Of a DNA stretch of 64,000 nucleotides, positions 1-64,000 are shown piece after piece. The notes under the pieces are model-generated. The model had not been told where the DNA came from. It made no database searches and worked only from the letters and a program-made list of their open reading frames with translations. Location of the stretch: NCBI RefSeq assembly GCF_900172275.1, contig NZ_FWFT01000005.1, positions 124,001 through 188,000 on the forward strand, read 5' to 3'. Each line of letters begins with the position of its first letter. Within the stretch, counting starts at the first letter, position 1. Source of the DNA: Pseudooctadecabacter jejudonensis. GTDB taxonomy: Bacteria > Pseudomonadota > Alphaproteobacteria > Rhodobacterales > Rhodobacteraceae. The translations under genes were made by a program, and so were the position numbers.

Positions 1-874
1 GGCCTTGGCGCATGAATCGGGCTTTGAAATCCGGCGCGCCCTCAAGCCGGTCGGACAAAAAGCCGATCGGGTAGCTGTCCCAGCTTGCGATATCGAGGTC
101 AGCGCCGACTTTGAAGTGATCAAACGACGTTTCACGGCCCATGTAGTTGTGGATGATCGGCGCGGTGGAGCGTTCGCGGATTTCAGCGACCTGTTCGCGA
201 TTGAAGTCAGCGACCATGTCCGATGAGTAGCGGTAGAAATCCAGCACGTGGGGATGGTTGGGTTCTGTGACCGTCAGGTTAGGCAGGCCGATGTCCGTGA
301 AGTCATCGCATTCCATGGACCAGAACACGTTGCCCCATGCCCGGTTCAGCGCGTCAGTGCTTTGGTATTTCTGGGCCAGCCATGTTTGAAAACCCGCCAA
401 GGCCGCAGACGAATAGCTGCGCGTGGTGTCGTGACAGGCGTATTCATTGTCGGTTTGCCATGCGGCGATGTGGCGGTTTGCGCCGTAGCGTTCGGCGAGG
501 ATCGCGGTGATACGACGGCTTTCGGCGCGGTAGCCTTGGTGACTGAAACAATAGTGACGCCGTGAGCCGAAGCCGCGGGGGCGGCCTTGTTCATCGACGG
601 CGAGCATATCGGGGTGCTTTTCAAGCATCCATCGCGGCGGTGTGGCCGTGGGCGTGCCCAGAATGATCTTGAGGCCCGCCTCTCCCAACGTGTCTATGGC
701 GCGATCAAGCCACTCCCAGTCGAACGTTTCTGGCTTGGGTTCGATGCGCGACCACGCAAACTCCCCGATGCGCACCCACGACAGGCCGGCGCGGACCATG
801 CGGGTGGCGTCGTCGGCCCAAAGATCTTCGGGCCAGTGTTCAGGGTAATAACAGACGCCAAGGGTGCGTTTCAT
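1..874 (-). CDS. GH42 beta-galactosidase, N-terminal part (runs off the left edge)
   Basis: Family 42 beta-galactosidase, expected to remove terminal beta-linked galactose from short oligosaccharides in the cytoplasm (no signal peptide). About 291 residues are present of a family length nearer 600-700; the C-terminal part lies outside the window. Seen: the family start MKRTLGVCYYPEHWP, the opening of a TIM barrel, and TDNEY, whose Glu144 is the expected acid/base; the nucleophile is not visible. Only a weak AGG precedes the ATG. It is the last visible gene of the leftward galactoside operon, 67 bases downstream of the lactonase gene. The family call is firm; the exact substrate is inferred from the neighbouring alpha-galactosidase and galactonate-pathway genes. 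Confidence 0.9.
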   Translation of the reverse strand, partial: MKRTLGVCYYPEHWPEDLWADDATRMVRAGLSWVRIGEFAWSRIEPKPETFDWEWLDRAIDTLGEAGLKIILGTPTATPPRWMLEKHPDMLAVDEQGRPRGFGSRRHYCFSHQGYRAESRRITAILAERYGANRHIAAWQTDNEYACHDTTRSYSSAALAGFQTWLAQKYQSTDALNRAWGNVFWSMECDDFTDIGLPNLTVTEPNHPHVLDFYRYSSDMVADFNREQVAEIRERSTAPIIHNYMGRETSFDHFKVGADLDIASWDSYPIGFLSDRLEGAPDFKARFMRQG

Positions 875-906
875 GAGGGACCTGTGAAAGGGGATGGGTC
901 GGGTTT

Positions 907-928
907 GAGTTTTTTTGGTCAGATGAAG
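907..928 (-). repeat. 22-base 3'-end repeat, copy A
   Basis: One of four near-identical copies in the window. On the minus strand it begins CTTCATCTG and ends AAACTC, starting 13 bases after the stop codon of the lactonase gene. The other copies are at 12538-12559, 39890-39911 and 56843-56864, all in the same orientation. I recall similar sequences being frequent after genes in Rhodobacteraceae; function not known to me. Confidence 0.7.
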
Positions 929-941
929 AGGGGCGTGGTGC

Positions 942-1766
942 CTAGAGGATCACACGGTGTTCGGCTTGGCCCACGGCGTCAACGGGTGTGGCAAACGTTT
1001 TTCCATCGTCGTCCCCGATCAGACCATCTGCGGCGGAGGTGCAAAAGAGTGTTTTGAGGTCAGGACCACCAAAAGCCGGACAGGAGGTTTGGACGCCTGG
1101 AAAGGCTACGGTTTGGGTCAATGTGCCGTCGGGCGCATAGCACGCCACGCGGTTGGCACCCCATTGAGCGTTCCAGAAGTTGCCAGACGCGTCGACCACG
1201 GCACCGTCGGGGCCCCAATCGGTTTGGCCGAAGTCCATCCAGACCTCAGCGTCGCCCATGGGCCAACCGTCGGCTTCGCCCAGTTTTTGGCGCATGATTT
1301 TGCGTGTGACGGTGTCGCAAAAGTAGGCGTGCGTGCCTGAGGGGGCAAAACAGATGGCGTTGGTGATGGTGATGTTGCCGTGCAGTTTGCGCACTTCGCC
1401 TTTGTAGAAACGGTAGATGGCGCCTGCATTTGCTTCGGCATTGAGGCCCATCGTTCCAATCCAAAAGCCGCCCCAGGGATCGGCACGACCATCGTTTGAG
1501 CGCGTGATCGGGTTATCATCCTCGATCGCGGCGACCTGTTCGGTTTTGCCGGACGCAAGATGCAAGATATGCAGGCCGATGCTATCAGCCATCAGCAGGG
1601 TGTCGTCGTCAATCCAGCCTGCCGCTGAGACGTGGTGGTTGAACTGCCAGTGCCGCCCTTTGATGTGGAGGCGTTTCCGCAAGATATCGAACCAGAAAAG
1701 CTCTCCCCGTTCGGGGTGCCAAAGGGGGCCTTCGCCCAAGGTGCATCGAGTGTCGTCGTAGATCAT
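942..1766 (-). CDS. SMP-30/gluconolactonase/LRE family protein, probable sugar lactonase
   Basis: A 274-residue six-bladed beta-propeller of the SMP-30/gluconolactonase family, of usual length and without signal peptide. Family features seen: LGEGPLWHP near the N-terminus, whose Glu is a metal ligand, then WIGTMG and [12 protein letters not shown], which supply further metal-site residues. In this operon the likely role is hydrolysis of galactono-lactone to galactonate, between galactose dehydrogenase (not in the window) and the DgoK/DgoA steps. Its ATG overlaps the dgoA stop codon as ATGA, which points to translational coupling. The substrate is inferred from context; members of this family also act on glucono-, xylono- and arabino-lactones. 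Confidence 0.88.
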
Positions 1767-2371
1767 GCGCGGGCCTCATCGTAGGCGGCCAGGATGTCTG
1801 TCGCGCGCGTGGCGATGTCGGCGGTGGACATGCCGGGTTTATAAAGCGCGGAGCCGATGCCAAAGCCGTCAGCGCTGGCGTCCATCCACGTTTTGAAATT
1901 TTCGGGTCCTGCGCCGCCTACAGCGTAGACCTGTGTACCTTTGGGCAGGACCGCGCGGATCGCTTTCAGCCCGTCTGGCCCAAGCAGCGAACCGGGAAAG
2001 ATTTTCAGGCCATCGGCGCCGTTTTTCAGGGCGGCGAAGCATTCGGTGGGGGTCATCACACCGGGCCAGCTTTGCATGTCGGCGGTTTTGGTGGCGTGGA
2101 TCACGCGCGGATCCACGTTGGGCGAAACGATGAGTTTGCCACCCGCCTGCGCCACGCGGTTCACGTCCTCCACGCTCAGCACGGTGCCTGCTCCGATCAG
2201 GGCCTGCGTGCCATGTGCGTCTGCCATGGCACGGATGCTGTCGAAAGGATCGGGGGAGTTCAGCGGCACCTCGATCGTGGTGATACCTGCGTCAATGAGG
2301 GCGGCGGCGGCGGCGGCGGCCTCAGCCGGGGTGATGCCGCGCAGGATGGCGATGATGTTGCGGGTGGTCAT
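1763..2371 (-). CDS. dgoA: 2-dehydro-3-deoxy-6-phosphogalactonate aldolase
   Basis: Class I aldolase of the KDPG/KDPGal family, 202 residues, a usual length. It splits 2-dehydro-3-deoxy-6-phosphogalactonate into pyruvate and glyceraldehyde-3-phosphate, the last step of the De Ley-Doudoroff galactose route. Seen: IAILRGITP, the Glu of [19 protein letters not shown], and the [12 protein letters not shown] stretch with a conserved phosphate-site region. The Schiff-base Lys is expected in the LIVSPNVDP to LKIFPG region. Three bases separate it from dgoK upstream, and it overlaps the lactonase downstream by ATGA. The galactonate rather than gluconate assignment rests on the adjacent galactonokinase. 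Confidence 0.9.
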
Positions 2372-2374
2372 AGG

Positions 2375-3268
2375 TCAGCCTTTTAACAGGGCATGGGCGG
2401 CTTTGATACCGGCCAGCGTCATGGTGGTGGCATCGGCGCGCGGGGCGGGGACGCCTTGGGCGGTGAGGCCGGACACATACGGCGCACAGACTGCATCGGC
2501 CCCGATGATGGCCACCCGCTGGCCGAGCCAGTAGGGTTTCGCCGCAGCGAGTTCAGCCCCGATGAGCAGGCCGCTCAAATGTGCGCGGGCTGTGACCGTG
2601 TCGGTGCCCGCGACCAGTTGACCGGCACGGATTGAGAACAGACGTGCGGCGAGGGCTTCGGGTTTGGACATCGCATCAGACAGGGCGGTCAAAAAGGTGT
2701 CTTCGTTCCAGCCACAGTCCGCGATGGAGTGGCGCAAGACAGAGTGACCGGAGAGGAGCGCGAACATTTCACCCGTCATGAAGGTGCGAAAGCTGACGAT
2801 CTCACCGGCGGACACATGCACCCATTTGGTGTGGGTGCCGGGCAGGCACAGCACGCCGTCCCAGCCGTCATTCTGGGCCAGAAAGCCTGCGATCTGGGTT
2901 TCCTCGCCGCGCATGACATCGGCGGGGTTGGTTTGACGCACGCCCGGGATGATGTGGACGATGAGGTCTTCGTGGGTAGTGGGCGCCTGCACCATTGTGT
3001 CGGGGCTGACGGCACAGGGAGCGGTTTGGTACGGCGCTTCGACCCAGCCTTGACGGGATCCGACCATACCGCAGGCCACGACGGTGCGTGCGCTGGTCAG
3101 CCAATCACCGGCCACGTCGATCAACACGCCCTCAAAAGCGTTGGGGTTCAGGTCGCCCATGCCCTTGTCGGATGTGCGTTCGCCCAGAACCGCGCCACAG
3201 GCCCCCATGGCCCACAGGCGCATGTTTGAGGTCCCCCAGTCAGCGGCAAGCCACGTCGGTGTCGTCAT
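2375..3268 (-). CDS. dgoK: 2-dehydro-3-deoxygalactonokinase
   Basis: Sugar-acid kinase of the DgoK family, 297 residues, making 2-dehydro-3-deoxy-6-phosphogalactonate for DgoA. Seen: an N-terminal ASKHA-type phosphate-binding start LAADWGTSNMRLW, a central PGTHTKWV motif, and the IIGADAVCAPYVSGL adenosine-site region near the C-terminus, all in family order. A start 15 codons upstream is possible, but the chosen ATG begins the conserved sequence and overlaps the alpha-galactosidase stop codon as ATGA. It lies three bases before dgoA. Together they form the lower part of galactose catabolism in this operon. Confidence 0.92.
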   Translation of the reverse strand: MTTPTWLAADWGTSNMRLWAMGACGAVLGERTSDKGMGDLNPNAFEGVLIDVAGDWLTSARTVVACGMVGSRQGWVEAPYQTAPCAVSPDTMVQAPTTHEDLIVHIIPGVRQTNPADVMRGEETQIAGFLAQNDGWDGVLCLPGTHTKWVHVSAGEIVSFRTFMTGEMFALLSGHSVLRHSIADCGWNEDTFLTALSDAMSKPEALAARLFSIRAGQLVAGTDTVTARAHLSGLLIGAELAAAKPYWLGQRVAIIGADAVCAPYVSGLTAQGVPAPRADATTMTLAGIKAAHALLKG

Positions 3269-5427
3269 AGGCGTGTTCCTTCCACGACCCACATGGTGTC
3301 CGGGAACGACCACGGCAAGGTCAGGCCATGGTGCATCAGATAGGCGCCAGACACCGCCACGGGGCCGTCTTTCAAGGCCGGAACGCCGCGCGACAGGTGC
3401 GAGGCCGTCAAGCGGTTTGCGAGGTTGATTTCATACATCGCCGTGGGGTCCAGATTGGTCAGTCGCAGCGGACGAGGTGAGATTTGCGCGGATGTTGCGG
3501 CTTTGCCGGCAAACACCACAAAGCGGTCGCCCTCACGGGTCATTTGTTGTTCGCAGATCACCGCTGGGTCAGAACTGTCGAGGCGCAGGATATCGGCGTC
3601 TTCCATCCAGTCGCGGTTGTGTTTCCACCAGCTTGTGACCTCGGTCAGGACACGGGTTTCGTAGTCATCCAGTTCGCGGGGGTCCATTTCAAACCCCATA
3701 TGGCGCTGGGCGGCGACCCATGCGCGGAACGAGATGTCAAAAACCCGGCCCGACGTGTGACAGCGGCGGGGGCCCACGTGGCTGCCGGTGATTGACAGGG
3801 GCAGAAACAAGGCCGCGTTGTGCTGGATGTTCAGCCGCTCCAACGCGTCGTTGCTGTCTGACAACCACACACGTTGGGTGCGTTTGAGGATGCCGAAATC
3901 GATGCGGCCCCCTCCGCTGGCACAGCTTTCGATTTCCACATGGGGAAAATCGGCGCGCAGCCGGTCAATCAAGGCGTAAGACCCACGGGTCTGTGCCGCG
4001 TCGGGCATCGGTAGGACGCGGTTGTGATCCCATTTGATGTAGTCGATCGGGTGATCCTGCAAAACGCGGGCAATACGGTCATAAAGGTAATCGCGCACAG
4101 CGGGCAGCGCCATGTTCAGGGCCTTTTGCTGTCGGCCTAAAAGCTGGTCTTCGGACCCCAGCGCCCAGTCTGGGTGGGCGCGGTGAATGTCGCTGTCCGG
4201 GTTGATCATCTCAGGCTCAAACCAGATGCCGAACGCCATGCCTTGGGCGTGGACATGATCGATCAGCGGGCCAAGTCCGTCAGGGTATTTGCGGACGTCA
4301 ACCTCCCAGTCGGACAGGGCGCGGGTGTCGTCGTCGCGGTTACCGAACCAGCCGTCGTCCAGCACAAACCGTTCCGCGCCGAGGGCTGCCGCGCGGTTTG
4401 CGATGTCTTTGAGGACGTCGAGCTTGTGGTCAAAGTACACCGCTTCCCAGCAGTTGTAATGCACCGGGCGCGGGCGGTCGGGTTTGGGCCAGGTGACGAT
4501 CCGGTCGCGGACGTGACGTTGGAAAGAGACGGCGCAGCCGTTCAGCCCGTCTGCGGAATACGTCATGTAAAGGGGTGCTGTCGCGAATTCTGTCGCAGCT
4601 TCGTGTTCCATGCGGGCGGCGTGGCCCCATTGGATCTGGCGACGCCCATCGGGCAGTTCTTCGGCCACCATGCGGTGCCCGCCGGACCAGCCATAGTGAA
4701 AGGCATAGGCCTCCCCTTGGGTGTTGGTGGCACCGGTGCAGGGCACAATCAGGCCCGGGAAATGTTCGTGTCCCGTGCGGCCTGTCCGGTTTTCGCGGTA
4801 GCGGATGCCAGGCGACCAAGCGGTGCGATTGGTTTGGAATTCGCCGCACCAACGACCGGTGAAATCGATCATTTCATCACTGGCCTGCGGGGCGGGCACC
4901 ACTGGGGCGGCCAGCCAATGCAGATGGATCGGGTTGTCCGCGTTCAGCACTGTGCGCGCCACGATCATGTTGGTCTCTGCGTCGGTCGTAAATTCGAACG
5001 AGAGAGTCAGGCCATTGCCTTCATCGCGGTAACGGATCTGCAGATCCCTGCCCGTCTCGACGCTATCAAAGCAGAACTTTGGCAAGAGGGGTGTGCCGTC
5101 TTGACTGCGCACAATAAGACCGGGTTGTCCGGGAAACGTGCGCGACGCCTCGGGGCACAGGCTGAGGTCGGGGTTTTCGTCCAGCATGCCGCCGGTGACG
5201 TCGATCATATGGGCGTTGTGCAACGTCTCAAGATCTTCGCGCAAAGGCAGGCGGGCGCCCCAATAGACAACCTGTGGCAGGCGTTCGCCGGTGGCGGTGA
5301 TCACCATGGTTTGGCGGCCATCATCCAACCGCCACGTGTGATCTACGGGGCGGCGCGCGACGCCTGTATCGTCAATAGGGAGGGCCGCGGCGGGGGCTGC
5401 CGCCGCAGAAGTCGTCGGTGTCGTCAT
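3265..5427 (-). CDS. GH36 alpha-galactosidase
   Basis: A 720-residue family 36 alpha-galactosidase, full length and without signal peptide, so it works on imported substrate. Order: N-terminal beta-sandwich, catalytic barrel from about residue 330, C-terminal beta domain. Seen: LDDGWFGNRDDD at 357-368, the KWD motif with Asp467 as expected nucleophile, ESCASGGGRID near 500-510, and WLSDSND at 521-527 carrying the acid/base Asp. It would free galactose from raffinose, melibiose or galactosyl-glycerol type molecules. It follows the permease gene by 13 bases and overlaps dgoK by ATGA. Family and reaction are firm; the natural substrate is not known. Confidence 0.95.
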   Translation of the reverse strand: MTTPTTSAAAAPAAALPIDDTGVARRPVDHTWRLDDGRQTMVITATGERLPQVVYWGARLPLREDLETLHNAHMIDVTGGMLDENPDLSLCPEASRTFPGQPGLIVRSQDGTPLLPKFCFDSVETGRDLQIRYRDEGNGLTLSFEFTTDAETNMIVARTVLNADNPIHLHWLAAPVVPAPQASDEMIDFTGRWCGEFQTNRTAWSPGIRYRENRTGRTGHEHFPGLIVPCTGATNTQGEAYAFHYGWSGGHRMVAEELPDGRRQIQWGHAARMEHEAATEFATAPLYMTYSADGLNGCAVSFQRHVRDRIVTWPKPDRPRPVHYNCWEAVYFDHKLDVLKDIANRAAALGAERFVLDDGWFGNRDDDTRALSDWEVDVRKYPDGLGPLIDHVHAQGMAFGIWFEPEMINPDSDIHRAHPDWALGSEDQLLGRQQKALNMALPAVRDYLYDRIARVLQDHPIDYIKWDHNRVLPMPDAAQTRGSYALIDRLRADFPHVEIESCASGGGRIDFGILKRTQRVWLSDSNDALERLNIQHNAALFLPLSITGSHVGPRRCHTSGRVFDISFRAWVAAQRHMGFEMDPRELDDYETRVLTEVTSWWKHNRDWMEDADILRLDSSDPAVICEQQMTREGDRFVVFAGKAATSAQISPRPLRLTNLDPTAMYEINLANRLTASHLSRGVPALKDGPVAVSGAYLMHHGLTLPWSFPDTMWVVEGTRL

Positions 5428-5440
5428 GTTCGTTCCGGTC

Positions 5441-6289
5441 CTACTTAACAGCGCCCAATGTCAGGCCCGCGATAAAGTGCTTCTGCATCAAGAAGAACAT
5501 CGCAACGGGTGGGAGTGCCGCGATGATCGAGCTGGCGCTCATCATGTGATACGCGACGCCGAATTGGGTGTTAAAGGCAGTGATCCCCGCGGTCACCGGT
5601 TGGGCGTTGGGTCCTTGTGTCAGCACCACGGCCCAGAAGTAGTCATTCCAGATGAAGGTGAAGATCAGCACGGACAAAGCCGCCAATGCCGGTTTCATTA
5701 AGGGCAGGACCACAAAGACGAAGATGCGCCATTCGGCCACGCCTTCGACCCGGGCGGCTTCGATCAGCGGGAAAGGGAGCGCGCGGATGAAGTTCCGCAT
5801 GAACAGCGTGCAAAACCCTGTCTGAAAGGCCACGTGGAAAAGGATCAGGCCCAGTTTCGTGTCGTATAGGCCAAGGCCAAGTGTTAGGTCGCGCACCGGC
5901 ACCATCAGGATCTGGAACGGCACGAAGTTGCCGGCGATAAAGATGAAGAAGATGAGCAGGTTGCCGCGGAACCGGTAAACCCCTAAGGCAAAGCCGGTCA
6001 TGGCCGAAAGGGCGACAGCCCCAATGACAGTTGGAATCGTGATAACGAAAGAATTGAACAGATACTTCGGCATGTCGCTTTCGAAGAATACCCGCCCGTA
6101 GTTGTTGAACAGCTCGAAGCTGGCGGGAATTGTCCAGTAGTTGCCCGATGCAAAGTCACTCGCCGGTTTCACGGAGAACAGCATGACCCCCAACAGCGGC
6201 AGTAGCCACACCAGAAGGGCAAAGGGCAGCAACACCTGATACGTGATGCGCCAGCGTCGGGACGATTTCTGAATCGGTGCCGGGAACAT
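5441..6289 (-). CDS. Carbohydrate ABC transporter permease, MalG type
   Basis: Inner-membrane permease of a CUT1-type sugar importer, 282 residues with six predicted membrane segments. The first follows ITYQVLLPFALLVWLLP, and a large periplasmic loop comes before the second, as usual for MalG-type subunits. The cytoplasmic EAA loop is seen as EAARVEGVAEWRIFVFV, where the ATPase docks. It pairs with the MalF-type permease upstream, the binding protein further upstream and the ATPase on the other strand. The gap to the other permease gene holds two GC-rich hairpins. Substrate, probably an alpha-galactoside, is inferred from the adjacent GH36 gene. Confidence 0.92.
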   Translation of the reverse strand: MFPAPIQKSSRRWRITYQVLLPFALLVWLLPLLGVMLFSVKPASDFASGNYWTIPASFELFNNYGRVFFESDMPKYLFNSFVITIPTVIGAVALSAMTGFALGVYRFRGNLLIFFIFIAGNFVPFQILMVPVRDLTLGLGLYDTKLGLILFHVAFQTGFCTLFMRNFIRALPFPLIEAARVEGVAEWRIFVFVVLPLMKPALAALSVLIFTFIWNDYFWAVVLTQGPNAQPVTAGITAFNTQFGVAYHMMSASSIIAALPPVAMFFLMQKHFIAGLTLGAVK

Positions 6290-6305
6290 GGCTTAAGTCC
6301 TCCGC

Positions 6306-6372
6306 GTCCCGGGCTTGACCCGGGACCTCTTGAAAAAAAAGTCTGCGGTGAGGCCCCGGATCAGGTCCGGGG
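6306..6372. repeat. Two tandem GC-rich palindromes between the permease genes
   Basis: Two inverted repeats lie in the 104-base gap: GTCCCGGG/CCCGGGAC around a CTTGA loop (6306-6326), and CCCCGGA/TCCGGGG around TCAGG (6354-6372). Such paired 'CCGGG-TTGA-CCCGG' palindromes recur in many alphaproteobacterial genomes. In the transcript they would form stable stems between the two permease messages. No T-tract follows on the coding strand, so I do not call a terminator. Confidence 0.7.
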
Positions 6373-6393
6373 CGGGGGCAAAAACGACACTCA

Positions 6394-7308
6394 TCAGCGG
6401 GCCCCTTTTTCGTCTTGGTACATCGACCACAGGAAGTAGGTGATGAACAGCAGCATGATGAAGAACAGCACTACGGCGATGGCCGCGCCATAGCCCATGC
6501 GGAAGCCGAATTCGGACAGGGATTCCTCGAACATGTAGAAGCTGAGAACGCGGGTGGACCCGAACGGCCCGCCGTTGGTCATCACGGCGATGAAGTCGAA
6601 CGACCGCAGCGCGCCGATGATCGTCACCACGAAGGCGATGAATGTCGCAGGCTTGAGCTGCGGGATGATCACGTACCAGAGCATCTTGTGGCCCTTGGCG
6701 CCGTCCAGTCGGGCGGCCTCGACCTGCTCGGGGTCCACGGCATTAAGCCCTGTGAGATACAGGATCATACAATAGGCCGTTTGGGGCCACAAACCCGCGG
6801 CGATGATGCCATAGGTCGCGGTATTCGGATTGCCGAGAACGCCGCCCCGAATATCAATCCCGAACCAGCCGGTGATCACGTCGAACAGGCCCGAGTTGGG
6901 CAGGTAGAACCAGGTGAACACAAGGCCGACCACGACCTGTGAAATCACGAAGGGAAAGAAGAATAGCGACTTATACAGCCTAATGCCTCGCACTGTCTGG
7001 TTGAGAAACAGCGCGATAAACAGGCCCAGCGGAATAGCGAGCAGATACAGCACCAGCCAGCGGACGTTGTTCCAGAACGAGACCTCGAACTTGCGATCCC
7101 CGCCGAGCAGACGTTCGTAGTTGGCAAGGCCGACCCATGTTTTTTCGCCCAGACCGTCCCATTCATGGAACGAAATCCAGAACGACTGGAAGATCGGAAT
7201 GATGACGTAAAGCAGGAAAAACGCGATCCCGGGGAGCAAGAAAAGCCAAGGTGTTACGGCGATCTCGTTCCGCTTGTACCAGCTTCGATTTTGAGCAGCT
7301 GTGACCAT
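6394..7308 (-). CDS. Carbohydrate ABC transporter permease, MalF type
   Basis: Second inner-membrane permease of the sugar importer, 304 residues with six predicted membrane segments, the first being WLFLLPGIAFFLLYVII. The EAA loop is seen as DPEQVEAARLDGAKGHKMLW, the contact site for the ATPase. N-terminal MalF-like layout without the extra periplasmic domain of enterobacterial MalF, as is common in alphaproteobacterial CUT1 systems. It lies downstream of the binding-protein gene, separated by 119 bases with a perfect 16-base-pair inverted repeat that may lower permease expression relative to the binding protein. Confidence 0.92.
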   Translation of the reverse strand: MVTAAQNRSWYKRNEIAVTPWLFLLPGIAFFLLYVIIPIFQSFWISFHEWDGLGEKTWVGLANYERLLGGDRKFEVSFWNNVRWLVLYLLAIPLGLFIALFLNQTVRGIRLYKSLFFFPFVISQVVVGLVFTWFYLPNSGLFDVITGWFGIDIRGGVLGNPNTATYGIIAAGLWPQTAYCMILYLTGLNAVDPEQVEAARLDGAKGHKMLWYVIIPQLKPATFIAFVVTIIGALRSFDFIAVMTNGGPFGSTRVLSFYMFEESLSEFGFRMGYGAAIAVVLFFIMLLFITYFLWSMYQDEKGAR

Positions 7309-7386
7309 TGGGAAACTCCGGCTGGGTCAGATCATTTGAAAACCGCAAAGGTCGACTGCGGCTTGCAAATGAACTGTGGCGAAAGG

Positions 7387-7420
7387 CGGTGTAGGGCGGG
7401 ACTGGTCCCGCCCTACACCG
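7387..7420 (-). promoter_or_regulatory. Perfect 16-bp stem-loop after the binding-protein gene
   Basis: A perfect inverted repeat with arms at 7387-7402 and 7405-7420 and a two-base loop; the arm core is GTGTAGGGCGGGAC. It starts 7 bases after the binding-protein stop codon. No T-tract follows, so it looks like an mRNA-stabilising or attenuating stem rather than a full terminator. Such stems are known to raise binding-protein over permease levels in sugar ABC operons. Confidence 0.75.
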
Positions 7421-7427
7421 ATCGGTC

Positions 7428-8687
7428 TTAGTAGACGCGCTGGCGGGTCTCTTCGAGGCGCTCCAGGATGTCATCCAGGTTCTCAGGGAACACCATGAAC
7501 TCCTGCAGGCCTTCCATGCCGGCGGATGCCATTTCAGCGGGGAAGTCGCGGTCAAAGAACTGCATGATGCCACCGGTCGCGTTGGTTGACAGCATCTCAA
7601 AGCCCTGCTGGATGAACTTGTCATCGGCAACAGAGGCGTTGGCGTTCACGGGTAGCTGGCCCAGGGCATCGCCTGCGTTGATCTCGGACTGAACCTCAGC
7701 GGAGGTCACGTAACGCAGGAATTCCTTTGCAGCTTCGACGTTCTGTGCGCCAGAGGCGATGTGGAACGTATCGGTCGGTGCGTCTTCTGCCGGTGCGACG
7801 TCAGGATTGATCGTCGGGAACTGGTAGAAGTCCAGCTGGTCGTCCGTCAGGCCACCATCACGGAAATGGGACACAGAGAAGTTGCCCATCAGGTAAGCGG
7901 CTGCTTCGCCGTCAATCATGAAGGGCAGGGCTTCCTGCCAGCTGTAGGTCTGGTGGTCGTCAATGAAGGCGCCCATGTCGATCAGCTGCTGCCAGTTGGC
8001 AAAGGTGTCGCGCACACGCTGGTCGGTCCATGGGATTTCGCCATTGGCAAGCTGGATATGGAACTCATAGCCGTTGGTGCGGGAGTTGATGTAGTCAAAC
8101 CAGCCGCCAGCGGTCCACAGGAACTTGGACCCGATGGTGTAGCACTTGCGACCGCTGTCGAGGATCGCTTGACAGTTTGCCAGCTCTTCTTCCCAGGTTG
8201 CTGGCTCTTCGAGGCCCAGCTCTTCGAAGATGTCTTTACGGTAGTAGACGCCCCACTGGTAGTATGTGTATGGCACGCCCCACTGCGCCCCATCGAGGGT
8301 CATCGCGCCCTTGGTGGAAGCCAGTGCATCGAACTCTGGTTCGGCCCACAGATCAGAGATGTCCATGAACAGACCTGCATCAACGTAAGGCGTCATGCGG
8401 GTGGCGGCGTACCAGTTCACAACGTCGGGTGGGTTTGCCGTCAGTGCGTTACGGATCTGGGTTTTCCAGGCTTCGCGGTCGATGATTTCCAGCTCAACCG
8501 TCAGGTTGGGGTGCAGGGCGTCAAAGTCTGCCGCCATTTGTTCCATCGCAGCACGTGGTGCCGGGTTGGACATGTCGGACATGATACGCAGCGTGCCTTC
8601 GAGGCTCGAGTGGCCGTCTGCAAATGCGGATGTCGATGCGACACCCAAAGCGAGCGACGCAACGGTCGCTTTCATAATGGAATGCAT
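7428..8687 (-). CDS. Sugar ABC transporter periplasmic binding protein
   Basis: Family 1 extracellular solute-binding protein, 419 residues. The N-terminus has a clear signal peptide: short charged start, hydrophobic ATVASLALGVAS, cleavage near AFA-DG. The mature protein shows the MalE-type order with ADFDALHPNLTVELEI, ALTANPPDVVNWY and a PFMIDGEAAAYLMGNF loop. The start was chosen because AGGGAGG lies seven bases before this ATG; an upstream in-frame start lacks a site. It is the first gene of the leftward galactoside operon, divergent from the IclR regulator. It would capture the galactoside and pass it to the two permeases; the ligand is inferred from neighbours. Confidence 0.93.
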   Translation of the reverse strand: MHSIMKATVASLALGVASTSAFADGHSSLEGTLRIMSDMSNPAPRAAMEQMAADFDALHPNLTVELEIIDREAWKTQIRNALTANPPDVVNWYAATRMTPYVDAGLFMDISDLWAEPEFDALASTKGAMTLDGAQWGVPYTYYQWGVYYRKDIFEELGLEEPATWEEELANCQAILDSGRKCYTIGSKFLWTAGGWFDYINSRTNGYEFHIQLANGEIPWTDQRVRDTFANWQQLIDMGAFIDDHQTYSWQEALPFMIDGEAAAYLMGNFSVSHFRDGGLTDDQLDFYQFPTINPDVAPAEDAPTDTFHIASGAQNVEAAKEFLRYVTSAEVQSEINAGDALGQLPVNANASVADDKFIQQGFEMLSTNATGGIMQFFDRDFPAEMASAGMEGLQEFMVFPENLDDILERLEETRQRVY

Positions 8688-8716
8688 GGTTTCCTCCCTT
8701 AGCTTCCATCTCAACT

Positions 8717-8735
8717 AGTTTCATTATTTGAAACT
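8717..8735. promoter_or_regulatory. Candidate operator for the divergent IclR regulator
   Basis: An inverted repeat AGTTTCA/TGAAACT with a five-base spacer, in the 134-base gap between the binding-protein gene and the iclR-type gene. It stands in an AT-rich patch with related TTTTGAA and TTGAAA words just beyond it. IclR-family proteins commonly bind such short palindromes between divergent genes. It could control both directions; which base pairs contact the protein is not known. Confidence 0.55.
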
Positions 8736-8821
8736 TAGTTTTGAATATTGAAATTTAATCGCGACTCGCCCATGGTTGTCAACAGCGGCGTTGGAGGACG
8801 GCCCGAAATGGAGGAATTTTT

Positions 8822-9610
8822 GTGACCGCGTCAGGTGACGGTACTGTAGGCAAAGCGTTGGACGTCCTCGATCAGGTTGCGTCCTTCGGACGGCCTGTGC
8901 GTTTTACCGAACTTCTGGAACACTCGCCCTTTCCCAAGGCGACGTTGTACCGGTTCGTGCAAACGCTGACGAATCAACGGATGTTGTCGTTTGATCCAGA
9001 CCGCGGGACGTACGCGCCCGGCGTGCGTCTGGTGCGCCTGGCCCATGCGGCGTGGCAAACAGCATCACTTGCGCCGATCGCCCGCGATGAGATTGACGCG
9101 CTTTCGGCTGAGGTCGGTGAAACGGTGCATCTGGCGCAGCTGGATCATGCGCAGGTGATTTACGTCGACAAACGCAATGCCGCCGAACCGGTGCAGATGT
9201 TCAGCCAGTCCGGCAAGGTCGGTCCTGCCTATTGCACCGGAGTGGGCAAAGCGATGATGGCCTATCTGCCTGAGGCCGCGTTGCACGATGTCTTGGGCCA
9301 GCAAAGCTATCATCAGTTCACTCCCACGACGCACACATCCGCCGAAAGCCTACAGGCAGAGTTGGCCGACATTCGCGCCAATGGTTACGGGTTTGACCGC
9401 GAAGAACATGAGCCGGGCATCATCTGCGTGGCGGTGCCTATTCTGACCGACACCAATCGGGTGTTGGGGGCCTTATCCGTCACCAGCACCACAACCCGAA
9501 CAAACCTCGCGGGGCTGGAAAGCCTTGTCCCGCGCATTCAGACGACGGCGGACGCTATTTCGAAAGAAGCCAGCCAATGGCACTTTCCGGCGACTGTCAC
9601 CCCACACTAA
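8822..9610 (+). CDS. IclR-family transcriptional regulator of the galactoside locus
   Basis: A 262-residue IclR-type regulator. The N-terminal winged helix-turn-helix is seen in ALDVLDQVASFGRPVRFTEL and FPKATLYRFVQTL (about residues 12-50). The C-terminal effector domain has GKVGPAYCTGVGKAMMAYLP and ICVAVPI, as in the family. The start is GTG, seven bases after a GGAGG. Divergent from the binding-protein gene and 14 bases upstream of the transporter ATPase gene, so it probably controls both arms of the locus, often as a repressor released by a sugar or sugar acid. The ligand is not deducible from sequence; 2-keto-3-deoxygalactonate is one candidate. Confidence 0.9.
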   Translation: MTASGDGTVGKALDVLDQVASFGRPVRFTELLEHSPFPKATLYRFVQTLTNQRMLSFDPDRGTYAPGVRLVRLAHAAWQTASLAPIARDEIDALSAEVGETVHLAQLDHAQVIYVDKRNAAEPVQMFSQSGKVGPAYCTGVGKAMMAYLPEAALHDVLGQQSYHQFTPTTHTSAESLQAELADIRANGYGFDREEHEPGIICVAVPILTDTNRVLGALSVTSTTTRTNLAGLESLVPRIQTTADAISKEASQWHFPATVTPH

Positions 9611-9624
9611 GAAAAGGAAAGCCC

Positions 9625-10686
<1,062 letters not shown>

Positions 10687-10693
10687 CGGGTGG

Positions 10694-10738
10694 CCAGACT
10701 TTTCAAAAAGTCTGGTGTCAAATTCTTGGAAGAATTTG
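10694..10738. repeat. Tandem AT-rich hairpins
   Basis: Two perfect stems: CCAGACTTTT/AAAAGTCTGG with a two-base loop (10694-10715), then CAAATTCTT/AAGAATTTG with a two-base loop (10719-10738). Related hairpins after other genes lie at 21836-21881, 39832-39878, 53818-53841 and 62008-62054. They precede the terminator of the ATPase gene. Confidence 0.7.
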
Positions 10739-10770
10739 GGCCCTGTGACTGATCGCAGGGCCCTTCCTTT
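10738..10770 (+). terminator. Rho-independent terminator of the ATPase transcript
   Basis: Stem GGGCCCTG/CAGGGCCC with a ten-base loop, followed by TTCCTTTT. It ends at the soeC stop codon, between convergent transcripts, and could act in both directions, though only the plus direction has a T-rich tail. Confidence 0.75.
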
Positions 10771-11666
10771 TAGCGTTTGCCGTAGTAGAGGCCCACGACA
10801 TGTTCGGCCTGTGCAAAAAACAGCCAGCGGGCCGCGAACACGCCGACAAGGTGGCTGATAACAGCAAGTGCCGCCAGAACATGGTCGGCGGTGCCAGACA
10901 CGCTGGCAAGTTGCGTCAAAGCCAGCAGCACAATCGGCGCCACGACCATCAATCCCATCGCCACGATGCGCAGTTTGGCCGCATGTTTGCGGCCAATGAC
11001 GTAGACGAATTCCTTCAGCAGATAATTCGTGCCGGTGTGGGGCGGCTCAAATGCGCGGACGGTGCCGCGATCACCCAAGCCGGTGGCGGTGCCCATATCG
11101 GTGCCGGAGGCTTCCAACGCTTTGTCGCCCACCACCCAGTGGGCCAGTTGCGCCAGTGCCGCAAGGATCAGCAACGGGATGGCCAGCGTCACCTGACCGG
11201 CCAGCAGCGCGCCACCGGCGATGCAAATGCTAAGAAACATCGCGGGTGTGGTTATATTGTGCCAGCGCGGTACGGTCTTGAACTGGGTATAGATCATCGC
11301 GGTGGTGAACACGGTCAACACCGACAACACGGCACCCACAACGCCCAGCACGGTCCAATGCGTGCCCAAAAAGATCGCGCCGATCGCATAAAGACCCATC
11401 ACCAGCAGTGCCACGACCGCACAGATGCCTTCACGGCTAAGCCAGCTGGACCGCCATTGTTTGAATGCCTTCAGCGCCCGTTCGGGACGGCCCAGGTGGA
11501 ACGTAGACGAGATCAGCCCGCCCACGGCCAGCGCATAGGCAATGAAAAACCAGATGAACGCGCCCATGCCGGTGGGTTGCAACACGCCCAGCCCTAGAAA
11601 AGCCAACAGGCCAAAGCCCAGGCCAGACAGGGTGGAAAAGAGGATAACGGAGGGTGCGGGATGCAT
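10770..11666 (-). CDS. soeC: SoeC-like membrane anchor of sulfite dehydrogenase (DmsC family)
   Basis: Integral membrane subunit of the DmsC/NrfD-type, 298 residues with about eight hydrophobic segments, starting MHPAPSVILFSTLSGLGFG. It would anchor the SoeAB dehydrogenase on the cytoplasmic face of the membrane and pass electrons to the quinone pool. Conserved-looking stretches are STFHLGRPERALKAF in a loop after the second segment and FGYVIGRKHA-like FVYVIGRKHAAKLR later. Its ATG overlaps the soeB stop as TAATG. The family call is firm. The SoeC identity is inferred from the cluster with xsc, pta, ackA and a sulfite-exporter type gene; DMSO reductase anchors look similar. Confidence 0.82.
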   Translation of the reverse strand: MHPAPSVILFSTLSGLGFGLLAFLGLGVLQPTGMGAFIWFFIAYALAVGGLISSTFHLGRPERALKAFKQWRSSWLSREGICAVVALLVMGLYAIGAIFLGTHWTVLGVVGAVLSVLTVFTTAMIYTQFKTVPRWHNITTPAMFLSICIAGGALLAGQVTLAIPLLILAALAQLAHWVVGDKALEASGTDMGTATGLGDRGTVRAFEPPHTGTNYLLKEFVYVIGRKHAAKLRIVAMGLMVVAPIVLLALTQLASVSGTADHVLAALAVISHLVGVFAARWLFFAQAEHVVGLYYGKR

Positions 11667-12436
11667 TAGGACTTACCTCCTGGCATTGTGGTGAGGGCTT
11701 TGTCGAGCCAGCCGAGGAACCCTGTGGGTTCTGCTGCGACGGGTTCAAGAAATGGGGCGAGGATGTCGACGTCTTCGCTGCGGTCGCGGTCTTTGGGACG
11801 CGGGGGCAGGTATTTGTTCACCGGCTTGGTGCCCATTTCAGGCATCAGATCCATTCCGCCACGTTCAGCGGTCAGTTTGCTGACGTTGCTGTCCGGGTCT
11901 GCGAAATCCCCGAAATGCCGCGCACCGGCGGGGCAGGTGCGCACGCAGGCGGGTTCGCGGTCTTCTTCGGGCAGGTTTTCGTTATAGATGCGGTCGACGC
12001 ACAAGGTGCATTTCTTCATCACCTTTTCGACTGCGTCCATTTCGCGGGCCCCATAGGGGCAAGCCCAGGCGCACAACCCGCACCCGATACAATCCGCCTC
12101 ATTCACCAGCACGATGCCATCTTCGACACGTTTGTAGCTGGCGCCCGTGGGGCAGACGGTGACGCAGGGCGCGTCTTCGCAGTGCAGGCAGGATTTGGGG
12201 AAGTGGATGAGTTGGGCGGGCGCGTCGTTCGCGGGCTGCACCTCATAGGAGTGTACACGGTTGAGGAACGTGCCTGAGGGGTTGGCGCCATAAGCGTCGG
12301 TGTCGGCCAGAGGTGCACCATAGTTTTCGGTGTTCCAGCCTTTGCAGGAGATCACGCACGCGTGGCAGCCGACACAGGTGTCGAGGTCGATCACTAGGCC
12401 GAGTTTGCGGTCAGTTGAAGTGGGCAATGTGGTCAT
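11666..12436 (-). CDS. soeB: SoeB-like iron-sulfur subunit of sulfite dehydrogenase
   Basis: Electron-transfer subunit with four 4Fe-4S clusters, 256 residues. All four cysteine groups are seen: CVGCHACVISC, CLHCEDAPCVTVC, CIGCGLCAWAC and the split fourth group KCTLCVDR with ACVRTCPAG. It carries electrons from the SoeA molybdenum site to the SoeC quinone site. There is no signal peptide, so the complex faces the cytoplasm. It starts MTTLPTSTDRKLGLVIDLD; the ATG overlaps the stop codon of the small membrane protein gene as ATGA, and no clear ribosome-binding site precedes it, which fits translational coupling. A 36-base repeat lies just upstream, within the preceding gene. Confidence 0.88.
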   Translation of the reverse strand: MTTLPTSTDRKLGLVIDLDTCVGCHACVISCKGWNTENYGAPLADTDAYGANPSGTFLNRVHSYEVQPANDAPAQLIHFPKSCLHCEDAPCVTVCPTGASYKRVEDGIVLVNEADCIGCGLCAWACPYGAREMDAVEKVMKKCTLCVDRIYNENLPEEDREPACVRTCPAGARHFGDFADPDSNVSKLTAERGGMDLMPEMGTKPVNKYLPPRPKDRDRSEDVDILAPFLEPVAAEPTGFLGWLDKALTTMPGGKS

Positions 12437-12663
12437 GAGACACCGTATGGTTTGTGTATGGCTGGCGTATGGCTCGCGTATGGCTGGGTGGCCATATGAC
12501 GGAGGGTGGCGTGCGGGGCAGACCGACCCTCCGGGGGGAGTTTTTCGGGCCAGATGAAGGTGATCGGTTCTTCTGCGTCGCGGTCCCATGTGGCCACAAA
12601 CCAGATGAAGGATCCGATCATCACCGCAAGGGCCGCAAAGATCAGGGCGAGGGTTTTATTCAT
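12433..12663 (-). CDS. Small single-pass membrane protein between soeA and soeB
   Basis: A 76-residue protein of unknown function. Residues 4-25 form one hydrophobic segment (LALIFAALAVMIGSFIWFV), followed by the acidic WDRDAEE. Residues 36-42 are encoded by a dispersed 22-base repeat and residues 61-72 by a 36-base repeat found again at 38355, so about the last 40 residues look like translated intergenic DNA. Both ends overlap neighbours by ATGA: the soeA stop and the soeB start. The gene is therefore coupled into the dehydrogenase operon. It may be a small accessory or assembly subunit; that is inference from position. The ancestral protein probably ended near residue 30. Confidence 0.7.
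   Translation of the reverse strand: MNKTLALIFAALAVMIGSFIWFVATWDRDAEEPITFIWPEKLPPEGRSAPHATLRHMATQPYASHTPAIHKPYGVS
12448..12483. repeat. 36-base repeat with 11-base period, copy 1
   Basis: GTATGG recurs four times at exactly 11-base steps, starting at 12445. A 36-base stretch here matches 38355-38390 at 34 of 36 positions. Both copies lie a short way upstream of a minus-strand start codon (soeB here, chorismate mutase there). Confidence 0.8.
12538..12559 (-). repeat. 22-base 3'-end repeat, copy B, inside a coding region
   Basis: Same element as at 907-928, 39890-39911 and 56843-56864, but here it is read through in the small membrane protein gene and encodes the residues around TFIWPEKL. The other copies sit 10-13 bases beyond stop codons. 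Confidence 0.75.
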
Positions 12664-15497
12664 TTGCCCACCTTCCATGTCAGGTCCTTTGGCCCTTTGG
12701 ACACGGGGGCGGCCTGCGGATCGAAGGCGGGCTGGGATTGCTGGCCTTTGGGTGCTGTCGTTTTTTCGATTTTGACACGCAGGTCGAACCAAGCGGCCTG
12801 ACCTGTGATCGGGTCGGAGTTGGACCAGCGCATACCGTCGTCCTGTTCGGGCAGAAGTTCATGGATCAGGTGGTTCAGCAGGAACCCTTTCGTGGTCTCA
12901 GGCGCGTCGTTGTCCAGCGCCCAGGCGCCTTTGCGCTTGCCGATGGCGTTCCATGTCCAGACGGTATTTTCATTGAGCGCGGCCATGTGGGCCACAGGCA
13001 CTGTAATGACACCTGTAGGAGAGGTGACTTTGGCCCAGTCGCCTTCGGCAAAGCCGTGCTCATCCCAGATTTTCGTGGGCACGTAGAGAGGATTCACACC
13101 GTGGATCTGCCGCAGCCAAGCGTTTTGCGTGCCCCAGCTGTGATACATTGCCATCGGACGTTGGGTCAGCGCGTGGACGTTATATTCGGACGTGTCTGTC
13201 CTCTCATCCGACAAGGGGGCGTACCAGATGGGCAGCGGGTCCATCGTGTCCTTGATGCGGGCGCGCAGATGATCTGGCGGTTGCACGCGCCCGACGCCTT
13301 CGGCGGCCAGCTGCATCCGGCGCAGGGGTTCGACGTAGGGCGTGAAGATATAGGGTTGGGGGCTGTCAAAGAACGACATCTCCACCGCCCAATCCTGATA
13401 GGCCATGTTGAACGGTTTGTAGTAGGCCGCCTCTTCGGGGACGTGGCTCATCCAGAAGCCGCCGTTTTTAATATAGGCGTCAAGCTGCGCTTCATTCGGC
13501 TGGCCGCGGCCTTCGGTCAGGCCGTTCTCGCCCATGCGCCAACCGGCCAGCGGGCCCACGCCAGGGCGGCGCATGTGGTTGGTGATGTAGTCGGCGTAGT
13601 CGTCGTATTTTTGGCTGCCGTCTTCGTTCACAAAGCCGGGCAGGCCAAGGCGGGCGCCCAGATCACACAGCACGGATTGGAAGCCGCGCACGTCGCGGTC
13701 AGGTTCCACCACGGGCCAGCGGATGGCGTCGGCCACGGCGTCGGCCTCACAGATCGGACGATCAAGGAGCGATATACAATCGTGACGTTCCAGGTAGGTG
13801 GTATCTGGCAGGATCAGGTCCGCAAAGGCCACCATTTCGGACGAATAGGCATCCGAATAAATGATGCGCGGGATGACGTATTCGCCGGTTTCATCATCCG
13901 TGTCGGTCAACATCTCCATCACCGCTTTGGTGTTCATGGAGGAGTTCCACGACATGTTGGCCATATACATGAACAAGGTGTCGATTTTGTAGGGATCGCC
14001 TGCGTGGGCGTTGGCGATGACCATGTGCATCATGCCGTGGGACGACAGGGGATTTTCCCACGTGAAGGCTTTGTCGATCCGCACGGCCGAGCCGTCGTCT
14101 TTGACCAACAGATCATCGGGCCCATGGGTGAAGCCCAAATGTGGGCCGTCCAGCGCCTCCCCAGGGGTGACTTTGCCATGGGGTTTGGGGTGGGCTGTTG
14201 CGGGCTTGGGGTAGGGCGGTTTGAACCGCATGCCGCCGGGTGTTTCTACGGCACCGAGGACGATTTGCAGCGTGTGCAGTGCGCGGCAGGTTTGGAAGCC
14301 GTTGGAATGCGCGGAAATCCCGCGCATGGCGTGCATGGAGACTGGGCGGCCCACCATTTTGTCGTGCTTTTTGCCGCGGAAATCTGTCCACGGGCGGTCC
14401 AGTTCGATGGCTTCGTCAAAGGCCACGCGCGCCATATCGGCGGCGAGACGTTTGATGCGGCTGGCTTCGATGCCGGTTTGCGCGGCGACGTTTTCCGGCG
14501 CGTATTTTACATCGAGGAACCGTTCAGCCATCAAGTGGAAGACGGGGCGGTGGGTGACGCCAGCGTGGCGGTGGGTGGCGCGCAGGTCAGGTTCCACGCC
14601 TTCACCGTTCCACGGGGCCAGATCCCCGGTGCGGCTGTCGATGACAAGCGGCTGGCCGTCACTGTCCCGCAGCAGCAGGCCTTGTTGATCGCTGGCGGGG
14701 TCTTCGTTGACCAGACACGACGCGTTGGTGAAGCGGGCAAGGTAGTCAAGGTCAAGCTTGCCGGCCTTAAACAGCTCATGGATCAGCGACATGATCAGAA
14801 GGCCGTCGGTGCCGGGCGTGATGCCGAACCAATCGTCGGCCACCGCGTTGTAGCCAGAGCGGATTGGGTTCACGCCCACAACACGAGCGCCGCGGGCTTT
14901 GATCTTGCCGATGCCCATTTTGATGGGGTTGCTGTCGTGGTCTTCGGCGACCCCGAACAACACGAACATCTTGGTGTGGTCCCAATCGGGCTGTCCGAAT
15001 TCCCAGAACGCGCCGCCCATGGTGTAGATGCCAGCGGCGGCCATGTTCACGGAACAAAAGCCCCCGTGGGCTGCGTAGTTGGGCGTGCCGAAGCCCTGCG
15101 CCCAAAGCGACGTAAAGGATTGCGACTGGTCGCGGCCCGTGAAGAACGCCAGCTTTTCGGGGTGCTTTTCGCGGACGGGCTTTAGCCAGTCAGTGGCGAT
15201 TGTGAGGGCCTCTTCCCAAGAGATCTCTTCGAACTCACCCGATCCGCGAGGGCCGACACGTTTCAAAGGTGCCTTCAGGCGCGAGGGCGCGTTGACCTGC
15301 ATGATGCCCGCGCTGCCTTTGGCGCAAAGGACGCCCTGGTTCACGGGGTGGTCCTTGTTGCCCTCGATGTAGGCGACTTTGCCGTCTTTCATGTGGACGT
15401 TGATGCCGCAGCGGCAGGCGCACATGTAGCAGGTCGTTTTGCGGACCTCGTCCGAGACCTTGGGCGATGTGTCGAGGATCGGTTGATCTTTGGGCAT
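12660..15497 (-). CDS. soeA: SoeA-like molybdopterin catalytic subunit of sulfite dehydrogenase
   Basis: Molybdopterin-guanine-dinucleotide oxidoreductase of the DMSO reductase superfamily, 945 residues, expected to oxidise sulfite to sulfate in the cytoplasm. The N-terminal 4Fe-4S site is CYMCACRCG with a later Cys in NQGVLCAKG. A candidate molybdenum ligand is the Cys of HGGFCSVNMA. The last ~150 residues form the dinucleotide-binding domain (RPMAMYHSWGTQNAW, GDWAKVTSPTG). No twin-arginine signal is present, unlike periplasmic relatives. An AAAGGA lies before the chosen ATG. It sits between the TSUP permease gene and the small membrane protein. Formate dehydrogenase or thiosulfate/polysulfide reductase are look-alikes; the xsc-pta-ackA context favours SoeA. 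Confidence 0.85.
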   Translation of the reverse strand: MPKDQPILDTSPKVSDEVRKTTCYMCACRCGINVHMKDGKVAYIEGNKDHPVNQGVLCAKGSAGIMQVNAPSRLKAPLKRVGPRGSGEFEEISWEEALTIATDWLKPVREKHPEKLAFFTGRDQSQSFTSLWAQGFGTPNYAAHGGFCSVNMAAAGIYTMGGAFWEFGQPDWDHTKMFVLFGVAEDHDSNPIKMGIGKIKARGARVVGVNPIRSGYNAVADDWFGITPGTDGLLIMSLIHELFKAGKLDLDYLARFTNASCLVNEDPASDQQGLLLRDSDGQPLVIDSRTGDLAPWNGEGVEPDLRATHRHAGVTHRPVFHLMAERFLDVKYAPENVAAQTGIEASRIKRLAADMARVAFDEAIELDRPWTDFRGKKHDKMVGRPVSMHAMRGISAHSNGFQTCRALHTLQIVLGAVETPGGMRFKPPYPKPATAHPKPHGKVTPGEALDGPHLGFTHGPDDLLVKDDGSAVRIDKAFTWENPLSSHGMMHMVIANAHAGDPYKIDTLFMYMANMSWNSSMNTKAVMEMLTDTDDETGEYVIPRIIYSDAYSSEMVAFADLILPDTTYLERHDCISLLDRPICEADAVADAIRWPVVEPDRDVRGFQSVLCDLGARLGLPGFVNEDGSQKYDDYADYITNHMRRPGVGPLAGWRMGENGLTEGRGQPNEAQLDAYIKNGGFWMSHVPEEAAYYKPFNMAYQDWAVEMSFFDSPQPYIFTPYVEPLRRMQLAAEGVGRVQPPDHLRARIKDTMDPLPIWYAPLSDERTDTSEYNVHALTQRPMAMYHSWGTQNAWLRQIHGVNPLYVPTKIWDEHGFAEGDWAKVTSPTGVITVPVAHMAALNENTVWTWNAIGKRKGAWALDNDAPETTKGFLLNHLIHELLPEQDDGMRWSNSDPITGQAAWFDLRVKIEKTTAPKGQQSQPAFDPQAAPVSKGPKDLTWKVGK

Positions 15498-15513
15498 GTC
15501 GTGTCCTTTCAGG

Positions 15514-16275
15514 TCAGGCGGCAAGGGTTCTGATCAGGCCGAGCAGGGCAAGGCCGATCAGCAGAAACAGGCAAAAAGGTTTGTAGTAGGGTTGCAGGCG
15601 TGGCGTGAAGAATTTTGTGCCAAGCCAGACGCCAAGAAGTGTCGGCGGAATAAGCGCCAGCCCCCGAAGGGCCGCGGTGCCGTCCATGGTGCCAAAGCCC
15701 AGCTGGATAAACAGGGAAAAGACGCCGGAGGCAAAGAGGTAAAGCACGAGTGTGCCGCGCATTGAGGCGGCGGCCGTGCCCAGTGACAACACATAAAGGG
15801 CGATCACCATGCCGCCCACATGGGCAAGGCCCGCCGCGATGCCCGCGACGATGCCCGCGACGACCGTGCCGCCGGGTGTGCGCAGGCCGGGAAACTGCAC
15901 CTTGAGAAGTTGCAGGACGGCCAGTGCCACGATCAACGCCAGCGCCACGATACGGGACGTCTCGACGGGCAATGACATCGTCAGCATCAGCCCCAACGGC
16001 CAACCGATGGTCGATCCGATGACCAGCAGCAGGGCGATGCGCCGGTCGGCATCGCGGATGCCTGCGCGGGCCATCAACAGGCTGGCGGACATTTCCAGAA
16101 ACCACAGAATGGGGATCAGCACGATGGGCGCAATGAAGGTCGCGGCGGAGGCCATCACCAGCGCCGACAGCGCAAAGCCTGAAAACCCACGCACGAGGCC
16201 CGCGACGAAGGTGATCGCCAGAAGGGCTAGAAATTCGCCAGCGGTGAATGCGGTAAGCGACAGCAGCCATTCCAT
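15514..16275 (-). CDS. TSUP (TauE/SafE) family permease, putative sulfite exporter
   Basis: Membrane protein of the sulfite/organosulfonate exporter family, 253 residues with about seven to eight membrane segments, two TSUP-type repeats (LLAITFVAGLVRGFSGF near the N-terminus and VAGIVAGIAAGLAHVGG in the middle). In taurine-degrading Paracoccus and relatives a protein of this type, TauZ, is proposed to export sulfite made by Xsc; here it is encoded between ackA and soeA, giving the cell both export and oxidation of sulfite. The ATG overlaps the ackA stop codon as TGATG; a GTG one codon upstream is an alternative. Transport of sulfite itself is inferred from position. Confidence 0.85.
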   Translation of the reverse strand: MEWLLSLTAFTAGEFLALLAITFVAGLVRGFSGFALSALVMASAATFIAPIVLIPILWFLEMSASLLMARAGIRDADRRIALLLVIGSTIGWPLGLMLTMSLPVETSRIVALALIVALAVLQLLKVQFPGLRTPGGTVVAGIVAGIAAGLAHVGGMVIALYVLSLGTAAASMRGTLVLYLFASGVFSLFIQLGFGTMDGTAALRGLALIPPTLLGVWLGTKFFTPRLQPYYKPFCLFLLIGLALLGLIRTLAA

Positions 16276-17348
16276 CACACCGCCCCAAGGGTCAGCGCAT
16301 CAAGGGCGATCTGACGTTCTTCTTGCGCTTTGACCACGTGCACAGGCACATCGCCAAGGAAGGCCAGATGGGCCATAATCCGGTCGCGGATCTTAGCGGA
16401 GTTTTCGCCGATGCCACCGGTGAAGGCCACGGCATCGAGGCCGCCCATGGCGACCACCGCTGATCCCGCGTGCCGTGCGGCCCAGTAGCAGAAATGATCA
16501 ACGGCGAAGTTGGCCTTGTCCGTATCGGCGGCCAGCAACAGGCGCATGTCGTTGGCCCCGCCCAATCCCTTGAGGCCGCTGTCTTTGTTCAGCCGCCGCG
16601 CGGCCTCATCCGGCCCGTGGATTTCGGCCATCCGCAGCACGGCCATGCCGTCAATCGCGCCGGACCGCGTGCCCATGGTCAGCCCGTCCAGGGGGGAATA
16701 GCCCATGGAGGTCGCAACAGACCGGCCGTTCTTGATCGCACAGAGCGACGCGCCAGACCCAAGGTGCAGCGCCAGCAGCCGTTTGGGTAGATCTGCGCCG
16801 AATTGCGTCACGATCCACGCATAGCTGAGGCCGTGGAACCCATAGCGTCGGATGCCCATCGCGCGGTCTTCGGCTGGGATTGCGTAGGTTGTGGCGACGT
16901 CGGGGTTGGTGGCGTGAAAGGCTGTCCCGAAGGATGCGTATTGCGCAAGGTCCGGGGCCAGCGATTGCAGCGCGCGAATGGCTGCAAGGTTGTTGGGGTT
17001 GTGCAGCGGGGCAAGCGGCGTTGCGGCCTCGATGCCCGCGATGACGTCATCGGTGACGCGGCAGGGTGCGACAAGCGTGGTGCCGCCGTGGACCACGCGG
17101 TGGGCGGCTGCTGTCAGGTTGGACAGGGCGACGCCTTGCGCGGCAAGGCTGGACAGGATCGCGGCTAGGGCCGTGTCGTGGTCAGGGGCGGCGATGTCTT
17201 TGTCATCGGTCCCAAGGTCCAGATGCGCCAACGGGCCGCCAATGCCGCTGACCTGACCGGCCAGGTGTTGGGTCAACGCGCCGTCTGGCCCTGTCTGGAA
17301 CAAGGCCACCTTGATCGATGAGGATCCGGCGTTGACGACAAGGATCAT
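16275..17348 (-). CDS. ackA: Acetate kinase
   Basis: Acetate kinase of the ASKHA fold, 357 residues, slightly shorter than the usual ~400. It interconverts acetyl phosphate and acetate with ADP/ATP. Seen: the start MILVVNAGSSSIKVALF, HRVVHGG with a conserved His-Arg pair, GTAFHATNP, RRYGFHGLSY, LHLGSGASLCAI, SMGYSPLDGLTMGTRSG and FTGGIGENSAKIR. Three bases separate it from pta. In this operon it can turn acetyl phosphate made by Xsc into acetate with ATP gain, as an alternative to the Pta route to acetyl-CoA. Many xsc operons have pta only, so the adjacent ackA is a notable addition. Confidence 0.95.
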   Translation of the reverse strand: MILVVNAGSSSIKVALFQTGPDGALTQHLAGQVSGIGGPLAHLDLGTDDKDIAAPDHDTALAAILSSLAAQGVALSNLTAAAHRVVHGGTTLVAPCRVTDDVIAGIEAATPLAPLHNPNNLAAIRALQSLAPDLAQYASFGTAFHATNPDVATTYAIPAEDRAMGIRRYGFHGLSYAWIVTQFGADLPKRLLALHLGSGASLCAIKNGRSVATSMGYSPLDGLTMGTRSGAIDGMAVLRMAEIHGPDEAARRLNKDSGLKGLGGANDMRLLLAADTDKANFAVDHFCYWAARHAGSAVVAMGGLDAVAFTGGIGENSAKIRDRIMAHLAFLGDVPVHVVKAQEERQIALDALTLGAV

Positions 17349-17351
17349 GCG

Positions 17352-18290
17352 CTAGCCTGCCGCCACGATTGCGCCAAGGGCGATGGAGGACAGGCGGGCC
17401 GCCGCCGGATCGGCGCGGGAGGTCAGAAGGATCGGAACCTTGGCGCCCATGACGATGCCACCGGCGCAGCCACCCGTCAGATAGACGAAGGATTTGAACA
17501 GCGCGTTGCCGCTGACAATATCCGGCACGATGATGGCGTCGGCACGCCCTGCCACGGGATCATCGGTGAGTTTCTTGGCCTGCACGGCCTTTGGCGACAT
17601 GATCAGATCAAAAGCGAGCGGGCCTGAGAAATCGGCGTCGTCGATGTTCTCCTCCGCCCAGTCGCGCAGGGCGCGGGCGTCCATGGACGAGGGCACGCTT
17701 TCGATGGCGGATTCTGTTGCGCTGAGAAACGCGACCTTAGGGCGGGTGTTGCCGATCTTGTGCAGCAGCTTAACCACCTCAACCGTCGCATCTTTGCGGG
17801 TATCTAGGTTAGGCGACACGTTGACGGCCGCATCGCTGATGGTGATGGCGCTGTCGCCTTTGGTGATGTGAAAGATGTGGACAAAGCGGCTTCCGGTGCG
17901 CAGGCCGTTGTCGCGGGACACTGCCGCGCGCATGAAGGCATCGGTGTGCAGCTGGCCTTTCATCAGAACGTCTGCGCGGCCCTCTCCGCAGGCTTTTGCC
18001 GCGGCCATCCCGCTTTCAATTTCGCCGTCGGCGTCGATGATTTCAAACCCAGAGATGTCCCAATCCAGCTTGGCGGCCTCATCCTCGATCATGTGGCGCT
18101 CGCCGGTGAAAAGCGGAACCATCATGTTGGCCTCAACGGCCTCTTTCGCGGCTTTCATGGGCAGGGGGGCACCCGCGCGGGCAATGGCCACGCGGGGGGA
18201 GGGCAAATCTTGGGCGAGTTTGATGATGTTTTGCGGTGCCTCAGCCACGGCGTCAGACAGAAATCCATCAGGCAAAAAACTCTGCGTCAT
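17352..18290 (-). CDS. pta: Phosphate acetyltransferase
   Basis: Phosphate acetyl/butyryltransferase family enzyme, 312 residues, the short single-domain type found beside xsc. It converts acetyl phosphate from Xsc to acetyl-CoA. Seen: ADVLMKGQLHTDAFMRAAVSRDNGLR, a conserved substrate-site region, HIFHITKGDSAITISDAAVN and the C-terminal PDIVSGNALFKSFVYLTGG that is typical of the family. The xsc gene ends 72 bases upstream, with a strong hairpin in the gap; ackA follows after three bases. Butyryltransferase activity cannot be excluded by sequence, but the neighbours make Pta the sound call. Confidence 0.92.
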   Translation of the reverse strand: MTQSFLPDGFLSDAVAEAPQNIIKLAQDLPSPRVAIARAGAPLPMKAAKEAVEANMMVPLFTGERHMIEDEAAKLDWDISGFEIIDADGEIESGMAAAKACGEGRADVLMKGQLHTDAFMRAAVSRDNGLRTGSRFVHIFHITKGDSAITISDAAVNVSPNLDTRKDATVEVVKLLHKIGNTRPKVAFLSATESAIESVPSSMDARALRDWAEENIDDADFSGPLAFDLIMSPKAVQAKKLTDDPVAGRADAIIVPDIVSGNALFKSFVYLTGGCAGGIVMGAKVPILLTSRADPAAARLSSIALGAIVAAG

Positions 18291-18313
18291 TGCGGTCCCC
18301 TTAAAAATGGTCG

Positions 18314-18344
18314 GGCCGAGGCGAGGGAGATCCCCGCCTCGGCC
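18314..18344 (-). terminator. Stem-loop between xsc and pta, possible partial terminator
   Basis: Perfect 10-base-pair stem GGCCGAGGCG/CGCCTCGGCC with further inner pairing. On the minus strand, the direction of transcription, it is followed eight or so bases later by TTTTT. It could stop part of the transcripts or protect the xsc message, giving more Xsc than Pta. Confidence 0.6.
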
Positions 18345-18362
18345 AATCTGTTCAGACAGACA

Positions 18363-20141
18363 TTAGGCCAGTTGTGGCTTCATGTCGTCCTTGGAGATAC
18401 CGGCCACGGCCACAGGCTTTTTCATCGCGTCGCGGCGGAAGGGCTCACCCAGTTCCTGGTTGATCATGGCTTCGATCAAGGTGGTGATGCCGTTTTCCAT
18501 CTGGTCTTTGATGGCCTGGTTCAGGGCGTCTGTCAGCTCCTCCTGCGTGCGGGCAATCACACCCTTCAGGCCACAGGCGTTGGCGATGCCTGCATAGGAC
18601 ACTTGGGTGTCCAGTTCTGTGCCCACGAAGTTGTCGTCGAACCACAGGGTGGAGTTCCGCTTTTCCGCGCCCCACTGGTAGTTGCGGAAGACGATCTGCG
18701 TCACCGCTGGCCATTCGCCACGACCGATGGCTGTCAGTTCGTTGACCGCGATCCCGAAGGCACCGTCACCTGCAAAGCCAACCACAGGCACATCGCGCTG
18801 GCCGATCTTGGCGCCCACAATGGCGGGCAGGCCGTAGCCACAGGGGCCAAAGAGGCCGGGGGCCAGATATTTGCGGCCTTCGTCGAAGTCAGGGTAGGCG
18901 TTGCCGATGGCGCAGTTGTTGCCAATGTCGGAGGAGATGATCGCCTCACGGGGCAGTGCGCTTTGGATCGCGCGCCATGCCATGCGGGGGGACATCCAGT
19001 CAGGCTTGTCCGCGCGGGCACGTTCGTTCCAGGTGGTGCCTGGATCGTCGTCCTCGTGGTCCATGGAAGACAGCTGTTGCGCCCAACGGGATTTGGTTTC
19101 TGCGATCTTGGCTTTGCGGGCGTCACGGCCTGCGTCGCCTGCATCCGCGGAGAGGTTTTCGAGGATGCCTTTGGCCACTTTGGCCGCGTCACCGACGATA
19201 CCCACGGTGACCTTTTTGGTCAGACCGATGCGGTCTGGGTTGATGTCGACCTGAATGATCTTGGCGTCTGTGGGCCAGTAATCCATGCCGTAACCGGGCA
19301 GTGTGGAAAACGGGTTGAGGCGCGTGCCGAGGCAGACGACCACATCAGCGTCCTTGATCAATTCCATCCCAGCCTTGGACCCGTTGTAGCCCAGCGGGCC
19401 TGCAAACAGCGGGTGGGAGCCTGGGAAAGCGTCGTTGTGCTGGTAGCCCACGCAGACAGGCGCATCGAGCTTTTCGGCCAGCGCCTTGGACGCCTCAATC
19501 CCGCCTTCGGACAGGACCACACCGGCACCGTTCAGGATGACAGGGTTTTTCGCGCCGGAGATCAGCTCAGCCGCTTTTTTGACGGAGTTTTCGCCGCCAC
19601 CGGAGACTTCGAATTCAATCGGCTCGGGGATTTCGATGTCGACCACCTGGGTCCAGAAGTCACGCGGGATGTTGATTTGCGCAGGTCCGGACAGGCGCTT
19701 GGCCTTGGCGATGACGCGGGTCAGAACCTCGGCCACGCGGGTGGGGTCGCGCACCTCTTCCTGATAGGCCACACAGTCAGCGAACAGGTTCATCTGTTCC
19801 ATTTCCTGAAAGCCGCCCTGACCGATGGTCTTGTTGGCGGCCTGCGGTGTCACCAGCAGGCAGGGGGTGTGGTTCCAGTAGGCGGTTTTGACGGCGGTCA
19901 CGAAGTTGGTGATACCGGGGCCGTTTTGGGCGATCATCATGGACATGGCACCGGTGGCACGGGTGTAGCCGTCGGCCATCATCCCGGCTGAGCCTTCGTG
20001 CGCACAATCCCAAAAGGTGATGCCCGCATCAGGGAAGATGTCAGAAATGGGCATCATGGCGGAACCAATGATCCCGAAGGCATTGTCGATGCCATGGGCC
20101 TGTAGAACTTTTACGAAGGCTTCTTCGGTCGTCATTTTCAT
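18363..20141 (-). CDS. xsc: Sulfoacetaldehyde acetyltransferase
   Basis: Thiamine-diphosphate enzyme, 592 residues, the usual Xsc length. It turns sulfoacetaldehyde and phosphate into acetyl phosphate and sulfite, the C-S bond cleavage of C2 sulfonate breakdown. Seen: N-terminal ThDP pyrimidine domain with AHEGSAGMMADGYTRATG (the Glu needed for cofactor activation), IAQNGPGITNFVTAV, a central domain, and the pyrophosphate site GDGAFGIAVNELTAIGR with FRNYQWGAEKRN. The ATG follows AGGGGATTCCCAA; a start seven codons upstream is less likely. First gene of the leftward operon continuing through pta, ackA, TSUP and soeABC. TauR-like sites lie upstream. Confidence 0.96.
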   Translation of the reverse strand: MKMTTEEAFVKVLQAHGIDNAFGIIGSAMMPISDIFPDAGITFWDCAHEGSAGMMADGYTRATGAMSMMIAQNGPGITNFVTAVKTAYWNHTPCLLVTPQAANKTIGQGGFQEMEQMNLFADCVAYQEEVRDPTRVAEVLTRVIAKAKRLSGPAQINIPRDFWTQVVDIEIPEPIEFEVSGGGENSVKKAAELISGAKNPVILNGAGVVLSEGGIEASKALAEKLDAPVCVGYQHNDAFPGSHPLFAGPLGYNGSKAGMELIKDADVVVCLGTRLNPFSTLPGYGMDYWPTDAKIIQVDINPDRIGLTKKVTVGIVGDAAKVAKGILENLSADAGDAGRDARKAKIAETKSRWAQQLSSMDHEDDDPGTTWNERARADKPDWMSPRMAWRAIQSALPREAIISSDIGNNCAIGNAYPDFDEGRKYLAPGLFGPCGYGLPAIVGAKIGQRDVPVVGFAGDGAFGIAVNELTAIGRGEWPAVTQIVFRNYQWGAEKRNSTLWFDDNFVGTELDTQVSYAGIANACGLKGVIARTQEELTDALNQAIKDQMENGITTLIEAMINQELGEPFRRDAMKKPVAVAGISKDDMKPQLA

Positions 20142-20198
20142 TTGGGAATCCCCTCTGATCAAATTTGGGCTGAACTTACGGGTTTGTCGAACGGCCCG

Positions 20199-20252
20199 TT
20201 AGGTCCAGTTGGTTGTAGGTCTTACTGCCAGTGCTTTGAGAATTAAGACCAG
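20199..20252 (-). promoter_or_regulatory. Three TauR-like direct repeats upstream of xsc
   Basis: On the minus strand three ten-base words occur as direct repeats: CTGGTCTTAA (20243-20252), CTGGCAGTAA (20222-20231) and CTGGACCTAA (20199-20208), spaced 21 and 23 bases. I recall TauR sites being described as direct repeats near CTGGACYTAA; the first and third fit at nine or ten positions. The nearest ends 57 bases before the xsc ATG. Confidence 0.65.
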
Positions 20253-20316
20253 AAGTCTCATTTATGAAAGGTTTTGTCGAGTCGCGATTTCACCCCCGTG
20301 CGGCATCGGCGGGTCG

Positions 20317-21780
20317 TTAACCCATTTCGGCCAAGGTGCGTGCCAGCAGTGCGACACCTTCGGTGATGCGCGGCGTCGGAATAGAGCTGTAGGCAAGCCG
20401 GTAAAAGTTCTTGGGCGGATTCGGGTCTCCGAAAAACGCGTGGCCGGGTTCAATCAGAACCGATGACTTGGCCAGTCTTGCGGCAAGGTCGCGTGTGTCG
20501 ATGTGATCCGGCGCCCGCATCCACAGCGAGGACCCGCCAAAGCTGCCGCGTCCTGCGACGGTCAGCCCATGTGCGTTGACAGCGCGGTCAATGGTAGTGC
20601 GGCGGTCGTGAAACGCGCGGCTCATGCGGCGCACCAGAGCGTCATAATGACCACGGCTGAGGAAATAGGTGACGGTCCGCTGGATGTGTCCCGGTGGGTG
20701 CCGCAGGACAGAGGCGCGCAGGGCGCGGGCTTCGCGGATAAAGGGCGCGGGGCCGACAAGATAGCCCAAACGAAGCCCCGGAAACAGCGATTTGGAAAAG
20801 CTGCCCACGTAGATCACCCGCCCGTTCTTATCGAGGGATTTGAGCGCAGGAGACGGCGGTTTGAGGAACGACATCTCAAATTCGTAGTCATCCTCGACAA
20901 TCAGAAAATCGTCGCGTTCAGCCCTTTCGAGCAGTTCATGGCGCCGCGACATGGGCATGGTCGCCGCTGTGGGGCACTGGTGGCTGGGGGTGGTGAACAC
21001 CACGTCGGTGCCGTGGGGCAGATTGGCGGGCGGCAGGCCGTCGCCGTCCACGGGAATGGCATGCAGATGACAGCGCGATTGTTCAAGGATGCCGCGCAGG
21101 GCCGGATAACACGGGTCTTCGATGGCTGCCGTGCGCCGTTGGGTCAGCAGCACCTGCGCTGTCAGCCACAGGGCATTTTGTGCCCCCAAGGTCAGCAAAA
21201 TCTCATCGGGTTTGGCAAGGATGCCCCGGCGCGGCAGGGTCTGGCGGGCGATGAAATCCAGCAGTTTGGGGTCGTCACTGTCGAAATAATCCGCCGTGAG
21301 CGCATCGAAATCCTTGCGGCCCAGCGCCTCAAGTGCGCACAGGCGCCAGTTCGCACTGTCAAACAAGGTCGGGTCGGCTTGACCGTAGATAAAGGGATAG
21401 CGGTAGTCGGCCCAGTCCGCAGGCTTTGAAAAACTATCCAGTGAGGTGAACCGCTGGCCGATCGCGCGGGACCAATCCACGGTGCTGGCCCCTGCGGCCT
21501 TGGCCGGAAAATGGGGTGGTTCCGGTGCGTTGTCGGACACAAAATACCCAGACCGCCCGCGCGCCACGATGTAATCGTCGGCCAACAGTTCGGTAAACGC
21601 GAGTGTGACGGTAATGCGGCTGACGCCCAGATGTTCGGCCAGTTTGCGCGAGGAGGGGAGCTTTTCCCCCGGCCGAAACCGGCCCGCCAAAATACCCTCT
21701 GCCACAAGCTGGCGGATCTGCGTTTGCAGGGTGCCTTCGGCATCGGGTTTTAGAAAAAAAGTTTCAACAGGAAGGGCCAT
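20317..21780 (-). CDS. tauR: TauR-like MocR/GntR transcriptional regulator
   Basis: MocR-type regulator, 487 residues: an N-terminal GntR winged helix (residues about 15-80, GEKLPSSRKLAEHLGVSRIT) fused to a fold-type I aminotransferase domain. PLP-domain features: TLGAQNALWLTAQVL, EDPCYPALRGIL, FTTPSHQCPTA, VEDDYEFEM with the PLP-ring Asp, and the Schiff-base Lys in YVGSFSKSLFPGLRLGY. In Rhodobacter capsulatus TauR activates taurine genes; the location 175 bases upstream of xsc on the same strand supports the same role. The start chosen lies after the TauR-like sites; an ATG eight codons upstream would overlap one of them. No strong ribosome-binding site is seen for either. Confidence 0.87.
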   Translation of the reverse strand: MALPVETFFLKPDAEGTLQTQIRQLVAEGILAGRFRPGEKLPSSRKLAEHLGVSRITVTLAFTELLADDYIVARGRSGYFVSDNAPEPPHFPAKAAGASTVDWSRAIGQRFTSLDSFSKPADWADYRYPFIYGQADPTLFDSANWRLCALEALGRKDFDALTADYFDSDDPKLLDFIARQTLPRRGILAKPDEILLTLGAQNALWLTAQVLLTQRRTAAIEDPCYPALRGILEQSRCHLHAIPVDGDGLPPANLPHGTDVVFTTPSHQCPTAATMPMSRRHELLERAERDDFLIVEDDYEFEMSFLKPPSPALKSLDKNGRVIYVGSFSKSLFPGLRLGYLVGPAPFIREARALRASVLRHPPGHIQRTVTYFLSRGHYDALVRRMSRAFHDRRTTIDRAVNAHGLTVAGRGSFGGSSLWMRAPDHIDTRDLAARLAKSSVLIEPGHAFFGDPNPPKNFYRLAYSSIPTPRITEGVALLARTLAEMG

Positions 21781-21794
21781 GGGGCGCAGAATAG

Positions 21795-21826
21795 CTGGAC
21801 CCATGGGGGAAGTGAACTGGTCTTAT
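21795..21826 (+). promoter_or_regulatory. Two TauR-like direct repeats upstream of tauR
   Basis: CTGGACCCAT (21795-21804) and CTGGTCTTAT (21817-21826) read on the plus strand with 22-base spacing, matching the spacing at the xsc promoter. They lie 15-46 bases upstream of the chosen tauR start and suggest autoregulation. Confidence 0.55.
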
Positions 21827-21835
21827 GGGCGCAGA

Positions 21836-21881
21836 CAATTTCTCATCGAGAAATTGGTGACAAATCCTCGAAGAGGATTTG
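21836..21881. repeat. Tandem AT-rich hairpins
   Basis: Two perfect stems with three-base loops: CAATTTCTC/GAGAAATTG (21836-21856) and CAAATCCTC/GAGGATTTG (21861-21881), just beyond the stop codon of the protease gene. Same family as 10694-10738 and 39832-39878. Confidence 0.75.
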
Positions 21882-21891
21882 GCGGCGCCGC

Positions 21892-23868
21892 TTACTGCTG
21901 TTGTGCCACCATCCGTGCGAAGGCGCGACTGTCCACCGCCAAGTTGGCCTGCGCGAAGGGCGATTTGTCGTCGTCGGGGTTAAAGAACGTGCTGTCCACG
22001 GCGATGATTTTCCATGCGCCATCAACATTCAGCAAGAATGGTGATCCGCTGTCGCCCTGCGCTGTGTCGCATTCGTGCAGGATCGAATTGTCATCAAACG
22101 CCTCAACCACGCGACAGCCGACGTTGCCTGACAGGTTGTCGCCGGTGTCCCAGCTGTAGCCCGCCTGATTGACGATCAGACCAGACCGCCCAATCTGGCT
22201 GAGGTCAGCGGAGGTGAGTTCATGGACATCCAGATAGCCGACTTCATTCCCCAACGGGCGATCCAGTGTGACCAGCGCCCAGTCGTGGCCATTGCCGCCG
22301 CCAGCGGGCTGTGCGTCGGGGGTATAGTTGGGGTCAAACACCGCGCCTGTCACGCGAGCCTCCCCCATGGATTGGCCGACCGAAAGACCGGCGGTAAAGC
22401 TTACAGGGGTGAGGGTTTCCTCGCCCGTATCCGTGACGCAGTGGGCCGCCGTCAAAACCAGCGAAGGGCCCACAAGGGTGCCCGTGCACCCGCCGTCCTG
22501 CAGTTCCAGCGATCCGATAGCGGCCCATGGCATTTGTGTCGCATCGACCAGCAGGCGGTCATCGCGGCCAAAGAAGTGGTTTTCAAGGCCTGCAGGACGG
22601 GACCGGCCCAGACAATCGGCTGTGTCGCTGAACGCTTCACACGTGCCGTCTCCGCCCGAGGCCTCATTGCAGATGCCATCGAACGCGGTGTTGCAGGTAT
22701 CGGTGCGGTTGCGCAGATAGGCCACGGCGGCGCAATCGGTCACGTCCGTGCCTGAGGTGCAATTGTCCGTGCCGATGCCCGGTTCGTCACATTCGCCATC
22801 GTTGGCCCAGCGGCAACTGTCTTCGCCACCCAGAGCCAGCGCGCGGCAGTCCGTGGCGTCGGTGCCCGGGGTGCAATAGACGGTGCCCCCGAAAGTGGCA
22901 TCGTCGCATTCTCCGTCATTGCTATATTGGCAGCTGTCGTCGCCCAACTGGCCGCGTAGATCGGCAGGAACCAACGCCAGCAGACGTTCAAGGGCCGCAG
23001 GGGAATCGCCATAAAGGTTGCAATCCGTCGCGTCTGAGCCGTCGACGCAAGCGCCGCCGCCGCCGTAGCGCAGCTCGTCACATTCGCCGTCATTGGCAAA
23101 GGCGCAGCTGTCGTCCGCAATCCCCGCGGCCAGAAGGGCGCAGTCGGTCGCGTCGGTGCCATCGGCACAATAACCACCGCCCCCGTAGCGCGCTTCGTCG
23201 CATTCGTTGTCGCCGGACCATTCGCAGCTGTCGTCCCCGGCGGCTACGGCTGGCGCGGCTGTCGGCGCACCGCAATCGGTGGTGTCCGTGCCATCTGCGC
23301 AGAACCCTTGACCGCCGTAGCGGGCCTCATCGCAGGCGCCGTCGTTTGCGAACACGCAACTGTCCGCCTCATCCATAGGGGGCAGATCAGCCGTGGTTTG
23401 CACGTTGATCAGACAGTCCATCGCATCGGTGCCTGCATCGCACAGGCCAGACCCGCCAAAGGCTGCGTCATCGCATTCGCCATCGTTTGACCAGCGGCAG
23501 GTGTTGTCGCCCAGATTTCCAATAGACGTCGTATCAAGGCCCAGCGCATTGGCGCGCATCAGAAAATCGGCTTCCCGTTGCACAATCCAGTCGGCGCAAT
23601 CGGCGGTGTCTGAGCCATCAAGACAGGACCCCGTCCCGCCATGGCGGTATTCATCGCATTGGCCGTCAAAGGCAAACGAACAGCTGTTGTCGGCGATGCC
23701 TTTGGCCACAAGAACGCAATCATTTCCGTCGGTGTTGGGTTCGCAATAGCCCTGTCCGCCAAATCGAGCCTCATCGCATTCATTGTCATTGGCATAATCG
23801 CACGAGTTTTGCGCCGCAGCGGGTAGGGCGAGGATCAAACACAGCAGGGCAAGGGCAGAACGAAGCAT
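21892..23868 (-). CDS. Secreted trypsin-like serine protease with nine four-cysteine repeats
   Basis: A 658-residue exported protein. A signal peptide (residues 1-20, cleavage after AAAQ) is followed by nine repeats of about 31 residues, starting near 21, 61, 122, 169, 213, 253, 311, 350 and 390. Most keep C-x7-C-x10-C-x8-C, with words like DGECDE, RYGGGG and DGTDATDC. A chymotrypsin-fold domain follows from about 445, with His476 (TAAHC), Asp529 (GHDWAL) and Ser607 (GDSGSP) in place. The acidic, cysteine-rich repeats recall calcium-binding LDL-A or Lin12/Notch modules but have four cysteines, so I do not assign them. Monocistronic between tauR and tpa; no evident link to taurine. Confidence 0.88.
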   Translation of the reverse strand: MLRSALALLCLILALPAAAQNSCDYANDNECDEARFGGQGYCEPNTDGNDCVLVAKGIADNSCSFAFDGQCDEYRHGGTGSCLDGSDTADCADWIVQREADFLMRANALGLDTTSIGNLGDNTCRWSNDGECDDAAFGGSGLCDAGTDAMDCLINVQTTADLPPMDEADSCVFANDGACDEARYGGQGFCADGTDTTDCGAPTAAPAVAAGDDSCEWSGDNECDEARYGGGGYCADGTDATDCALLAAGIADDSCAFANDGECDELRYGGGGACVDGSDATDCNLYGDSPAALERLLALVPADLRGQLGDDSCQYSNDGECDDATFGGTVYCTPGTDATDCRALALGGEDSCRWANDGECDEPGIGTDNCTSGTDVTDCAAVAYLRNRTDTCNTAFDGICNEASGGDGTCEAFSDTADCLGRSRPAGLENHFFGRDDRLLVDATQMPWAAIGSLELQDGGCTGTLVGPSLVLTAAHCVTDTGEETLTPVSFTAGLSVGQSMGEARVTGAVFDPNYTPDAQPAGGGNGHDWALVTLDRPLGNEVGYLDVHELTSADLSQIGRSGLIVNQAGYSWDTGDNLSGNVGCRVVEAFDDNSILHECDTAQGDSGSPFLLNVDGAWKIIAVDSTFFNPDDDKSPFAQANLAVDSRAFARMVAQQQ

Positions 23869-23908
23869 AGAAAAAGGGCCTTATGACAAAAATGTGATCC
23901 CATCTTTC

Positions 23909-23945
23909 CAAAAAGAAAGGGCTGGGTCCACAGTGAACCCAGCCC
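23909..23945 (-). terminator. Rho-independent terminator of tpa
   Basis: Perfect nine-base-pair stem GGGCTGGGT/ACCCAGCCC with a nine-base loop; on the minus strand it is followed by TTTCTTTTT. It begins 24 bases after the tpa stop codon. Confidence 0.85.
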
Positions 23946-23969
23946 GCCCTTGTTTTTGTCTAGGTGCGT

Positions 23970-25358
23970 TTACGCGAAGACGCGGCCCAAGGCACCGTCG
24001 ACGGCATTGGTGATTTCATCAATGTCATCGGCTGTGGCGATCAGCGGGGGCGAGAAACACAACGTGTTGTTTTTGCTGGGGATCGACCGGTTGGTTGCCC
24101 CGATGATCACGCCTTGCTGCATGCAGTCCGCGACAACGGCCTGCACCATCTTTTCGTGCATCGGTTCTTTGGTGTCGCGGTCTGTGACCAGTTCGGCGCC
24201 GCAGAACAGGCCTTTGCCGCGCACATCACCGATCACGCGATGCTTTTCGGCCAGCGCCTGCAGGTTGTCGACCATGCGTGCACCCATCGTCAGGGTGTTG
24301 CCCAGCAGATCTTCATCCTCAAGGATGCGCATGTTTTCAAGTGCCGCCGCAGGGCCTGCGGTGCAGCCACCAAAGGTGGAAATGTCGCGGAAGTAATTCA
24401 TGGGATCGCTTGCGTCGTCCTTGAACAGCTCGAACACTTTTTCGGAGGTCACACAGCACGAAATTGCCGCATAGCCAGAGGCCACACCCTTGGCCATGGT
24501 CACAATATCAGGTTTCACGCCGTAGTTCTGATAGCCGAACCAGACACCCGTGCGGCCCATGCCGCAGACGACTTCGTCGATGTGCAACAGAATGTCGTAC
24601 TTTTCGCAAATCTCCTGCACACGTTCCCAATAGCCCTCGGGCGGGGTGATGACGCCACCGCCTGCGGTGACAGGTTCAAGACACAGGGCACCGACGGTGT
24701 CGGGACCTTCGCGCAGGATCACCTCTTCGATCTGGCCGGCGGCCCATTCGCCGTAGTTCTGATCGGGTGCGCCGTCCTGTTCGTGCTTGCGGTATTCCAT
24801 GCAGTGCGGCACGCGGATGAAATCAGGCGCGAAGGGGCCGTATTGCGCGTTGCGTTCGTCCTGCCCGCCTGCCGACATCGTCGCGAGGGTGGAGCCGTGG
24901 TAGTCGCGGTCACGGTACAGGATCTTCGTCTTTTTGCCGCCATAGCGTTTGTGGGCGATTTGGCGGACCATCTTGAACGCCTTCTCGTTCGCCTCAGAGC
25001 CAGAGTTGCAGTAATACACCCGCGTCATGCCCGGCATCTTCGCGATAAGCTTTTCAGCAAAAAGCGCGCCCGGAATGGTGCCCACGGTGCCGCCAAAGAA
25101 GTTCATTTTCAGGATCTGGTCGCGCACCGCGTTGGCGATGCTTTCACGGCCATAACCGACGTTGACGGTCCAGACGCCACCGGCGACGGCATCAAGGTGC
25201 TCCTTGCCGTGCTGATCCCAGACACGCATGCCTTTGCCTTCGACGATGATGCGCGGCTCGCCGGTCTCGAACGGCTTGTGCTGGATAAGGTGGTGCCAGA
25301 CGTGGGCGCGGTCGGCGTCGACGACGTGAGTAATATCGTTTGCTGTCATTCCGTCCAT
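23970..25358 (-). CDS. tpa: Taurine--pyruvate aminotransferase
   Basis: Class III (omega) aminotransferase, 462 residues, giving sulfoacetaldehyde and alanine from taurine and pyruvate. Seen: the start DITHVVDADRAHVWHHLIQH typical of Tpa, YCNSGSEANEKAFKM for phosphate binding, RDRDYHGST, EPVTAGGG, the cofactor Asp in LLHIDEVVCGMGRTG, and the Schiff-base Lys in VTMAKGVASGYA. AGGAGG lies eight bases before the ATG. It is a separate transcript from xsc, with its own terminator, and is divergent from copA. With Xsc it completes the taurine-to-acetyl-phosphate route; taurine uptake and alanine dehydrogenase genes are not in the window. Confidence 0.93.
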   Translation of the reverse strand: MDGMTANDITHVVDADRAHVWHHLIQHKPFETGEPRIIVEGKGMRVWDQHGKEHLDAVAGGVWTVNVGYGRESIANAVRDQILKMNFFGGTVGTIPGALFAEKLIAKMPGMTRVYYCNSGSEANEKAFKMVRQIAHKRYGGKKTKILYRDRDYHGSTLATMSAGGQDERNAQYGPFAPDFIRVPHCMEYRKHEQDGAPDQNYGEWAAGQIEEVILREGPDTVGALCLEPVTAGGGVITPPEGYWERVQEICEKYDILLHIDEVVCGMGRTGVWFGYQNYGVKPDIVTMAKGVASGYAAISCCVTSEKVFELFKDDASDPMNYFRDISTFGGCTAGPAAALENMRILEDEDLLGNTLTMGARMVDNLQALAEKHRVIGDVRGKGLFCGAELVTDRDTKEPMHEKMVQAVVADCMQQGVIIGATNRSIPSKNNTLCFSPPLIATADDIDEITNAVDGALGRVFA

Positions 25359-25488
25359 CGCTCGGACCTCCTGCTCGAATCAAAGGGGCGCAGTGTGCGC
25401 GATGCCATACTATTACGATTTTCGGGCATCCCAGATAGGGCCAGAGAGTTCGGCCGAATATCGCCAGTTTTGCCGCATGGGTTGCCGC

Positions 25489-25519
25489 TTGACCAAGGCT
25501 GCGCTGACGCCTTTATAGA
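25489..25519 (+). promoter_or_regulatory. MerR/CueR-type promoter of copA
   Basis: TTGACC and TATAGA are separated by exactly 19 bases, and the spacer has a dyad AAGGC/GCCTT centred in it. The long 19-base spacer with an internal dyad is the hallmark of promoters activated by MerR-family metal sensors such as CueR. The expected start of transcription is about 15 bases before the copA ATG. No merR-type gene is in the window. Confidence 0.65.
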
Positions 25520-25539
25520 AGGGGAAGAAGGGGCGCGTT

Positions 25540-27690
25540 ATGGCCACATACAAATTCGATATCAGCGGGATGACCTGTGGCGGCTGTGCGGCGCGGGCCG
25601 AACGGGCGTTGGGCGGCGTTGCCGGTGTGACATCGGCGGCGGTGAACTTCGCCAACCACACGGCAACGGTTACGGCGCAGGGCGTGCCGGCCCATGTGGT
25701 CGCCGCCGCCGCGGCGGAGGCAGGCTACCCCGCGACTTTGCGCGCACCCGAGGGTGAAGCGACCTTGTCAGAGGCGGATGAAGGCCCCTTGCGCCGGTCG
25801 GTCTGGATCGCCGCTGTGCTGACATTGCCCATCTTTATCATTGAAATGGCCGGACACGCCGTGCCTGCGGTGCACCACTGGATCGCGGGGACCTTTGGCC
25901 TTGGCGCGTGGTGGATGGTGCAATTCGTTTTGGCGGGGGCCGTTCTGGCGGGCCCCGGACGCGTGTTCTACCGCCTTGGGGTGCCTGCATTGCTGCGCGG
26001 TGCGCCGGATATGAACAGCCTTGTCGTGCTGGGGGCGAGCGCGGCCTTTGGCTATTCCACCGTGGCGACCTTTGTGCCCGCGGTTTTGCCCGACGGTGCG
26101 GTACAGGTCTATTTTGAGGCCGCAGCGGTTATCGTGACGTTGATCCTCTTGGGGCGTCTGCTAGAGGCGCGCGCCAAGGGGAGGTCCGGTGCGGCCATCA
26201 GCCGTTTGATTGGCCTGCGGCCCGATGTGGTGCGGGTGGAACGGGACGGCGCCGTGGCTGACGTGCCCTTGGCTGACGTTGTCGTGGGCGACATCGTGCA
26301 TCTGTCCGCGGGCGCACGGGTGCCCGTCGATGGCGTGGTGCGTCAGGGGGCGGGCGTCGTGGATGAGGCGATGTTGTCGGGTGAGCCTGTTCCGGTCGAA
26401 AAAGCCGAAGGCGATCCACTTACAGCGGGCACAATCAACGGGACAACGGCCCTGGTCATGCAAGCGGAGGCCGTGGGGGCGAATACGACCCTGGCGCGGA
26501 TCATTGATATGGTGGCCGAGGCGCAGGGCGCGCGGTTGCCCGTGCAGGATTTGGTGAACCGGATCACATTGTGGTTTGTGCCTGCGGTTATGTGCATCGC
26601 GGCGCTGACGGTGGTTGTCTGGATGTTGGTAGGCTCAGTGCCGCAGGCGTTGGTTGCGGGTGTCAGTGTTCTGATCATCGCCTGCCCCTGTGCCATGGGC
26701 CTTGCCACGCCCATGTCGATCATGGTCGGCACAGGACGGGCGGCAGAACTGGGGGTTCTGTTTCGGCGCGGCGATGCGTTGCAGGCTTTGGCGGGTGTCG
26801 ATGTCGTGGCCTTCGACAAAACCGGCACGTTGACACAAGGCACGCCGCAGGTTGTGGCGCGGACGCTGTCCGACGCCGATCTGGCCCGTGTTGCGGCCCT
26901 TGAGGCAGCATCCACCCATCCGTTGGCCGCTGCAATTGTTGAGGCCGCAGGCCGCGATATTGGAATAGCGAAAGACGTCCAAACCGTCCCCGGCTTGGGT
27001 GTCACGGGGAGGGTGGACGGCGCGCGCATTGTTGCGGGCAATGCGGGCATGATGGCGCGCGAGGGCATCACAATCACTGAAATATCCGATACGTCTGACA
27101 CCCCCGTCTATGTGGCGATCGACGGTGTTTATGCAGGCTACCTCGGCCTGCGCGATCCGGTGAAACAGGACGCGGCACTGGCCGTGGCTGGGCTGTCGAC
27201 GGGCGGTATGGACGTTGCGATGATCTCTGGCGATACAGCGCAGGCCGCGCAAGCCGTCGCGTCTGACCTTGGCATCACAAACGTGGTGGCGGATGTGCGT
27301 CCGGACGGAAAACAACAGGCTTTGGCTGTCTTGCAAACGGGCGGGCCGGTCGCCTTTGTGGGCGACGGGATCAACGACGCCCCTGCGCTGGCGGCCGCCG
27401 ATGTCGGCATTGCCATGGGCACCGGAACCGACGTGGCGATTGAGGCCGCAGATGTGGTGCTGATGTCCGGTCATCCCATGGGCGTGATGCACGCGATTGA
27501 GGTCAGCCGCGCGACCTTGCGCAACATTTGGCAAAACCTCGGTTGGGCGTTTGGGTATAACGTCGTGCTGATCCCTGTCGCGGCACTTGGCCTGTTGTCC
27601 CCACAGCTGGCGGCCCTCGCCATGGCAGCCTCCAGTGTTTTAGTGGTGACAAATGCGTTGCGATTGCGTTTGGTGGGGCGCAAATCCTAG
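25540..27690 (+). CDS. copA: Copper-exporting P1B-type ATPase
   Basis: Heavy-metal P-type ATPase, 716 residues, expected to pump Cu(I) out of the cytoplasm. Order: one N-terminal metal-binding domain with MTCGGC (residues 10-15), two extra membrane helices, actuator loop with LSGEPVPVEK, the intramembrane CPC in IIACPCAMGLATP, phosphorylation site DKTGTLTQ, the His-Pro of STHPLAAAI, and the hinge GDGINDAPAL. CPC plus the C-terminal N..A..S residues (TNALRLRL) fits a copper/silver rather than zinc pump. AAGAAGG precedes the ATG. Divergent from tpa, and probably induced by copper through the promoter described upstream. Confidence 0.93.
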   Translation: MATYKFDISGMTCGGCAARAERALGGVAGVTSAAVNFANHTATVTAQGVPAHVVAAAAAEAGYPATLRAPEGEATLSEADEGPLRRSVWIAAVLTLPIFIIEMAGHAVPAVHHWIAGTFGLGAWWMVQFVLAGAVLAGPGRVFYRLGVPALLRGAPDMNSLVVLGASAAFGYSTVATFVPAVLPDGAVQVYFEAAAVIVTLILLGRLLEARAKGRSGAAISRLIGLRPDVVRVERDGAVADVPLADVVVGDIVHLSAGARVPVDGVVRQGAGVVDEAMLSGEPVPVEKAEGDPLTAGTINGTTALVMQAEAVGANTTLARIIDMVAEAQGARLPVQDLVNRITLWFVPAVMCIAALTVVVWMLVGSVPQALVAGVSVLIIACPCAMGLATPMSIMVGTGRAAELGVLFRRGDALQALAGVDVVAFDKTGTLTQGTPQVVARTLSDADLARVAALEAASTHPLAAAIVEAAGRDIGIAKDVQTVPGLGVTGRVDGARIVAGNAGMMAREGITITEISDTSDTPVYVAIDGVYAGYLGLRDPVKQDAALAVAGLSTGGMDVAMISGDTAQAAQAVASDLGITNVVADVRPDGKQQALAVLQTGGPVAFVGDGINDAPALAAADVGIAMGTGTDVAIEAADVVLMSGHPMGVMHAIEVSRATLRNIWQNLGWAFGYNVVLIPVAALGLLSPQLAALAMAASSVLVVTNALRLRLVGRKS

Positions 27691-27711
27691 CCCAACACAT
27701 CGGAGACCAAC

Positions 27712-28788
27712 ATGACCCCACTCGCAGTTGATGTGATCGACTTCATGGCCTCCTTTGGGGATCTTCCGCCGGAAGACACGGCGGATTTGCGCGCCTTGGC
27801 CGAGGCGAGCACATCGTTGGAAGACCTTGTCGCGTCGGTGCGCAATGACCGCAGATTTGCATGGGCCGTGTCGCAGGATTTTCACCTTCCAGCGGGGCTT
27901 GGCCTGAACGATCATTTGTTTTGCACAGACCACATTGACCCGAACGCCACGGCGGCGGACGGTTATGTGACCGACTGTTTCGGGATCCGGACACAAACCG
28001 ATACAGCGACCAAATGGGCCCCATTGGACGGCACAGTGCAGCCTTGGACGTTTCGCGGGTGTTTCGAACACGACGCGATGGAGTGGTTTGCCTTGCTCGA
28101 CAGCATCAGGGTATCGAAACCCAATGACACCTTTCACATCATGGAACTTGGGGCGGGTTGGGGCCCGTGGATCACAGCAGGTGCTGTTTTCGCAAAGCGC
28201 CAAGGTCTTTCGAACATTCATGTCACAGCCGTCGAGGGGGACCGTCAGCGATTTGAATTCATCACCCGCCACCGCAAGGATAATGGCGTTGACGATGTGC
28301 CGTTGACGGCACACCACGCGGTTGTTGGTCCGTTTGATGGGACGGCCCTTTTTCCTGTTTTGCCCGATAGCACCCATGATATGGGCTTTGCCGCGATTTT
28401 TGATCGTGACGATCCGGCGACCATCGGCAAGGACTACCGCGGCGCACATCGGGAGCATATCAAAGTCGCCTCAAAGGGGCTGCCTGGCCTTTTGAAGGAC
28501 GGTCCGATTGTCGATTTCCTGCATGTGGACATCCAAAATTCGGAAGCCATGGTGATCGCGGCTGCACTTGATGAGTTGGATCAGTTCTGTCGGCGGATGT
28601 ACGTCGCAACCCATTCAAGGTCGGTTGAGTGGGAGGTTGCGCAGTCTTTGATGGGGCGCGGGTGGGTCTTGATGAAAGAAAAGGCCTGCGAGATGCATTT
28701 TGGTGATGCCTATACGCAAACGGGCCGGACATGGCCGTTGGTGCTGAAGGATGGCGCCCAATACTGGCGCAATCCCGCGTTTGATTAA
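27712..28788 (+). CDS. FkbM-like SAM-dependent methyltransferase
   Basis: A 358-residue protein whose C-terminal two thirds resemble the FkbM methyltransferase family. Seen: the SAM motif IMELGAGWGPWI (about residue 140), an acidic motif-II-like VTAVEGDRQRFEF, and the later VDFLHVDIQNSE that FkbM-type enzymes share. The first ~100 residues have no recognised domain. It begins 21 bases after copA on the same strand, so it may be cotranscribed, though a metal-related role is not evident. FkbM-type enzymes commonly O-methylate sugars or polyketides; the substrate here is unknown. Confidence 0.75.
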   Translation: MTPLAVDVIDFMASFGDLPPEDTADLRALAEASTSLEDLVASVRNDRRFAWAVSQDFHLPAGLGLNDHLFCTDHIDPNATAADGYVTDCFGIRTQTDTATKWAPLDGTVQPWTFRGCFEHDAMEWFALLDSIRVSKPNDTFHIMELGAGWGPWITAGAVFAKRQGLSNIHVTAVEGDRQRFEFITRHRKDNGVDDVPLTAHHAVVGPFDGTALFPVLPDSTHDMGFAAIFDRDDPATIGKDYRGAHREHIKVASKGLPGLLKDGPIVDFLHVDIQNSEAMVIAAALDELDQFCRRMYVATHSRSVEWEVAQSLMGRGWVLMKEKACEMHFGDAYTQTGRTWPLVLKDGAQYWRNPAFD

Positions 28789-28798
28789 ACGCGCAGTC

Positions 28799-28822
28799 GA
28801 GGGCGAGAGCGAGGGCGAGGGT
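28799..28822. repeat. Short hexamer tract
   Basis: Four GAGGGC-type hexamers in tandem (GAGGGC, GAGAGC, GAGGGC, GAGGGT), just after the methyltransferase stop codon, between convergent genes. Confidence 0.5.
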
Positions 28823-28851
28823 CAGATTGCTGTGCGGCGAGGCCAGGCGGA

Positions 28852-29661
28852 CTAAAAGTCCACCGTCACACCGGGGAGATTCAGGGCCTTGATCAGCTCC
28901 CGCAGTTCCTGCCGTGCGGCGACGTTTGAAATGTTCAGCCCCTTTACCCCCAGATCGCGTAGATCAAGCAGGGTCAGCCCTCTGGGAAAGAGTTCACGGA
29001 AGATGACGCGTTCGTTGAACCCGGGCGCTGTGCGGAATCCGATGCGACGGCTGAGTTTATCAATCGCCGCTTCCATCTTTTGTTTGTTGACCATGTTCTG
29101 TGCGCCCATCCGGTTGCGCACAACGACCCAGTCAATCGGTTCGAACCCCGCCTGCGCGCGCAGCTGCCGCGCGTTCCAGACCATCTGGGAATAGACGGAC
29201 GGGCCGGTGATCGTTTCGGCGTCGCTGTCGATGTGGGCCAGCAGATCGAAGTCGATGAAACTGTCGTTCAGCGGCGTGATCAACGTGTCCGCCAGCGAAT
29301 GCGCCACCTGAGACAGCCGTGTATGGCTGCCCGGGCAGTCGATCAGGATGAAATCGTTGTCGGGCTCCAACCCCGCCACAGCGGCGGACAGGCGGTGATC
29401 GAAGATGTTTTCGCCTTCGCGCAGGGACGCGGGATCGACCTCCGGCAGGTCGTGATAGGTGGGGGTGGGCAGATCCAGGCCCTGTTCGGCCAGATGCTTG
29501 GTGCGGTTGTCCACGTAGCGGCCCAGCGTTTTCTGGCGCAAATCCAGATCAAGCGTGCCAACCTTGTGCCCCATCCGCGACAATGCGGTGGCCACGTGCA
29601 TCGACACGGTCGATTTGCCCGCGCCGCCCTTTTCGTTCCCCACGACGATGATATGCGCCAC
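28852..29661 (-). CDS. mipZ: Division-plane positioning ATPase MipZ
   Basis: ParA/MinD-superfamily ATPase, 269 residues, which in Caulobacter forms polar gradients and inhibits FtsZ polymerisation away from midcell. Seen: deviant Walker A NEKGGAGKSTVSMH at the N-terminus, DLDLRQKTLGRYVDNR switch I region typical of MipZ, ILIDCPGSHT Walker B, and VRNRMGAQNMVNKQKME. The start is GTG (VAHIIVVGNEKGG) with AAGG upstream; the longer upstream frame has no family similarity. Monocistronic, on the strand opposite the DEAD-box helicase gene. The presence of MipZ rather than MinCDE fits an alphaproteobacterium. Confidence 0.94.
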   Translation of the reverse strand: MAHIIVVGNEKGGAGKSTVSMHVATALSRMGHKVGTLDLDLRQKTLGRYVDNRTKHLAEQGLDLPTPTYHDLPEVDPASLREGENIFDHRLSAAVAGLEPDNDFILIDCPGSHTRLSQVAHSLADTLITPLNDSFIDFDLLAHIDSDAETITGPSVYSQMVWNARQLRAQAGFEPIDWVVVRNRMGAQNMVNKQKMEAAIDKLSRRIGFRTAPGFNERVIFRELFPRGLTLLDLRDLGVKGLNISNVAARQELRELIKALNLPGVTVDF

Positions 29662-30003
29662 TGCCTTGGCCCCTTTTGTTGTCCTCCGGATCGGCTGTCC
29701 GGACCGCTCGCGTAACCTTACCGGCTGACGGGCGCAAGGCAAAGAGGGATTGACTTGCCCCGCTGCACGCCCCATGTGCCTGTGCAACGGATCAAGGCCG
29801 GCTGCCGCGTGAGCAGGCGCAGTTTTTTGCGCAAGAGGCCTGATCAGATTGGTTCCCAAACTCACGCAGGGGTGCCTTTGGCCATTCGGGCCAGGCGTTC
29901 TGTGGCGGGCAGTTCCCGCAAGTTGATCGGCCCGTGTGCCGATGCCATCGGGCCTATGCCCCTTGGTTTATGTCGGGCCTTGTGGTCCGTAGAAAGACGA
30001 TTG
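29662..30003. other. Non-coding gap between divergent mipZ and rhlE
   Basis: 342 bases without a gene I can support. A candidate mipZ promoter lies on the minus strand: TTGCCT (29737-29742), 16 bases, TAAGGT (29715-29720). A TCCGGA/TCCGGA inverted repeat (around 29683) and a GGCCCG/CGGGCC inverted repeat (29929-29954) are visible. The long leader before the helicase could be regulatory, but I see no known motif. Confidence 0.5.
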
Positions 30004-31323
30004 ATGGATTTTGATATGTTGGGCCTTGCGCCCCGCCTGATTGCCGCCCTTGAAAAACAGGGCATCACCGACCCCACCCCGATCCAGACGCAAGCGATCC
30101 CCCATGCCATGAACGGGCGCGATGTGATGGGTCTGGCCCAGACGGGCAGTGGTAAGACAGCGGCCTTTGGTCTGCCGATGATCAACATGCTTCTGAAAGA
30201 GCAGGGCAAGCCCGCGCCCAAGACGGCACGCGCGCTGATCCTTGCGCCCACGCGTGAGTTGGCCAAACAGATTCAGGAGAATTTGGCCGCCTACACCACC
30301 GGCACGCATCTGAAGACCATGTTGGTCGTGGGTGGGGCTGGCATCGTGGGCCAGATGCGCAAACTTGAACGGGGGTGTGATCTGTTGGTGGCCACACCGG
30401 GCCGTCTGATTGATCTGCTGGACCGTAAGGCCGTGCGGCTGGATGAGACGCATTTTCTGGTGCTGGATGAGGCGGATCAGATGCTCGACATGGGGTTCAT
30501 CCATGCGCTGCGTCAAATTGCGCCGCTCTTGGCGCCGGATCGCCAGACCATGCTGTTTTCGGCAACCATGCCCAAGCAGATGAACGAATTGGCTCAGGCC
30601 TATCTCAACAACCCGATGCGGGTGCAGGTCAACGCGCCGGGCAAGGCGGTGGACCGGATCGAACAATCGGTGCATTTCGTGGCCAAGGCGGCCAAGACTG
30701 ATTTGTTGATCGAACTGATGGACAAGCACCGCGATGAACGGGCGATTGTCTTTGGTCGCACGAAACACGGGTCTGAAAAGTTGCATAAGCTGCTTGAGAA
30801 GAAGGGTTTTGCCTCTGCGTCGATCCACGGCAACAAGTCCCAAGGCCAACGCGACCGCGCGATCACGGACTTTAAGGCAGGCAAGGTGACGGTGCTGGTG
30901 GCCACCGATGTGGCGGCCCGTGGTCTGGATATTCCTGAGGTCAAACACGTCTACAACTACGACCTTCCCAATGTGCCGGAAAACTATGTCCACCGGATTG
31001 GCCGGACGGCGCGTGCGGGTGCGGACGGTATGGCCGTGGCCTTTTGTGCACCCGATGAGATGGGCGAGTTGCGCGATATCCAAAAGGCCATGAAGGCCGA
31101 CATCCCCGTGGCCGGTGGCCGCCCCTGGGCCCGCGACGAGGAAGAAGCCAAACCCAAGCGCGGCGGCGGTGGCCGTCGTGGTGGCGGCGGCGGCGGTGGA
31201 GGCCGAGGCGGCCCGCGCGGTCAAGGCAAACCCGGCGGTGGCGGTGGCCGCCCCGGTGGCGGCGGCAAGCCCGGTGGTGGCAAACCTGGTGGCGGGCGGC
31301 GGCGGAAGCCGAAGGCAGGGTGA
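30004..31323 (+). CDS. rhlE: DEAD-box RNA helicase, RhlE type
   Basis: ATP-dependent RNA helicase, 439 residues, with all family motifs in order: Q motif (DPTPIQTQAIP), I (AQTGSGKT), Ia (PTRELAKQ), II (DEAD in VLDEADQMLDMGF), III (SAT), IV-V region (VLVATDVAARGLDIP), VI (HRIGRTARAG). The last ~60 residues are almost only Gly, Arg, Lys and Pro in repeats such as GGGGRRGGGG and PGGGKPGGG, a likely RNA-binding tail. Such helicases help ribosome assembly and RNA decay, often more in the cold. The ATG was taken because the family similarity starts there; only a weak AAAGA precedes it. Confidence 0.93.
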   Translation: MDFDMLGLAPRLIAALEKQGITDPTPIQTQAIPHAMNGRDVMGLAQTGSGKTAAFGLPMINMLLKEQGKPAPKTARALILAPTRELAKQIQENLAAYTTGTHLKTMLVVGGAGIVGQMRKLERGCDLLVATPGRLIDLLDRKAVRLDETHFLVLDEADQMLDMGFIHALRQIAPLLAPDRQTMLFSATMPKQMNELAQAYLNNPMRVQVNAPGKAVDRIEQSVHFVAKAAKTDLLIELMDKHRDERAIVFGRTKHGSEKLHKLLEKKGFASASIHGNKSQGQRDRAITDFKAGKVTVLVATDVAARGLDIPEVKHVYNYDLPNVPENYVHRIGRTARAGADGMAVAFCAPDEMGELRDIQKAMKADIPVAGGRPWARDEEEAKPKRGGGGRRGGGGGGGGRGGPRGQGKPGGGGGRPGGGGKPGGGKPGGGRRRKPKAG

Positions 31324-31448
31324 GAAAAACGGACGTCGGTTGGGCGGAAGTGCTGGCCTTCAGCTTTGCGGGGCAAAACTGATGTCAGTGGCGACTGTGT
31401 CGATGTCTGCTTCGCAGTTGCGCTCTCGGCCATGTTCGGACGACAGCG

Positions 31449-32072
31449 TCAGCGATCGTGCACACCTTTACCCTGGATGATCTTGTCGCGGAATTTCTCG
31501 ATCCGGCTCACCCGTGTCTCGGGCTTTTTCGCGCCGTTCAGGTTGATGACATAGCTGTTCTGTCGTCCGCGCGTCAGGGCATGGAACGCCTCGGCAAGCT
31601 CGGGATCGGCATCCAGCGCCTCGACAAGTTCCTCAGGCAGTTCCAGTACGCTATCATCCCGTGGCGGCTTCTTTCCCTCAACGGCATAACCTTTCGCTTC
31701 TAACAGATAGGCCCGGATCGTCGCCTCCATCGCGTCCGGTCCGTTATGCGAGGTGAAGCGGATCATGTCTGGGTGTTTTGTGTTCGGGCCCTGCGTCTCC
31801 AGCACCCCGTCGGGGTCTTGCAACAAGGCCGCGTTAAAGAAGCTGAGACGGAAGTTGTCCTGAAACGCACCGATGATAACGATGTTGCGGTCCGCGTGCA
31901 TATAGCAGGGATGTCCCCACTTCACCGTCTCAATCAGATCAACTGACAGGCAAATTGCACGAAGCCTGGCCAGACCGTTTGCCCAGAATTTGGCCGAACA
32001 GTCTTTGGTTTCAAACCGAGGGCAACGTCCACAGCCCTTCGCAAAATAGTCCTCAATGTCAGAGATCATCAT
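31449..32072 (-). CDS. YdeI/DUF1801-type protein paired with an ArsR regulator
   Basis: A 207-residue protein with an N-terminal DUF1801-like domain (ISDIEDYFAKGCGRCPRF, VKWGHPCYMHADRNIVIIG, FRLSFFNAALL) and a C-terminal YdeI-type bacteriocin-resistance/OmpD-associated domain (VLELPEELVEALDADPELAEAF, RGRQNSYVINLNGAKKPETR). The biochemical role of this family is not established. Its start overlaps the end of the arsR-type gene by 14 bases, so the two are made from one transcript. An ATG one codon further in is an alternative start. Cysteines in GCGRCPRF might bind metal, but this is speculation. Confidence 0.82.
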   Translation of the reverse strand: MMISDIEDYFAKGCGRCPRFETKDCSAKFWANGLARLRAICLSVDLIETVKWGHPCYMHADRNIVIIGAFQDNFRLSFFNAALLQDPDGVLETQGPNTKHPDMIRFTSHNGPDAMEATIRAYLLEAKGYAVEGKKPPRDDSVLELPEELVEALDADPELAEAFHALTRGRQNSYVINLNGAKKPETRVSRIEKFRDKIIQGKGVHDR

Positions 32073-32367
32073 AGGCCTGCCGTTCTTCCCAGATCGCGCA
32101 TTGCTCGCTCAACCAGTTCTGTGCAGGCGTGAAAGCCTTTGGAGCCAATTCGCATATCCGGGTGCGCCCTTCCTTCTTCGATGTGATGAGGTTGGCGGTT
32201 TCCAATTTTTTCAGATGCTCCATCAGCGATGGCATCGCCATGTTGTGAGGCTTGGCCAGTTCGCTGACCGACGCCTTGCCCCGCGCAAGGCGCTGAAGGA
32301 TCATGCGCCGTGTCGGATCGCCAAGTGCTGCGAAGTAAGGATCAAGGACGGTATCATACTTAGACAT
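32059..32367 (-). CDS. ArsR-family transcriptional regulator
   Basis: Winged helix-turn-helix repressor, 102 residues. Seen: YFAALGDPTRRMILQRL, the recognition helix PHNMAMPSLMEHLKKLE, and the wing LITSKKEGRTRICEL. There are no cysteine metal sites, so it is of the non-metal subgroup that often controls its own operon. An ATG eight codons upstream is possible. The chosen ATG lies inside a near-perfect palindrome, so binding would block both transcription and the start codon region. It is translationally coupled to the YdeI-type gene downstream. Confidence 0.88.
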   Translation of the reverse strand: MSKYDTVLDPYFAALGDPTRRMILQRLARGKASVSELAKPHNMAMPSLMEHLKKLETANLITSKKEGRTRICELAPKAFTPAQNWLSEQCAIWEERQAYDDL

Positions 32368-32378
32368 ATGCCTAAGTA
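32357..32378. promoter_or_regulatory. Palindromic operator over the arsR start codon
   Basis: TACTTAG and CTAAGTA flank a CATATG core; only one base pair in the 22-base palindrome is broken. The regulator's ATG is part of the core. A further CTAAGT half-site lies at 32419-32424. Autorepression is the likely use. Confidence 0.7.
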
Positions 32379-32510
32379 AAAGAGAGGACACGCCCGATCA
32401 ATACACGAAGGAATACCCCTAAGTTATGGGCAAGCGGTCGTTCGCTACACTCTGACCAATGAGCAAGTTGGGCTCAAACCTGAGAGTTTCTGCGCGCCAC
32501 GCCCCCAACG

Positions 32511-32538
32511 AAAAACGCCGCCCCGAGGGGCGGCGTTT
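32511..32538 (-). terminator. Rho-independent terminator of the rplS-rpmE transcript
   Basis: Perfect twelve-base-pair stem AAACGCCGCCCC/GGGGCGGCGTTT with a two-base loop; on the minus strand the T-run follows directly. It begins 22 bases after the rpmE stop codon. Confidence 0.92.
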
Positions 32539-32559
32539 CTATTTGCAAAGTGCCAAAGC

Positions 32560-32781
32560 TTAGAAGCCCAGACCTTCGTATTTTTTCTTGAACTTGGACA
32601 CGCGGCCGCCGGTGTCCAGCAGGCGTGCGCCGCCGCCGGTCCATGCGGGGTGCACAGTTGGGTCAATGTCCAGCGCCAGCTGGTCGCCTTCGGCGCCCCA
32701 CGTGGATTTCATCTGGTACACAGTGCCATCGGTCATTTTGACGTCGATGATGTGGTAATCGGGATGGATGTCTTTTTTCAT
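32560..32781 (-). CDS. rpmE: 50S ribosomal protein L31
   Basis: Ribosomal protein bL31, 73 residues, of the type without the four zinc-binding cysteines. Seen: [20 protein letters not shown] at the start and the conserved [21 protein letters not shown] stretch. Eleven bases separate it from rplS, and a strong terminator follows, so it ends the translation operon. The cysteine-free form is common in alphaproteobacteria and frees it from zinc control. Confidence 0.96.
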
Positions 32782-32792
32782 GTCGTCCGTCC

Positions 32793-33179
32793 TTATGCGT
32801 CTGCGCCGCTGGACAGCGGGCGATAGTTTGTCTTTTCAGCGATACGTGCGGACTTACCACGACGGGTGCGCAGGTAGTACAGCTTGGCGCGGCGCACACG
32901 GCCACGGCGCACAACTGTGATGCTGTCGATGTTGGTGGAATACAGCGGGAACACACGTTCCACGCCTTCACCAAAAGAAATCTTGCGCACCGTGAAAGAG
33001 CCAGCGATGCCCTTACCGTTCTTGCGGGAAATGCAGACACCTTCGTAGTTCTGCACACGGGTGCGGGTGCCTTCGGTCACTTTGTAACCAACACGGATGG
33101 TGTCACCCGCTTTGAAATCTGGGATCTCTTTGCCCAGTTCGGCGATTTGTTCCGCCTCAAGTTCAGCGATCAGGTTCAT
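32793..33179 (-). CDS. rplS: 50S ribosomal protein L19
   Basis: Ribosomal protein bL19, 128 residues, located at the 30S-50S interface in the ribosome. Seen: [72 protein letters not shown] and [14 protein letters not shown], all conserved. GAGGAGAAGG lies just before the ATG. In most relatives it directly follows trmD; here about 2.2 kb with two oppositely oriented genes lies between, so it must have its own promoter upstream. Confidence 0.97.
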
Positions 33180-33409
33180 TGACCTTCTCCTCTATAACGC
33201 GCGGTTTGCCCGCGGATGTGATTGGCTGCCAGAGCTTCGGTCTTCATAGGGTCGCCCGTCTTATCAAAGACTGGGTCGCCCACCGGAGGGTTCACGGCCT
33301 GTGCTATGCTATCTGGCGGATTCACGGTGAAGAGGTCGCGTCCAATACCAAACAGGCCCTGCGACTCATTCAAGACGCGGACAGGCGGCGTATACGGGGC
33401 AGGGGCCAT
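33176..33409 (-). CDS. Hypothetical 77-residue ORF overlapping rplS
   Basis: A small open frame ending in an ATGA overlap with rplS. The product is hydrophilic, Pro-rich at the start ([13 protein letters not shown]), with no recognised domain. The overlap and same direction suggest a leader-type gene, but no good ribosome-binding site precedes it and codon use cannot be judged firmly. It could equally be non-coding promoter DNA of rplS. A plus-strand frame over the same bases is no better supported. Confidence 0.3.
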
Positions 33410-33567
33410 GTGATCAAGGGCAATGTCTCACCGACGGGGATGGCATCCGGCGCCCCGTTTTACATGACCCCACGTTGCCTGCTTGCGGGCGCGATAGACG
33501 GGGCGCCGGTGTTTGACCTCTCGCTATAGGCAAGCTACGTGGTCGCCAAACCAAAAGTGATATTTGA
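33180..33567. other. Gap between rplS and the FAD protein gene
   Basis: 388 bases between divergent well-supported genes. Apart from the doubtful 77-residue frame it holds the rplS ribosome-binding site and must hold promoters for both directions. I see no clear -35/-10 pair I would defend, no strong hairpin and no repeat. Confidence 0.5.
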
Positions 33568-35007
33568 ATGACCCAGCTTACTGATCTGACCAAGGATCGG
33601 CCGGCCCATGTGATCGTGGGGGATGGCATCACGGCCCTTGCCTTTCTTGAAACCGGCACCTTTGCGCAGGGCGATCATGTGATCGTCATGGGGCGCGCGG
33701 CCACGTCACTGGGGCGTGGGGCTGCCTATGCCGCAGGAGAGGCTGGAACGCCGTGGCGGTTCGCGTATCTGCTGAATTCCCCGGCGGATGATATCGACCC
33801 TGCCTTTGCCAAATGGCTTGCGGACAAGTGGGACGAAATTGCCGCGACGATGTCAGGGCGGTCACCGAACTGGCTGGCCGCCGCTGGACCCTTGGTTGAC
33901 GCGGGCGACATCTACGGAGTGAACGCGCCGCGTGAATTCTACGGGGACTTCATGGCCGAAGTTTTGGCCGTCCGCAGAGCGGAGTTAGAAACACAGGGCG
34001 TCTGCGTGACCTTGCATGATTGCGACGCCGTGGCCCTGCGGACCACCCCCACCGCGATCGAGGTTGAGACAGCGACCGGTGACGTGGCCTATGCCCATCA
34101 TGTCGACGTCGCGCCCGGCGGCCCTTCTACGATGGACATCGAAGGTCATGATGGCCCCTTTGCGGCGCCCAGCGTCTTTGGCCACGAACACCGCATTGCG
34201 GAGCACATCAAGGCGGGGGCCGAGATTTGCTGCATTGGCGGCAACGCAGCCATGCTGGATGTGCTGCGTTTGTGCCAAAGCCTCATCCCCGACGATCAGA
34301 TCAAGTTTGTGGTCTGCGCACCAGATGGACAGGTTCCGCCGCCGCTTGTCCCGCGCATGCCGCGCCGTATGACCCAGCCAAACCTGACCACCGGGCATGA
34401 AACCGCCGATGGTTTCTTGTCCGAAGTCGCGCGGGAAATTGATGCAGCGAAGGCTGCAGGCGATGAAACACGTGAGATCCGCGCAGGGTTTCGCGCGCAC
34501 TTTCTGGCCAATCCCCTGCACAGTTTTGTGCCTGATATCAACGAGGCACGTCGCGTGCCTGGAACCTTGCGGCACTGGCTGCGCGGCGGCACGCGCGACA
34601 CCATCTGGGACATGCACCGCTTGATCGATGCGGGTGTGGTGCGGATGGTACAAGGCATGGTCGCGGGGGTTGATCATCTGGACACCGGCGCGCGTGTGCG
34701 GCTGCTGGACGTCGATGGCCGCGAAACCACAATGGACACCGGATTTGTCGTCAATTGCGCAGGCGCGGGCCCCCACTCGGTTTATGATCCGTTGACCGAA
34801 GGGTTGCTGCGCGACGGTATGGTCGGGGTGGCCCCCATCAACCGCGGTTTGAAGGTCGGTGCGGGGTGCCAGACCAAAGATGCGCGCGTTCGTTTCCTCG
34901 CGCCCAGCGTCACCGAGATCGGTGACGAGGTTATGGCGATGCCACTTTATGATGCGCACATGCTGCGCACCTATGTCCGGCGGGCGCAGGCGAAAACCAC
35001 ACAATAG
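33568..35007 (+). CDS. FAD/NAD(P)-binding oxidoreductase-like protein
   Basis: A 479-residue flavoprotein of the FAD-NAD(P)-binding family that includes E. coli YdhS. Seen: a first Rossmann segment HVIVGDGITALAFLE, GRGAAYA, the LLNSPAD region, a second nucleotide-binding stretch EICCIGGNAAMLDVLRL, and a C-terminal VVNCAGAGPHSVYDPLTEGLL typical of this group. The reaction is unknown. The fourth position of the glycine motif is altered (GDGITA rather than GxGxxG), which is seen in this family. It is one of two plus-strand genes placed inside the leftward translation operon. Confidence 0.78.
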   Translation: MTQLTDLTKDRPAHVIVGDGITALAFLETGTFAQGDHVIVMGRAATSLGRGAAYAAGEAGTPWRFAYLLNSPADDIDPAFAKWLADKWDEIAATMSGRSPNWLAAAGPLVDAGDIYGVNAPREFYGDFMAEVLAVRRAELETQGVCVTLHDCDAVALRTTPTAIEVETATGDVAYAHHVDVAPGGPSTMDIEGHDGPFAAPSVFGHEHRIAEHIKAGAEICCIGGNAAMLDVLRLCQSLIPDDQIKFVVCAPDGQVPPPLVPRMPRRMTQPNLTTGHETADGFLSEVAREIDAAKAAGDETREIRAGFRAHFLANPLHSFVPDINEARRVPGTLRHWLRGGTRDTIWDMHRLIDAGVVRMVQGMVAGVDHLDTGARVRLLDVDGRETTMDTGFVVNCAGAGPHSVYDPLTEGLLRDGMVGVAPINRGLKVGAGCQTKDARVRFLAPSVTEIGDEVMAMPLYDAHMLRTYVRRAQAKTTQ

Positions 35008-35085
35008 CATGATAAATTTAGTGGGCTTTTAAGGTTTTATTTCTGATTCTCCCCGATCCTCCCTCCAACTTTTCGGAGGTTCGGA

Positions 35086-35406
35086 ATGAAATATCGTGCA
35101 CATCGTTACCCAACCCGCTTTCCCGTCACGGTCGATATCGGGGGGACGGGCGTGAGAGCCGTGATCACCAGTATCAGCTCTTCCGGGGCTTGCTTGAACA
35201 TGCAGCCAGCGCCCAAAACCGGCCAGATGCTGACCTTGCGCCATACCAACACGCGCCACGTGGCCAAGGTGAAATGGGCGACGGAGGACAAGGCGGGGAT
35301 CGCTTTTTCGCCGCCGCTGTCCAAACCCGCGCTTGATCGGATCAGGTTTGGGGTCAACCAGATCGGGGGCCACACGCGACCGCGCAAAATCGGTTTCGCG
35401 GGTTAA
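35086..35406 (+). CDS. PilZ-domain protein
   Basis: A 106-residue stand-alone PilZ domain, a candidate cyclic-di-GMP receptor. Seen: an Arg-rich N-terminal motif RAHRYPTRFPV in the place of RxxxR, and ISSSGACLNM in the place of (D/N)xSxxG, though the first residue of that motif is Ile-Ser rather than Asp or Asn, so binding may be weak. GGAGG lies six bases before the ATG. It follows the FAD protein gene on the same strand and overlaps trmD tail to tail by four bases (TTAA supplies both stop codons). Confidence 0.78.
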   Translation: MKYRAHRYPTRFPVTVDIGGTGVRAVITSISSSGACLNMQPAPKTGQMLTLRHTNTRHVAKVKWATEDKAGIAFSPPLSKPALDRIRFGVNQIGGHTRPRKIGFAG

Positions 35407-36227
35407 TCCGTCAGCGGGCCTTTACGCTGGTGGCGCTCCCATAGATCTGGGCGACGTTCGCGGGTGATTGCCTCACTCATCTCGCGACGCCACCGCGCCA
35501 CTTTGCCATGATCACCCGAGGTCAGGACATCAGGAATTGTGTGGCCTTCCCACTCGGCGGGGCGGGTGTATTGGGGGTGTTCCAGCAAGCCGTTGGAATG
35601 GCTTTCTTCCACAGCACTTTCGGCATTGCCCAACACACCGGGCAGCAGCCGGACGCAGGCGTCAATCAGCGTCATGGCGGGCAATTCTCCCCCTGTAAGA
35701 ACGTAGTCCCCCATCGACACCTCCATGATCTGGTGATGATCCAAAACCCGTTGATCAACGCCCTCGAACCGACCGCACAGCAACGTCACACCGTCTTGCT
35801 GGCTCAGGTCTTGGGCGATTTTCTGGGTGAAGGGCACGCCGCGCGGGCTGAGGTACAACAGCGGCATCCGCCCGCGCGCGCGACGGCGCGCATCGCCCAA
35901 GGCGTTCGCCACCACGTCGGCACGCAGAACCATACCCGCGCCGCCACCTGACGGTGTGTCATCCACATTGCGGTGTTTGCCCACGCCGAACCGGCGCAAA
36001 TCAGTCGTTTGCAATTGCCAAAGCCCGTCTTTCAGCGCACGGCCCGTCAGGCTTTCCCCCAACAAACCAGGAAACGCATCGGGGAACAGCGTGATCACTT
36101 GCGCCGTCCACGCTTTGGCAAGGCTGGGCTTGTCGGTCATCAGCTCTTGCGGTTTCGCGCTGAGCTGGATGGATTTTCGACCGATGGACTTGCCGAGAGG
36201 GGCCGGTTTATCTGGGGTGTCCGTCAT
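35403..36227 (-). CDS. trmD: tRNA (guanine37-N1)-methyltransferase
   Basis: TrmD, which methylates G37 next to the anticodon with SAM and prevents frameshifting. It has 274 residues, about 30 more than usual because of an N-terminal extension before AQVITLFPDAFPG; a Met at residue 30 is an alternative start, but the upstream ATG overlaps the previous stop as ATGA. Seen: GVGKHRNVDDTPSGGGAGMVLR, LYLSPRGVPF, LLCGRFEGVDQRV, SMGDYVLTGGELPAM with the trefoil-knot SAM loop, and ESHSNGLLEHPQYTRP. It ends the chorismate mutase-rpsP-rimM-sulfotransferase-trmD run. Confidence 0.95.
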   Translation of the reverse strand: MTDTPDKPAPLGKSIGRKSIQLSAKPQELMTDKPSLAKAWTAQVITLFPDAFPGLLGESLTGRALKDGLWQLQTTDLRRFGVGKHRNVDDTPSGGGAGMVLRADVVANALGDARRRARGRMPLLYLSPRGVPFTQKIAQDLSQQDGVTLLCGRFEGVDQRVLDHHQIMEVSMGDYVLTGGELPAMTLIDACVRLLPGVLGNAESAVEESHSNGLLEHPQYTRPAEWEGHTIPDVLTSGDHGKVARWRREMSEAITRERRPDLWERHQRKGPLTD

Positions 36228-37018
36228 GGGGTTTTGTCTTCCTCAAGCAGGTTTGCCTTGGCCGTTTGCGCCGCGCGATCCGAAATGGCCGACCGATTGA
36301 TCGCCAAAAGTTCATCCACCAAGGCTTCGGGCGGACCTGCGTTCATGTGGTCCTTCAGGGTCAGCCTGCCCCGCAAATGTCTGGGCAAGTTAAGAAGGTC
36401 GATCAAAGGCGCGGCCAGCCCTTCTGGCCCGTCCAACCCGTCGATGTCGCGGATTTGAACGCGGCCCTTGACCGCGCCTGCGATATCCTGGGCCACAGAT
36501 TTCAGGTCCGACGCGGCACCAAACAACGCGCGGTAATCGTCGAAGTCCAGCACAACGCGGCTGTGAAAAAGGTTGTGACGAAAGGTTGAGCGCAGCCAGC
36601 TTTCGGGGCCGCGCGTCGAGAGATGAAAATTGACCTCAGCGTCGTTGCCAAAGACCATGTGAATGACATCTTCGGCCGCAGCCATCAGGGCGGGGGCCGC
36701 GCCGTAGCCTTGTTGTCCGTCGCGTCCCGGCATCCGGCCCAGCAGATTTTCGTCTGAGATCAGGACTTTGCGAGATGTGCCCACATCAAGGGCCGACAGC
36801 GTGCGGTGCAGTTCGTCCCGAAAACCGGTCAACAGGTCCGCCGTGCCAAACCGCGAATACCGCACAGCCATTCGCGCAGCACCACCGCGGGTCCGGCCTG
36901 GCAAAACAAGGGCACTGCGTGGCCAGATGTGTTTGCCGTTTTCGCGCAGATAGGTTTGGACGGTGGTGGTTCCGGTTTTGTGAAACCCGGGGTGGACGAT
37001 GATACGGCGGGGCGCCAT
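36224..37018 (-). CDS. Sulfotransferase-fold protein between rimM and trmD
   Basis: A 264-residue protein with the PAPS-binding P-loop of sulfotransferases at the very start (HPGFHKTGTTTVQTYL) and a possible 3'-phosphate site near LSTRGPESWLRSTF. The acceptor is unknown. It is fused into the ribosomal operon: its ATG overlaps the rimM stop codon as TGATG and its stop overlaps trmD as ATGA. That places it in a slot that is normally empty. It might be a recent insertion that gained translation coupling, or have a role with tRNA or ribosomes; neither can be told from sequence. Confidence 0.75.
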   Translation of the reverse strand: MAPRRIIVHPGFHKTGTTTVQTYLRENGKHIWPRSALVLPGRTRGGAARMAVRYSRFGTADLLTGFRDELHRTLSALDVGTSRKVLISDENLLGRMPGRDGQQGYGAAPALMAAAEDVIHMVFGNDAEVNFHLSTRGPESWLRSTFRHNLFHSRVVLDFDDYRALFGAASDLKSVAQDIAGAVKGRVQIRDIDGLDGPEGLAAPLIDLLNLPRHLRGRLTLKDHMNAGPPEALVDELLAINRSAISDRAAQTAKANLLEEDKTP

Positions 37019-37536
37019 CAGTCCGCGTCCGCAAACAGCCCGCCGGGAGGGTCAATCACGACGCGGCCCGCTGCCAAATCCACGGTTGGAACAATGGCGC
37101 GGGTGAAGGGCACAAGAACACTGTCCTTGAGGCCGGGCGCCACAATTTCAAGCAGGTCGTCAGCCCCGTTGGACTGCACCGCCTTGATGCGACCCAATTC
37201 GGCACCGCCGGTGTCCACAGCCAAAAGGCCCATTAAATCAGTATGGTAGAATTCATCGTCTGGCAAAGACGGCAAGCTCGTGCGATCCGCCAAGAGGTCC
37301 ACCCCGCGTAGGGCGTCGGCTTCTTCCTTGGTGGTAATGCCGTCGATGCGGGCGATCAACGCGCCCTTTGTCTGGCCCTTCACCACAATCGTGGTGATGG
37401 TTTTGCCATCGGAGCGCGTCAGAGGGGTGTAGTCCGCCAGTGCCTCGGGATCGGCGCAAAAGGATTTCAAACGCACGTCGCCATGGACGCCAAATGCGCC
37501 CGAGATGGAGCCGACGATGATTGGGTCATCTGACAT
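37018..37536 (-). CDS. rimM: Ribosome maturation factor RimM
   Basis: RimM, 172 residues, binds S19 and helps assemble the 30S head. Seen: IIVGSISGAFGVHGDVRLKSFC at the start, TTKEEADALRGVDLLADR, and the PRC-barrel part DEFYHTDLMGLLAVDTGGAELG with the late VPFTRAIVPTVDL. The ATG was chosen at MSDDPIIVG since that is where the family begins. A large stem-loop lies between rpsP and this gene, and the next gene is coupled by TGATG. Confidence 0.95.
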   Translation of the reverse strand: MSDDPIIVGSISGAFGVHGDVRLKSFCADPEALADYTPLTRSDGKTITTIVVKGQTKGALIARIDGITTKEEADALRGVDLLADRTSLPSLPDDEFYHTDLMGLLAVDTGGAELGRIKAVQSNGADDLLEIVAPGLKDSVLVPFTRAIVPTVDLAAGRVVIDPPGGLFADAD

Positions 37537-37558
37537 GGTGTGCCTTTGAGTGGGAGGG

Positions 37559-37597
37559 GGTGGGGCGAACGGCGACGATGTCGCCACCCGCCCCACC
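37559..37597 (-). promoter_or_regulatory. Stem-loop between rpsP and rimM
   Basis: Outer stem GGTGGGGCG/CGCCCCACC and an inner stem GGCGAC/GTCGCC with a three-base loop. It directly follows the rpsP stop. No T-tract follows, so it is more likely an attenuating or protecting structure that keeps S16 synthesis above RimM and TrmD. In E. coli the same operon shows strong down-modulation of rimM and trmD. Confidence 0.7.
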
Positions 37598-37607
37598 AAG
37601 GGCCGGA

Positions 37608-38006
37608 TTATTCCGCTGCGTCGTCTGCAGCTGCCTCTTCCGCGGGGGCGGCGGCTGCTTCTGCGGCTGCGGCGGCTTTGGCGGCTTTCTCTTCGGCGCG
37701 GTCCTGGGCTTTTTTGCCTGGAACGGCTTTTTTCATGTTGGCGCGTTCTTTCTTCTCGGTCACGCCAGCAGCTTCGAGGAAGCGGGAGATACGGTCGGTG
37801 GGCTGGGCGCCCTGATCGAGCCAGTACTGAACACGTTCCATGTCCATCTTCACGCGCTCTTCGCTGTCTTTGGCCAGCAGGGGGTTATATGTGCCCAGCT
37901 TTTCAACGTAGCGGCCATCACGTGGCATGCGGCTGTCTGCAGCCACGATACGGTAGAAGGGGCGCTTTTTGGAGCCACCACGGGCGAGGCGAATTTTCAT
38001 AGCCAT
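37608..38006 (-). CDS. rpsP: 30S ribosomal protein S16
   Basis: Ribosomal protein bS16, 132 residues. The first ~80 are standard ([46 protein letters not shown]). The rest is a low-complexity tail rich in Ala, Glu and Lys, ending in [10 protein letters not shown], as is usual in Rhodobacterales. AAAGGA lies ten bases before the ATG. It follows the chorismate mutase gene by 13 bases. Confidence 0.97.
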
Positions 38007-38019
38007 GATATTGAATCCT

Positions 38020-38334
38020 TTAGGGTTTTGATTGGTGTGTTTGATGGTGCTGAATGACTTCAGCGATGATGAAGTTGAGAAACTTCTTGGCAAATTCGGG
38101 GTCCAGATCGGCCCGGTTTGCCAAATCTTCGAGCCGTGCGATCTGCGCCGCTTCGCGGGTGGGATCGGACGGGGGAAGGTCGTGGTTGGCCTTGAGTTTC
38201 CCCACGGCCTGAGTATGTTTGAACCGCTCACCCAAGGTATAGACGAGGATCGCATCGAGGCGGTCGATGCTGTCGCGGTGGTCCTTGAGGACGTCGGCGG
38301 CGCGGGTTGTCGCGTCGATCATGTCGGGGGTCAT
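38020..38334 (-). CDS. Chorismate mutase, AroQ type
   Basis: A 104-residue all-helical chorismate mutase that turns chorismate into prephenate for Phe and Tyr synthesis. Seen: [33 protein letters not shown] with the catalytic Arg and Lys positions of the AroQ fold, then [19 protein letters not shown] and a C-terminal helix. GGAGG lies before the ATG. It is the gene just before rpsP and probably shares its transcript. A 36-base repeat lies 20 bases upstream of its start. Confidence 0.9.
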
Positions 38335-38354
38335 TTCGAGCCTCCACTGGGTGC

Positions 38355-38390
38355 TGGTTTGCGTATGGCTGGCGTATGGCACGCGTATGG
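38355..38390. repeat. 36-base repeat with 11-base period, copy 2
   Basis: GTATGG recurs at 38363, 38374 and 38385. It matches 12448-12483 at 34 of 36 positions and lies just upstream of the chorismate mutase start. Confidence 0.8.
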
Positions 38391-38404
38391 TAACAGGGCT
38401 GGCA

Positions 38405-38959
38405 TCAGGCGGCCCCTTTCACGTGGCGGTAGACGTGGACGTCTTCTTCGTCAGGGTCATAGAACAACGAGTCTGGCCCATTCAGGGCGTCGGTTGCCGC
38501 TTGGTCAAAGGTTGCGCCCAAGGCGCGGGCGACGTGAGCGGACGGGAGGTTGGAGGCGTCGATGTAGGAGACGAACGTGGTGAAGCCCGTTACGTCCCAC
38601 GCCCAGGGCATGATCGTGCGCAGGGCTTCGGTGACGTAGCCTTTGCCTTCGTGATTCGCGGACCACAGGGTCCAGCCGAATTCGGGTTCGGGCCAGATCA
38701 TCGGGTGCCAGCAGCCCAATGAGCCGACGGGTGTGCCATCCTTCAGGCAGGCCACAAACGAGCCATAGCCGCGCAGCACCCATTGGCCTGCCAGACTTCC
38801 CCACATGCGGTTCGCGTCCTTGATGGTGAACGGGCCGCCGATGAAATCGGTGCGGTCAGAGAGCGCAAATTTTGAGAAGGCCGCGAAATCATCAGCGCGG
38901 GGTGCGCGCAGCGTCAGACGATCCGTCTGAAGGGTTGGGATGGTGTAGGTCTGGGTCAT
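38405..38959 (-). CDS. GNAT N-acetyltransferase, RimJ/RimL type
   Basis: A 184-residue acetyl-CoA-dependent acetyltransferase. Seen: TDRLTLRAPRADDFAAF at the start, PVGSLGCWHP, and the acetyl-CoA loop region EGKGYVTEALRTIMPWA followed by SYIDASNLPSAHVARALGA, typical of the RimJ/RimL branch. The substrate, a protein N-terminus or small molecule, is unknown. Its ATG overlaps the stop of the YeeE-type gene upstream as ATGA. The chorismate mutase gene follows after 70 bases. Confidence 0.88.
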   Translation of the reverse strand: MTQTYTIPTLQTDRLTLRAPRADDFAAFSKFALSDRTDFIGGPFTIKDANRMWGSLAGQWVLRGYGSFVACLKDGTPVGSLGCWHPMIWPEPEFGWTLWSANHEGKGYVTEALRTIMPWAWDVTGFTTFVSYIDASNLPSAHVARALGATFDQAATDALNGPDSLFYDPDEEDVHVYRHVKGAA

Positions 38960-39384
38960 GGTGTTGCTGCCTTTGCGGGCAGGGCAAGCAGGCGGTTGCC
39001 CAACATGCCTGCGGCCATCGCGCCAAAGAACAACAGTGCGTCACCGCCGCCGTAACCAAGGACGGCCATGGCGGGACCAGGGCACAGGCCCACAATGGCC
39101 CAACCGGTGCCAAACAGGGCCGAGCCTGCGATCAAACGGCGGTCAATGACGGGTTCGGACGGGGTGGGGATTGCGGTGCCAAGCACGGCCTTTTCAAGGC
39201 GCGCAGCAATCCGCCATGCCAGCAGCATGGGCAGAATGGCGCCGCCCAGCACGAAGGCCAGCGTCGGATCCCAGTTGCCGAACAGGTCCAGCCATCCTTG
39301 CACCTTTGCGGTGTCGGTCATGCCCGACACGGTGAGGACCGCGCCAAACAAGGCGCCAGCAAGAAGGGCGAACAGACCCCGCAT
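38956..39384 (-). CDS. YeeE/YedE family permease half, second gene
   Basis: A 142-residue membrane protein of the YeeE/YedE (DUF395) family, with four hydrophobic segments. Seen: FGAVLTVSGMTDTAKVQGWLDLFG and FGTGWAIVGLCPGPAMAVLG, where the conserved Cys is thought to handle sulfur. In YeeE from Spirochaeta one chain carries both halves and takes up thiosulfate; here the second half is a separate gene, overlapping the first as TGATG. Uptake of thiosulfate or another sulfur compound is likely but unproven. Confidence 0.85.
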   Translation of the reverse strand: MRGLFALLAGALFGAVLTVSGMTDTAKVQGWLDLFGNWDPTLAFVLGGAILPMLLAWRIAARLEKAVLGTAIPTPSEPVIDRRLIAGSALFGTGWAIVGLCPGPAMAVLGYGGGDALLFFGAMAAGMLGNRLLALPAKAATP

Positions 39385-39806
39385 CAAAACACCCCCAATA
39401 GATGGCGTCCGACGAACATGGCCGCAAAGCCCGCGACAAGATAGGCGACGGTGGCGGTGATCCCGCGGGCCGAGAACCGAGATATGCCGCAGACGCCGTG
39501 GCCGGAGGTGCAGCCATTTGCCATACGGGTGCCCAAGCCCACCAAGAGGCCGGCAACACCAAGAAGCGCAGGGTTGGAGGTGAGATTTGTAGCCGGATAG
39601 CCGAATGCGAAACCGTAAAGAAGCGGAGCCGCGATCAGGCCCGCGATGAACAACGCCTTTTCCCACGTGGGGCCGGTGGCGTCGACGATGCTGCCGAGAA
39701 TGCCGGACGCGCCCATGATGCGGCCATTCACCAGCAGATAGAGCGCGGCTGCGCTGCCGATCATCAGACCTCCGATGAGGCCGAATATCCAGTCCGTCGG
39801 GATCAT
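39384..39806 (-). CDS. YeeE/YedE family permease half, first gene
   Basis: A 140-residue membrane protein, partner of the next gene. It has about four hydrophobic segments and the hallmark GTRMANGCTSGHGVCGISR, whose Cys residues form the sulfur relay in characterised YeeE proteins. The two genes together equal one full YeeE, a split also known as PmpA/PmpB-like pairs. It fits a cell with active sulfur chemistry (see the taurine and sulfite genes), although it lies 14 kb away within the translation operon region. Confidence 0.87.
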   Translation of the reverse strand: MIPTDWIFGLIGGLMIGSAAALYLLVNGRIMGASGILGSIVDATGPTWEKALFIAGLIAAPLLYGFAFGYPATNLTSNPALLGVAGLLVGLGTRMANGCTSGHGVCGISRFSARGITATVAYLVAGFAAMFVGRHLLGVF

Positions 39807-39831
39807 GTGTCTGCGCCTGCGGCGGGCGGGC

Positions 39832-39911
39832 CCAAAAATTCACAGAATTTTTGGGTGCAAAATCTTTGAAAGATTTTGGCCTCCGGCGGGAGTTTATTGG
39901 GACAGATGAAG
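39832..39911. repeat. Composite element: two AT-rich hairpins plus 22-base repeat copy C
   Basis: Stem CCAAAAATTC/GAATTTTTGG (39832-39854), stem CAAAATCTTT/AAAGATTTTG (39858-39878), then the 22-base repeat (39890-39911), whose minus-strand start CTTCATCTG comes 10 bases after the NIPSNAP gene stop. The most complete copy in the window. Confidence 0.78.
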
Positions 39912-39921
39912 AGGACGCGCA

Positions 39922-40254
39922 TTACAGGCCGAGCTCCTCAACCGAGGCGCCGGTCAGGACGGGGCGGGTGAAGGAGCGATCAAAGCGGCGAATGCATTTG
40001 GTGGCTTGCGCGTGCGCGTAGGCGCGGCGGCAGGCGGGGTCTTGATCCATGCGGGTGCGGTAGTCTTCATAGGCCGCCAACGACGGGAATGAAAAATGGC
40101 AGTAGGCGATATCGTTCGGGCCTTCGTGAGGGAGGTGATAGCCGTGATGTGTCCCGCCGAGTTTGTCGACAAGATGGATCCACGCTTTGGCGTAGACCTC
40201 GAACGCGTCCAGTTGATCTGGATCGATCTCATATCGCAGGGTGCATGTGATCAT
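39922..40254 (-). CDS. NIPSNAP-family protein
   Basis: A 110-residue single NIPSNAP domain, a ferredoxin-like dimeric fold of unknown enzymatic role. Seen: ITCTLRYEIDPDQLDAFEVYAKAW, HHGYHLPHEGPNDIAYCHFSF and AAYEDYRTRMDQDP. Its ATG overlaps the ffh stop as ATGA, so it is translated with the signal-recognition GTPase; a functional link is not known. The stop codon is followed by a composite repeat element. Confidence 0.85.
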   Translation of the reverse strand: MITCTLRYEIDPDQLDAFEVYAKAWIHLVDKLGGTHHGYHLPHEGPNDIAYCHFSFPSLAAYEDYRTRMDQDPACRRAYAHAQATKCIRRFDRSFTRPVLTGASVEELGL

Positions 40255-41753
40255 TTCTTTTTTCCGAACCCCGAAAGACCAGGGGGAAGGGCGGCACCGC
40301 CGCCGAGGCCTGGCAGCCCCCCCATTCCGCCGGGAAGCTGCGCGCCCATTTTCTTGGCGGCCTCTTCCATGGCTGCGGGGTCGTTCATGTCGGGCATGCC
40401 GCCTTTGCTGAACATGCCTTTCATGGCCTGTTTCAGCATGCCGCCTTTGCCCATTTTGCCCATCTTTTTCATCATGTCGGACATTTGCCGGTGCATTTTG
40501 ATCAGCTGGTTAAGTTCGCGGACCTCAAGCCCTGCGCCTGCGGCGATGCGTTTTTTGCGGCTGGCTTGCAAAAGCTGGGGGTTGGCGCGTTCTTTTTTGG
40601 TCATGGAGTTGATCAGCGCGATCTGACGTTTGAGGACGCTGTCGTCAAACCCTGCTTCTTCGACCTGTTTCGACATTTTCTTCATGCCAGGCATCATGCC
40701 CATCATGCCTTCCATGCCGCCCATCTTGAGCATCTGGTCCAGCTGCATTTTCATGTCGTTCATGTTGAAACGGCCCTTCTGGAAGCGCTTCATCATCTTT
40801 TCGGCCTGTTCGGCCTCGATTGTTTCCTGGGCTTTTTCGACGAGAGAGACGATGTCGCCCATGCCGAGGATGCGGCCCGCGACGCGGTCGGCGTGGAATT
40901 CCTCAATCGCGTCCATCTTTTCGCCCAAGCCCACAAAGCGGATGGGGCGGCCTGTAACGGCGCGCATGGACAGGGCTGCACCGCCGCGGCCGTCACCGTC
41001 CATTCGGGTGAGGACCACGCCGGTGATGCCGATGCGGTCGTCGAAGTTTTCCGCGGTGTGCACGGCGTCCTGACCTGTCAGGCCGTCGACCACTAGCATG
41101 GTTTCGCGGGGGTTGGCGACGTCGCGCACAGCCTCAACCTGTTGCATCAGTTCTTCGTCGATGCTGAGGCGGCCGGCGGTGTCGAGCATGTAGACATCGT
41201 AGCCGCCAAGGTTTGCTTGCGTTTTGGCGCGTTTTGCGATTGCGACGGGATCTTCGCCCTTGACGATGGGCAGGGTGTCGACGCCGATTTGCACGCCAAG
41301 GATCTGCAGCTGTTCCATCGCGGCGGGGCGGTTCACGTCCAGCGACGCCATCAGAACCTTTTTGCCGTCCCGTTCTTTCAGACGTTTGGCCAGTTTGGCT
41401 GTTGTCGTGGTTTTACCGGAGCCCTGCAGGCCGACCATCAGGATGGGGGCAGGTGGGTTGTCGATTTTCAGGGTGCCGGCGTCATCGTCGCCCTTGAGGA
41501 CATGCACCAGTTCGTCGTGCACGATTTTGACGACCTGCTGGCCGGGGGTCACGGATTTGGTGACGGATTGGCCGGTGGCCTTTTCCTGCACGGCTTTGAC
41601 AAAATCGCGGGCCACGGGGAGGGAGACGTCTGCCTCAAGCAGGGCGACGCGGACCTCACGCAGGGCGGTTTTGACGTCATCCTCAGACAGCGCACCTTGT
41701 TTGGTGAGGCGGTCGAAGACGCCGCCGAGGCGTTCTGACAGGTTCTCAAACAT
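40251..41753 (-). CDS. ffh: Signal recognition particle protein Ffh
   Basis: SRP54-type GTPase, 500 residues, which binds signal sequences of nascent membrane proteins together with 4.5S RNA and delivers them to FtsY. Order: helical N domain, G domain with G1 GLQGSGKTTTTAKLA, DVNRPAAMEQL, DTAGRL, TRMDGDGRGGAAL and GLGEK, then a Met-rich M domain (MKMQLDQMLKMGGMEGMMGM) with RRKRIAAGAG-like SRKKRIAAGAGLEVRELN for RNA binding. First gene of the superoperon that runs on to rpsP and trmD. The 4.5S RNA gene is not seen here. Confidence 0.97.
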   Translation of the reverse strand: MFENLSERLGGVFDRLTKQGALSEDDVKTALREVRVALLEADVSLPVARDFVKAVQEKATGQSVTKSVTPGQQVVKIVHDELVHVLKGDDDAGTLKIDNPPAPILMVGLQGSGKTTTTAKLAKRLKERDGKKVLMASLDVNRPAAMEQLQILGVQIGVDTLPIVKGEDPVAIAKRAKTQANLGGYDVYMLDTAGRLSIDEELMQQVEAVRDVANPRETMLVVDGLTGQDAVHTAENFDDRIGITGVVLTRMDGDGRGGAALSMRAVTGRPIRFVGLGEKMDAIEEFHADRVAGRILGMGDIVSLVEKAQETIEAEQAEKMMKRFQKGRFNMNDMKMQLDQMLKMGGMEGMMGMMPGMKKMSKQVEEAGFDDSVLKRQIALINSMTKKERANPQLLQASRKKRIAAGAGLEVRELNQLIKMHRQMSDMMKKMGKMGKGGMLKQAMKGMFSKGGMPDMNDPAAMEEAAKKMGAQLPGGMGGLPGLGGGAALPPGLSGFGKKK

Positions 41754-41833
41754 ATGCGCACCTTTCGCGTCGTTGTCGTTTGTCCGACCTATATAGGGCC
41801 TGACGGTTCATTGCGGTACTGCCCCCCCGTTGA

Positions 41834-41936
41834 TGGTCGAAGGGCACGACCAAACAAGTTTGGCCCCCGTGGGCGCAACGCGCTGACGGGGGGCGATCCT
41901 TGGGTGGTCAAGGACCGGACGGCTGGTGCTGTCCGG
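41834..41936. other. Cluster of five stem-loops upstream of ffh
   Basis: Within the 199-base gap are TGGTCG/CGACCA (41834-41852), CCAAAC/GTTTGG (41850-41863), CCCCCGT/ACGGGGG (41864-41892), TCCTTG/CAAGGA (41897-41914) and CCGGAC/GTCCGG (41915-41936). They may be a terminator group for the upstream membrane-protein gene or a structured ffh leader. No known RNA family is recognised. Confidence 0.5.
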
Positions 41937-41952
41937 ATGGTTTGGGTGGCGT

Positions 41953-42474
41953 TTAGGGTGCAGAGGCGGCGGAGTCAAGCGCGCGCCAGTTGCGCATCCA
42001 GTCGCTGACGGTGGTGGAGACCGCGATCGCGTCTTGGGTCGGCATGAGGTGATTGGACAGACGGTGGCGCCCCTTGTCCATGCCTTGGCGCACGTAGAGG
42101 GTGATGTGGCGTTTTGGGTCTTCATCTGCGGGGCCGCGGGGGCGGTGGCGCAACACGCGGGTCGACTGGACCTCAGCCAAAGGCCAGGTGTTGCGGTGCA
42201 GGCCCATGACGGAGCGGTGTACGAGGGTGGCGGTGTTGCTGGGCGCATCAAGCACCAGTTGAGACCGTTCAGCGGCAAACAGCGCAAGGGGCAGCAGCCA
42301 TGACACAGTCAAGAGCAACCACAGCAACAGCCAACCGATGGTTCCATCTGGCAACGTGGTGATGTGCCAGCCCACCCAAAGGGCGCCCAATGTCAGAAGG
42401 GCGAAGACCAGCGCCCTTTTCCAGCGCAGGCCGTTGATGACCAGGCGGTCGGGCGTGTTGTGAACGACCCTCAT
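41953..42474 (-). CDS. Two-helix membrane protein of unknown function, paralogue 1
   Basis: A 173-residue protein with two adjacent hydrophobic segments (ALVFALLTLGALWVGW and WLLLWLLLTVSWLLPLALF) followed by a soluble domain. It matches the gene 68 bases upstream over its whole length: MRVVHNTPDRLVING against MRITQTTDRSFVLNS, RSQLVLDAPSNTATLVHRS against RSQLVLDRTKNTAELRRSS. The family is unknown to me; the RSQLVLD start of the soluble part recalls PH-like bacterial domains. A 24-codon remnant of a third copy lies between the two, each joined by ATGA. Confidence 0.7.
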   Translation of the reverse strand: MRVVHNTPDRLVINGLRWKRALVFALLTLGALWVGWHITTLPDGTIGWLLLWLLLTVSWLLPLALFAAERSQLVLDAPSNTATLVHRSVMGLHRNTWPLAEVQSTRVLRHRPRGPADEDPKRHITLYVRQGMDKGRHRLSNHLMPTQDAIAVSTTVSDWMRNWRALDSAASAP

Positions 42475-42545
42475 GGGGGGGAGGCCCTGCGCCCGCCGCG
42501 CAGGTTGATGACAAACGTGTCGTCCGTCGATTGCGTCAGCTTCAT
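42471..42545 (-). pseudogene. 24-codon vestige of a third paralogue
   Basis: An open frame MKLTQSTDDTFVINL-RGGRR-ASPP whose first 15 residues match the N-terminus of the upstream paralogue (MRITQTTDRSFVLNS) better than chance, then stops. It overlaps the upstream stop and the downstream start, each as ATGA. It looks like the remains of a tandem duplicate after an internal deletion, kept as a coupling leader or by chance. Confidence 0.6.
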
Positions 42546-43039
42546 GGGGTGCGGTCCAGCCATGTGTTGGCCGCATCCACGATTGGGTCGAGTTTTGTAC
42601 GGGCGAGGGGGTAAGTGTTTAGACTGTAGCTGCCCTCGTCCATGCCGCCGTCGACCCGCAGGGTGATCAGGCCCGTCGCGGCGTCCGGCAGCGCGGCTTC
42701 GGTGTTCAGTTTTTGGCTGATGTAGACGCAATCCACGTTTGGCAGATCAAACCGCAGCTTGTCATATCCGATCATGGAACTGCGGCGCAATTCAGCGGTG
42801 TTTTTCGTGCGGTCCAGCACAAGTTGGCTGCGCCGTGGCGACAAAACCGTCAGCCCGCCCAATGTCAAAGGGATCATGCTGAAGATCAGGTAGACCCAGA
42901 ATGGTGCAGGGTCTTGCCCACCAGATAACTGGAACATGATCCAGATTGTGAACAGGAAAAGCGGCAGCCACAGCCACACTGTCCCCCATTCGACTGAGTT
43001 CAGAACGAAAGACCTGTCCGTTGTCTGGGTGATCCGCAT
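42542..43039 (-). CDS. Two-helix membrane protein of unknown function, paralogue 2
   Basis: A 165-residue protein with two hydrophobic segments (TVWLWLPLFLFTIWIMF and WVYLIFSMIPLTLGGLTVL) and a soluble C-terminal part (RSQLVLDRTKNTAELRRS, then VDCVYISQKL). Clear relative of the gene at 41953. No known domain is recognised by eye. It is the first of three leftward frames coupled by ATGA overlaps, 39 bases downstream of azoR. Confidence 0.7.
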   Translation of the reverse strand: MRITQTTDRSFVLNSVEWGTVWLWLPLFLFTIWIMFQLSGGQDPAPFWVYLIFSMIPLTLGGLTVLSPRRSQLVLDRTKNTAELRRSSMIGYDKLRFDLPNVDCVYISQKLNTEAALPDAATGLITLRVDGGMDEGSYSLNTYPLARTKLDPIVDAANTWLDRTP

Positions 43040-43078
43040 GGGGCGCAGTCAAACGCGCCCCATGCAGGGTGTCAACGC

Positions 43079-43615
43079 TTACGCGGCAACGGGGGTGGCA
43101 ATGTCTTTGGCTGCGATGATTTCGACGTCCGAGATGCCGATAAAGCCAAGGAAGAACCGCAGGTGTGACGACAGAAAGTCGATGTCAGACCCCACAGGCA
43201 CGCCGCCTGAGGCCACGGTGACGATGGCCTTTTTGCCGGTCAGCAGGCCTTCGGGCCCGTCTTGCGTATAGCGAAAGGTGACGCGCGGGCGCGCGACCAG
43301 ATCCATCCACGCCTTCAGGGACGCAGGGGCTGCGAAGTTATAGATCGGGGCGCCGATGACGATGGTGTCGGCCTGTTGTAGCTCTCGGATCAGGGTGTCC
43401 GAGAGGGCCAGGCGCGCCGCATCCTCGGCGCTGCGGGTCGCGGGATCGGTCAGGCGGGCGTCGGCCCATGCGCCATCAATTTGGGGAAGGGGGTCACGCG
43501 CGAGGTCGCGGTAGGTGACGGTGCCGCCTTGATCTGCCACCACTTTGGCCGACGCAGCGCGGGACAGGCTGGTCGTAAGGTTGGCGGAGGCGTCGATGTG
43601 GAGTGTATGGGTCAT
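43079..43615 (-). CDS. azoR: FMN-dependent NADH-azoreductase
   Basis: Flavodoxin-fold quinone/azo reductase of the AzoR family, 178 residues, slightly short. Seen: HIDASANLTTSLSRAASAK near the start with the FMN phosphate loop, GAPIYNFAAPASLKAWMD that binds the flavin, and ASGGVPVGSD. It reduces quinones and azo dyes with NADH; the native role is thought to be quinone stress defence. It is divergent from a LysR-type gene, its probable regulator. The start lies at MTHTLHIDAS, since the family begins there. Confidence 0.9.
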   Translation of the reverse strand: MTHTLHIDASANLTTSLSRAASAKVVADQGGTVTYRDLARDPLPQIDGAWADARLTDPATRSAEDAARLALSDTLIRELQQADTIVIGAPIYNFAAPASLKAWMDLVARPRVTFRYTQDGPEGLLTGKKAIVTVASGGVPVGSDIDFLSSHLRFFLGFIGISDVEIIAAKDIATPVAA

Positions 43616-43677
43616 GTCGGGTCCTCTTGTTTGCGATTGACCCCTGATATGGGATTTGCGCAAGTGAACACGACTAC

Positions 43678-43708
43678 TGCATTTGTCTAGCCAATGTGCA
43701 AAAATGCA
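43678..43708. promoter_or_regulatory. Inverted repeat between azoR and the LysR gene
   Basis: TGCATTT and AAATGCA arms with a 17-base spacer, in the 194-base gap between divergent genes. LysR proteins bind such dyads; the exact T-N11-A site could not be settled. Confidence 0.4.
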
Positions 43709-43809
43709 GATATTATGCTTGAGTGTACGATCATTGGAGTGTGTGGCCGCCCTTGGGGATGGTCAGACACGTCATTGGTTTTGGTGAAACAACCAAGATG
43801 GGGCACACG

Positions 43810-44688
43810 ATGGACAATTGGGATGAAATTCGCACCGCGTTTCAGGTGGCACGGATTGGCACTGTCAGCGGGGCCGCCGATGCGCTGGGCGTGCACCATG
43901 CGACGGTCATTCGCCATATTGATGCGCTGGAACAGCGGCTGGGGGTAAAGCTGTTCCAGCGCCATGCGCGCGGCTACACCCCCACGGAGGCAGGCCAGGA
44001 CCTGATGCAGGTGGCAACAGCCACGGACGACCAGTTCACCCAGCTTGCGGGGCGCATTCGCGGGCAGGGAGAGGGGGTCTCTGGCGATCTGGTGGTGACA
44101 TCCTTGGTGATGCTGTCGCCCATGTTGACGCCGGTGATGGCGCAGTTTCGACGTGAAAACCCCGAGCTGACGGTGCGGTATTTGACCGGGGATCGCCTGT
44201 TTCGTCTGGAATACGGGGAGGCGCACGTGGCAATCCGTGCGGGCAAGGCCCCTGATCAGCCGGACAATGTGGTGCAGCCGTTTACGTTCCAGCCGCTGCA
44301 TCTGGTCGCCTCGCCCGACTATATTGACGCCTACGGCCTGCCCGAGGGGGAGGGCGATCTGCAAAATCACTGGTTCATCGGACATGACGACGCCGAAAGC
44401 CGAGCGCCGTTCATTCAGTGGTTGAACACCCATGTGCCCACAAATCGCATCGTGTTTCGCACCACGGACAACCGCGCCATGGTGGATGCGGTGCTGGCGG
44501 GGGCGGGGATCGGATTCGTGTCAAAATGGGAGGTGGACCGCCACCCTGAACTGGTCGAGGTGATCCCCTCGCGGCCTGAATGGTCAGCCCAGTTGTGGCT
44601 GGTCACCCATGTGGATTTGCATCGCACGACGAAAGTGCAGGCGTTTTTGAAATTCCTCAAGGAACAGGCGGCGGGCTGGGAGTTATAG
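43810..44688 (+). CDS. LysR-family transcriptional regulator
   Basis: A 292-residue LysR regulator. N-terminal helix-turn-helix: TAFQVARIGTVSGAADALGVHHATVIRHIDALEQRLGVKLF split by helix turns in the usual way (residues ~5-45). C-terminal periplasmic-binding-like domain with LRYLTGD-type VRYLTGDRLFRLEYGEAHVAIR and a late GAGIGFVSKWE. Start chosen at MDNWDEIRT, where the family begins; an ATG four codons upstream is possible. Divergent from azoR, so likely its regulator. It overlaps the reductase gene on the other strand tail to tail by 32 bases. Confidence 0.9.
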   Translation: MDNWDEIRTAFQVARIGTVSGAADALGVHHATVIRHIDALEQRLGVKLFQRHARGYTPTEAGQDLMQVATATDDQFTQLAGRIRGQGEGVSGDLVVTSLVMLSPMLTPVMAQFRRENPELTVRYLTGDRLFRLEYGEAHVAIRAGKAPDQPDNVVQPFTFQPLHLVASPDYIDAYGLPEGEGDLQNHWFIGHDDAESRAPFIQWLNTHVPTNRIVFRTTDNRAMVDAVLAGAGIGFVSKWEVDRHPELVEVIPSRPEWSAQLWLVTHVDLHRTTKVQAFLKFLKEQAAGWEL

Positions 44689-45274
44689 CTTTCGCAGGGG
44701 GAAGGGTCAGGCCCGCGTGATAGGCACGATCCAAAAGTGTCGCGCGACGGCTGTCTGATCCGGTCGATCCGCATAGCAGTTCAATCCGACGAGGGGCCAG
44801 GCCGAAGTAGCCAAACGTGCCGTTCATCCAAAGGGTGCTGAGGGCGTCGGTATAGCCTTCGGCCTCCATCTCATCGGACCGCGTACCGGCAGGGATCAGC
44901 AAGATCCCCGACCGCGGCCGCTGCAACGACACATCAGGATCGCTGAGTTGGTCATAGGCCCACCCCCAGGACCAAACACGGTCCACCCAGCCCTTCATCA
45001 TCGATGGCATGCCCCACCAGAAGAGGGGAAACACCAATGAGATGGCATCGGCCCGCGCGATCCTGTCTTGCTCTGCGCGGATGTCTGCGGGCAGGGCTGC
45101 GGCCCCCTCCGCCTCTATATCGGCCTGCGTCCACAACGGGTTGAACCCTTCCGCATGCAGATCGGCGGCCTCAACGGTGTGGCCCGCGGCCCTGCCGCCA
45201 TCCATGAACCGCGCGGCAATGGCATGGCTGAACGACGCAGGGTTCGGGTGATCAATAACGGTGAGGATATGCAT
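44657..45274 (-). CDS. NAD(P)H dehydrogenase (quinone)-like flavodoxin-fold protein
   Basis: A 205-residue flavodoxin-fold reductase of the NQO1/KefF type. Seen: MHILTVIDHPNPASFSHAIA at the start, AISLVFPLFWWGMPSMMKGWVDRV, the flavin-binding core, and GTFGYFGLAPRRIEL. It would reduce quinones with NAD(P)H. The arsR-type gene lies 47 bases upstream on the same strand, so the pair forms a small operon. Start chosen where the family begins. Confidence 0.88.
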   Translation of the reverse strand: MHILTVIDHPNPASFSHAIAARFMDGGRAAGHTVEAADLHAEGFNPLWTQADIEAEGAAALPADIRAEQDRIARADAISLVFPLFWWGMPSMMKGWVDRVWSWGWAYDQLSDPDVSLQRPRSGILLIPAGTRSDEMEAEGYTDALSTLWMNGTFGYFGLAPRRIELLCGSTGSDSRRATLLDRAYHAGLTLPPAKAITPSPPPVP

Positions 45275-45321
45275 GGTGGGCCCTTTCACCCGCCACTGTG
45301 CATCCTCAACCGCGGTTGAGA

Positions 45322-45660
45322 TCAAGACCTTTCTGTGCCGCCCTCAATCTCGCTTTGCAGAAACCTCTCGAACGCATCGAGGTTCACAGGTTCGAACTGG
45401 CCAAATCCCTGCATCCAGACAGAAGCCTCCCGCAGGGCGTCCGGTTCCAGTTTGCACCACTTCACCCGCCCGCGTTTCTCCTGACTGATCAGCCCCGCCG
45501 CCGTCAGCACGCCCAAGTGTTTGGACACGGCGGCCAACGACATCTCAAACGGGTGGGCCACGTCCGTGACGGCCATGTCATCCTCCAGCAGCATCGCAAG
45601 GATCGTGCGGCGGGTGGGGTCGGCAAGGGCGGCAAAGACGATATCAAGGCTCGGCGTCAT
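45322..45660 (-). CDS. ArsR-family transcriptional regulator
   Basis: A 112-residue winged helix-turn-helix repressor. Seen: IVFAALADPTRRTILAMLLE, recognition region FEMSLAAVSKHLGVLTAAGLI, wing SQEKRGRVKWCKLEPDAL. This is the SdpR-like branch without metal-binding cysteines. It heads the flavodoxin-fold reductase operon and is divergent from the F0 ATP synthase operon. A perfect palindrome 30 bases upstream is its likely operator. Confidence 0.9.
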   Translation of the reverse strand: MTPSLDIVFAALADPTRRTILAMLLEDDMAVTDVAHPFEMSLAAVSKHLGVLTAAGLISQEKRGRVKWCKLEPDALREASVWMQGFGQFEPVNLDAFERFLQSEIEGGTERS

Positions 45661-45690
45661 AGGGCCATCAAACGCACCCGCCGTGAAACG

Positions 45691-45706
45691 TCAACCAAAT
45701 GGTTGA
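45691..45706. promoter_or_regulatory. Palindromic operator upstream of the arsR-type gene
   Basis: Perfect inverted repeat TCAACCA-AA-TGGTTGA. This CAACCA/TGGTTG dyad is frequent upstream of SdpR-like ArsR genes as I recall. It lies 31 bases before the start codon, where a repressor would block the promoter. Confidence 0.65.
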
Positions 45707-45749
45707 ATATCGAATGCACCCCGATTGGCCGTTTTGCCGCACCGCCTGG

Positions 45750-45774
45750 GTTTCGCTGTTTCAAAAATATGCAA
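45750..45774. repeat. 25-base exact repeat, copy 1
   Basis: Identical for 25 bases to 53750-53774, containing TTTCGCTGTTTC and AAAAATATGC. Here it lies between a divergent arsR-type gene and atpI. Function unknown. Confidence 0.8.
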
Positions 45775-45865
45775 TAAAAACAGATCCATAACCGTCACAT
45801 CAGCCCGCTTGACTCCGTCCCTTCCCAATCCTACACCCAGCGCAACTATTCGAAGGGGACAGCAG

Positions 45866-46207
45866 GTGTCCGATCCGAACAATACGGGCGATCACGCAGC
45901 GCGCATGAAGGCGCTTGAGGGCAAGATCGCAGCATTGAAAGGAACGGAAGAACGGCGCCCTCATCAGGACGAACATTACTCTCAGGCGCAGATGGCGTGG
46001 CGGATGGTGATCGAACTGGTGGCCGGTCTTGGGATCGGGTTCGGCATTGGCTACGGGTTGGACGCATTTTTTGGCACGTCCCCTTGGTTGATGATCATTT
46101 TTATCTTCTTCGGCCTCGCGGCTGGTGTTCAGACCATGATGCGATCGGCCCAAGAAATACAGAGAGACCAACTGGCCAAACAGGCCGGTCAGGATAAGGA
46201 AGAGTAA
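45866..46207 (+). CDS. atpI: F0F1 ATP synthase assembly subunit I
   Basis: A 113-residue AtpI-type protein with two membrane segments ([19 protein letters not shown] and [20 protein letters not shown]) and a charged N-terminal part. AtpI helps assemble the c-ring of F0. The start is GTG, with AAGGGGAC upstream; the frame extends further up but without similarity. First gene of the F0 operon; atpB begins one base after its stop. Confidence 0.88.
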
Positions 46208-46208
46208 C

Positions 46209-46961
46209 GTGGCAGATCCAGTTGAAGGCGGCGGGCTGAGCTTCAAACCCCTTGATCAGTTTGAGGTCAAGCGTCTGTTTGGCGAAGGTCCGATTGAGTG
46301 GTACACGATCACCAACGTCACCATGTGGATGGCGCTTGCGGTCCTGTCGATCGTTTTGCTGTTGGTGATGGGCACGCGCAAACGCGCTGTGGTTCCGGGC
46401 CGGACGCAGTCGATTGCCGAAACGCTGTACGGTTTTGTCTACACAATGGTTGAGGACGTGACGGGCAAGGACGGGATCAAGTATTTCCCGTACATTTTCA
46501 CACTGTTCATCTTCATCCTGTTCTCGAACTTCCTTGGCCTGCTGCCCATGTCGTTCACAACGACATCGCACATCGCGGTTACCGCGATCCTGGCCTTTGC
46601 CGTCTTTATCACCGTCACGGTTCTGGGCTTCGTCAAGAATGGCGCCAGCTTCCTGAGCCTGTTCTGGGTGTCCAGCGCGCCATTGGCCCTGCGCCCCATT
46701 CTGGCCGTGATTGAAGTGATTTCCTACTTTGTCCGCCCCGTCAGCCACTCCATTCGTTTGGCTGGTAACCTGATGGCCGGTCACGCCGTTCTCAAGGTGT
46801 TTGCGGGCTTTGCGCAAGTGGGCCTGATCATCGCGCCTGTCGCCATTCTGGGCGTCGTCGCAATCTATGCACTGGAGGTGCTGGTGTCTGCCATTCAGGC
46901 CTACGTCTTCACCATCCTGACCTGCGTCTACCTGAAAGACGCGCTGCACCCCCATCACTAA
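46209..46961 (+). CDS. atpB: F0 ATP synthase subunit a
   Basis: Subunit a, 250 residues with five to six membrane segments, forms the proton half-channels next to the c-ring. Seen: [19 protein letters not shown], the [12 protein letters not shown] helix, and [21 protein letters not shown] with the essential Arg in SIRLAGNL. It follows atpI after one base. A GC-rich hairpin lies between it and atpE. Confidence 0.96.
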
Positions 46962-46968
46962 GAATGTC

Positions 46969-46989
46969 GCCCGGGGGGCATCCCCGGGC
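46969..46989 (+). promoter_or_regulatory. Stem-loop upstream of atpE
   Basis: Stem GCCCGGGG/CCCCGGGC with a five-base loop, eight bases after the atpB stop. It may protect the atpE message or mark a processing point, helping to make many more c subunits than a subunits. Confidence 0.6.
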
Positions 46990-47115
46990 TGCTAAACTTC
47001 CAATCCGGGTGTTCAACATGAACACCAACCGAAACAACCGCAGAGAAATCTGCAAATGAGGCAAAGCGGAAGAGCTCCGCAAAAGCACTAACTTCCAATC
47101 GTAAGGAGATACATT

Positions 47116-47340
47116 ATGGAAGGCGAACTCGCACACATCGGCGCTGGTCTGGCTGCAATTGGTTCCGGCGCTGCCGCGATCGGTGTTGGTCACGTGGCTG
47201 GCAACTTCTTGGCTGGCGCACTGCGCAACCCATCTGCTGCTGCCGGTCAGACAGCAACCTTGTTCATCGGCATCGCATTTGCTGAAGCTTTGGGGATCTT
47301 CTCGTTCCTCGTCGCTCTGCTGCTGATGTTCGCTGTCTAA
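47116..47340 (+). CDS. atpE: F0 ATP synthase subunit c
   Basis: Subunit c, 74 residues, two membrane helices, forming the proton-driven rotor ring. Seen: [25 protein letters not shown] in the polar loop that contacts F1, and the ion-carrying Glu in [14 protein letters not shown]. The sodium-ligand pattern is absent, so protons are the coupling ion. AAGGAGA lies before the ATG. Long leaders with hairpins on both sides fit its need for high expression. Confidence 0.97.
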
Positions 47341-47419
47341 GATTTAAGACCGCTTATCCTTACGCATCGGGTGGGTCGCACCTGTGATCCATCCGAACGT
47401 GAGGCAACAACATCGGCGA

Positions 47420-47436
47420 CAGGCGGCACCCGCCTG
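47420..47436 (+). promoter_or_regulatory. Stem-loop after atpE
   Basis: Stem CAGGCGG/CCGCCTG with a three-base loop in the 146-base gap between atpE and the b' gene. With the stem before atpE it brackets the c-subunit message. Confidence 0.5.
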
Positions 47437-47486
47437 ACGCTACATACGACACGCCTAAAGGCCAGACCTTAAAGGAAGCGAACACA

Positions 47487-48017
47487 ATGGCTGATACACC
47501 AGTCGAAGCAGGGGCAGAGGCCAGCGGCGCAGGCATGCCGCAGCTGGACTTTTCGACATTCCCCAACCAGATTTTCTGGCTTCTGGTCACGCTTGTCGTG
47601 ATCTATCTGATCTTGTCCCGCGTGGCCCTGCCACGGATCGCGTCCGTATTGGCGGAACGTCAGGGCACGATCACCAACGACATCGCCGCCGCCGAAGAGC
47701 TGAAGATGCGCGCGCAGGAGGCTGAGGCCGCCTACGACAAAGCGCTTATTGATGCCCGTGCAGAGGCGGCCAAGATCGTCGCGGACACCAAGGCTGAAAT
47801 TCAGGCCGAGTTGGACGTCGAGATGCAGAAAGCCGACGCTGAGATTGCTGCGAAAACAGCTGAAAGCGAGAAGGCGATTGCTGAAATTCAGGACGGTGCG
47901 ACCGAGGCTGTGAAAACAGTCGCCAAGGACGCCGCCAAAGAGATCGTCGCCGCCATGGGTGGTAAGGCCGATGCCCGCACGATCACCGCGGCCATCAACG
48001 CGCGGATGAAGGGGTAA
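47487..48017 (+). CDS. atpF2: F0 ATP synthase subunit b'
   Basis: Subunit b', 176 residues: one membrane helix ([16 protein letters not shown]) and a long charged coiled coil that holds F1 in place. The [16 protein letters not shown] stretch is typical of b' in photosynthetic and alphaproteobacterial lines. It has lower similarity to the following b subunit; the two form a heterodimer. It begins 146 bases after atpE with GGAAG before the ATG, and lies four bases before the b gene. Confidence 0.93.
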
Positions 48018-48021
48018 GGAT

Positions 48022-48594
48022 ATGAAATATACATTGACCGCTCTGTTCGCCCTTGCTGCATCGCCCGCGTTGGCCGCATCGAAGAACCCGTTTTCGCCGG
48101 ACTTCTGGTCGCTGAGCAACACGGACCTGATCGTTCTGATCGCGTTCATCATCTTCATTGGTGTGCTGATCAAGTTCAACGTGCCGGGCATGATTTCCGG
48201 CATGCTGGATGGCCGCGCCGAAGGCATTAAATCTGACCTCGATGAGGCCAAGGCGTTGCGCGAAGAAGCACAGACCTTGCTGGCCAGCTACGAGCGCAAA
48301 CAGCGCGAAGTGCAGGAACAGGCCGACCGTATTGTCGCCAATGCAAAGGACGAAGCGTCGCGCGCGGCGGAGCAGGCCAAAGCCGACATCAAGACGTCTG
48401 TGGCCCGCCGTTTGGCCGCCGCTGAGGACCAGTTGGTCAGCGCCAAAGATGCGGCTGTGCGTGAAGTGCGCAATCAGGCTGTGACCGTCGCTGTTGCCGC
48501 CGCACGGGATGTGATTGCCAAGCAGACCACCGCTGCGGATGCGAATGCGTTGATTGACGACGCCATCGCGGAGGTCGGTGCGAAGCTGCACTGA
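48022..48594 (+). CDS. atpF: F0 ATP synthase subunit b
   Basis: Subunit b, 190 residues. A signal-peptide-like N-terminus ([19 protein letters not shown]) precedes the membrane helix ([17 protein letters not shown]), which is usual in this order, and a long Ala/Glu/Lys/Arg coiled coil follows ([22 protein letters not shown]). It forms the peripheral stalk with b'. Last gene of the F0 operon, ended by a strong terminator. The F1 genes are not in the window, in line with the split arrangement of Rhodobacterales. Confidence 0.95.
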
Positions 48595-48611
48595 TCCGAC
48601 CAAAATGATTT

Positions 48612-48643
48612 AAAAAGCCCAGCCAATGTGCTGGGCTTTTTTG
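48612..48643 (+). terminator. Rho-independent terminator of the F0 operon
   Basis: Perfect stem AGCCCAGC/GCTGGGCT with a six-base loop, an A-run before it and a TTTTTT run after it, 18 bases beyond the atpF stop codon. Confidence 0.93.
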
Positions 48644-48652
48644 TGCGCAAAG

Positions 48653-48726
48653 CGACCCGAGGCTGTGCCTCGACCCGCTTTTGTCGTGCTGCAATCCCCC
48701 TCGGGTTGAGGCGCAGCCTCAGGTCG
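48653..48726. repeat. Large imperfect inverted repeat, 25-base arms
   Basis: Arms at 48653-48677 and 48702-48726 pair at 22 of 25 positions around a 24-base loop. Each arm holds its own palindrome GAGGC-NNN-GCCTC. It sits between the F0 terminator and the FadR-type gene stop, and could fold as one long hairpin. Confidence 0.75.
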
Positions 48727-48731
48727 TGGGG

Positions 48732-49499
48732 TCATCGGCGCAGTTCATGATCCAGCCGTTTGCGGGCGATGGCATCGTTGCGTTCTGTCTTGTCTTGTTC
48801 GAACAAGGCGGCCTCGACAAATCCCAGATGGCCCTCGACCGCTTTGCGGGCGCCTGTGGCATCGCGGGCCTGAAGGGCGTCATTGATCCGGCGGTGTTGG
48901 TCCAGCAACTGGTCGCGGGTGGTCCGCTGTTTGAACATGATCTGGCGGTTATAGAACACGCCTTCGCGCAACAGCTGATACATGGAGCGCATCATGTGCA
49001 ACATGATGACATTATGGCTCGCCTCGATGATGCTAAGGTGAAAATCGGCATCCAGGCCCGCCTCTTCCGTCGGGTTGCGTTTGGTGTGGGCGGTTTCCAT
49101 TTTCTTGAAAATGGTGTCGATCACAGCAAGGTCGGTGTCGGTGCCGTTGGTGGCGGCCCGTTCGGCGGCCAGCCCTTCCATATCGCGCCGAAAGGCGATG
49201 TAGTCGAACACCGCTTCGTCGTGATTTGCGAAAAGCCGCACCAGTGTGTCCGAGAACGCGGAGCCCAGAACGTCGCCGACAAACACGCCCGCGCCGGCAC
49301 GGCTGGTCAGCAGGCCGGTTTCCTGTAGCTCGGCCAGCGCTTCGCGCAGGGAGGGGCGCGAGACGCTGAGGCGTTCGCTGAGTTCGCGTTCCGAGGGGAG
49401 CCTCTCGCCGGGTTTGAGGATGCCCCGCAGGATCAGTTGTTCGATTTGGCGGACAACTGCGTTTGAGATCTTTTCAGGCTGGACAGGTTCAAATGGCAT
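48732..49499 (-). CDS. GntR regulator of the FadR subfamily (FCD domain)
   Basis: A 255-residue regulator close to PdhR/LldR. N-terminal winged helix: QLILRGILKPGERLPSERELSERLSVSRPSLREALAELQ split as usual over residues ~18-60; LLTSRAGAGVFV is the wing. The all-helical FCD domain has DFHLSIIEASHNVIMLHMM and DQHRRINDALQARD with metal-binding His residues. A perfect palindrome upstream is its likely operator. No target genes are evident beside it; lactate or pyruvate control would be usual for this branch. Confidence 0.9.
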   Translation of the reverse strand: MPFEPVQPEKISNAVVRQIEQLILRGILKPGERLPSERELSERLSVSRPSLREALAELQETGLLTSRAGAGVFVGDVLGSAFSDTLVRLFANHDEAVFDYIAFRRDMEGLAAERAATNGTDTDLAVIDTIFKKMETAHTKRNPTEEAGLDADFHLSIIEASHNVIMLHMMRSMYQLLREGVFYNRQIMFKQRTTRDQLLDQHRRINDALQARDATGARKAVEGHLGFVEAALFEQDKTERNDAIARKRLDHELRR

Positions 49500-49517
49500 T
49501 TCGGGCCCTCATGCGAA

Positions 49518-49538
49518 TTGGTCAGTTTATATGACCAA
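49518..49538. promoter_or_regulatory. Palindromic operator of the FadR-type regulator
   Basis: Perfect TTGGTCA/TGACCAA dyad with a seven-base spacer, 19 bases upstream of the start codon. TGGTC/GACCA is the known FadR-family half-site, so autoregulation is likely. Confidence 0.75.
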
Positions 49539-49552
49539 CGCACGGGGGGCCG

Positions 49553-49588
49553 CAAACGAAAAGGGCCACCCTGTGACGGAGTGGCCCT
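49553..49588 (-). terminator. Rho-independent terminator of the OmpA lipoprotein gene
   Basis: On the minus strand GGGCCAC pairs with GTGGCCC, with inner pairs, and TTTTCGTTT follows. It lies just beyond the stop codon of the OmpA-family gene. Confidence 0.8.
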
Positions 49589-49610
49589 GGTCATGATCAA
49601 TCGCGGGTGA

Positions 49611-50267
49611 TCAGTTCGGGGTGATCGTGATTTCCACGCGACGGTTCTGGGCGCGGCCTTCTGGCGTCAGGTTGGACGCAATTGGGGAAGATTCGCCACG
49701 GCCGATGGAGCGGACGCGGTTTGGCGCAACGCCACTGGAAATGAGAGCAGAGGCGACTGATTGCGCACGGCGTTCGGACAAGCTTTGGTTAAAGGCGGCA
49801 GAGCCGGTGTTGTCCGCATGGCCGATGACATTCACCGTTGTGTTCGGGAAGTCGTTCATCGACCGGGCCAGAGCATTTAGATCCGTGCGCAAAGCGCCAG
49901 ACAGCTGGTCACTGTTCGTCGCGAACAGAATGTCCTGTGGCAGTGTGACGATGAGTTGGTCGCCAGTGTTAACGATGCGGGCGTTGGACCCAAGCTCCGC
50001 GCGCAGCTGCGCCTCCTGACGGTCCAGCAAAGCGCCGGCGCCGGCACCCAGACCTGCACCGATCAGCGCGCCGGTGACGATGCCACGGTTGCGTTCACCG
50101 ACGGTATCGCCGCGCGCCGCACCGATCAGCGCGCCTGCGGCTGCACCGACCAAGGCACCTTGCTGGGTGTTGCGGTTCGGGTTGTTCGGGTCCTGAATCT
50201 GTTCGCAGGCGGTCACGGCCAAAAGGCCGGACACGGCCACTGCGAGGGAGGTTTTGGACAGGGTCAT
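49611..50267 (-). CDS. OmpA-family outer-membrane lipoprotein, YiaD type
   Basis: A 218-residue lipoprotein: signal peptide with lipobox LLAVTAC (Cys at about residue 21), a glycine-zipper region (GALVGAAAGALIGAARGD and GALIGAGLGAGAGALLD, about 37-82), and a C-terminal OmpA domain that binds peptidoglycan (TVNVIGHADNTGSAAFNQSLSERRAQSV, with later GRGESSPIASN and NRRVEI). It probably links the outer membrane to the wall. Start chosen at the Met that opens the signal peptide. Single gene with its own terminator. Confidence 0.93.
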   Translation of the reverse strand: MTLSKTSLAVAVSGLLAVTACEQIQDPNNPNRNTQQGALVGAAAGALIGAARGDTVGERNRGIVTGALIGAGLGAGAGALLDRQEAQLRAELGSNARIVNTGDQLIVTLPQDILFATNSDQLSGALRTDLNALARSMNDFPNTTVNVIGHADNTGSAAFNQSLSERRAQSVASALISSGVAPNRVRSIGRGESSPIASNLTPEGRAQNRRVEITITPN

Positions 50268-50409
50268 TTTAATCGTTCCTATTTGGGCACCGGACATGGT
50301 GCGCTTGATGCGGTTTATATCGGACAAACCCCGATGCTATCCAATAACGCCGTTGCGACGGGCGGGGTTCCGCCGATGATATCTGAAAACCAACATATTT
50401 TATGGGCTG

Positions 50410-51243
50410 TTAGCCCGCTTCTTGTCGCGCGCTTTCCCATGCGAGGAGGGCGCGTTTGACCGGAAGCCCCCAGTGATACCCCCCAAGACCTCCGGATTTT
50501 CGCATGGCACGGTGGCACGGGATCAGCCAGCTGATCGGATTGCGACCGACGGCTGTGCCCACAGCGCGGACAGCGCGCGGGTGGTCAATGGCACCGGCGA
50601 TTTCGGAATAGGTGGTGACCTGACCGGACGGGATTGTCATCAGCGCCTCCCACACTTTGAGCTGAAATGGCGCGCCGATCATCACCAGTTTCGCGTCGCC
50701 CCGCAGGGACATCGCGGCCTCAACCCATGGTGCGATCGTGTGCGGGTCATGCGAAAACGTGGCATTGGGCCAGCGGCGGGCCAGATCGTCGTAGGCCCAA
50801 TCGTCGCCCATTTCGGACGTGAAGCCCAAACCGCAGATGCCGCGGTCTGTGCCCATGGCGATCACCGGACCGAAGGGGCTGTCGAATTTGCCCCAATGGA
50901 TCGTCAGATCTGCGCCACCTTTGGCGAAGTCCCCCGGGCTCATGGCCTCCCACGTCAGGAAAAGGTCATGCAGGCGCCCTGATCCCGACAGGCCAACCGC
51001 ATCTGCCGTGGCAAGGGTTGTGAAATTCTCAGCCAGAAGTGTCTTGGCATGCCCCAAAGCCAGATATTGTTGATAGCGTTTGGGGGACACACCGGCCCAG
51101 CGGCTGAAGACACGCTGAAAATGGGCGGGGGACATGTCCATCTTATCGGCCAAGGCCTCAAGCGAGAGGGGGGCACGTGCGGCATCTATATGATCCAATG
51201 CACGGCGAATGACGTGGTAATGATAGTGGTCTGAGTGTTCCAT
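50410..51243 (-). CDS. AraC domain fused to methylated-DNA--cysteine methyltransferase
   Basis: A 277-residue protein: AraC-type DNA-binding domain (residues ~10-105, ALADKMDMSPAHFQRVFSRWAG) followed by the O6-alkylguanine transferase domain with FQLKVWEAL, IPSGQVTTYSEIA, the HPRAVRAVGTAVGRNP loop and the alkyl-acceptor Cys in LIPCHRAM. It repairs O6-methylguanine by a suicide transfer. The N-terminal zinc/phosphotriester domain of E. coli Ada is absent, so the way it would sense methylation is unclear. Divergent from nth, another repair gene. Confidence 0.93.
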   Translation of the reverse strand: MEHSDHYHYHVIRRALDHIDAARAPLSLEALADKMDMSPAHFQRVFSRWAGVSPKRYQQYLALGHAKTLLAENFTTLATADAVGLSGSGRLHDLFLTWEAMSPGDFAKGGADLTIHWGKFDSPFGPVIAMGTDRGICGLGFTSEMGDDWAYDDLARRWPNATFSHDPHTIAPWVEAAMSLRGDAKLVMIGAPFQLKVWEALMTIPSGQVTTYSEIAGAIDHPRAVRAVGTAVGRNPISWLIPCHRAMRKSGGLGGYHWGLPVKRALLAWESARQEAG

Positions 51244-51343
51244 GCGTGCACCCTATGCAGCGAAACATCGTCACGCGACCCGAATGTTGCGCGAAGCGGC
51301 ATCCTTGCTTGAACCTTTGCCCGAACGCGGGCCATAAACCCCC

Positions 51344-51997
51344 ATGGCCCGACTTCAAAAACAACTCGACTATCAAACCATACGTGAGATTTTCACACGG
51401 TTTCATGCGGCTGATCCCGAACCCAAAGGGGAATTGGACCATGTGAACGCCTACACGTTGGTTGTCGCTGTGGCCCTGTCTGCGCAGGCCACGGACAAGG
51501 GCGTGAACAAAGCCACGGCAGAGTTGTTCAAGATCGCCGATACCCCGCAAAAGATGCTGGATTTGGGCGAAGAGGGCGTGATCCAGCATATCAAGACCAT
51601 TGGGCTTTATCGCAACAAGGCCAAGAACGTCATCAAGCTGAGCCGGATCCTGGTCGACGACTATAGCGGCGTCGTCCCCAACAGCCGCGCAGCCCTGCAA
51701 TCGCTGCCCGGCGTGGGGCGCAAAACGGCCAATGTGGTGCTGAACATGTGGTGGCAGCAACCGGCGCAGGCTGTCGACACCCATATCTTCCGGCTGGGCA
51801 ATCGCAGCGGCATCGCACCTGGCAAGGATGTGGATGCCGTGGAACGCGCGATTGAGGATAATATCCCTGCCGATTTCCAACTGCACGCTCACCACTGGAT
51901 GATCCTGCATGGTCGGTATATCTGCGTCGCGCGAAAACCCAAATGTCAGGCCTGTCACATCAGCGACCTGTGTCTTTACAAGGAAAAAACCGAATGA
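51344..51997 (+). CDS. nth: Endonuclease III
   Basis: DNA glycosylase/AP lyase for oxidised pyrimidines, 217 residues. Seen: LSAQATDKGVNKAT, the helix-hairpin-helix LPGVGRKTANVVL with the catalytic Lys, VDTHIFRLGNR with the catalytic Asp, and the 4Fe-4S site C-x6-C-x2-C-x5-C in CVARKPKCQACHISDLC. Its stop codon overlaps the PfkB gene start as ATGA. Confidence 0.96.
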   Translation: MARLQKQLDYQTIREIFTRFHAADPEPKGELDHVNAYTLVVAVALSAQATDKGVNKATAELFKIADTPQKMLDLGEEGVIQHIKTIGLYRNKAKNVIKLSRILVDDYSGVVPNSRAALQSLPGVGRKTANVVLNMWWQQPAQAVDTHIFRLGNRSGIAPGKDVDAVERAIEDNIPADFQLHAHHWMILHGRYICVARKPKCQACHISDLCLYKEKTE

Positions 51998-52971
51998 ATT
52001 TTGATGTGATTGGCATTGGCAACGCAATGGTCGATGTGATTTCCCCCGCCCCTGACACGTTCCTTGATCAGATGGGCATCACCAAGGGCATCATGCAGCT
52101 GATTGAACGGGACCGCGCGGAGTTGCTTTATGCCTCCATGTCGGAGCGCGTCGAGGCCCCGGGCGGGTCCGTCGCAAACACCATTGCGGGCATCGGTGAA
52201 TTGGGCCTGCAAACGGCCTTTATCGGCAAGGTCAAAGACGACGCCTTGGGCCGGTTTTATGCGGATGCCCTGGATAAGGCAGGCACGGCGTTTCCGCTGG
52301 CGCCGCAGCAGGTTGAGTTGCCAACGTCGCGGTCGATGATCTTTGTGTCGCCCGATGGCGAACGGTCGATGAACACATATCTTGGTGCCGGCGCGGATAT
52401 TTCATCCGCCGATGTGCCGGACGTCTTTGGCACGGGGTTGTTGTTCCTCGAAGGCTATCTGTTCGACAAGGACGACGGCAAAACCGCCTTTTCCGAGGCC
52501 GCAGGCAAGATGAAGGCCGCAGGCGGCAGGTCTGCCATCACGATCTCGGATCCGTTTTGCGCCGAACGTCACCGCGCCGACTTCAAACGCCTGATTGCCG
52601 AGGACATGGATGTGGCCATTGGCAATGCGGCGGAATGGAGGACGCTGTATGAAACCGATGATCTGGACGCAGCCCTGCGCCAAGCCGCCGAGGTCTGCGA
52701 CATCGTGGCTTGCACCCGGTCGGGGGAGGCCGTGTGGGTGCAGCGCGGGTTCGAACGCTTCACCGCAGACGTCACACCGGTGACACCCGTGGATGCGACA
52801 GGCGCAGGCGATCAGTTCGCGGCCGGTTTCCTGTATGGTATCTGCACGGGGGCGGCGTTGGATGTGGCCGCGGCCATGGGGGTGATGTGCGCGGCTGAGG
52901 TCATCGGCCATATGGGCCCACGGCCAGAGGCCAACATGATGGCAGCGTTCCGGTCCGCTGGCCTCGTTTGA
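51994..52971 (+). CDS. PfkB-family carbohydrate/nucleoside kinase, adenosine kinase-like
   Basis: A 325-residue ribokinase-fold enzyme. Seen: GIGNAMVDVI at the start, APGGSVANTIAGIGELG for substrate binding, the sugar loop, and the catalytic DATGAGDQFAAGFLYG near residue 268. The pattern matches alphaproteobacterial proteins annotated as adenosine kinase, so phosphorylation of adenosine to AMP is likely. Coupled to nth by ATGA; the two functions are not obviously related. Confidence 0.88.
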   Translation: MNFDVIGIGNAMVDVISPAPDTFLDQMGITKGIMQLIERDRAELLYASMSERVEAPGGSVANTIAGIGELGLQTAFIGKVKDDALGRFYADALDKAGTAFPLAPQQVELPTSRSMIFVSPDGERSMNTYLGAGADISSADVPDVFGTGLLFLEGYLFDKDDGKTAFSEAAGKMKAAGGRSAITISDPFCAERHRADFKRLIAEDMDVAIGNAAEWRTLYETDDLDAALRQAAEVCDIVACTRSGEAVWVQRGFERFTADVTPVTPVDATGAGDQFAAGFLYGICTGAALDVAAAMGVMCAAEVIGHMGPRPEANMMAAFRSAGLV

Positions 52972-52974
52972 CCT

Positions 52975-53667
52975 TTAGGCGCGGCAGGTGTTCAGCCAGG
53001 CCGCGTCGATGGCGTCAATGACCGCCGGATCAAACCTGTCCTCTTCCTTCCAATACTTGCCTGAGGGCACCATGTAACCCGCCCGCGCCTCAAGCGCCAA
53101 AGCATGATCAACGGCAGCCTGATCAATCTTTGGGATGGCGGAAAGATCATCGGGCGCGGCGCGGGGAAACACCAAACGGCTGGCCTCTTGGCTGAGGTTC
53201 AATGTCCGGCACCCGCGCGCAGCCGCCATGGCCTGCAAGCGGGCCGATTTCCCCTCAAGCGAACGCAAGGTCACATCGGCCCGCAAGGGATCAGCAGTTC
53301 CTTGGCCATAGAAATGGGTCTGGGCCCCGTCATAGGTCATGTCACAGCCCAGAAAGGCCATCACGCTGGGCTGCAGGTCATGCAAGGCCCAGTATCCAGC
53401 CGTAAACGCCATCGTTCCGCCCGCATAAACAAACCCGCCCAAGGCATTCTGCGCAGGCACATAGGTTTCATAGGTGATGATCTTTTGTGAGGCCGCAAGA
53501 TCGACAGGCTGACGATCGGCTGGAAAATCGGACGGATGGATCAAAAAGTCCCAATCAGGCCGCACCCGCCACGCATTGTTGATGGCCACGATCACATCAA
53601 AAGGCCCGCGATCCCAAGCAGCCGCCTGTGTCACCGTCGGACCACTGCCCAAAACCAAAACCCTCAT
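52975..53667 (-). CDS. Conserved-looking Rossmann-type protein of unknown function
   Basis: A 230-residue protein starting MRVLVLGSGPTVTQAAAW, with a glycine loop of Rossmann type, then DVIVAINNAWRVRPDWDFLIHP, GCDMTYDGAQTHFYGQGTADPL in the middle. The middle motif with clustered Asp and His resembles sites in bacterial sialyltransferase-like or DUF115-type proteins, but I cannot name the family. It converges with the PfkB gene (three bases apart) and lies upstream of a sulfotransferase on the same strand, so a glycan role is possible. The start was placed at MRVLVLG. Confidence 0.6.
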   Translation of the reverse strand: MRVLVLGSGPTVTQAAAWDRGPFDVIVAINNAWRVRPDWDFLIHPSDFPADRQPVDLAASQKIITYETYVPAQNALGGFVYAGGTMAFTAGYWALHDLQPSVMAFLGCDMTYDGAQTHFYGQGTADPLRADVTLRSLEGKSARLQAMAAARGCRTLNLSQEASRLVFPRAAPDDLSAIPKIDQAAVDHALALEARAGYMVPSGKYWKEEDRFDPAVIDAIDAAWLNTCRA

Positions 53668-53749
53668 CACCGCCCTCCGCGCCAACCGTCGCCCAAAGAT
53701 AGCGCGCCCGCGTTTAAGGGCGAGGCCACACACCGCCCGCGCAGCCTTA

Positions 53750-53774
53750 GTTTCGCTGTTTCAAAAATATGCAA
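53750..53774. repeat. 25-base exact repeat, copy 2
   Basis: Identical over 25 bases to 45750-45774. Here it lies between two leftward genes, so it is not simply a plus-strand promoter. Confidence 0.8.
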
Positions 53775-53817
53775 AATCCACGGGCCATTGCCCATTCGAT
53801 ATCACCGGAAAAGCACC

Positions 53818-53841
53818 GCAAATTTTCGTCAGAAAATTTGC
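53818..53841. repeat. AT-rich hairpin after the sulfotransferase gene
   Basis: Stem GCAAATTTTC/GAAAATTTGC with a four-base loop, 30 bases beyond the stop codon. Same family as the tandem hairpins at 10694, 21836 and 39832. Confidence 0.7.
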
Positions 53842-53871
53842 CTCCCGCTCGCGGCACGCGCTGATCGAAGA

Positions 53872-54690
53872 TCACTCCCCAAGTTTTGCATGCACCTCGT
53901 CCAGGTCAATCTCGGCGACGGGCATCTTGTTGGCGGGGTTTTCAAAGTCGTATTTGAACAGATTGAAATCCCGTTTGTAGATCTCATAGACCAGATGCAT
54001 CGACAGGTCGTCGAAATAGTCCTCGACCGGATGGGCGCGTTTGGGGCCGTGGCCTTCGCTTTCGTTGAACCGCGGGATGTCTGCCAGATCGACGGGATTC
54101 GGCGTCTCGATCCCGTCCAGAACCAGTTGCATGCCGTCGTTGAACTGCTCGGTCCAGAAAATTTTATCGTAGCGCCCGCCGTTGACGATGAAGGTGCTGA
54201 TATGGCCGGACATGGCAGACCAATGAATGTCAGGGTCCATGGGGCGGCGCCAGCGGATGGTGTCGCGGGCGAACAGCAGAAAACGTCGAAAGCTTTTGAT
54301 CTGGTCAAATTCGAACCCATCGTCGGGGCTTCCAACCTCGATCCCGTATTTCTGGATCAACAGCGGCACCAAATTGCCGCGATAGCGCCGCCCGTTGCGT
54401 TGAATGCCGCAGATTTTGTCAAAGAATGACGACAGGATGCGGGTGTAGGGGTTGCGCACGCAGGTGAAGGCAAAACTTTTGTGGTTGCGCACGTTTTCCG
54501 TGATCAGCGGTTGGCTGTCGTCCATGGCCCATTTGTGCATGCCCGATTGGGCATCGTGGATGTCGCCATCAAAAAATTCACCATGGTCGGAATAATACAT
54601 GATCTGTCCGATGGTCGAACAGGCGCATTTTGGCACCACGCGGTACACCACACTTTCACTTTCCGTCATCCATGTGCCGGGAAAACCCAT
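53872..54690 (-). CDS. Sulfotransferase family 2 protein
   Basis: A 272-residue cytoplasmic sulfotransferase. Seen: YRVVPKCACSTIGQIMYYSD, a family 2 PAPS loop (VPKCACST in the place of PKxGSTS), and FTCVRNPYTRILSSFFDKI, the 3'-phosphate site with RNPYxR. This subtype usually sulfates carbohydrates. GAGGACG precedes the chosen ATG; an upstream start is possible. Divergent from the GT14 glycosyltransferase gene over 142 bases, which suggests joint use on a surface polysaccharide. Acceptor unknown. Confidence 0.85.
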   Translation of the reverse strand: MGFPGTWMTESESVVYRVVPKCACSTIGQIMYYSDHGEFFDGDIHDAQSGMHKWAMDDSQPLITENVRNHKSFAFTCVRNPYTRILSSFFDKICGIQRNGRRYRGNLVPLLIQKYGIEVGSPDDGFEFDQIKSFRRFLLFARDTIRWRRPMDPDIHWSAMSGHISTFIVNGGRYDKIFWTEQFNDGMQLVLDGIETPNPVDLADIPRFNESEGHGPKRAHPVEDYFDDLSMHLVYEIYKRDFNLFKYDFENPANKMPVAEIDLDEVHAKLGE

Positions 54691-54832
54691 CTGTTCGTCC
54701 TCATACTGTGTCCGCGTGGTTCTGTCCCGCAGCGGTTTTGTGCAAAAAAGCAAAGAAATCGTGTTTATTCAATCGATCTTCACGTTTACATATCTAAAAC
54801 ACTGATCACCCAAGGGGAATATTGTTTCCGAT

Positions 54833-56410
54833 ATGGCAAAAATTGCCTTCATCCTGCTGTGCCACAAAGACCCTGAGGCGATCGTGCGTCAGGCGGAACA
54901 GTTGACGGCGGTGGGGGACTATATCTCGATCCATTTTGACGCCCGTGCGCCGAAGGCGGCCTATGATATGATCCAAGGCGCGCTGAAGGACAATCCCAAC
55001 GTCACCTATGCCACCAAACGCATCAAATGCGGTTGGGGGGAGTGGAGCCTGGTGCAGGCGACGCTCTATGCGGTGGAGGCTGCGGTGAATGCCTTTCCAC
55101 GGGCCACGCATTTCTACATGGTGTCGGGCGATTGCATGGCGATCAAATCGGCCACCCATGCCAAGGCGCTGCTGGACAGCGACGATTGCGACTACATCGA
55201 AAGTTTCGACTTTTTCGAATCCGACTGGATCAAGACGGGTATGAAGGAAGAGCGGCTGATCTACCGCCATTTCTTCAATGAACGCACGCACAAGACGTTG
55301 TTTTACAATTCGTGGTGGGCGCAGCGAAAGCTGAGGTTGGAACGTGAAATTCCGGCCGATTTGCAGATCATGATCGGGTCTCAATGGTGGTGTCTGCGCC
55401 GCCGTACGGTGGAATGGATCCTCGATATGACGCGCAACCGGCCCGATGTGATGCGCTTTTTCCGCACCACGTGGATCCCGGATGAGACGTTTTTTCAAAC
55501 GCTGGTCCGCCATCTGGTGCCGGAGCCAGAGATCCGCACGCGGACGCTGACGTTTTTGATGTTCACGGACTATGGGATGCCGGTGACGTTTTATGACGAT
55601 CACTATGACCTGTTGTTGAGTCAGGATTTTCTGTTCGCGCGAAAAATCTCACCCGAGGCGACGACGCTAAAGGAACGGCTGGGGCGGCTTTATGCGTCGG
55701 GGCGGACGGACTTTAAGATTTCGAACGAAGGCACGCGGCTGTTTCACTTCCTGACCGGACGCGGGCGCATTGGGCGGAGGTTTGCGCCACGGTTCTGGGA
55801 GACGGAGGCGTCGCTGGGCCGCGAACGCGAATTGCTGATCATTGCCTGCAAGAAATGGCATGTGGCCAAGCGGTTGGTGGGGTCGATCCAGCATCATACC
55901 AACATTCCGACCATTGATTATCTGTTCAACGAAGACCACACGCCGCTGCCCGATTTGGGCGGCATTCAAACCACGCTGAGCAAACGGACACGTCACAGAC
56001 GCGCGTTGATGCGGATGCTGTTTGATTATTATGAGACGGACCGTTTGATCATTTGTCTGGACACGGCGAGCCTTGATCTGATGCAGGATTTCTTTTCCGA
56101 CAGATCGACCACGCGGCTGTTGGAGATTGAGTGCGAATTCACGGATGAGTACCTGATCGGTCACGCCAAACGTGTGGGGCTTGCAGGCGAGCAGACGGCG
56201 GATGAAACGATGCAGCAGTTGCTGCCCACGATCCGCTATGACGTGGTTTACGAAAGCGACCGGATCGGGGATGCGGGTTTCGAACATCATTTGCGTATTC
56301 GCGAGGCGGCGAGCCCGGATGAGAATGTGCCTCCTCTGGCGGAATTCCTGAGCGTGCCGGAAGATGTCGCCCGTAATTTGGCGCAGACCCCCTATTTGTT
56401 TGCAGACTGA
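54833..56410 (+). CDS. GT14 branching glycosyltransferase with extra C-terminal domain
   Basis: A 525-residue protein. The first ~260 residues match the core-2/I-branching N-acetylglucosaminyltransferase family (GT14): IAFILLCHKDPEAIVRQAEQL, YISIHFDARAP, GEWSLVQATLYAVEAA, FYMVSGDCMAIKS, GSQWWCLRR and the PDETFFQT motif with the likely catalytic Glu. From about 290 a second domain of unknown function follows (LGRERELLIIACKKWHVAKRL). No signal peptide, so it acts on cytoplasmic glycan precursors. Divergent from a sulfotransferase; the HIT gene follows after 11 bases. Confidence 0.85.
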   Translation: MAKIAFILLCHKDPEAIVRQAEQLTAVGDYISIHFDARAPKAAYDMIQGALKDNPNVTYATKRIKCGWGEWSLVQATLYAVEAAVNAFPRATHFYMVSGDCMAIKSATHAKALLDSDDCDYIESFDFFESDWIKTGMKEERLIYRHFFNERTHKTLFYNSWWAQRKLRLEREIPADLQIMIGSQWWCLRRRTVEWILDMTRNRPDVMRFFRTTWIPDETFFQTLVRHLVPEPEIRTRTLTFLMFTDYGMPVTFYDDHYDLLLSQDFLFARKISPEATTLKERLGRLYASGRTDFKISNEGTRLFHFLTGRGRIGRRFAPRFWETEASLGRERELLIIACKKWHVAKRLVGSIQHHTNIPTIDYLFNEDHTPLPDLGGIQTTLSKRTRHRRALMRMLFDYYETDRLIICLDTASLDLMQDFFSDRSTTRLLEIECEFTDEYLIGHAKRVGLAGEQTADETMQQLLPTIRYDVVYESDRIGDAGFEHHLRIREAASPDENVPPLAEFLSVPEDVARNLAQTPYLFAD

Positions 56411-56421
56411 GGAGATTTGGC

Positions 56422-56784
56422 ATGGATTTTGCCTATGACGACCAAAACATCTTTGCCAAGATCCTGCGCGGAGAGATCCCCAATAAGACGGTTTACGAAG
56501 ATGATTATGCGCTGGCCTTTCATGACATTGCACCGCAAGCGCCAGTGCATGTTTTGGTGATCCCCAAGGGCCCCTTTATGTCGCTGGATCATTTTACCCG
56601 CGACGCCAGTGACGCCGAGATTACCGGATACATGCGCGCGATTTCCAAGACATGTGAGATGATTGGCGTGGAAGACGGGTTTCGCGCGATTGCGAATGCC
56701 CGCGCGCAGGGCGGGCAGGAAGTGCCGCATCTGCATGTGCATCTTTTGGCCGGTCGTCCCATGGGGCCGATGCTGGCGCCTTAA
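56422..56784 (+). CDS. HIT-family nucleotide hydrolase, HinT-like
   Basis: A 120-residue HIT protein. Seen: FAKILRGEIPNKTVYEDD, AFHDIAPQAPVHVLVIPK, and the active-site HLHVHLL (His-x-His-x-His pattern) near the end, preceded by GGQEVPH. It cleaves AMP-lysine and related phosphoramidates. It follows the GT14 gene by 11 bases, probably cotranscribed. Confidence 0.94.
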   Translation: MDFAYDDQNIFAKILRGEIPNKTVYEDDYALAFHDIAPQAPVHVLVIPKGPFMSLDHFTRDASDAEITGYMRAISKTCEMIGVEDGFRAIANARAQGGQEVPHLHVHLLAGRPMGPMLAP

Positions 56785-56791
56785 GTTTCGA

Positions 56792-56864
56792 ATTTGGCTG
56801 CGCCAAATCCGACCGGCTGGGGGCTGTGCCCCCAGACCCCCCGAGTTTGTTGGGTCAGATGAAG
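56792..56864. repeat. Composite element: two hairpins plus 22-base repeat copy D
   Basis: Stem ATTTGGC/GCCAAAT (56792-56808), stem CTGGGGGC/GCCCCCAG (56817-56835), then the 22-base repeat (56843-56864) 13 bases from the stop codon of the ABC gene on the other strand. Lies between convergent genes and may terminate both. Confidence 0.75.
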
Positions 56865-56877
56865 GGGGGCGGCGGGT

Positions 56878-57804
56878 TTAGTTGCGTGTGAGATCCAGAA
56901 AGACGTCTTCAAGGTCGGGGTCTTCGGTGCGCACGTCTTTGACCGCGATGCCCGCGGTGCGGATCAAGTCCAGGACATCATCGGCGCGGGTCCGGGTTGT
57001 TTTGTAGGTGAAGGCCAGGGTGCCGTTGTCGCGCTTGGTCGCCGTGATCCCGGAGGGCAGGGACGGAAGGTCTGTGTCGCTGTCGGGTGTAATGACCAGC
57101 GTTTTGGCGTCGAGTTGGCCGAGCAGATTGGCCGTGGTGTCATTGGCGATGACCGTGCCGTGGTTGATGATGGCGATCTGGTCGCACATCTGTTCGGCTT
57201 CTTCGAGGTAGTGGGTCGTCAGGATGATGGTCATACCATCGTCGTTGAGTTTGCGCACGTTTTGCCACAGCAGGTTGCGCAGTTCGATATCCACGCCGGC
57301 GGTGGGTTCATCGAGGACGAGGATTTGCGGGCTGTGCACGAGGGCTTTGCCCAGCAGGAGGCGGCGGCGCATGCCGCCCGACAGCGACCGCGCGTAGGCT
57401 TCGGCTTTGTCTGTGAGGCCGGTGAGTTCAAGCAGCTCTTCCGTGCGACGTTGAGATTTGGGCACCCCGTAGAGACCTGCCTGCACATCCAGGGAGCCGC
57501 GCGGGGTAAAGAACGGATCGAGGTTGGGTTCTTGCGGCATGATGCCGATGGCGGCACGGGATTGGCGGGGGTTTTTGTCTTGGTCAAAGCCCCAGATGCT
57601 GACGTTGCCTGCAGATTTGGTCACCAATCCTGCGAGGATATTGATTAGGGTGGATTTGCCCGCGCCATTGGGGCCAAGCAGGCCGAAAATCGAGCCGCGC
57701 GGCACTGTCAGGTCGACGCCTTTCAGCGCGTCCTTGGCGGGGCTGCGTTTGGTGGCGGCATAGGTTTTCTTCAGGCCCGAAATTTCGATGGCATTGTCGG
57801 TCAT
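56878..57804 (-). CDS. ABC-2 type transporter ATPase, YadG/NodI-like
   Basis: A 308-residue ATPase of an ABC-2 exporter. Seen: Walker A GLLGPNGAGKSTLIN, Q-loop IMPQEPNLDPFFTP, signature SLSGGMRRRL, Walker B ILVLDEPTAGVD, switch LTTHYLEEAEQM, and the C-terminal DLEDVFLDLTRN. The permease that such ATPases need is not adjacent: the next gene downstream is on the other strand. The start chosen is MTDNAIEISG, where the family begins. Exported substrate unknown. Confidence 0.92.
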   Translation of the reverse strand: MTDNAIEISGLKKTYAATKRSPAKDALKGVDLTVPRGSIFGLLGPNGAGKSTLINILAGLVTKSAGNVSIWGFDQDKNPRQSRAAIGIMPQEPNLDPFFTPRGSLDVQAGLYGVPKSQRRTEELLELTGLTDKAEAYARSLSGGMRRRLLLGKALVHSPQILVLDEPTAGVDIELRNLLWQNVRKLNDDGMTIILTTHYLEEAEQMCDQIAIINHGTVIANDTTANLLGQLDAKTLVITPDSDTDLPSLPSGITATKRDNGTLAFTYKTTRTRADDVLDLIRTAGIAVKDVRTEDPDLEDVFLDLTRN

Positions 57805-57908
57805 GGCGTGATTTTCCCGTCTTGTAGGCCCGCTGCGGATCGCTAGAATACGCGGCGACCAACCTATTCCAAGGGCACCTAGCGCGCCCGCAGCCCAGAG
57901 GCAAACCA

Positions 57909-58088
57909 ATGGCCCAACCCGCCCCCGAAACCAAGATTGTCAACGAGTGGCGGATTGCCTGTGATGGGGGCGAGGGTGCGCTGGGCCACCCGCGTGTCTG
58001 GCTGCAGATCCCGCGCGATCAGGGCTTTGTCGAATGCCCCTATTGCGATGCGAAATATGTGCACGCCGAGGCCGCGTCTGTTGACTAA
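57909..58088 (+). CDS. Small CHCC zinc-finger protein, NDUFS6-like
   Basis: A 59-residue protein. A Cys-His-Cys-Cys set is seen: Cys18 (RIACDGG), His27 (LGHPRVWL), Cys43 and Cys46 (ECPYCDAKY). This is the zf-CHCC pattern of the mitochondrial complex I subunit NDUFS6 and of small alphaproteobacterial proteins. It may help complex I assembly, but that is inferred from the mitochondrial relative. Divergent from the ABC ATPase by 104 bases. Its end overlaps the likely start of the following membrane-protein gene. Confidence 0.85.
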
Positions 58089-58677
58089 GGCGCGTCTGGC
58101 CGCTGGTGCGATAGCAGTGGCGGTTGCGGTGACTTTGGCTGTCCGGCTGACCATGACCGCACAACAGAACGAGACATCGTTTTGGGGCGCTGTCTGGATT
58201 GATTATCGGTTTTTCACGATCTGGACCAACACGCTGGTGGGCGGCGTTACGGCGGCGTTTGCCATGGGGCGCCGCCTGCCTGATTGGGCGACTGCGGGAG
58301 CTGCGGTGTCTATTGGGTTGGTGGGATCCGTCTATCACACGCTTTTGGCAGCAGGGCGAAATCTGACGGGGTTGGATTTTGTGATTGATCATATGGTGCA
58401 CACGGTTGTGCCGCTTGGCTTTATCGCGCTGTGGCTTTGGGCCTTGCCGAAAACGGGGCTGCGTTGGCGGCATTTGGCGGTGTGGAGCGCCTATCCGATC
58501 CTGTATTCCGTTTATGCCATTGCCCGTGGGGCCGCCGATGGCGTCTATCCGTATTTTTTCTTGAATGTGCCTGAGTTGGGGGCTGCCGCTGTGGCCGGAT
58601 GGGTGGCTGGATTGGCGGCGGTTTTTCTGGTGGCGGGTGCGGCGATGATTTTGGGCAGCCGGATGGCGGCCCGTTAG
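58057..58677 (+). CDS. Pr6Pr family membrane protein
   Basis: A 206-residue protein with six predicted membrane segments. Seen: [54 protein letters not shown] with conserved His residues, and [12 protein letters not shown], as in the FAR-17a/AIG1-like Pr6Pr group. Function unknown. The ATG taken here overlaps the zinc-finger gene by 32 bases; a TTG at 58081 is an alternative. It converges with the next gene with a four-base overlap. Confidence 0.75.
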
Positions 58678-59168
58678 CTGATCGGAATAGCGCCTGCGGT
58701 GCAGGGCAGTTCAGGCGTGCTGTCCTGTGTCAGATAGGCCAGCACATTGAGGCCTGACCAGGCCTTGATAAAGCGCCCTGCGCTGTCTTGGCCGCGCCCG
58801 ATGACGGTGCCTGTGTCGGGATCCTGACTGTAGTAGATGACGTCTGCGGTGGTTCCGTCGTCACAGGCCAATTGGGCAAATCCGGTGCCACCCAAGCCGC
58901 CGCTGGACCAAGTCCCGATGCAATCGTGGCCGTCTGACATGAAGCCGCGCAGGGTGCCTGTGTCCCATCCGATGGCTTCGCCGTCGAAATAGACGCCATC
59001 GTTGCCCACGCAGGCCAAAACACGCACGCAGCTGTCCTCTGACCCGATGGCATTCTCGCAGCGGGAGGGCGATGGTGGGCTGTCTGTCCGGCCCGGAACC
59101 TCTAGCGTTTGGGCGGCGGCGGCGGGGGCCAGCAGAAAAATGGCGGCTGGCAGTAGACCCCGGAACAT
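58674..59168 (-). CDS. Secreted cysteine-containing protein of unknown function
   Basis: A 164-residue protein with a signal peptide (FRGLLPAAIFLLAPAAAAQ) and a mature part with six to seven cysteines, in CENAIGSEDSCVRVLACVGNDG, DGHDCIGTW and a late LPCTAG. I do not recognise the family. The glycine/tyrosine-rich middle (GGTGFAQLACDDGTTADVIYY) suggests a beta-rich fold. Start set at the Met of the signal peptide. Single gene, convergent with the Pr6Pr gene and divergent from polA (34 bases). Confidence 0.7.
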   Translation of the reverse strand: MFRGLLPAAIFLLAPAAAAQTLEVPGRTDSPPSPSRCENAIGSEDSCVRVLACVGNDGVYFDGEAIGWDTGTLRGFMSDGHDCIGTWSSGGLGGTGFAQLACDDGTTADVIYYSQDPDTGTVIGRGQDSAGRFIKAWSGLNVLAYLTQDSTPELPCTAGAIPIS

Positions 59169-59202
59169 GGCACACCATGTCCGTTCAAGAGAGGATACCA
59201 TC

Positions 59203-62001
59203 ATGGCATTTGGCAAGGGTCACCATCTTCATCTGATTGACGGGTCGGCGTTCATTTTTCGCGCCTATCATGCCCTGCCACCGCTGACGCGCAAGTCCGA
59301 TGGGTTGCCCGTTGGTGCCGTAAGCGGGTTTTGCAACATGCTGCAACGCTATGTTGAGGGCAACACCGGGGGCGATGTGACCCATGTGGCGGTGATTTTC
59401 GACAAGGGCAGTCACACGTTCCGCAATGACCTGTATGACCAGTACAAGGCCAACCGCGACGCGATGCCCGAGGATTTGCGCCCGCAGATCCCGCTGACCC
59501 GCGATGCCACGCGCGCCTTCAACATCGCCTGTGAGGAGATGGAGGGGTTCGAGGCCGATGATATTATCGCCACCCTTGCCCGTCAGGCGCGTGAGGCCGG
59601 TGGGCGTTGCACGATCATCAGTTCAGACAAGGATCTGATGCAGCTGGTGGGCGACGGCGTGGTGATGATGGACGCCATGAAGGGCAACAAGGTGATTGAC
59701 CGCGACGGGGTTGAGGAAAAGTTTGGCGTTGGCCCCGAACGGGTTGTGGATGTGCAGGCCTTGGCGGGCGACAGTGTGGACAACGTGCCTGGCGCGCCCG
59801 GCATCGGGATCAAGACCGCCGCTTTATTGATTAACGAATACGGTGATCTGGAAACCCTGCTGGACCGTGCCGAAGAGATCAAACAGCCCAAACGCCGGCA
59901 GACGTTGATTGAGAAGCGTGAGCAGATTGAGCTGTCCAAAAAGCTGGTTACGTTGGACGACCAGATGGAGCTTGCGTTTAGCCTGGATGATCTTGAGGTC
60001 CGTGATCCTGACCCAGATGTGTTGTTGGAGTTTCTGGCAAGCATGGAATTCCGGACCATCGTGCGGCGGATTTCTGAAAAGCTGGAGGTTGAGCCACCGG
60101 TCATTGAAGACACGCCTGCTGCGTCTCAGGAGGGCGAGGATGCGTCGGAGCAGCCTTCGTTTGACGAGGCGCGCTATGAGTGGGTGAAGGATGAGGACGC
60201 GCTGAAGGCGTGGATCGACAAGATTTATGCCCGCGGCTACGTGGCGGTGGACACGGAGACCACAGCGTTGAATGAAATGCGCGCGGATCTGGTGGGCGTG
60301 TCGTTGTGTGTTGAGGCTGGCGAGGCCTGTTACGTGCCGCTGGCCCACAAGGGGGGCGCGGCGGATGATCTGTTTGGCGATGATGCCTTGGCCGAAGGGC
60401 AGATGGATTTTGAGGCGGCGCTGGCGATTTTGAAGCCGATGCTGGAAGACGACAGCATTCTGAAGATTTTTCAGAACGCCAAATACGATGCCAAGATTTT
60501 TGCCCGCAACGGGATCATGGCAGCCCCCATCGACGACACGATGTTGATGTCCTATGCGATGAATGCGGGTCTGCACAATCACGGGATGGACGGGCTGAGC
60601 GAACGGTATCTCGGGCACAACCCGATTGAGATCAAATCGCTGTTGGGCACGGGCAAATCGGCCATCACCTTTGACCGTGTGGCGGTTGAGGATGCGGTGA
60701 AATACGCGGCGGAGGATGCGGATATTACCTTGCGATTGTGGCAGGTTTTCAAGCCGCAGTTGCACCGTAAGGGGGTGACGACGGTGTATGAGACGTTGGA
60801 GCGTCCCTTGGTGCCGGTGCTGGCGCGCATGGAGATGTCGGGGATCAAGGTGGACCGCGACACGCTGAGCCGGATGTCCAATGCGTTCAGCCAGAAAATG
60901 GCCGCACTGGAGGATGAGCTCTATGCGCTGGCGGGGGAGAAGTTCAACGTCGGCTCGCCCGCGCAGGTCGGTGACATCCTGTTCGACAAGATGGGGCTTG
61001 AGGGCGGCAAGAAGGGCAAGACGGGGAAATATTCCACGGGTGCCGATGTGTTGGAGGATTTGGCGACGGAGCACGAACTGCCTGCCCGCGTGCTGGATTG
61101 GCGCCAGCTGAGCAAGCTGAAATCGACCTATACGGACGCGCTACAGACCCACATCAACACCGAGACGGGGCGTGTGCACACGTCTTATGCGATCACGGGG
61201 GCGAACACGGGACGATTGGCCTCGACCGACCCGAATTTGCAAAATATCCCGATCCGCACCGAGGAAGGCCGCCGTATCCGTGAGGCCTTTGTGGCGGAGG
61301 ATGGCAAGGTGTTGGTGGCGCTGGATTACAGCCAGATTGAGCTGCGGATTTTGGCCCATATTGCCGACATTCCCGCGCTGAAACAGGCCTTTGCCGAAGG
61401 ACACGACATTCACGCCATGACCGCGTCCGAGATGTTTGATGTGCCGTTGGATGAGATGACATCGGAGATCCGGCGACAGGCCAAGGCGATTAACTTTGGC
61501 GTGATTTACGGGATCAGCGGTTTCGGTCTGGCGCGCAACCTGCGTATCCCAAGGGCCGAGGCGCAGGGGTTCATTGACCGCTATTTCGAACGTTTCCCCG
61601 GCATTCGGACTTACATGGATGACACGGTGGCCTTTGCGAAGGAACACAAACGGGTCGAGACGTTGTTTGGCCGCCAGATCCACACGCCAGAGATCAGCGC
61701 CAAGGGCCCTGGTGCGGGGTTTGCCAAACGTGCAGCGATCAACGCGCCTATTCAGGGGACGGCGGCGGATGTCATTCGGCGGGCGATGGTGCGGATGGAT
61801 GATGCGATTGCCCATCTGCCCGCCAAGATGCTGCTGCAGGTCCATGACGAATTGGTGTTCGAGGTCGACAAAAACGCGGCCGATGATCTGATCGGCGTGG
61901 CCAAGGATGTGATGGAAAACGCGGCGGATCCGGCGGTGAAGTTCGATGTGCCTTTGGTGGTGGATGCGGGCATCGGTGATACTTGGGCCGAGGCGCATTA
62001 G
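59203..62001 (+). CDS. polA: DNA polymerase I
   Basis: Full-length PolA, 932 residues, for gap filling and RNA primer removal. Order: 5'-3' exonuclease (HLIDGSAFIFRAYHALP, DKDLMQLV, GDSVDNVPGAPGIGIKTAA); 3'-5' exonuclease region with VAVDTETTALNEM and a proofreading-type layout; polymerase domain with LDYSQIELRILAHI (motif A), RRQAKAINFGVIYGISGFGL (motif B) and LLQVHDELVFEV (motif C). AAGAGAGG precedes the ATG. Single gene. Confidence 0.97.
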   Translation: MAFGKGHHLHLIDGSAFIFRAYHALPPLTRKSDGLPVGAVSGFCNMLQRYVEGNTGGDVTHVAVIFDKGSHTFRNDLYDQYKANRDAMPEDLRPQIPLTRDATRAFNIACEEMEGFEADDIIATLARQAREAGGRCTIISSDKDLMQLVGDGVVMMDAMKGNKVIDRDGVEEKFGVGPERVVDVQALAGDSVDNVPGAPGIGIKTAALLINEYGDLETLLDRAEEIKQPKRRQTLIEKREQIELSKKLVTLDDQMELAFSLDDLEVRDPDPDVLLEFLASMEFRTIVRRISEKLEVEPPVIEDTPAASQEGEDASEQPSFDEARYEWVKDEDALKAWIDKIYARGYVAVDTETTALNEMRADLVGVSLCVEAGEACYVPLAHKGGAADDLFGDDALAEGQMDFEAALAILKPMLEDDSILKIFQNAKYDAKIFARNGIMAAPIDDTMLMSYAMNAGLHNHGMDGLSERYLGHNPIEIKSLLGTGKSAITFDRVAVEDAVKYAAEDADITLRLWQVFKPQLHRKGVTTVYETLERPLVPVLARMEMSGIKVDRDTLSRMSNAFSQKMAALEDELYALAGEKFNVGSPAQVGDILFDKMGLEGGKKGKTGKYSTGADVLEDLATEHELPARVLDWRQLSKLKSTYTDALQTHINTETGRVHTSYAITGANTGRLASTDPNLQNIPIRTEEGRRIREAFVAEDGKVLVALDYSQIELRILAHIADIPALKQAFAEGHDIHAMTASEMFDVPLDEMTSEIRRQAKAINFGVIYGISGFGLARNLRIPRAEAQGFIDRYFERFPGIRTYMDDTVAFAKEHKRVETLFGRQIHTPEISAKGPGAGFAKRAAINAPIQGTAADVIRRAMVRMDDAIAHLPAKMLLQVHDELVFEVDKNAADDLIGVAKDVMENAADPAVKFDVPLVVDAGIGDTWAEAH

Positions 62002-62007
62002 GGGCGG

Positions 62008-62054
62008 CTAAAATTCCGGAATTTTAGCGATGCGGCGAAATTTCCGGATATTTC
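62008..62054. repeat. Two palindromes after polA
   Basis: A perfect 20-base palindrome with CTAAAATTCC/GGAATTTTAG arms (62008-62027) and an imperfect GAAATTTCC/GGATATTTC (62037-62054). They begin six bases after the polA stop and resemble the AT-rich hairpin family seen elsewhere, with CCGG cores. Confidence 0.7.
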
Positions 62055-62117
62055 TTAGCGGAACTGTGACGCCGTGGGGCGCGTTTCTTTTGTGAAATTG
62101 ATCACAGGAGAGATGCC

Positions 62118-62612
62118 ATGAAAGATGTAAGTCACGATAAATCAGCCCGTTTTTGGGACGCAATGGAAGATGTCGATGGCGGCATGTTGGGTTTGGCCAC
62201 CGGCCCGCTGATCCCCATGACGCCACAGGTGCGTGATGATGGCAAAGACGGCAAGATTTACTTTCTGACCGCAGACGGCAATTCTTTGTATGTGGCCGCA
62301 ACGGAAGGCCCCAAGCCTGCACGGTTTGTGGTCGCGGACCGCGGCGAAGGCATTTGGGCCGATATCGAAGGAGAGCTGGCTGTCGAGAACGACAAAGCCC
62401 TGATCGATGAATTTTGGAGCCCCTTTGCAGCCGCTTGGTTTGACGACGGCAAGGAAGATCCGGACGTGCGTTTGATGTCCTTCACCCCAAAGACGGCAGA
62501 GGCGACGTTGACGGACGACAATCCGCTGAAATTCTTTTACGAGATGGCGAAGGCCAATGTGACGGACGACAAGCCGGACCTCGACGGCTGGAAGGGCAAG
62601 ATCGTCTTCTAA
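62118..62612 (+). CDS. Pyridoxamine 5'-phosphate oxidase-like general stress protein
   Basis: A 164-residue split-barrel flavin-binding protein of the 'general stress protein 26' type. Seen: ARFWDAMEDVDGGMLGLAT, IYFLTADGNSLYVAAT, GIWADIEGELAVENDKALIDEFW and LKFFYEMAKANVTDD. FMN or F420 binding is usual; reaction unknown. GGAGAG lies before the ATG. A terminator follows. Confidence 0.88.
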   Translation: MKDVSHDKSARFWDAMEDVDGGMLGLATGPLIPMTPQVRDDGKDGKIYFLTADGNSLYVAATEGPKPARFVVADRGEGIWADIEGELAVENDKALIDEFWSPFAAAWFDDGKEDPDVRLMSFTPKTAEATLTDDNPLKFFYEMAKANVTDDKPDLDGWKGKIVF

Positions 62613-62634
62613 CCAAGATGAGGAATGCTAAAAA

Positions 62635-62661
62635 GGGGCGCCGCATCGGGCGCCCCTTTGT
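62635..62661. terminator. Bidirectional terminator between the stress protein and hsp20 genes
   Basis: Stem GGGGCGCC/GGCGCCCC with a six-base loop; TTTGT follows on the plus strand and CTTTTTAG on the minus strand. Confidence 0.85.
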
Positions 62662-62692
62662 CGTGTTCAGGGAGGAGAACACGGGGGAGGGA

Positions 62693-63160
62693 TTAGTTCA
62701 CCTTTTCGGCGTCGATCACGTCCTGCTCAACCGGTGTGGCTTTGGTGATTTCAATCCGGCGGGGCTTCAGCGCTTCTGGCACTTCGCGGGTCAGATCGAC
62801 ATGCAGCATGCCGTTTTCGTGGGACGCACCGGTGACGCGCACATGGTCCGCCAGATGGAACCGGCGGGAGAACGCACGGGTCGCGATGCCGCGATGTAGA
62901 TACGTCCGTTCGGTCGTTTCCTCGGCCTTTTTCGCGGTGACGTGAAGGGAGTTTTCCTTCACCTCAACGTGCAGGTCTTCGTCTGAAAAACCGGCCACGG
63001 CGATGGAAATGCGCCAGCTGTCGTCGGCGGTTTTTTCGATGTTGTAGGGGGGGTAGCTCTGGCTGCCTTGGTCGGTGCTGAGCATCCGGTCCATCATTTG
63101 GGCAACTTGGTCAAAACCAACGCTGGCACGGTGCAGCGGAGCAAGATCAAAGGTTCGCAT
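62693..63160 (-). CDS. Hsp20-family small heat shock protein
   Basis: A 155-residue alpha-crystallin chaperone of the IbpA type. Seen: APLHRASVGFDQVAQMMD at the start, PPYNIEKTADDSWRISIAVAG, the A-G-x-L-like GMLHVDLTREVPEAL, and IATRAFSRRFHLADHV. It holds unfolding proteins during heat stress. GGAGG lies before the chosen ATG. I found no RpoH promoter with proper spacing upstream and no clear ROSE thermosensor. Confidence 0.94.
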   Translation of the reverse strand: MRTFDLAPLHRASVGFDQVAQMMDRMLSTDQGSQSYPPYNIEKTADDSWRISIAVAGFSDEDLHVEVKENSLHVTAKKAEETTERTYLHRGIATRAFSRRFHLADHVRVTGASHENGMLHVDLTREVPEALKPRRIEITKATPVEQDVIDAEKVN

Positions 63161-63330
63161 GGGTATCCTCCATTGAGCGATTGTAGCGATATGTAGGCCG
63201 TCCCAATCGGGCACGGCGGGGGTTGTACAAGACCCTGTTTAGGCGCCTTGTGACCATGATGTGGGGAGGTCTGTTGCCGCTTTCAAGAGGGGCGTTGCAC
63301 AGTTATCGGGCCGCGATTGAGCAGCGCGAT

Positions 63331-64000
63331 TCAGGGTCTGACGAACAGCGCACCCGTGTCGTTGCGTTGGCCTGAATTGAGGACGCGCGCGGTGGTCGGG
63401 GCGGAGTTCAGGCCCGTCCCACCGCTGTCCAGTTCAGCGCGCAGCGTGGCGATGGGGGCGGCCAGATCCATGCCAAGGGCCACTTTGGCGCCGTCCAGTT
63501 CCGCCATGGCCGACACGACAGACACCAGACGGGGCACGCCGTTTTCCGTGCGAAAAATGGGCGCGCCGGAGGCCCCGAAATCCACATCGCAATCCATGAT
63601 CAAGACGCCGTCTTGTTGGCCAAGGACATTGCAAATCTCTTGCAGGGACGGGGCCTCGATCCGGTCTTGGGCGTAGGACACCACGCCGATTTGTGTGCCG
63701 CGACTGGTTTGCGTCGAAATTTCAAACGGCGTCACGCGGGAGGTTCGGATTGGTTGGCTCAGCTGCAAGAGGGCGACGTCAAAGGGGACGATATCATGGG
63801 TTGCCTCGCCGGTGTGACGGTAGGACGGATGGATGATGGCGCGTCGGATGGTGCGGGTTGCCTCAGGCCGGCCACCGCGCAGACCGGCGAGAAACGAGAC
63901 GCGGTTTGTATCAACAGGCGCGGGCGCGGTTTTTTCAAACATGCAATGGGCGGCCGTCAGGACCAGATCAGGGGCAATCAAAGCGCCGGTGCAAAAGCCT
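63331..64000 (-). CDS. Trypsin-like serine protease, C-terminal part (runs off the right edge)
   Basis: At least 223 residues of a chymotrypsin-fold protease; the start is outside the window. Seen: TGALIAPDLVLTAAHC with the catalytic His, FDVALLQL with the Asp, and FGASGAPIF with the Ser in a G-A-S-G-A-P variant of the usual GDSGGP. The tail after the fold is Ser/Thr/Asn-rich. Probably exported. It differs from the nine-repeat protease at 21892 and is not a recent copy of it. Confidence 0.87.
   Translation of the reverse strand, partial: GFCTGALIAPDLVLTAAHCMFEKTAPAPVDTNRVSFLAGLRGGRPEATRTIRRAIIHPSYRHTGEATHDIVPFDVALLQLSQPIRTSRVTPFEISTQTSRGTQIGVVSYAQDRIEAPSLQEICNVLGQQDGVLIMDCDVDFGASGAPIFRTENGVPRLVSVVSAMAELDGAKVALGMDLAAPIATLRAELDSGGTGLNSAPTTARVLNSGQRNDTGALFVRP

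Follow-up and report, generated by a model that had tools for sequence, protein, structure and literature searches.

Rickettsia palindromic elements are dispersed repeats that become part of protein reading frames. Another described class, the MIRUs of mycobacteria, comprises short repeats scattered through the genome, with an ORF coupled at -4 to the gene that follows, and passages of a 2025 review (PMC12548453) state that their insertion probably does little harm to the expression of that gene. According to excerpts from two other papers, overlaps of -4 and -1 are enriched between subunit genes of one complex, and coupling falls steeply within tens of nucleotides (PMC6728339, PMC10666635).

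The window analyzed here, a stretch of 64,000 nucleotides from Pseudooctadecabacter jejudonensis, contains soeA, soeB and soeC in the order known for SoeABC, with an adjoining TauE/SafE gene (Table 1). The soe gene names are taken over from the original prediction, and their domain basis is Pfam. Unlike the known SoeABC, for which passages of a Sulfitobacter survey (PMC11034169) name three soeABC genes, the window carries a fourth small gene. SoeX is the name coined in this analysis for the single-helix protein encoded between soeA and soeB. The 76-codon ORF is present where it had been predicted, coupled to soeA and to soeB by ATGA. A search of the open-licence literature turned up no account of SoeX or of ORFs bridging soeA and soeB, and the terms "small ORF" and "insert" are absent from the main text of PMC10666635. 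What appears to be new, judged from the sequences, is that translational coupling persists despite inserted DNA, in an arrangement centered on a new small-protein family.

The MIRU seems to be the closest precedent, through a likeness in working and not through membership by element sequence. A dispersed repeat of the window, repeat B, lies directly before the ATGA of soeB; it also lies inside a 52-codon ORF of the same genome (L286:14723-14881, contig C5) that bridges a DUF4169 gene and an RHH_4 gene with -4 overlaps at both ends. However, the MIRU of the review passages is one repeat family at start codons, whereas the soe junction holds many unrelated sequences, repeats, whole genes and gene-less DNA, and the window repeats, unlike a MIRU, extend a conserved protein. 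As in termination-reinitiation chains, stop and start codons overlap at the soe junction (ATGA twice in the window, and 100/111 of the expanded junctions surveyed below), but at this junction an intermediate ORF carries the overlap over the inserted DNA. From Rickettsia palindromic elements the soe case differs in that the repeats occupy the loose tail of a gene at a coupled junction, and in that the three cases examined in this genome all retain their overlap with the following gene.

Table 1. Positions of the soe genes, of the parts of soeX and of the junction signals within the window.
Feature	Position	Strand	Basis or remark
soeX	12433..12663	(-)	76 codons; start and stop each within an ATGA overlap; homologues in relatives
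SoeX conserved core, residues 1-36	12556..12663	(-)	alignments, dN/dS, predicted helix; motif GSFIWFVATWDxxxEEP
Variable tail, residues 37-76 and stop	12433..12555	(-)	interpreted as bridge to soeB
Repeat A (CTTCATCTGGCCCG...CCGGAGGG)	12527..12559	(-)	stop-free in all three sense frames
Repeat B, 11-nt period CCATACGCxxx	12448..12483	(-)	stop-free in all three sense frames
ATGA, soeA stop / soeX start	12660..12663	(-)	sequence
ATGA, soeX stop / soeB start	12433..12436	(-)	sequence
SD-like GGAAGGTGGG in soeA 3' end, preceding soeX start	12667..12676	(-)	sequence; function inferred
soeA, molybdopterin subunit	12660..15524	(-)	Pfam; coordinates are those of the longest ORF
soeB, 4Fe-4S subunit	11666..12436	(-)	Pfam
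soeC, DmsC-type membrane anchor	10770..11666	(-)	Pfam
TauE/SafE-type sulfite exporter gene, upstream of soeA	15514..16278	(-)	Pfam

The most hydrophobic 19-residue stretch of SoeX covers residues 5-23 (Kyte-Doolittle 2.56). AlphaFold predicts a single helix at residues 2-25 of the window protein with pLDDT 92-98 for residues 1-30, and the mean pLDDT is 52-59 across residues 41-76. The original prediction placed a membrane helix and a short acidic end in residues 1-30; the single helix is borne out, but the conserved part extends to about residue 36 and takes in the whole motif of Table 1. On average the charge is positive before the helix and negative after it, which suggests an N-in, C-out topology. 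The dN/dS ratio (Nei-Gojobori), calculated from pooled pairs that are not independent, is 0.06-0.24 for the core (residues 2-36) in six groups and 0.27-1.06 for the tails. The core is under purifying selection and the tails are looser. Residues S18, F19 and W26 are near-invariant in the alignments, and this favors a role of SoeX as a protein. The hydrophobic stretch is found in 116/116 SoeX sequences (36 + 80, some genomes being shared by both sets) and in 0/43 of the peptides of at least 19 aa encoded by the bridge ORFs described below. SoeX is probably an accessory subunit or an assembly factor of SoeABC.

Homologues of SoeX occur in many Roseobacteraceae, typically with 46-54 aa, mostly coupled at both ends and often without repeats. 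The first search gave matches in 14/148 other family genomes. Twelve of the 14 lie between soeA and soeB; the remaining two start at residues 17 and 35, with no soeA or soeB at either locus. A scan of contigs gave 120 relatives, the best 80 of which were retained as a named set (median length 50 aa for these best 80 of 120), with Octadecabacter, Pseudooctadecabacter, Loktanella, Yoonia, Marivita, Roseovarius, Nereida, Thalassobacter, Shimia ponticola, Roseibaca and others. One record labeled gammaproteobacterial (L201) is probably misbinned; its sequence differs at one residue from that of Roseovarius sp. 217 (L203). At loci with SoeX and both neighbors, SoeX is always between soeA and soeB. 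Relatives without a helix at this position would have spoken against the original prediction: the helix is conserved where SoeX is found, but a 13-row profile matched SoeX in only 38/394 family genomes, and soeB is present in 286/394. Most soeB-bearing family genomes are therefore without any match to this profile, which indicates that soeX is dispensable. Its distribution on the tree is patchy (8 changes in 13 rows).

No convincing counterpart of SoeX was found in Pfam, in NCBIfam or among PDB sequences: the window protein had nothing up to E 1 in Pfam and NCBIfam, and other members had scattered weak matches, the best at E 0.009. In a search of plasmid records, the best ten of 70 rows were at E 3-9 and from unrelated genera. 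The class-wide search matched 4/289 genomes, namely the present genome, a relative from the same family (G294) and two with marginal matches (E 7e-4 and 8e-4), which lie within open frames of 289-316 aa and are taken as chance.

The C-terminal half of SoeX does hold two dispersed repeats, and as proposed these now encode protein. Repeat A starts at nt 105 of the ORF and codes for FIWPEKLPPEG; repeat B starts at nt 181 and is a 36-mer coding for residues 61-72, 94% identical to window positions 38355-38390. The 231-bp soeX query finds at least 40 places in the same genome, itself included (40 of the 120 candidates were scored). Repeat A was expected shortly after stop codons. Its window form has 14 copies in 400 kb of this genome, 13 of them intergenic; seven copies lie 0, 7, 7, 7, 12, 27 and 57 nt past a same-strand stop, but six are farther away or have no such stop. 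Rfam at the gathering threshold gave no match on repeat A or B. The second window copy of repeat B (38355-38390) lies just outside the ORF at 38405-38959 (-), on its low side; this ORF has a 4-nt overlap, at its start, with the one at 38956-39843. Elsewhere on contig C5 of this genome, the tail of a sirohaem-synthase-like gene (Pfam TP_methylase and CysG_dimeriser; L295:9893-11164) is encoded by repeat B, and the gene overlaps the next one (DUF2849) as TGATG, a second repeat-B protein tail with the coupling kept.

To compare the junction in relatives, 151 soeA-soeB junctions were measured from the 286 soeB-bearing genomes, chosen for a SoeX match or the best soeB score and not at random. The set is 153 loci minus L081, where neither soeA nor soeB turned up, and L129, which lies at a contig end and gave no soeA. 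The junction is direct in 40/151, 34 of these at -4. The 111 expanded junctions comprise 37 with SoeX, 22 with long inserts (364-1179 nt) and 52 with short inserts (9-184 nt) without a recognized gene; L047, L055, L060 and L059 are placed in the SoeX class on matches to the 13-row profile, L059 by the profile match alone. When one walks from the soeA stop by ORFs overlapping 4, 1 or 8 nt until the soeB start, this relay reaches soeB in 100/111 expanded junctions, against about 19 expected from shuffles with free phase. By class, 48/52 short, 33/37 SoeX and 19/22 long inserts are relayed, as are 75/80 loci of the named set; 11/111 and 5/80, respectively, are not relayed under this rule.

Of the short inserts, 46/52 are in the single phase ending on the soeB ATGA, and 42/52 are strict -4/-4 bridges where 8.2 are expected (P 1e-28 if the inserts are independent). 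Seven of the remaining ten end on or beside soeB at another small spacing, one ends 15 nt short and two have no bridge. On the tree, the short-insert label takes 28 changes for 39 rows, as in shuffled labels (28.0), so that many inserts look independent; the tree covers 84/151 junctions, the shorter loci having too little soeB, and its bootstrap had not converged. Where short DNA precedes SoeX (L021, L043, L054, L057, L060, L079), it is again an ORF overlapping the SoeX gene by 4 nt, and short DNA before another long ORF (L062, L101, L173) likewise overlaps that gene by 4 nt. The soeA stop contains a start codon in 101/111 expanded junctions, and an SD-like match of at least 4 nt precedes this start point in 109/151 junctions; translation of any sequence beyond it is therefore likely.

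Most of the 22 long inserts have an ordinary-looking gene in the relay frame. For instance, the gene in L181 is DUF6882 (Pfam), and others we take, by reading, to be of LysE type and alpha/beta-hydrolases. Six have no recognized gene in the relay frame (L107, L160, L140, L150, L114, L116), and this frame stays open over 123-301 codons and overlaps soeA and soeB by 4 nt each. The relay peptides of L107 and L160 are related; the +1 frame is a DUF6882 gene in L107 and looks alike in L160. In L140 and L150, from two genera, the relay frame is antisense to a secreted-looking gene (VPLPAS near the C-terminus) that has no Pfam match. Over this antisense gene the sense strand has no stop for 296 and 301 codons, and the two peptides share 35% identity across 233 residues. 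GC-rich genes commonly leave their in-register antisense frame open; these two cases are therefore weaker, and the long relay frames without a recognized gene are taken as support only. No bridge spans two further long inserts, L159 and L171.

The repeat-rich tail of SoeX is best read as a bridge, in which inserted sequence would be tolerated if it is open and in phase, keeping termination-reinitiation coupling. We hold it probable, for the explanation as a whole, that soeX is a two-part gene composed of a conserved core and a translational bridge to soeB. Ribosomes finishing soeA would restart on soeX at the first ATGA, read through the repeats, terminate in the soeB ATGA and restart on soeB, and SoeX would be made in step with SoeA and SoeB. 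Repeats A and B may have survived since none of their sense frames contains a stop and since the ORF that carries them still terminates precisely at the soeB ATGA. The hand-over of ribosomes, selection for balanced subunits as the driver and an action of SoeX on SoeABC are what we infer from this arrangement. Repeat B (CCATACGGTGTCTC) directly precedes soeB in the window and offers GGTG as its best SD; six Octadecabacter relatives with repeat-free forms of SoeX have an AGGGG or CAGGGG stretch there. Reinitiation drops steeply with distance in assays described in parts of PMC10666635, and the window soeB presumably depends on ribosomes finishing soeX. Nevertheless, an SD-like match of at least 4 nt precedes soeB in 103/151 junctions, and soeB need not rely on coupling everywhere.

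How the tail arose can be viewed in several ways. The original prediction was that a gene for a helix of about 30 residues lost its stop near codon 30, absorbed an intergenic region by read-through and was thereby coupled to soeB. Comparison of the junction in relatives gave the conserved helix with variable, partly repeat-built tails that this proposal anticipated, and no 76-residue SoeX was seen in species without the repeats among the relatives compared. The coupling, however, is already present in the short forms. The six Octadecabacter relatives without repeat tails (L187-L190, L232, L233) have a 46-aa SoeX with 4-nt coupling at both ends, and -4/-4 ORFs make up 61/80 named and 24/36 family loci; forms as short as about 30 aa are absent from both sets, the minimum being 44 aa in the named set (best 80 of 120) and 46 aa in the family set. 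We regard stop loss as very improbable. Since short forms are already coupled at both ends, a short coupled gene is the likely earlier state, and the repeats would have entered or replaced the loose tail in phase. Other members of the group have, by eye on the DNA, repeat-B-like tails (L183, L194, L199), repeat-A-like tails (L184, L186) or both (L182), which makes the tail a place of repeat gain and loss. In the repeat-A tails of six Loktanella/Yoonia-type loci, pS is 0.055-0.17 versus 0.30-0.48 in the core; it is likewise low in the 10-codon tails of the repeat-free Octadecabacter forms (0.147 versus 0.508), and Marivita and Roseovarius tails have no such deficit. The low pS may reflect constraint near the soeB start rather than on repeat A. 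Alternatively, elements could transpose into ATGA sites and duplicate them, the double overlap being an unselected by-product. This would fit the ATGA-type overlap at both ends of most inserts, the recurrence of repeat pieces among them (14 similar pairs in a self-comparison) and the MIRUs, described in passages of the review as inserting at start codons (PMC12548453). Yet the inserts vary greatly in length and sequence and are mostly in one phase, and a search for direct repeats flanking them gave identity over at most the first 8 nt, with none past the first 4-8 nt, which makes this mechanism quite unlikely as an explanation of the overlaps.

What is selected in the bridge is a separate question. 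Bridge ORFs might protect untranslated RNA from Rho-dependent termination, with the hand-over to soeB incidental, as could be argued from the SD-like matches before soeB and from long bridges spanning DNA with genes on the opposite strand or in a different frame. Such protection would be available in more than a single frame, yet 46/52 short inserts use the phase that ends on the soeB ATGA; protection from Rho is in our judgment unlikely as the main cause. Of similarly low probability is that SoeX acts as a nascent anchor, its helix bringing the translating soe mRNA to the membrane beside SoeC and the finished protein having no role. The position of soeX between two non-membrane subunit genes and the single helix with its positive N-terminus and acidic end agree with it, but the three near-invariant residues and the purifying selection suggest a residue-specific role. 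The bridge reading could also be carried further. Coupled operon junctions may be gene nurseries, where entering DNA persists only as a translated bridge ORF (peptides of 10-300 residues, from repeats, unrelated sequence, even the antisense of genes); SoeX would be a bridge that gained a membrane-complex function, and its repeat tail a fresh round. We offer this as a speculation that is unlikely but worth stating.

The soe junction provides a natural experiment, many times repeated within one bacterial family, on the strength of selection for translational coupling of two subunit genes. In addition, the operon of a sulfite-oxidizing enzyme of marine bacteria gains a further member, a conserved membrane protein so far without a name. 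For the annotation of small proteins the junction calls for caution, as short junction ORFs may be translated and selected without a function of the peptide.

Bridging is a general but modest tendency, of which the soe junction is an extreme case. At the soeB-soeC control junction, the gap is at most 3 nt in 88/92. Computed gaps of 15-250 nt between aroA and cmk, a pair unrelated to soe (n=33), have no clear phase preference, with 14/33 in the bridging phase. Among the 20/33 inspected, five are -4/-4 bridges of 10-30 codons from five genera (L267, L276, L277, L280, L282), six have frames running into cmk, the start of which is then uncertain, eight lack a start at the stop, and one is a TTGA non-bridge. 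In 800 kb of two genomes, 13/65 gaps with a start at -4 are bridged where 4.9 are expected, two of them sharing the same peptide; with ATG only, bridging is 5/11 at -4, 0/8 at -1 and 11/111 elsewhere (-4 versus elsewhere P 0.006). The pair hemolysin-lnt was set aside as a comparison because lnt N-termini align poorly. A 264-aa ORF before trmD (36224-37018) was dropped as a bridge, as its start GFHKTGTT reads sulfotransferase-like; Pfam gave no match. A 35-codon -4/-4 ORF lies near 279783 on contig C5 of this genome, between two genes that are presumably those for cysteinyl-tRNA synthetase and citramalate synthase.

Two other features were observed in the window. Degenerate direct repeats at 22771-23812, with spacings of 117-174 nt and more, probably belong to a repeat protein on the (-) strand. 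The sole Rfam match in the window is an ffh sRNA (RF01793) at 41856-41907 (-), upstream of a 501-aa ORF at 40251-41753.
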